A stretch of DNA of 11,524 nucleotides, taken from assembly GCA_937915975.1 (NCBI GenBank), contig CALGGL010000040.1:1-11524 (forward strand). Reading direction: 5' to 3'. Shown here one piece after another: positions 1 through 11,524 of this stretch; the first letter of the stretch is position 1; the number at the start of each line of letters is the position of its first letter. Under the pieces are notes generated by a model, which made no database searches, was not told the origin of the DNA, and worked only from the letters and a program-made list of their open reading frames with translations. Made by a program: the position numbers and the translations under genes. Source of the DNA: an uncultured Lachnospiraceae bacterium. Lineage in GTDB: Bacteria; Bacillota; Clostridia; Lachnospirales; Lachnospiraceae.

Positions 1-39
1 AGATCTACACTCTTTCCCTACACGACGCTCTTCCGATCT
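1..39 (+). other. Illumina TruSeq universal adapter (sequencing artefact)
   Basis: These 39 bases match, from memory, the 3' part of the Illumina TruSeq universal adapter/PCR primer, ending in the characteristic CGCTCTTCCGATCT. The match ends exactly at base 39, where genomic insert would be expected to start. It is library-construction sequence left on a contig end, not part of the genome, and should be trimmed. It also shows that the assembly stops here, so any gene to the left is lost. Confidence 0.97.
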
Positions 40-234
40 TAATTCATAATTTATATATTGATAATTCAATCCTTCATCAGATTTAAATGAAGTTGATTTT
101 GATATGGAATAATGACTTTCAGGATAATCATAACATTTTTTTAAAATAAAGCTTGATTCTTTATCATCTAATATTAATGTTATATTTAAAAATATGTCAA
201 GTCGACACAAGTATAGTGGAGAGGAAAGTATATT
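40..234. other. AT-rich contig end upstream of glf; possible minus-strand gene fragment
   Basis: This stretch has no plus-strand gene, because all three plus frames have early stops. Bases 40-200 are only about 19% GC by hand count, far below glf at roughly 45% in sampled stretches. One minus frame is open from base 264 to base 40 and on through the adapter, about 75 codons. Its translation between about 200 and 40 reads like a real protein, rich in D, S, Y, K and N (for example LILDDKESSFILKKCYDYPE). No ATG, GTG or ribosome binding site opens it; TTG at 210-208 is the only start candidate. It may be a fragment of a neighbouring minus-strand gene, part of a chimeric read end, or chance. The only clear signal is the glf ribosome binding site GGAGAGG at 218-224. 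I found no convincing promoter. Confidence 0.3.
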
Positions 235-1347
235 ATGTATGATTATCTTGTGGTAGGTGCAGGCTTATATGGTGCTGTTTTCGCCAATCAGGCAAAACAG
301 AAAGGGAAAAATGTTTTAGTTATCGATAAGAGACCTAATATTGCGGGAAATGTTTATACTGAGGAAATAGAAGGTATAAATGTTCACAAATACGGTGCTC
401 ACATATTCCATACAAATAATAAAAAGGTTTGGGACTTTGTCACAAGCTTTATTGAATTTAATCGTTTTACCAATTCTCCTGTTGCAAATTATAAGGGGGA
501 GCTTTTTTCGTTGCCGTTTAATATGTACACATTTAATAAAATGTGGGGAGTGGTTACACCTGAGGAGGCTGCGGCAAAGATTGAGGAGCAAAAGAAGGAA
601 GCGGGAATTACCGAACCTAAAAATCTTGAGGAACAGGCGATAAGTCTTATAGGAACGGACATTTATGAGAAGCTTGTTAAGGGATATACGGAAAAGCAGT
701 GGGGCAGACCTTGCAATGAGCTTCCTGCTTTTATAATAAAGAGGCTTCCGGTAAGGCTCACATTTGATAATAATTATTTCAATGCTTTATATCAGGGTAT
801 TCCGGTCGGCGGATATACAAAGCTGGTTGAAAATATGCTTTCGGGAATAGAGGTAAGATTAAATACCGACTATCTAAAAAATAAGGACGAGCTTGATGCG
901 CTTGCCGATAAGGTGATTTATACGGGAGCAATTGATGCATACTTTGATTATAAGCTTGGTGCACTTGAATACAGATCTGTAAGATTTGAAAATGAAATAC
1001 TTGACAAGCCGAATTTTCAGGGAAATGCAGCCGTTAACTATACCGATGCAGAGACTCCGTGGACAAGAATCATAGAGCATAAGTGGTTTGAATTCGGTAA
1101 GGATAAGGATGGAAATGATCTTCCTAAGACAGTTATAAGCCGCGAGTATAGTTCTGAATGGAAGCCGGGAGATGAACCGTACTATCCTGTAAATGACGAG
1201 AAAAACGGAAAGCTTTATGAAGAATATAAAAAGCTTGCTGAAAATGAAAACAAGGTTATATTTGGCGGACGCCTTGGTGAGTACAAATATTATGATATGG
1301 ATGCCGTTATCGCATCTGCACTTGATATGTGTGAAAAGGAATTATAG
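235..1347 (+). CDS. glf: UDP-galactopyranose mutase
   Basis: This flavoenzyme converts UDP-galactopyranose to UDP-galactofuranose in the cytoplasm, supplying Galf for surface glycans. The 370 aa match the usual family length (about 365-390). The N-terminal FAD-binding GAGLYG motif is at residues 8-13, followed by an acidic strand end (VLVIDKR). Family signatures follow in order: YGAHIFHT, the KQWGRP and RLPVRLTFDNNYF region, YQGIPVGGYT, the TRIIEHKWFE substrate-binding segment, YSSEWKPGDEPYYPVND, and FGGRLGEYKYYDMD near the C-terminus. These cover the FAD, uridine and diphosphate-binding Arg and Tyr residues known from the family. The ATG at 235 follows GGAGAGG (218-224) and puts the GxGxxG motif at its normal distance from the N-terminus. 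The chain-length gene starts 24 bp after the stop, so the two probably share a transcript. The gene looks intact. Confidence 0.97.
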   Translation: MYDYLVVGAGLYGAVFANQAKQKGKNVLVIDKRPNIAGNVYTEEIEGINVHKYGAHIFHTNNKKVWDFVTSFIEFNRFTNSPVANYKGELFSLPFNMYTFNKMWGVVTPEEAAAKIEEQKKEAGITEPKNLEEQAISLIGTDIYEKLVKGYTEKQWGRPCNELPAFIIKRLPVRLTFDNNYFNALYQGIPVGGYTKLVENMLSGIEVRLNTDYLKNKDELDALADKVIYTGAIDAYFDYKLGALEYRSVRFENEILDKPNFQGNAAVNYTDAETPWTRIIEHKWFEFGKDKDGNDLPKTVISREYSSEWKPGDEPYYPVNDEKNGKLYEEYKKLAENENKVIFGGRLGEYKYYDMDAVIASALDMCEKEL

Positions 1348-1371
1348 AAGTAATAATACGAGGAGAAGGTT

Positions 1372-2748
1372 ATGAACGAGAACGAAGAAATACAAATTAA
1401 TTTCAGGGATTACATGCTTTATTCGCTGAAAAGATGGAGAAGCATATTGGTCATAGCTTTGTTGTGTGCATTAGCTGCAGCGGGAATTGTTGTTGCCAAA
1501 AGTGCCATTTCCTGGGATGAAAATCTTAAAAAGTATGATGAAGAGGTTGAAAAGTATAATGAGGAACATGAAATCTATGAGGATAACTTAGTTGCCTTTT
1601 CTCTTGCACTTGATAACTTTAAGCGCAATTATGAGGATGCTGAAGAGTATTCCGATAATTCAATCTTAATAGGTTTGGATGCTAATTATTATATGGCGGT
1701 AAATACCGATCTTATGCTTTTAAAGAAGGAGACAGAGGAGGATTCTTCCGATACAATTGATCAAAATAATGTGCTCAAGGCGTATTACAATTGTTTATAC
1801 GAATATGCAGATTGGGATGCGGTTGGTGAGCTTATTCATGTAAAGAGTGAATATGCAAAGGAACTTGTTGATGCACAGATTGACTATGACGGCGGCACGA
1901 TAAGTCTTAAGGTTATATATCCTGATGAAGGATATTCATATGCAATATCGGAAATGCTTATAAACGGAGCCAATACCAAGATGAATGAATATGGTTATTT
2001 CGGCGGGTATGATATGGTTTTGATAAATCAGTCATCGGGTTATGAGTATTCAAAAGAATTAATGGATTTTATCAACGAAAAAAAATCGGCATTTGAAAAA
2101 GCAAAAACGGATTATGAATCCGGTCAGGAAAATTTGGAAAGATACGTAAGTGAAGAGGAACCTAAGCAACCGACCATGGATAAAAGTCTGTCCAGAAAAC
2201 ATATAGCTGTTGTGGCAATTATTGTGGGAATCATTGGATTTGTGGTTGGCGCATTTTTAATGTTTGTGTTCTATTACAACAGGTTTGTAAAGAAAGGCAT
2301 TATATATTCGGCTAATGAATTTAACCGCATAACAGGAATTAACAGTCTGGGAGTTTTTCCTAAAGCCGGAGAGAAGAAGCGTTTGTTTGGCTTCATTGAC
2401 AGAGCTATATCAAATAAAAGCAAGGATACAAGCTATACAGAAGACTTTGCTTATGAAAGAATCAAAATTCATTTGGATAATTTAAAGGATGTGGAAAATA
2501 TCATTATAGTAGGAAAGAATAATGATAAATGTAATGGAATTTTCGAAAAACTCGGAAAGGATATAGCAGATAAGAAATTCAATATGTATGAAGACTTTTC
2601 ATCAAATGAAGCATTAAAGGATTTTTACGATTGTGACGGAGTTATATTCATTGTGGAGCGAGAAAAGACCATGCTTTCCGAGATGATATCCAATCAAAGA
2701 TTTGTTGAAAACAACAAAAAGAATATAATCGGAAATATTGTTTTATAA
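1372..2748 (+). CDS. Wzz-type polysaccharide chain-length protein with degenerate BY-kinase-like tail
   Basis: The 458 aa have the architecture of polysaccharide co-polymerases (Wzz/CapA/YveK type). A short cytoplasmic N-terminus (1-23) is followed by a membrane segment (about 24-43), then an acidic, coiled-coil-rich outer region with repeated KYDEEVEKYNEE-like heptads. A proline-containing stretch (EEPKQPT) leads into a second membrane segment (about 278-300). The cytoplasmic tail (about 305-458) resembles a bacterial tyrosine (BY) kinase domain. It has a YERIKIHLDNL segment like the family's EAYRTLRTNL, a strand NIIIVGKNND where Walker A should be, and DGVIFIVEREKTMLSEM...NIIGNIVL, matching the family's DGVILVVR-GKT...ILGVVLN end. 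The Walker A GxGKT/S motif is missing and there is no tyrosine cluster, so it is probably a pseudokinase. AGGAG at 1361-1365 supports the start. Inferred role: control of chain length or export. Confidence 0.85.
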   Translation: MNENEEIQINFRDYMLYSLKRWRSILVIALLCALAAAGIVVAKSAISWDENLKKYDEEVEKYNEEHEIYEDNLVAFSLALDNFKRNYEDAEEYSDNSILIGLDANYYMAVNTDLMLLKKETEEDSSDTIDQNNVLKAYYNCLYEYADWDAVGELIHVKSEYAKELVDAQIDYDGGTISLKVIYPDEGYSYAISEMLINGANTKMNEYGYFGGYDMVLINQSSGYEYSKELMDFINEKKSAFEKAKTDYESGQENLERYVSEEEPKQPTMDKSLSRKHIAVVAIIVGIIGFVVGAFLMFVFYYNRFVKKGIIYSANEFNRITGINSLGVFPKAGEKKRLFGFIDRAISNKSKDTSYTEDFAYERIKIHLDNLKDVENIIIVGKNNDKCNGIFEKLGKDIADKKFNMYEDFSSNEALKDFYDCDGVIFIVEREKTMLSEMISNQRFVENNKKNIIGNIVL

Positions 2749-2766
2749 AATCCAATTTAAACTCTT

Positions 2767-2811
2767 AAAGCCATTGTTTTACTGGTTTTTCAGTATAATG
2801 ATGGCTTTTTT
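2767..2811 (+). terminator. Rho-independent terminator after the glf/chain-length operon
   Basis: The stem AAAGCCAT (2767-2774) pairs with ATGGCTTT (2801-2808), and an inner ACTG/CAGT stem sits between them. A run of T (2806-2811) completes the intrinsic terminator. It lies 19 bp after the stop of the chain-length gene and before the next promoter, so it separates two transcription units. Confidence 0.85.
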
Positions 2812-2864
2812 GTATGGAATATTTATAAATTATTTTTATTATTGAAAAATTATGGAAAAACTGA

Positions 2865-2893
2865 TTGACTTAATGTGTTATAGATTATATACT
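2865..2893 (+). promoter_or_regulatory. Sigma-A promoter for the secreted-protein gene
   Basis: A -35 box TTGACT (2865-2870) and a -10 box TATACT (2888-2893) are 17 bp apart, each one base off consensus. Transcription should start near 2900, giving an untranslated leader of about 50 nt before the ATG at 2952. With the perfect AGGAGG that follows, this suggests strong expression. One arm of a 10-bp inverted repeat (2873-2882) lies in the spacer, so a DNA-binding regulator could block it. Confidence 0.8.
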
Positions 2894-2938
2894 AATAGAG
2901 TAGAGACTCTATAAAAATGTATAGAGAATATAACACAT
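2873..2938. repeat. 10-bp inverted repeat flanking the -10 region and leader (candidate operator)
   Basis: ATGTGTTATA at 2873-2882 is the exact reverse complement of TATAACACAT at 2929-2938. The left arm lies between the -35 and -10 boxes. The right arm ends one base before the Shine-Dalgarno sequence. The arm centres are 56 bp apart, about five helical turns. This arrangement fits two half-sites for a looping or dimeric regulator. No regulator gene is visible in the window, so the operator role is inferred. Confidence 0.5.
2895..2926 (+). promoter_or_regulatory. Two mutually exclusive hairpins at the 5' end of the leader RNA
   Basis: A 7-bp stem ATAGAGT/ACTCTAT (2895-2901 with 2906-2912, loop AGAG) overlaps a second 7-bp stem CTCTATA/TATAGAG (2907-2913 with 2920-2926, loop AAAATG). 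The middle strand can pair with either side but not both. The six-base unit ATAGAG occurs at 2895, inverted at 2907 and again at 2921. The first stem would lie at or just before the predicted transcript 5' end. The set could be an RNA switch, an mRNA-stabilising 5' hairpin, or repeated protein-binding half-sites on DNA. Confidence 0.45.
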
Positions 2939-2951
2939 AGGAGGAAATTAT

Positions 2952-3476
2952 ATGAGAATTACAAAACAAATTAAAAAGAAATCAATGGCATTGCTTACTG
3001 TAGTTTGTTTGCTTGCAGGAAGTATGTCGGTACTTGCAGCTTCAGATGATACCGATAATAATGAAGAAATCTCAGCTCAAAGTGCTGATGGCGGGGTTTT
3101 ATGTGATGACGGATACATAGAGTACACTGAGTATCCAAGTGCTGATAATGACGATGATATAATCTATATCGGAACTATAGATAATACAAAGGGCAGCGGC
3201 ACAATTAGTAATTGGTCAATTGCTTCGGGAAGTTCAGCTACAAGTTCAATATTTAATGCAAGCAGCGGAGGTACAATAAGCATTGCAGTTAATGTATCAC
3301 CAATAAATAAAACTGTCAGAGTAGGAATTGTACAGCCTAACGGTGTAAAAAGATATGTAGAAGGTTCGGGTTCTGTCGGCCATGACTTTTCACTCACACA
3401 GACGGGTAAGTATAGAGTTTATATAGCAAATGACAGCGGTACATCTGTAACTGCAAACGGTTCATATGTATATTAA
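2952..3476 (+). CDS. Secreted protein of unknown function sharing a domain with the adjacent M56 protease
   Basis: The 174-aa precursor has a clear Sec signal peptide: a basic n-region (KQIKKK, 5-10), a hydrophobic core (13-28) and a VLA-A cleavage site near residues 27-30. C19 is not in a lipobox, so it is not a lipoprotein. An acidic linker (about 31-65) leads into a Gly/Ser/Thr-rich, beta-strand-like domain (about 70-174) without membrane or sortase anchor. Residues 124-160 align without gaps to 411-447 of the neighbouring M56 protein, 15 of 37 identical, including G-I..P.G..RY.E, H144 and TG.Y...I.N. I do not recognise a named family; the fold could be a small beta-sandwich, perhaps PPC-like. 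AGGAGG at 2939-2944, 7 nt before the ATG, and its own promoter predict abundant product. A ligand, decoy or surface partner of the protease is an inference. Confidence 0.85.
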   Translation: MRITKQIKKKSMALLTVVCLLAGSMSVLAASDDTDNNEEISAQSADGGVLCDDGYIEYTEYPSADNDDDIIYIGTIDNTKGSGTISNWSIASGSSATSSIFNASSGGTISIAVNVSPINKTVRVGIVQPNGVKRYVEGSGSVGHDFSLTQTGKYRVYIANDSGTSVTANGSYVY

Positions 3477-3487
3477 TATGTATTTTA

Positions 3488-3535
3488 TTATAAATACTAA
3501 ATGGGTGGAAGTATCCACCCATTTAGTATTTATAA
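3488..3535 (+). terminator. Perfect 22-bp hairpin between the secreted-protein gene and the M56 gene
   Basis: Bases 3488-3509 pair perfectly with 3514-3535 around the loop AGTA. The GC-rich core (GGGTGGA/TCCACCC) sits in AT-rich flanks. It starts 12 bp after the secreted-protein stop. The tract beyond the core is T-rich but interrupted by A and G, so it is a less typical intrinsic terminator. It may act as a partial terminator or 3'-end stabiliser, giving high secreted protein and lower M56 expression. Confidence 0.75.
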
Positions 3536-3555
3536 ATTTTATAGGGATTAAAGTA

Positions 3556-3584
3556 TTGTTTTGAATAAAATAATACTTTATAAT
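3556..3584 (+). promoter_or_regulatory. Possible promoter for the M56/glycosyltransferase operon
   Basis: A perfect -10 box TATAAT (3579-3584) lies 17 bp after a poor -35 candidate TTGTTT (3556-3561). Transcription would start near 3591, giving a 24-nt leader before the ATG at 3615 and its AAGGA site. In such AT-rich DNA a TATAAT can arise by chance, so this is moderate support only. Confidence 0.4.
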
Positions 3585-3614
3585 TACATTATTACAAAAG
3601 ATAAGGAAAAAATT

Positions 3615-5021
3615 ATGGACATTATTTGCAATATTGTTTTGATAATTCTATCAATGAGTATTACGGGAACTGTTCTTTCTTTGCTATGGATACTGTTAAA
3701 AACTGTATTTGGAAAATTTTTAAGATCGGATATTTTGTATTTTTTATTAAAGCTTGTTATTGTCAGTTTTTATATACCGATATTCATTCTTGATATTACA
3801 ATTAAATCATATTTTTACAGTGGATTTAAAAACTACTACTTTTTCTTTTCAAAACCAATGAAAATAGTGCTTGGATTAATCTTTGCCGTCATGGTTGTAA
3901 TGATTATTATAAAGCTTATTTCATGGATAAAGGGAAACTTAAAGATTAAGAAAACTGTTCGTTTCAGAATCCCGGTAAAGGTAAATGTGAATAAAATAGT
4001 TGATGAGCTGCGTGCCGAGATGAATATAAAGAAAAAGTTTGATGTGTATCAGGCATTTGTTACAACTCCTTTTATATATGGATTTTTTAAGCATGTAATA
4101 TACTTAAAAATGGAAAACTATGACGATGAGGATATAAAGATAGCTATCAGACATGAACTTACGCATTATAAGCAGGGTGATGTATTCTTTAAACCTATTG
4201 CAAGCATAATGTTTTGCATTAATTGGTTTAATCCTTTGGCGTGGTATATTAAAAATGAATATAATATATGGGCTGAGGTAAGCTGTGATTATAAATGTTT
4301 TACCAAGGGCGGCTTGACTGTAGAGGAATACTTCCTTGGAGTGTTTAGAATGGCAGGCGAAATATATGAACAATATATGGGCATAGTATCACCGGTTGGA
4401 GGAAAGAGTGAGATATATAAAAGAACCACACTTATGTCTAAGTATTCACGTAATGAGATTAAACCATTATCTCTTGCACTTATTTCATTATTTACGGTAA
4501 TAATTTCAGTTTTTTCTTTATATGAAGTATCATATGCAGCAGGTAATTTATATAATTATGTGTATGAAACAACACAAACAGAGATAAAAGAATATGATGT
4601 GGTGACTGAAGATGGATCTGTTGAACATGTTATTAATAATGTGACAGATGATGAAAAAAATTATAATGCAACAAACGAAGTGTTTAACCAAATTAGTTAT
4701 AATGATTATAAGACGGATGAAAATATTAATGTTGATGTTATCGTAAATAAGAATGAAAGCTGGATGACTACAGTATCAGGTTTAAATGGTGATAATATTA
4801 TTCTTGTTGCATTGACTTGTGAATTGAAAGATTCTGTATTTGAAATTGGAATTATTGAACCCGACGGAACTGTAAGATATATAGAATGCGATAATAGAGT
4901 TAATCATAGATTTAAAGTAAACAAAACAGGTATATATAAAATTTTTATTACCAATATCGGACAAGAAGATGCTAACGTAAAGTGTTCAATTATGATTTCA
5001 CCCCAATCAAAGGAGGAATAA
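3615..5021 (+). CDS. BlaR1/MecR1-type M56 membrane metalloprotease with a non-PBP outer sensor domain
   Basis: Three N-terminal membrane segments (about 3-28, 39-63, 82-104) precede a cytoplasmic zinc-protease domain. That domain has TPFIYGFFKHVIYL, like the M56 family's TPF-G--KP-I-LP, HELTH at residues 180-184, and EVSCD at 221-225 supplying the probable third ligand E221. A fourth membrane segment (about 286-308) leads to an outer domain of about 155 aa. In BlaR1/MecR1 this position holds a penicillin-binding sensor, which is absent. Residues 411-447 instead match the secreted protein encoded upstream. ATG 3615 is chosen because AAGGA (3603-3607) lies 7 nt before it and TM1 then starts at residue 3. 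An in-frame TTG at 3561 has no good site and lies inside the candidate promoter. The 3' end overlaps the next gene's ribosome binding site. Role inferred: signalling through proteolysis; the target is unknown and no BlaI homologue is present. Confidence 0.88.
   Translation: MDIICNIVLIILSMSITGTVLSLLWILLKTVFGKFLRSDILYFLLKLVIVSFYIPIFILDITIKSYFYSGFKNYYFFFSKPMKIVLGLIFAVMVVMIIIKLISWIKGNLKIKKTVRFRIPVKVNVNKIVDELRAEMNIKKKFDVYQAFVTTPFIYGFFKHVIYLKMENYDDEDIKIAIRHELTHYKQGDVFFKPIASIMFCINWFNPLAWYIKNEYNIWAEVSCDYKCFTKGGLTVEEYFLGVFRMAGEIYEQYMGIVSPVGGKSEIYKRTTLMSKYSRNEIKPLSLALISLFTVIISVFSLYEVSYAAGNLYNYVYETTQTEIKEYDVVTEDGSVEHVINNVTDDEKNYNATNEVFNQISYNDYKTDENINVDVIVNKNESWMTTVSGLNGDNIILVALTCELKDSVFEIGIIEPDGTVRYIECDNRVNHRFKVNKTGIYKIFITNIGQEDANVKCSIMISPQSKEE
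5011..5016 (+). promoter_or_regulatory. Ribosome binding site embedded in the end of the M56 gene
   Basis: AGGAGG is formed by the last codons of the M56 gene, 6 nt before the glycosyltransferase ATG at 5023. Only one base separates stop and start, so the two genes are almost certainly co-transcribed and probably translationally coupled. This ties the protease to the glycan operon. Confidence 0.85.
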
Positions 5022-5022
5022 T

Positions 5023-5943
5023 ATGAAAAAGGTAAACGTACTTTTATCCTCCTACAATGGAGCTGACCATATAAAGGAGCAGATAGACAGTATTCTAAAT
5101 CAGACATACGACAATATCGAATTATATGTCAGGGATGATGGATCAACTGACGGAACGCTTGACATCCTTAAGGAATATGAGGCAGATGGCAAGCTTGTAC
5201 TTGAACAGGGAAAAAATGTGGGCTTTATTAAAAGCTTTCTTTGGCTTGTAAGACATTGTGGTGAGGCGGATTATTATGCTTATGCCGATCAGGATGATGT
5301 GTGGTTTCCTGATAAGATATCTATGGCTGTTGAGATGCTTGATAAAGAAGAAAACAGTGATAAACCGCTTCCGCTTCTTTATTTTTCAAACTACAATATA
5401 TGTGATAATGATTTGAATTTTGTGTCGATGCATGATAAACAGGGCGTTGAGAAACATCCGGATTTTGCCAATGCCTTGGTTGACTGTATGCCTCTTGGCT
5501 TTAATTCCGTGTTTAATGATGCCGCCAGAAGATATATTGCTAAGGACACTCCGAAGTTTTCCTGTGGTCATGACTGGTGGACGTATCTGGTATGCCAGGG
5601 ATTGGGTAAGGTTATTTATGATAACCGACCTACTGTGAGCTACAGAAGGACAGACCACAATGTCAGCGCAGGCGGGATGAGCTTCATAAAATTTCAGATA
5701 TGGAGATTTAAAAAGTTCTTCTTAAATGATTATTTTTCCAATATCAGAAAGATGCTTAGGGAGTATGAATATTATTATAAGGATGAGCTTAGTAAAAAAG
5801 ATAAAAAAATGCTGGCTTTATTTACGCATAAGAGATATAATTTTATAGCTATGATTAAAAAGCTTTTTTATCCGCACAGATTTAGAAACGGAATTGTGGA
5901 TGAGCTTATGGTGAGGTTTTTATTCATAATAGGAAAATTATAG
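5023..5943 (+). CDS. GT2 family glycosyltransferase, rhamnosyltransferase-like
   Basis: The 306-aa protein is a GT-A-fold family 2 transferase that would add a sugar from a nucleotide donor to the lipid-linked repeat unit at the inner membrane face. It opens with VNVLLSSYNG, the usual first strand. RDDGSTDGT (37-45) binds the nucleotide. ADQDDVW (88-94) is the metal-binding DxD region in the form typical of RfbF/RgpB-like rhamnosyltransferases, and GHDWW (182-186) holds the probable catalytic-base Asp184. The basic C-terminus has no clear membrane span and may bind the membrane surface. The start follows an AGGAGG site, and a gap of 21 bp separates it from the next gene. The donor sugar cannot be read from the sequence; rhamnose is a family-based guess, and no dTDP-rhamnose genes lie in the window. 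Confidence 0.92.
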   Translation: MKKVNVLLSSYNGADHIKEQIDSILNQTYDNIELYVRDDGSTDGTLDILKEYEADGKLVLEQGKNVGFIKSFLWLVRHCGEADYYAYADQDDVWFPDKISMAVEMLDKEENSDKPLPLLYFSNYNICDNDLNFVSMHDKQGVEKHPDFANALVDCMPLGFNSVFNDAARRYIAKDTPKFSCGHDWWTYLVCQGLGKVIYDNRPTVSYRRTDHNVSAGGMSFIKFQIWRFKKFFLNDYFSNIRKMLREYEYYYKDELSKKDKKMLALFTHKRYNFIAMIKKLFYPHRFRNGIVDELMVRFLFIIGKL

Positions 5944-5964
5944 TCATAGCCTTACGGAGGGGAT

Positions 5965-7758
5965 ATGAGTTTTTCGCTGGCTGCATCTTTATTTTATATA
6001 ACAGTTACCCTGGCTGCTGTTTTGGGCTTTTATTTGTATGCAAAGTCTGATACGATGCTTTATGCGGGGACGTGGATTCCTATTTCCTTTTTGGCGCTTA
6101 TGGGTTATCAGACTCTTATATCCGGTTTGCTTAGCTTGGTGAAAATCAAAGTAAATATTATATCTGTCGGATTATTTAATCTTGCTGCTGCGGCAGTTCT
6201 TTGGTTTTTTATTATCAGAAATAAAAAAATACAAAAATACAAATTTGAGTGGGCGGATTTTGCAAGCGGGCTGCTTATTTTTGCAGCAATTTTATGGGTT
6301 ATAAATAAGAGATACGGTGCAGACCTTAATCCCACTTATAACTCGGTAGATCCGTCGGTGCACTTTAAGTCTGCGAGAAATGTGATTAATAATCAGAGGG
6401 TGTGGGGAATGTATTATTCCGCACTTCATAACGGACTGCTTATAGAAACTCTCGGAGCATTTGTAAAAGCGGCCGATATATATAAAATATATGTCGCAGG
6501 GGATATTTTGCATCTTATACTGGCGGGTGTTATGTTCTGGGGAGTTATACGAAGCTATGCCAAGGACAATATGCTTAGGATTGTGGGTATAATTGCTACA
6601 CCTATGTACACTATGGGATATCCTTTAAACAGCACGCTCTTTGGATTTTCTTATCTTGGAATGGGAGTAACTGTGGTTGCGTTTATAGTGGCGGCAGCGG
6701 ATATTTATACTAAGGATGAGATTAATAAAAAATGGAGTATAGTGCTTCTTTCACTTGGCTGTTACAGCATATTTCAGTCTTATGTTCTTTTTATGCCGGT
6801 GGTTTTCTTTTCGCTTCTTGCCTGTGCGCTGGTTAAACAGTTTAAGGATAAGAAGCTTATATCACTTAGTACTGTTTGGATAGGTCTTTCGATATTTCTG
6901 CCTGCAACCATACTGGGACTTTGGTATACCTACGGAGGTATATTCGGAAGCTCCGGAAGCGGAGGTACGGGAGGCGGAACTACGGTAGCCTCGGCAATAA
7001 ATATTGAGGGTGGAATTTATTCCGATCTTTATACTAATTTTATATTTATGATTCCTTTGGCTCTTTTCGGTTTTGTAAGCATCATAAGAGATAAAAAGAA
7101 TAAGTACATATTATATGCTTTGTCGCTTGAGCTCGTGTTTATGCTTGCTATGCTTATCAAAGCCGTAAGAAGAGAGGTATCGGCTTATTATTATTACAAG
7201 AATTATTATATGCTCTGGCTGATTGTATGGATTTTATTTTATATGGGTATATATTATCTTGAGAAAAATGAAAAGCTGATTGCGGTATTTACGTTGGGCT
7301 TATGGATTATGATTACCTGTATGAGCTACAGGGATATTGAATACAGAATTGCTGTTAAAAATCCATACCTCTGCAGTGATTATAAAGCCTATGATTTATC
7401 TCATATCTATAGCTTCAACAGAACATTTTTAGTAATAACGGATTCTTATTCCGAGGATAAGCTTGATATATATGCTTATGCGGTTGATAATATTCTTTCC
7501 GAAGATAAGACCTATATTCCGCTTGCGGGCTCAGCCGAAGACTATTATTGGATGCAGGCGATTACCAATCAGAGCGATTCGGATTATCAGTACTGGAATA
7601 AGGGGGCGGATGTATTCTTTTTGAGTTTGAAAGAGGATGATATTCATTATATAATGGTATTTAAGGATAATGATTTTTATAATAATTATATCGGTTATTT
7701 TGGTTCAATGAACAGGGTTTATGAAAATGAAACAGGTTTCATAGGAGTAGTGGAATAA
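5965..7758 (+). CDS. Large multi-span membrane protein, possible GT-C transferase or polysaccharide polymerase
   Basis: The 597-aa protein has about ten or more predicted membrane segments, starting near residues 3-24, 31-53, 64-84 and 96-112. A soluble C-terminal region (about 455-597) is rich in Y, D and N. A first large loop carries SVDPSVHF with D129 and H133. An acidic residue in such a loop is typical of GT-C enzymes, which use polyprenyl-phosphate sugars outside the membrane. A Gly/Ser/Thr-rich stretch around 324-341 sits in another loop. I do not recognise a named family. Its place beside GT2 and DUF2142-like genes fits a GT-C transferase or a Wzy-type polymerase, the function otherwise missing here. 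No Wzx flippase was found in the window. GGAGG at 5956-5960, 4 nt before the ATG, supports the start. Confidence 0.8.
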   Translation: MSFSLAASLFYITVTLAAVLGFYLYAKSDTMLYAGTWIPISFLALMGYQTLISGLLSLVKIKVNIISVGLFNLAAAAVLWFFIIRNKKIQKYKFEWADFASGLLIFAAILWVINKRYGADLNPTYNSVDPSVHFKSARNVINNQRVWGMYYSALHNGLLIETLGAFVKAADIYKIYVAGDILHLILAGVMFWGVIRSYAKDNMLRIVGIIATPMYTMGYPLNSTLFGFSYLGMGVTVVAFIVAAADIYTKDEINKKWSIVLLSLGCYSIFQSYVLFMPVVFFSLLACALVKQFKDKKLISLSTVWIGLSIFLPATILGLWYTYGGIFGSSGSGGTGGGTTVASAINIEGGIYSDLYTNFIFMIPLALFGFVSIIRDKKNKYILYALSLELVFMLAMLIKAVRREVSAYYYYKNYYMLWLIVWILFYMGIYYLEKNEKLIAVFTLGLWIMITCMSYRDIEYRIAVKNPYLCSDYKAYDLSHIYSFNRTFLVITDSYSEDKLDIYAYAVDNILSEDKTYIPLAGSAEDYYWMQAITNQSDSDYQYWNKGADVFFLSLKEDDIHYIMVFKDNDFYNNYIGYFGSMNRVYENETGFIGVVE

Positions 7759-7803
7759 AGCTGTCATACAATTGATAAAACAATTTTAAAAAGGAAAATG
7801 CAC

Positions 7804-9204
7804 ATGGATTTTAAAATAAGTATTAAGTCTGTAAAAAAAATAGCATCAATTGAAAATTTGTTTTTTGCACTTGCACTTTTGTTCGGCTTGATGATGTCCT
7901 TTATCGGAACGCCTTTTCAGGAGTGCGACGGCTGGGATCATTTTTTAAGAGCGGTAGATGTTTCATACGGAAATGTGCTCTCACCGGTAGCCACTCTCAA
8001 TCACAGCGGAGGTAAGCTGGAAATCCCCGAGAATTTTTCGGAAATTAATTATCATATAACCGAACCGGGAAGCGGCGAAGGAAGCGCTTACAAAAGCTAC
8101 CTTAAGTCTTTTGCACCGTCAAAGAAAAGTACAACAATAAATTTTAACGGCGGAATTATGTCTGTTTTTTATTATCCTCAGGCAGTGGGATTTTTATTGG
8201 GAAGATTATTCGGAGCGAGCGTATTCGGATGTGTTGTGCTCGGACGTATTTTTAATCTTCTTGCATTCCTGATTCTTGCTTATATCGGTATCAGAATTTC
8301 GCCTGTGTTGAAAAATTCAATGATTGCCATAGCACTGTTTCCTATGACTATATATCAGGCGGCGTCTTTTTCGCCTGATGCGCTTTTGAACGGCTTATGC
8401 TTTTTGTTTACGGGCTTGTGCTTTTATTATGCCTTTGGAAAAAAGGAAAAGCTTGGTATAAAAGAGCCTTTAACCCTTGGAATTATCCTTGCGTTTATCT
8501 TTCTTTGTAAGTATGTTTATGTATTTTTGGGATTGCTGGTATTTCTTATTCCAAAGGAAAAATTCGGCGATAACAGGGAGTACTTTAAGAAGTTTATGAT
8601 CGCACTTATTCCGATTTTACTTCTTGGGATAATTGCGGTAAAAACAGCCATAGGAGTTGTTTCCGGAGGAGCCGAAAAAGTTGTGTCAGCAGAGTCGGCA
8701 ACGGCTGTAAGTTCAATGACACCTTTGCAGTTTCTGCTTGCAAGTCCCGTAAATGTTTTGAAAGTTTTATTTTATACCTTCTGTTATAAGCTTTCGGATT
8801 ATATACTTTGGCTTGATGTGCTTGGTTCCCTTAATTATCCGCTCGGACCGCTTATATATATAGTACCTATGTTTACCTTATATGTTATCGGAAGCGAGGT
8901 CACGGAAAAACCGGATATGATCAAGATAAAGCATAAGCTTCTTGCACTTCTTTGCTTTATACTTGTTTCGCTTGGGGTTGTTCTTGGAATCTATATAGGA
9001 GATACAAGAATTAATCATGCGGTAGAACTTCTGGTTCAGGGCGTACAGGGCAGATATTTTATAGCCGTTCTTCCTGTGGCGGCGCTGGTTCTTGCTCCGC
9101 GAAAGAGGACAGGTAAAGAGAAGTATTTTGACTATATATTGTTGATAGTTGAATTCTTTATATTGGCACTTTCCATATATTTCTTAAGAGGAAGCTGCTA
9201 CTGA
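7804..9204 (+). CDS. DUF2142-family polytopic membrane protein, probable GT-C-like
   Basis: The 466-aa protein has about 10-12 hydrophobic segments. It matches features I associate with DUF2142: a first outer loop with IGTPFQECDGWDHFLRA (D42, H46), then YYPQAVGFLLGRLFG, a GRIFNLLAF helix, and ALFPMTIYQAASFSPDAL, like the family's LLPM----AS-S-DA. Such proteins are common in cell-wall and capsule loci and are thought to be glycosyltransferases of GT-C type; the activity here is unproved. The D-x3-H-F motif also occurs in the preceding gene. Two ATGs compete, 7798 and 7804. AAGGA at 7791-7795 is 2 nt from the first and 8 nt from the second, so I chose 7804. The gap to the preceding gene is about 45 bp with no promoter seen. 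It is the last gene of the plus-strand operon. Confidence 0.82.
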   Translation: MDFKISIKSVKKIASIENLFFALALLFGLMMSFIGTPFQECDGWDHFLRAVDVSYGNVLSPVATLNHSGGKLEIPENFSEINYHITEPGSGEGSAYKSYLKSFAPSKKSTTINFNGGIMSVFYYPQAVGFLLGRLFGASVFGCVVLGRIFNLLAFLILAYIGIRISPVLKNSMIAIALFPMTIYQAASFSPDALLNGLCFLFTGLCFYYAFGKKEKLGIKEPLTLGIILAFIFLCKYVYVFLGLLVFLIPKEKFGDNREYFKKFMIALIPILLLGIIAVKTAIGVVSGGAEKVVSAESATAVSSMTPLQFLLASPVNVLKVLFYTFCYKLSDYILWLDVLGSLNYPLGPLIYIVPMFTLYVIGSEVTEKPDMIKIKHKLLALLCFILVSLGVVLGIYIGDTRINHAVELLVQGVQGRYFIAVLPVAALVLAPRKRTGKEKYFDYILLIVEFFILALSIYFLRGSCY

Positions 9205-9243
9205 TTTATACGGAGATATAAAATAATATAATAAGATGAAAAT

Positions 9244-9281
9244 AAGAAAAGGAACTGCTTATGAAAGCAGTCCCTTTTCTT
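9244..9281. terminator. Bidirectional intrinsic terminator between convergent operons
   Basis: AAGAAAAGG-A-ACTGCTT (9244-9260) pairs with AAGCAGT-C-CCTTTTCTT (9265-9281) around loop ATGA, with one A/C mismatch. T-rich tracts follow on both strands, so it can end transcription from both sides. It overlaps the last codons of the minus-strand gene, whose stop codon (9261-9259) straddles the edge of the loop. Confidence 0.88.
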
Positions 9282-10194
9282 TTATTTCATAAGATTTTTT
9301 TTGAAAGATTGTTTTTATCATCATTATAACATAGCTTGGATTATGAAGAATGATGGAAGCCTTTCTTCTTAACGGCTCCTCGATGCACTGCAGCTTTTGC
9401 ATACGGTATCCTTTTTTTACAAGCTTATTGTCAGGATATTTTTTGTATATGGATTTCCAATATCCGCTGTGATCGTTTTGAAGTCTGGTGTTACTTTTGT
9501 TTTCCCCGGTTGATATACCGCTTCCTACCTCATAGTATATTGCACCGTGAGGATAGTAGGATATCTTTTCGTTATTTAAAAGAAGTGTTACCTGTAGAAG
9601 ATCCTCACAGTATTTTACGGACTTAAGTATGCCCTTAAGATATTTTCTGAAGGCTTCGGTATTATAGAACATGCTTGCACCTACAATCCAGCCATGGTTT
9701 TGTATAATATCCTTTTGCATGGATTTATAGTTTTCTTTTTCAAAGGCTTTTATATCGGATGGAAGATAATAAGGGATAAGATTAAGCTTATTATCATCAT
9801 AATAAAATGCCTGAATTTTGCCGAAGCACATGATGCTGTTATGGGCTGTCATAAAATCATATATCTCGGATAATGTGGTTTCGCTGTATAGTAGGTCACC
9901 TGCACCGATGCATTTTACATGGCTTCCTTCGGCATATGACAGGGCATCATATATGTTTTGTGTCGTTCCGACATTTTTAGCGTGTGTCGAAAGCTTATAC
10001 CCCGAAACCCCTTTTTTATCAAGGTATGAAGCTGCTGCATCGATACAGCCGTTTTCGGAACAGTCATCCGCAAGTATTATTTCAAATTCGATATTTTTTT
10101 GACATATGATAGAATCAAGAGTATTGATAAGTGCTCTTTCTTCAGAGTTATATAGTAAAAGTATTACGCTGAAGTTTATCATGGCTTTTTCCAT
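9259..10194 (-). CDS. GT2 family glycosyltransferase
   Basis: This 311-aa family 2 transferase begins with FSVILLLYNSEE, continues to the nucleotide-binding LADDCS (41-46, D43/D44), and has CIGAGD (95-100) where the metal-binding DxD normally sits. The GAGD variant keeps only one acid. A later CED motif probably supplies the catalytic base, with GWIVGASMFY before it. The basic C-terminus may bind the membrane. The ATG at 10194 overlaps the upstream acyltransferase gene by 16 bp and follows GAGG 4 nt upstream. An alternative ATG at 10182 would form a classic ATGA overlap with the upstream stop but lacks a well-placed ribosome site. Either way the two genes are coupled. Donor and acceptor sugars cannot be told. 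Confidence 0.9.
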   Translation of the reverse strand: MEKAMINFSVILLLYNSEERALINTLDSIICQKNIEFEIILADDCSENGCIDAAASYLDKKGVSGYKLSTHAKNVGTTQNIYDALSYAEGSHVKCIGAGDLLYSETTLSEIYDFMTAHNSIMCFGKIQAFYYDDNKLNLIPYYLPSDIKAFEKENYKSMQKDIIQNHGWIVGASMFYNTEAFRKYLKGILKSVKYCEDLLQVTLLLNNEKISYYPHGAIYYEVGSGISTGENKSNTRLQNDHSGYWKSIYKKYPDNKLVKKGYRMQKLQCIEEPLRRKASIILHNPSYVIMMIKTIFQKKSYEIKEKGLLS

Positions 10195-10769
10195 TCTCCC
10201 TCATCAAAATCGTATTTTTTGATTATACCGGCAGGAACGCCCGCTACCATTGTATAATCGGGAATATCCTTTGTAACAACCGCATTTGCACCGACTACGG
10301 AATGCTTTCCCACAGTAACACCGGGCATGATTTTTGCGCCTGCACCGATAAATGCGCCTTCAAGAATTTTGGTTGGTTTTATGACAAGCGGCTGGTCAAT
10401 ATAGTCCTTTGTTACATCCTTGAAGCTGTGTCCGCAGTCTGCTATATATACATAAGCTGAGATGGTTACATTTTTTTCGATTTCAAGCTTGCTGCCGGCT
10501 ATGATATGGCAGCCCTGTTCTATTGATACTCCATCGTGTATTATTATCTCGCCGTTATAGGTCTGTCCCTCATGTTGCCTCACGCACTCCATACGTGCAA
10601 GGCCCTGTATGGTTACATCCTTTCCGATTTTTATATATTTTGGTTTTACAAGTCGAAGAGGCTTCAACATATGGCTTTTTGCACCGAAGCTTCCGAAACG
10701 GTGATAGAGTATGATATACCTGATAGCATATCGTATATCTATCAATATATTGATTATATTTTTTTTCAT
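10179..10769 (-). CDS. Hexapeptide-repeat (LbH) acyltransferase, probable sugar O-acetyltransferase
   Basis: The 196-aa protein has the left-handed beta-helix of the WbbJ/maltose-acetyltransferase type. It would transfer an acetyl group from acetyl-CoA to a sugar of the glycan. Hexapeptide repeats with I/V/L every sixth residue run from about 45 to 165 (KIGKDVTIQG, EIEKNVTISA, FIGAGAKIMPGVTVGKHSVVGANAVVTKDIP). H114 in DCGHSF is the likely catalytic His. The ending YTMVAGVPAGIIKKY is the standard CoA-binding end of the family. The N-terminal 25 residues are basic and somewhat hydrophobic. AAGGAG lies 9 nt before the ATG. The gene starts 46 bp after the upstream transferase-like gene and overlaps the downstream GT2, so it lies in the same minus-strand operon. 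The exact acceptor is unknown. Confidence 0.92.
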   Translation of the reverse strand: MKKNIINILIDIRYAIRYIILYHRFGSFGAKSHMLKPLRLVKPKYIKIGKDVTIQGLARMECVRQHEGQTYNGEIIIHDGVSIEQGCHIIAGSKLEIEKNVTISAYVYIADCGHSFKDVTKDYIDQPLVIKPTKILEGAFIGAGAKIMPGVTVGKHSVVGANAVVTKDIPDYTMVAGVPAGIIKKYDFDEGEWKKP

Positions 10770-10815
10770 GACTTATCGCTCCTTGCTATCCATGAATGTG
10801 ATGACTTTTAACTTT

Positions 10816-11524
10816 TTATTTTGCTTTACCGAGTATGGTATATATCCAGCTTGAAAGTGAATATTTTTCTACAATTTCTTCAGGTATTTCGTTATAGTCC
10901 GTAGTGAAAAAATCATCGGGAACAGTTGGATTGTCCTTATCTATCAGGCATATATTTCCGTATTTGTAAAAGTCGTATTCGGTTACATACGGATTGGTGG
11001 TTATAAGCTTAGTGTGGCTTCCTATACTTTCAAAGGTTCGCATTGTAAGACCTGCCTGAGAACCGAACTGTACATCAAGAGCCGCCTTGGAATGCTTCAT
11101 AATATCTGCCATATCCTCGAATTTTTTTCCGAAAACGTGTATATATTTTAGTGACATCCACTTGCAGCCGCCGGGTAAAACTGCCTGAAAATAATGCTTC
11201 ATTTTTGTTCCCAGCATGTAGATAAAGCATTTTTTTTCATCAAGCCTGCAGCCGGTCATAATTTTATCGAGTACGGATATTCTTGATGAGTGGATTATTC
11301 CGGACATATTAAGTATATATTTTTTTTCTTCACCGTGATAAGCGTGGCAGTCGGTATAAAAAAGCGGAAGGTGTTTAATTCCGTATTCCCTGACATCTTT
11401 AAGATCAAAGGAATAGATTTCATCGTAATATTTTTTGTTCTCCTTAAAATGCTCGACTCTTGCCACATCATCCCACAGATAAAGGATGAATTTTGCCTGA
11501 GGCTGCATTTTTTTGTTTTTTCTT
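10816..11524 (-). CDS. Glycosyltransferase-like protein, 5' end cut by window edge
   Basis: The visible 230 aa after the first ATG (11508) resemble CgeB-like or family-1-like glycan transferases. KFILYLWDD suggests a strand end, and the segment ALDVQFGSQAGLTMRTFESIGSHTKLITTN has the R-xFE-xx-x(S/G) pattern of donor-binding sites in the C-terminal domain of GT-B enzymes. The family-typical N-terminal Rossmann half is missing. The frame stays open from 11508 to the window end (codons R-K-N-K-K), no ribosome binding site precedes 11508, and the first residues look internal. I therefore treat the gene as 5'-partial and do not accept ATG 11508 as the start. The stop is at 10818-10816, 46 bp from the acyltransferase gene. 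The specific sugar is not identifiable. Confidence 0.75.
   Translation of the reverse strand, partial: RKNKKMQPQAKFILYLWDDVARVEHFKENKKYYDEIYSFDLKDVREYGIKHLPLFYTDCHAYHGEEKKYILNMSGIIHSSRISVLDKIMTGCRLDEKKCFIYMLGTKMKHYFQAVLPGGCKWMSLKYIHVFGKKFEDMADIMKHSKAALDVQFGSQAGLTMRTFESIGSHTKLITTNPYVTEYDFYKYGNICLIDKDNPTVPDDFFTTDYNEIPEEIVEKYSLSSWIYTILGKAK

Follow-up and report, generated by a model that had tools for sequence, protein, structure and literature searches.

To our knowledge, BlaR1 is the best worked-out case of signalling by an M56 protein; its ligand is a drug. In the RsgI/SigI system, sensor domains recur on secreted enzymes. The gluzincin motifs of M56 proteins, HExxH and ExxxD, lie in a multi-helix membrane scaffold in BlaR1/MecR1, according to PMC9834060. 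The locus described here encodes an M56 protein beside a small secreted protein, S, and the two carry related outer domains. Among the matches listed in a literature search, no title or abstract opening concerned such an M56/secreted-ectodomain pair.

The window, meaning the whole stretch of DNA that was analysed, comprises 11,524 nucleotides from an uncultured Lachnospiraceae bacterium. We take positions 1-39 to be an Illumina adapter, so that the contig end would be an assembly artefact and the ORF at 1-210 on the minus strand would be partly adapter. The features relevant to the locus are as follows:

2865..2893, plus strand: sigma-70-like promoter of S, TTGACT-17-TATACT, with 10 of 12 matches to the consensus
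2900..2913, plus strand: GTAGAGACTCTATA, an operator-like dyad located where transcription probably starts; exact matches were sought in 37 genomes
2907..2926, plus strand: second dyad, CTCTATA-N6-TATAGAG, overlapping the first and found by eye; an operator half-site or a 5' mRNA hairpin
2952..3476, plus strand: S, a secreted protein of 174 aa with a signal peptide (by eye) and a free copy of the M56 ectodomain (BLASTP, alignments)
3192..3473, plus strand: predicted GOLD/PPC-like beta sandwich of S, residues 81-174, with pLDDT block means of 96-98
3488..3535, plus strand: terminator-like hairpin between S and M56, -31 kcal/mol, z -9.0
3615..5021, plus strand: M56 protein of 468 aa, starting at ATG 3615 as in relatives
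4152..4289, plus strand: catalytic motifs HELTH (residues 180-184) and EVSCD (221-225), from an alignment of 49 sequences
4587..5018, plus strand: M56 ectodomain past the last helix, from alignments with relatives
4722-5003, plus strand: beta sandwich of the M56 ectodomain, residues 370-463, from the predicted fold

The M56 gene matches PF05569 (4e-24 in the Pfam profile scan), and an ORF opening at TTG 3561 is the same frame with 18 residues added at the N-terminal end. Residues H180, E181, H184, E221, D225 and R270 are invariant across the 49 aligned sequences. The sequence match of BlaR1 stops at position 303-304 of the M56 profile, and a sequence check found no SxxK motif in the M56 ectodomain or in S. 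On the NCBIfam model blaR1_generic, the M56 protein reaches 60.4 bits, below the cut-off of 400 bits. Judged from predicted fold and catalytic motifs, the M56 half is BlaR1-like, and its outer domain is no penicillin sensor. The BlaR1/MecR1 topology with a non-penicillin outer domain, proposed in an earlier note on this DNA, is upheld by the motifs, the fold match and the point at which the BlaR1 match ends.

The same note had aligned residues 124-160 of S with 411-447 of the M56 protein (numbered from ATG 3615), and the ungapped match with 15 of 37 identical residues was reproduced exactly. In 300 shuffles of the M56 sequence, no ungapped 37-residue stretch reached 15 identities (the largest value was 12), and BLASTP of S against M56, run as a single comparison, returned 52 residues with 17 identical at an E-value of 4e-10. 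With relatives aligned, the alignable region extends from the last M56 helix, or the signal peptide of S, to both C-termini. Near its start, this region includes a CDDG-like motif, which S has in common with a number of M56 relatives from loci of the same type. Both ectodomains are predicted as one fold, a GOLD/PPC-like beta sandwich, in agreement with the common outer domain suggested earlier. Neither a difference in fold nor a restriction of the pairing to this genome was found, since the predicted fold is the same and the pairing turns up again elsewhere in the family. It is almost certain that S and the M56 ectodomain are paralogues within one regulatory module. In some members, the signal peptide (all signal peptides were called by eye) resembles the M56 helix, a likeness given no weight because signal peptides converge.

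Beyond this kinship, a sequence search of solved structures with S gave two matches, with E-values of 0.74 and 0.99 and nothing credible. The GOLD profile PF01105 matches weakly (14 of 44 members at E <=1, the S of the window not among them; best E 4e-4), as does the PPC profile PF04151 (2 of 44 members at E <=1, best 0.014), and the structural fold matches include subtilase and collagenase C-domains. A search of genome contigs for the ectodomain with a single sequence as query returned no match. Shedding of the ectodomain by signal peptidase was considered and rejected as unspecific: of 55 M56 proteins with the ectodomain, 41 have an AxA-like motif after the last helix, and the same is true of 42 of 64 others.

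Scanning species genomes yielded 80 M56 loci, 22 of them with the ectodomain (L001-L017, L023, L031, L032, L045 and L047, with L023 being a C-terminal remnant only). Outside the nearest genus, a BlaI-type gene lies within 1 kb of 45 of the 50 distinct M56-ectodomain proteins. Among the other five, L114 represents the gene also sampled as L122, in which BlaI is found 1.1 kb upstream and S separates the two; for the second gene of L004, the available upstream sequence amounts to 295 bases. PF03965 was confirmed in all three BlaI genes scanned. The ectodomain was matched at 1e-4 in at least 42 of 397 genomes drawn from the family of G001 and in at least 10 of 391 drawn from its class, at least three of the latter below 1e-10; these counts are lower bounds, as up to eight first-look candidates per genome were scored. 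The ectodomain is found mostly within Lachnospiraceae, the family of G001, and one locus that carries it, L008, belongs to Thermoflexaceae.

Free copies with a signal peptide occur in the same cluster as M56 in at least 8 of the 397 family genomes (G001, G172, G313, G382, G032, G043, G147 and G191), and the pairing first noticed in the window is thus recurrent beyond this genome. Their position varies: a copy may follow M56, precede BlaI, or lie between the two genes. In G191, the M56 protein itself is missed by the ectodomain profile, and it scores 13 bits in the profile comparison of partnered and unpartnered proteins described below. The count leaves out the decayed-looking L132 and L136, L125 and L129 with no clear signal peptide, and the weak solitary L130 and L131; L121 and L128, which are solitary copies, did not enter the count of pairs. 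In the domain tree, at least five changes between the free and the tethered state fall on well supported branches; the tree does not separate gains from losses, leaves room for gene conversion and includes a number of long-branched rows. In G313, G382 and G032, the free copy clusters with its own neighbour, and gene conversion is an alternative explanation for these three. The tree suggests that the pairing probably arose more than once. The expectation that S should be nearest to its own M56 was rejected: the window's own M56 ranks 28th of 29, and the relation is untrue of most pairs, with the own M56 first only in G313 and G382.

Several loci contain further variants. In L120, a second, truncated ectodomain copy without a signal peptide (4966-5220) lies behind the free copy. 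L137 encodes an M56-like protein (2526-3740) with an ectodomain match and no HExxH, possibly a non-proteolytic receptor. Small secreted proteins unrelated to S are encoded downstream of M56 in L005, L007, L009, L017, L023, L045 and L047; they may be outputs, and none of these seven has a Pfam match at E <=0.1.

Three loci, L001, L002 and L003, are of the window's locus type and belong to one genus of 37 genomes, in 7 of which the ectodomain occurs. The window shares 76-84% identity with G400, G001, G002, G003 and G411 in the GT2 gene that follows M56, and we accordingly take it to belong in or near this genus; membership is presumed from shared gene content. From S rightwards, the gene order of G400 is that of the window. 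The polysaccharide locus of the window also encodes a 597-aa membrane protein (5965-7758) that has no Pfam match and is retained in G400 and G003.

Within the window, no BlaI-type repressor gene (PF03965) was found beside M56. A BlaI gene at least 54% identical to that of G001 is present in all seven ectodomain genomes of the genus and in none of the 30 others, where the best matches reach 34%. It lies apart from M56 in G001, G002, G003, G400 and G411, each of which has one M56 match; in the first three of these, inspection by eye showed a gene for an amino-acid-binding protein next to it. In G408 and G412, BlaI is placed between a gene of that kind and S, and the G412 contig ends inside M56. 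Most simply, a rearrangement would have separated the repressor gene from that of the protease, with the two proteins still cooperating; common descent alone could also have produced their co-occurrence. It is likely that BlaI acts from another genome position.

The promoter region of S offers a candidate site for such action. A promoter scan gave 17 sites overall versus 16.5 in shuffles, and the layout of the S promoter is repeated upstream of S in relatives and upstream of the BlaI-M56 genes of L005 and L009, the latter having TATTCT. By eye, TTGAC-N17/18-TATACT followed by GTAGANNCTCTATA is common to the S promoters of the window, G400, G001, G002 and G411; in G003, where S is missing, the operator-like site sits before M56, and in G408 and G412 it is altered with its symmetry retained. 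The dyad has 12 exact matches in the 37 genomes, and the five outside ORFs of at least 100 aa lie before S in four genomes and before M56 in one genome without S. It occurs once in the window, with 0.04 occurrences expected at <=1 mismatch.

At <=2 mismatches, the dyad is also found 35-41 bases before the linked BlaI-M56 operons of L098, L009 and L005. These are 3 of 59 BlaI upstream regions, each with p 0.010-0.017 and about 0.7 expected, and all three are among the 15 nearest to the orphan BlaI, a restriction chosen after viewing them. The operator was not found before the seven orphan-type BlaI genes themselves, where the best sites have 4-5 mismatches (shuffle p 0.62-0.997), so that autoregulation of the orphan BlaI via the same operator found no support; its promoter in G001 and G002 has another palindrome. 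A second BlaI-type gene of G002, at L084, is 66.7% identical to the orphan and has the dyad GTAGAGATTCTCTG upstream with 3 mismatches (shuffle p 0.14). The dyad appears tied to this BlaI group, with modest statistics, and we infer that it is probably an operator recognized by a BlaI-type repressor. The action of BlaI from elsewhere and the reading of the dyad as operator both call for some caution, given that the genus of the window is a presumption and that the statistics for the operator are modest.

In the three relatives that were folded, S is likewise followed by a hairpin (L158, L157 and L152, with z of -4.8, -2.7 and -5.2). Given the hairpin behind S, this protein is expected in excess over M56. 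The earlier placement of both genes inside a polysaccharide operon stands for their surroundings, but not for S as a simple operon member: a promoter-like site of its own precedes S, and a strong hairpin resembling a terminator follows it. The glycan suggested as the signal found no backing: among the BlaI-M56-ectodomain loci listed, no polysaccharide cluster was seen by eye outside L001-L003, so that such a setting appears peculiar to the window and the relatives closest to it.

The two copies of the domain differ in how far they have changed. Scores were taken on a profile built from the ectodomains of unpartnered M56 proteins, whose cluster contains no free copy; these were scored by leave-one-out, and L137 was excluded for its missing HExxH. 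The term unpartnered refers to the cluster alone: some of the genomes concerned, G172 and G313, have a free copy elsewhere, and for L004-L017 free copies were sought at the locus rather than genome-wide. The median ectodomain score is 66.5 bits for partnered M56 proteins (n=14) versus 98.0 for unpartnered ones (n=38), with p 3e-6; 7 of the 14 partnered proteins come from the window and its presumed genus; the groups are not independent and partly reflect a common faster background. Counted by lineage, 8 of 8 partnered lineages fall below the unpartnered median (sign test 0.004). Free copies reach a median of 86.9 bits (n=14) on the same profile, and the ectodomain of G003, from the same locus without S, keeps 107.9. 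The protease scores 147.8 in partnered versus 177.6 in unpartnered proteins (p 0.012), a smaller drop than that of the ectodomain. Identity to the window among relatives is 34-40% for M56, 50-64% for S and 76-84% for GT2. From the score medians and these identities, it looks as if S, where it exists, is the keeper of the ancestral sequence and the tethered ectodomain has drifted.

The reading preferred here, with a probability of roughly 0.5, is a BlaR1/BlaI-type transmembrane module in which a duplicate of the outer domain became a secreted and self-induced protein in its own right. An outside signal would activate the M56 protease, which would cleave a BlaI-type repressor encoded elsewhere and thereby free the operator at the S promoter. 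S would then be made in excess over M56, owing to the hairpin, and would have taken over binding of the ancestral ligand while the tethered copy drifted. It could present this ligand to the M56 protein or titrate it, raising or damping the signal. The two genes probably work together; that S is a detached sensor subunit is put at somewhat less than even odds. More tentatively, the locus may exemplify a split receptor, in which the ectodomain of a membrane-protease receptor family has been repeatedly detached as a diffusible, self-induced protein and the tethered domain has changed its role, with several origins in Lachnospiraceae and, in the nearest relatives of the window, a repressor gene that has also parted from the protease. 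Weighing against the preferred reading, the majority of M56-ectodomain proteins lack an adjacent free copy, and in G003 M56 is present but S is not. The missing operator before the orphan-type BlaI genes, its presence before few BlaI genes overall, the lower protease score of partnered proteins and the absence of a BlaI gene from the window also count against it.

Alternatively, S might be a secreted effector protein that binds the ligand sensed by M56 and so sequesters or neutralises it, giving negative feedback in the way that beta-lactamase does in the BlaR1 system. The promoter data suit this role, since in the 37 genomes only S, or M56 where S is missing, has the operator-like site outside ORFs, and the hairpin should favour S over M56. 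There is also a precedent in the relationship of the BlaR1 sensor to class D beta-lactamases, as given in PMC5957439 and PMC9834060. However, a sensor of that ligand would be expected to remain conserved, whereas the tethered domain has drifted in the presence of S, and the searches assigned S to no enzyme or known binding family. An effector role is the next most probable reading, though less likely than not.

A further possibility, and a distinctly improbable one, is that S is the signal itself and triggers the M56 ectodomain by homotypic binding, in quorum or surface sensing. Both partners are predicted with the same fold, and according to PMC11414720 the GOLD domain of TMED9 binds a partner protein via the sandwich edge, while some TMEDs dimerise or heterotetramerise. 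The oligomers described there for TMED9 are, however, built by membrane and coiled-coil segments with the GOLD domain poorly ordered; moreover, self-induction would require a brake, and since most M56-ectodomain proteins have no free copy, S is unlikely to be the ancestral signal. Least probable is S as a duplication by-product without a signalling role beside a decaying M56 ectodomain: the decayed-looking M56 remnants of the family (L132, L136), the lower protease score of partnered proteins and the fast change of M56 beside conserved neighbours would fit, but the association with M56 is repeated, the promoter and operator-like site are conserved, S is near-ancestral in sequence and the catalytic residues of M56 are intact.

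Returning to the duplicated outer domain, the locus points to a family with a BlaR1-type protease and repressor but a different outer domain. Its free secreted copies provide a handle on ligand and mechanism, as S is small, has a domain predicted with high confidence and is usable as bait. If the detached-domain reading is true, a bacterial receptor domain has been turned into a diffusible regulator more than once.

Compared with known systems, the module resembles BlaR1/MecR1 with BlaI/MecI in its M56 metalloprotease, with HExxH and ExxxD in a multi-helix membrane scaffold, in an ectodomain placed C-terminal to the last helix, in its BlaI-type partner, and in a dyad that overlaps the promoter region. 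It differs in that the ectodomain is a GOLD/PPC-like sandwich without SxxK, whereas theirs is a relative of class D beta-lactamases; in addition, the repressor gene lies apart from M56 in 5 of 7 relatives, and the same cluster encodes a secreted paralogue of the ectodomain. The GOLD domains of p24/TMED proteins are the closest solved fold, but these are eukaryotic cargo receptors, and the PF01105 sequence match is weak. In RsgI/SigI polysaccharide sensing of Clostridium thermocellum, the sensor ectodomain likewise belongs to a domain family also present in secreted proteins, but the logic is that of sigma and anti-sigma factors, and neither an M56 protease nor BlaI takes part. In the present locus, the free copy amounts to a complete paralogous ectodomain, and its gene adjoins that of the sensor.
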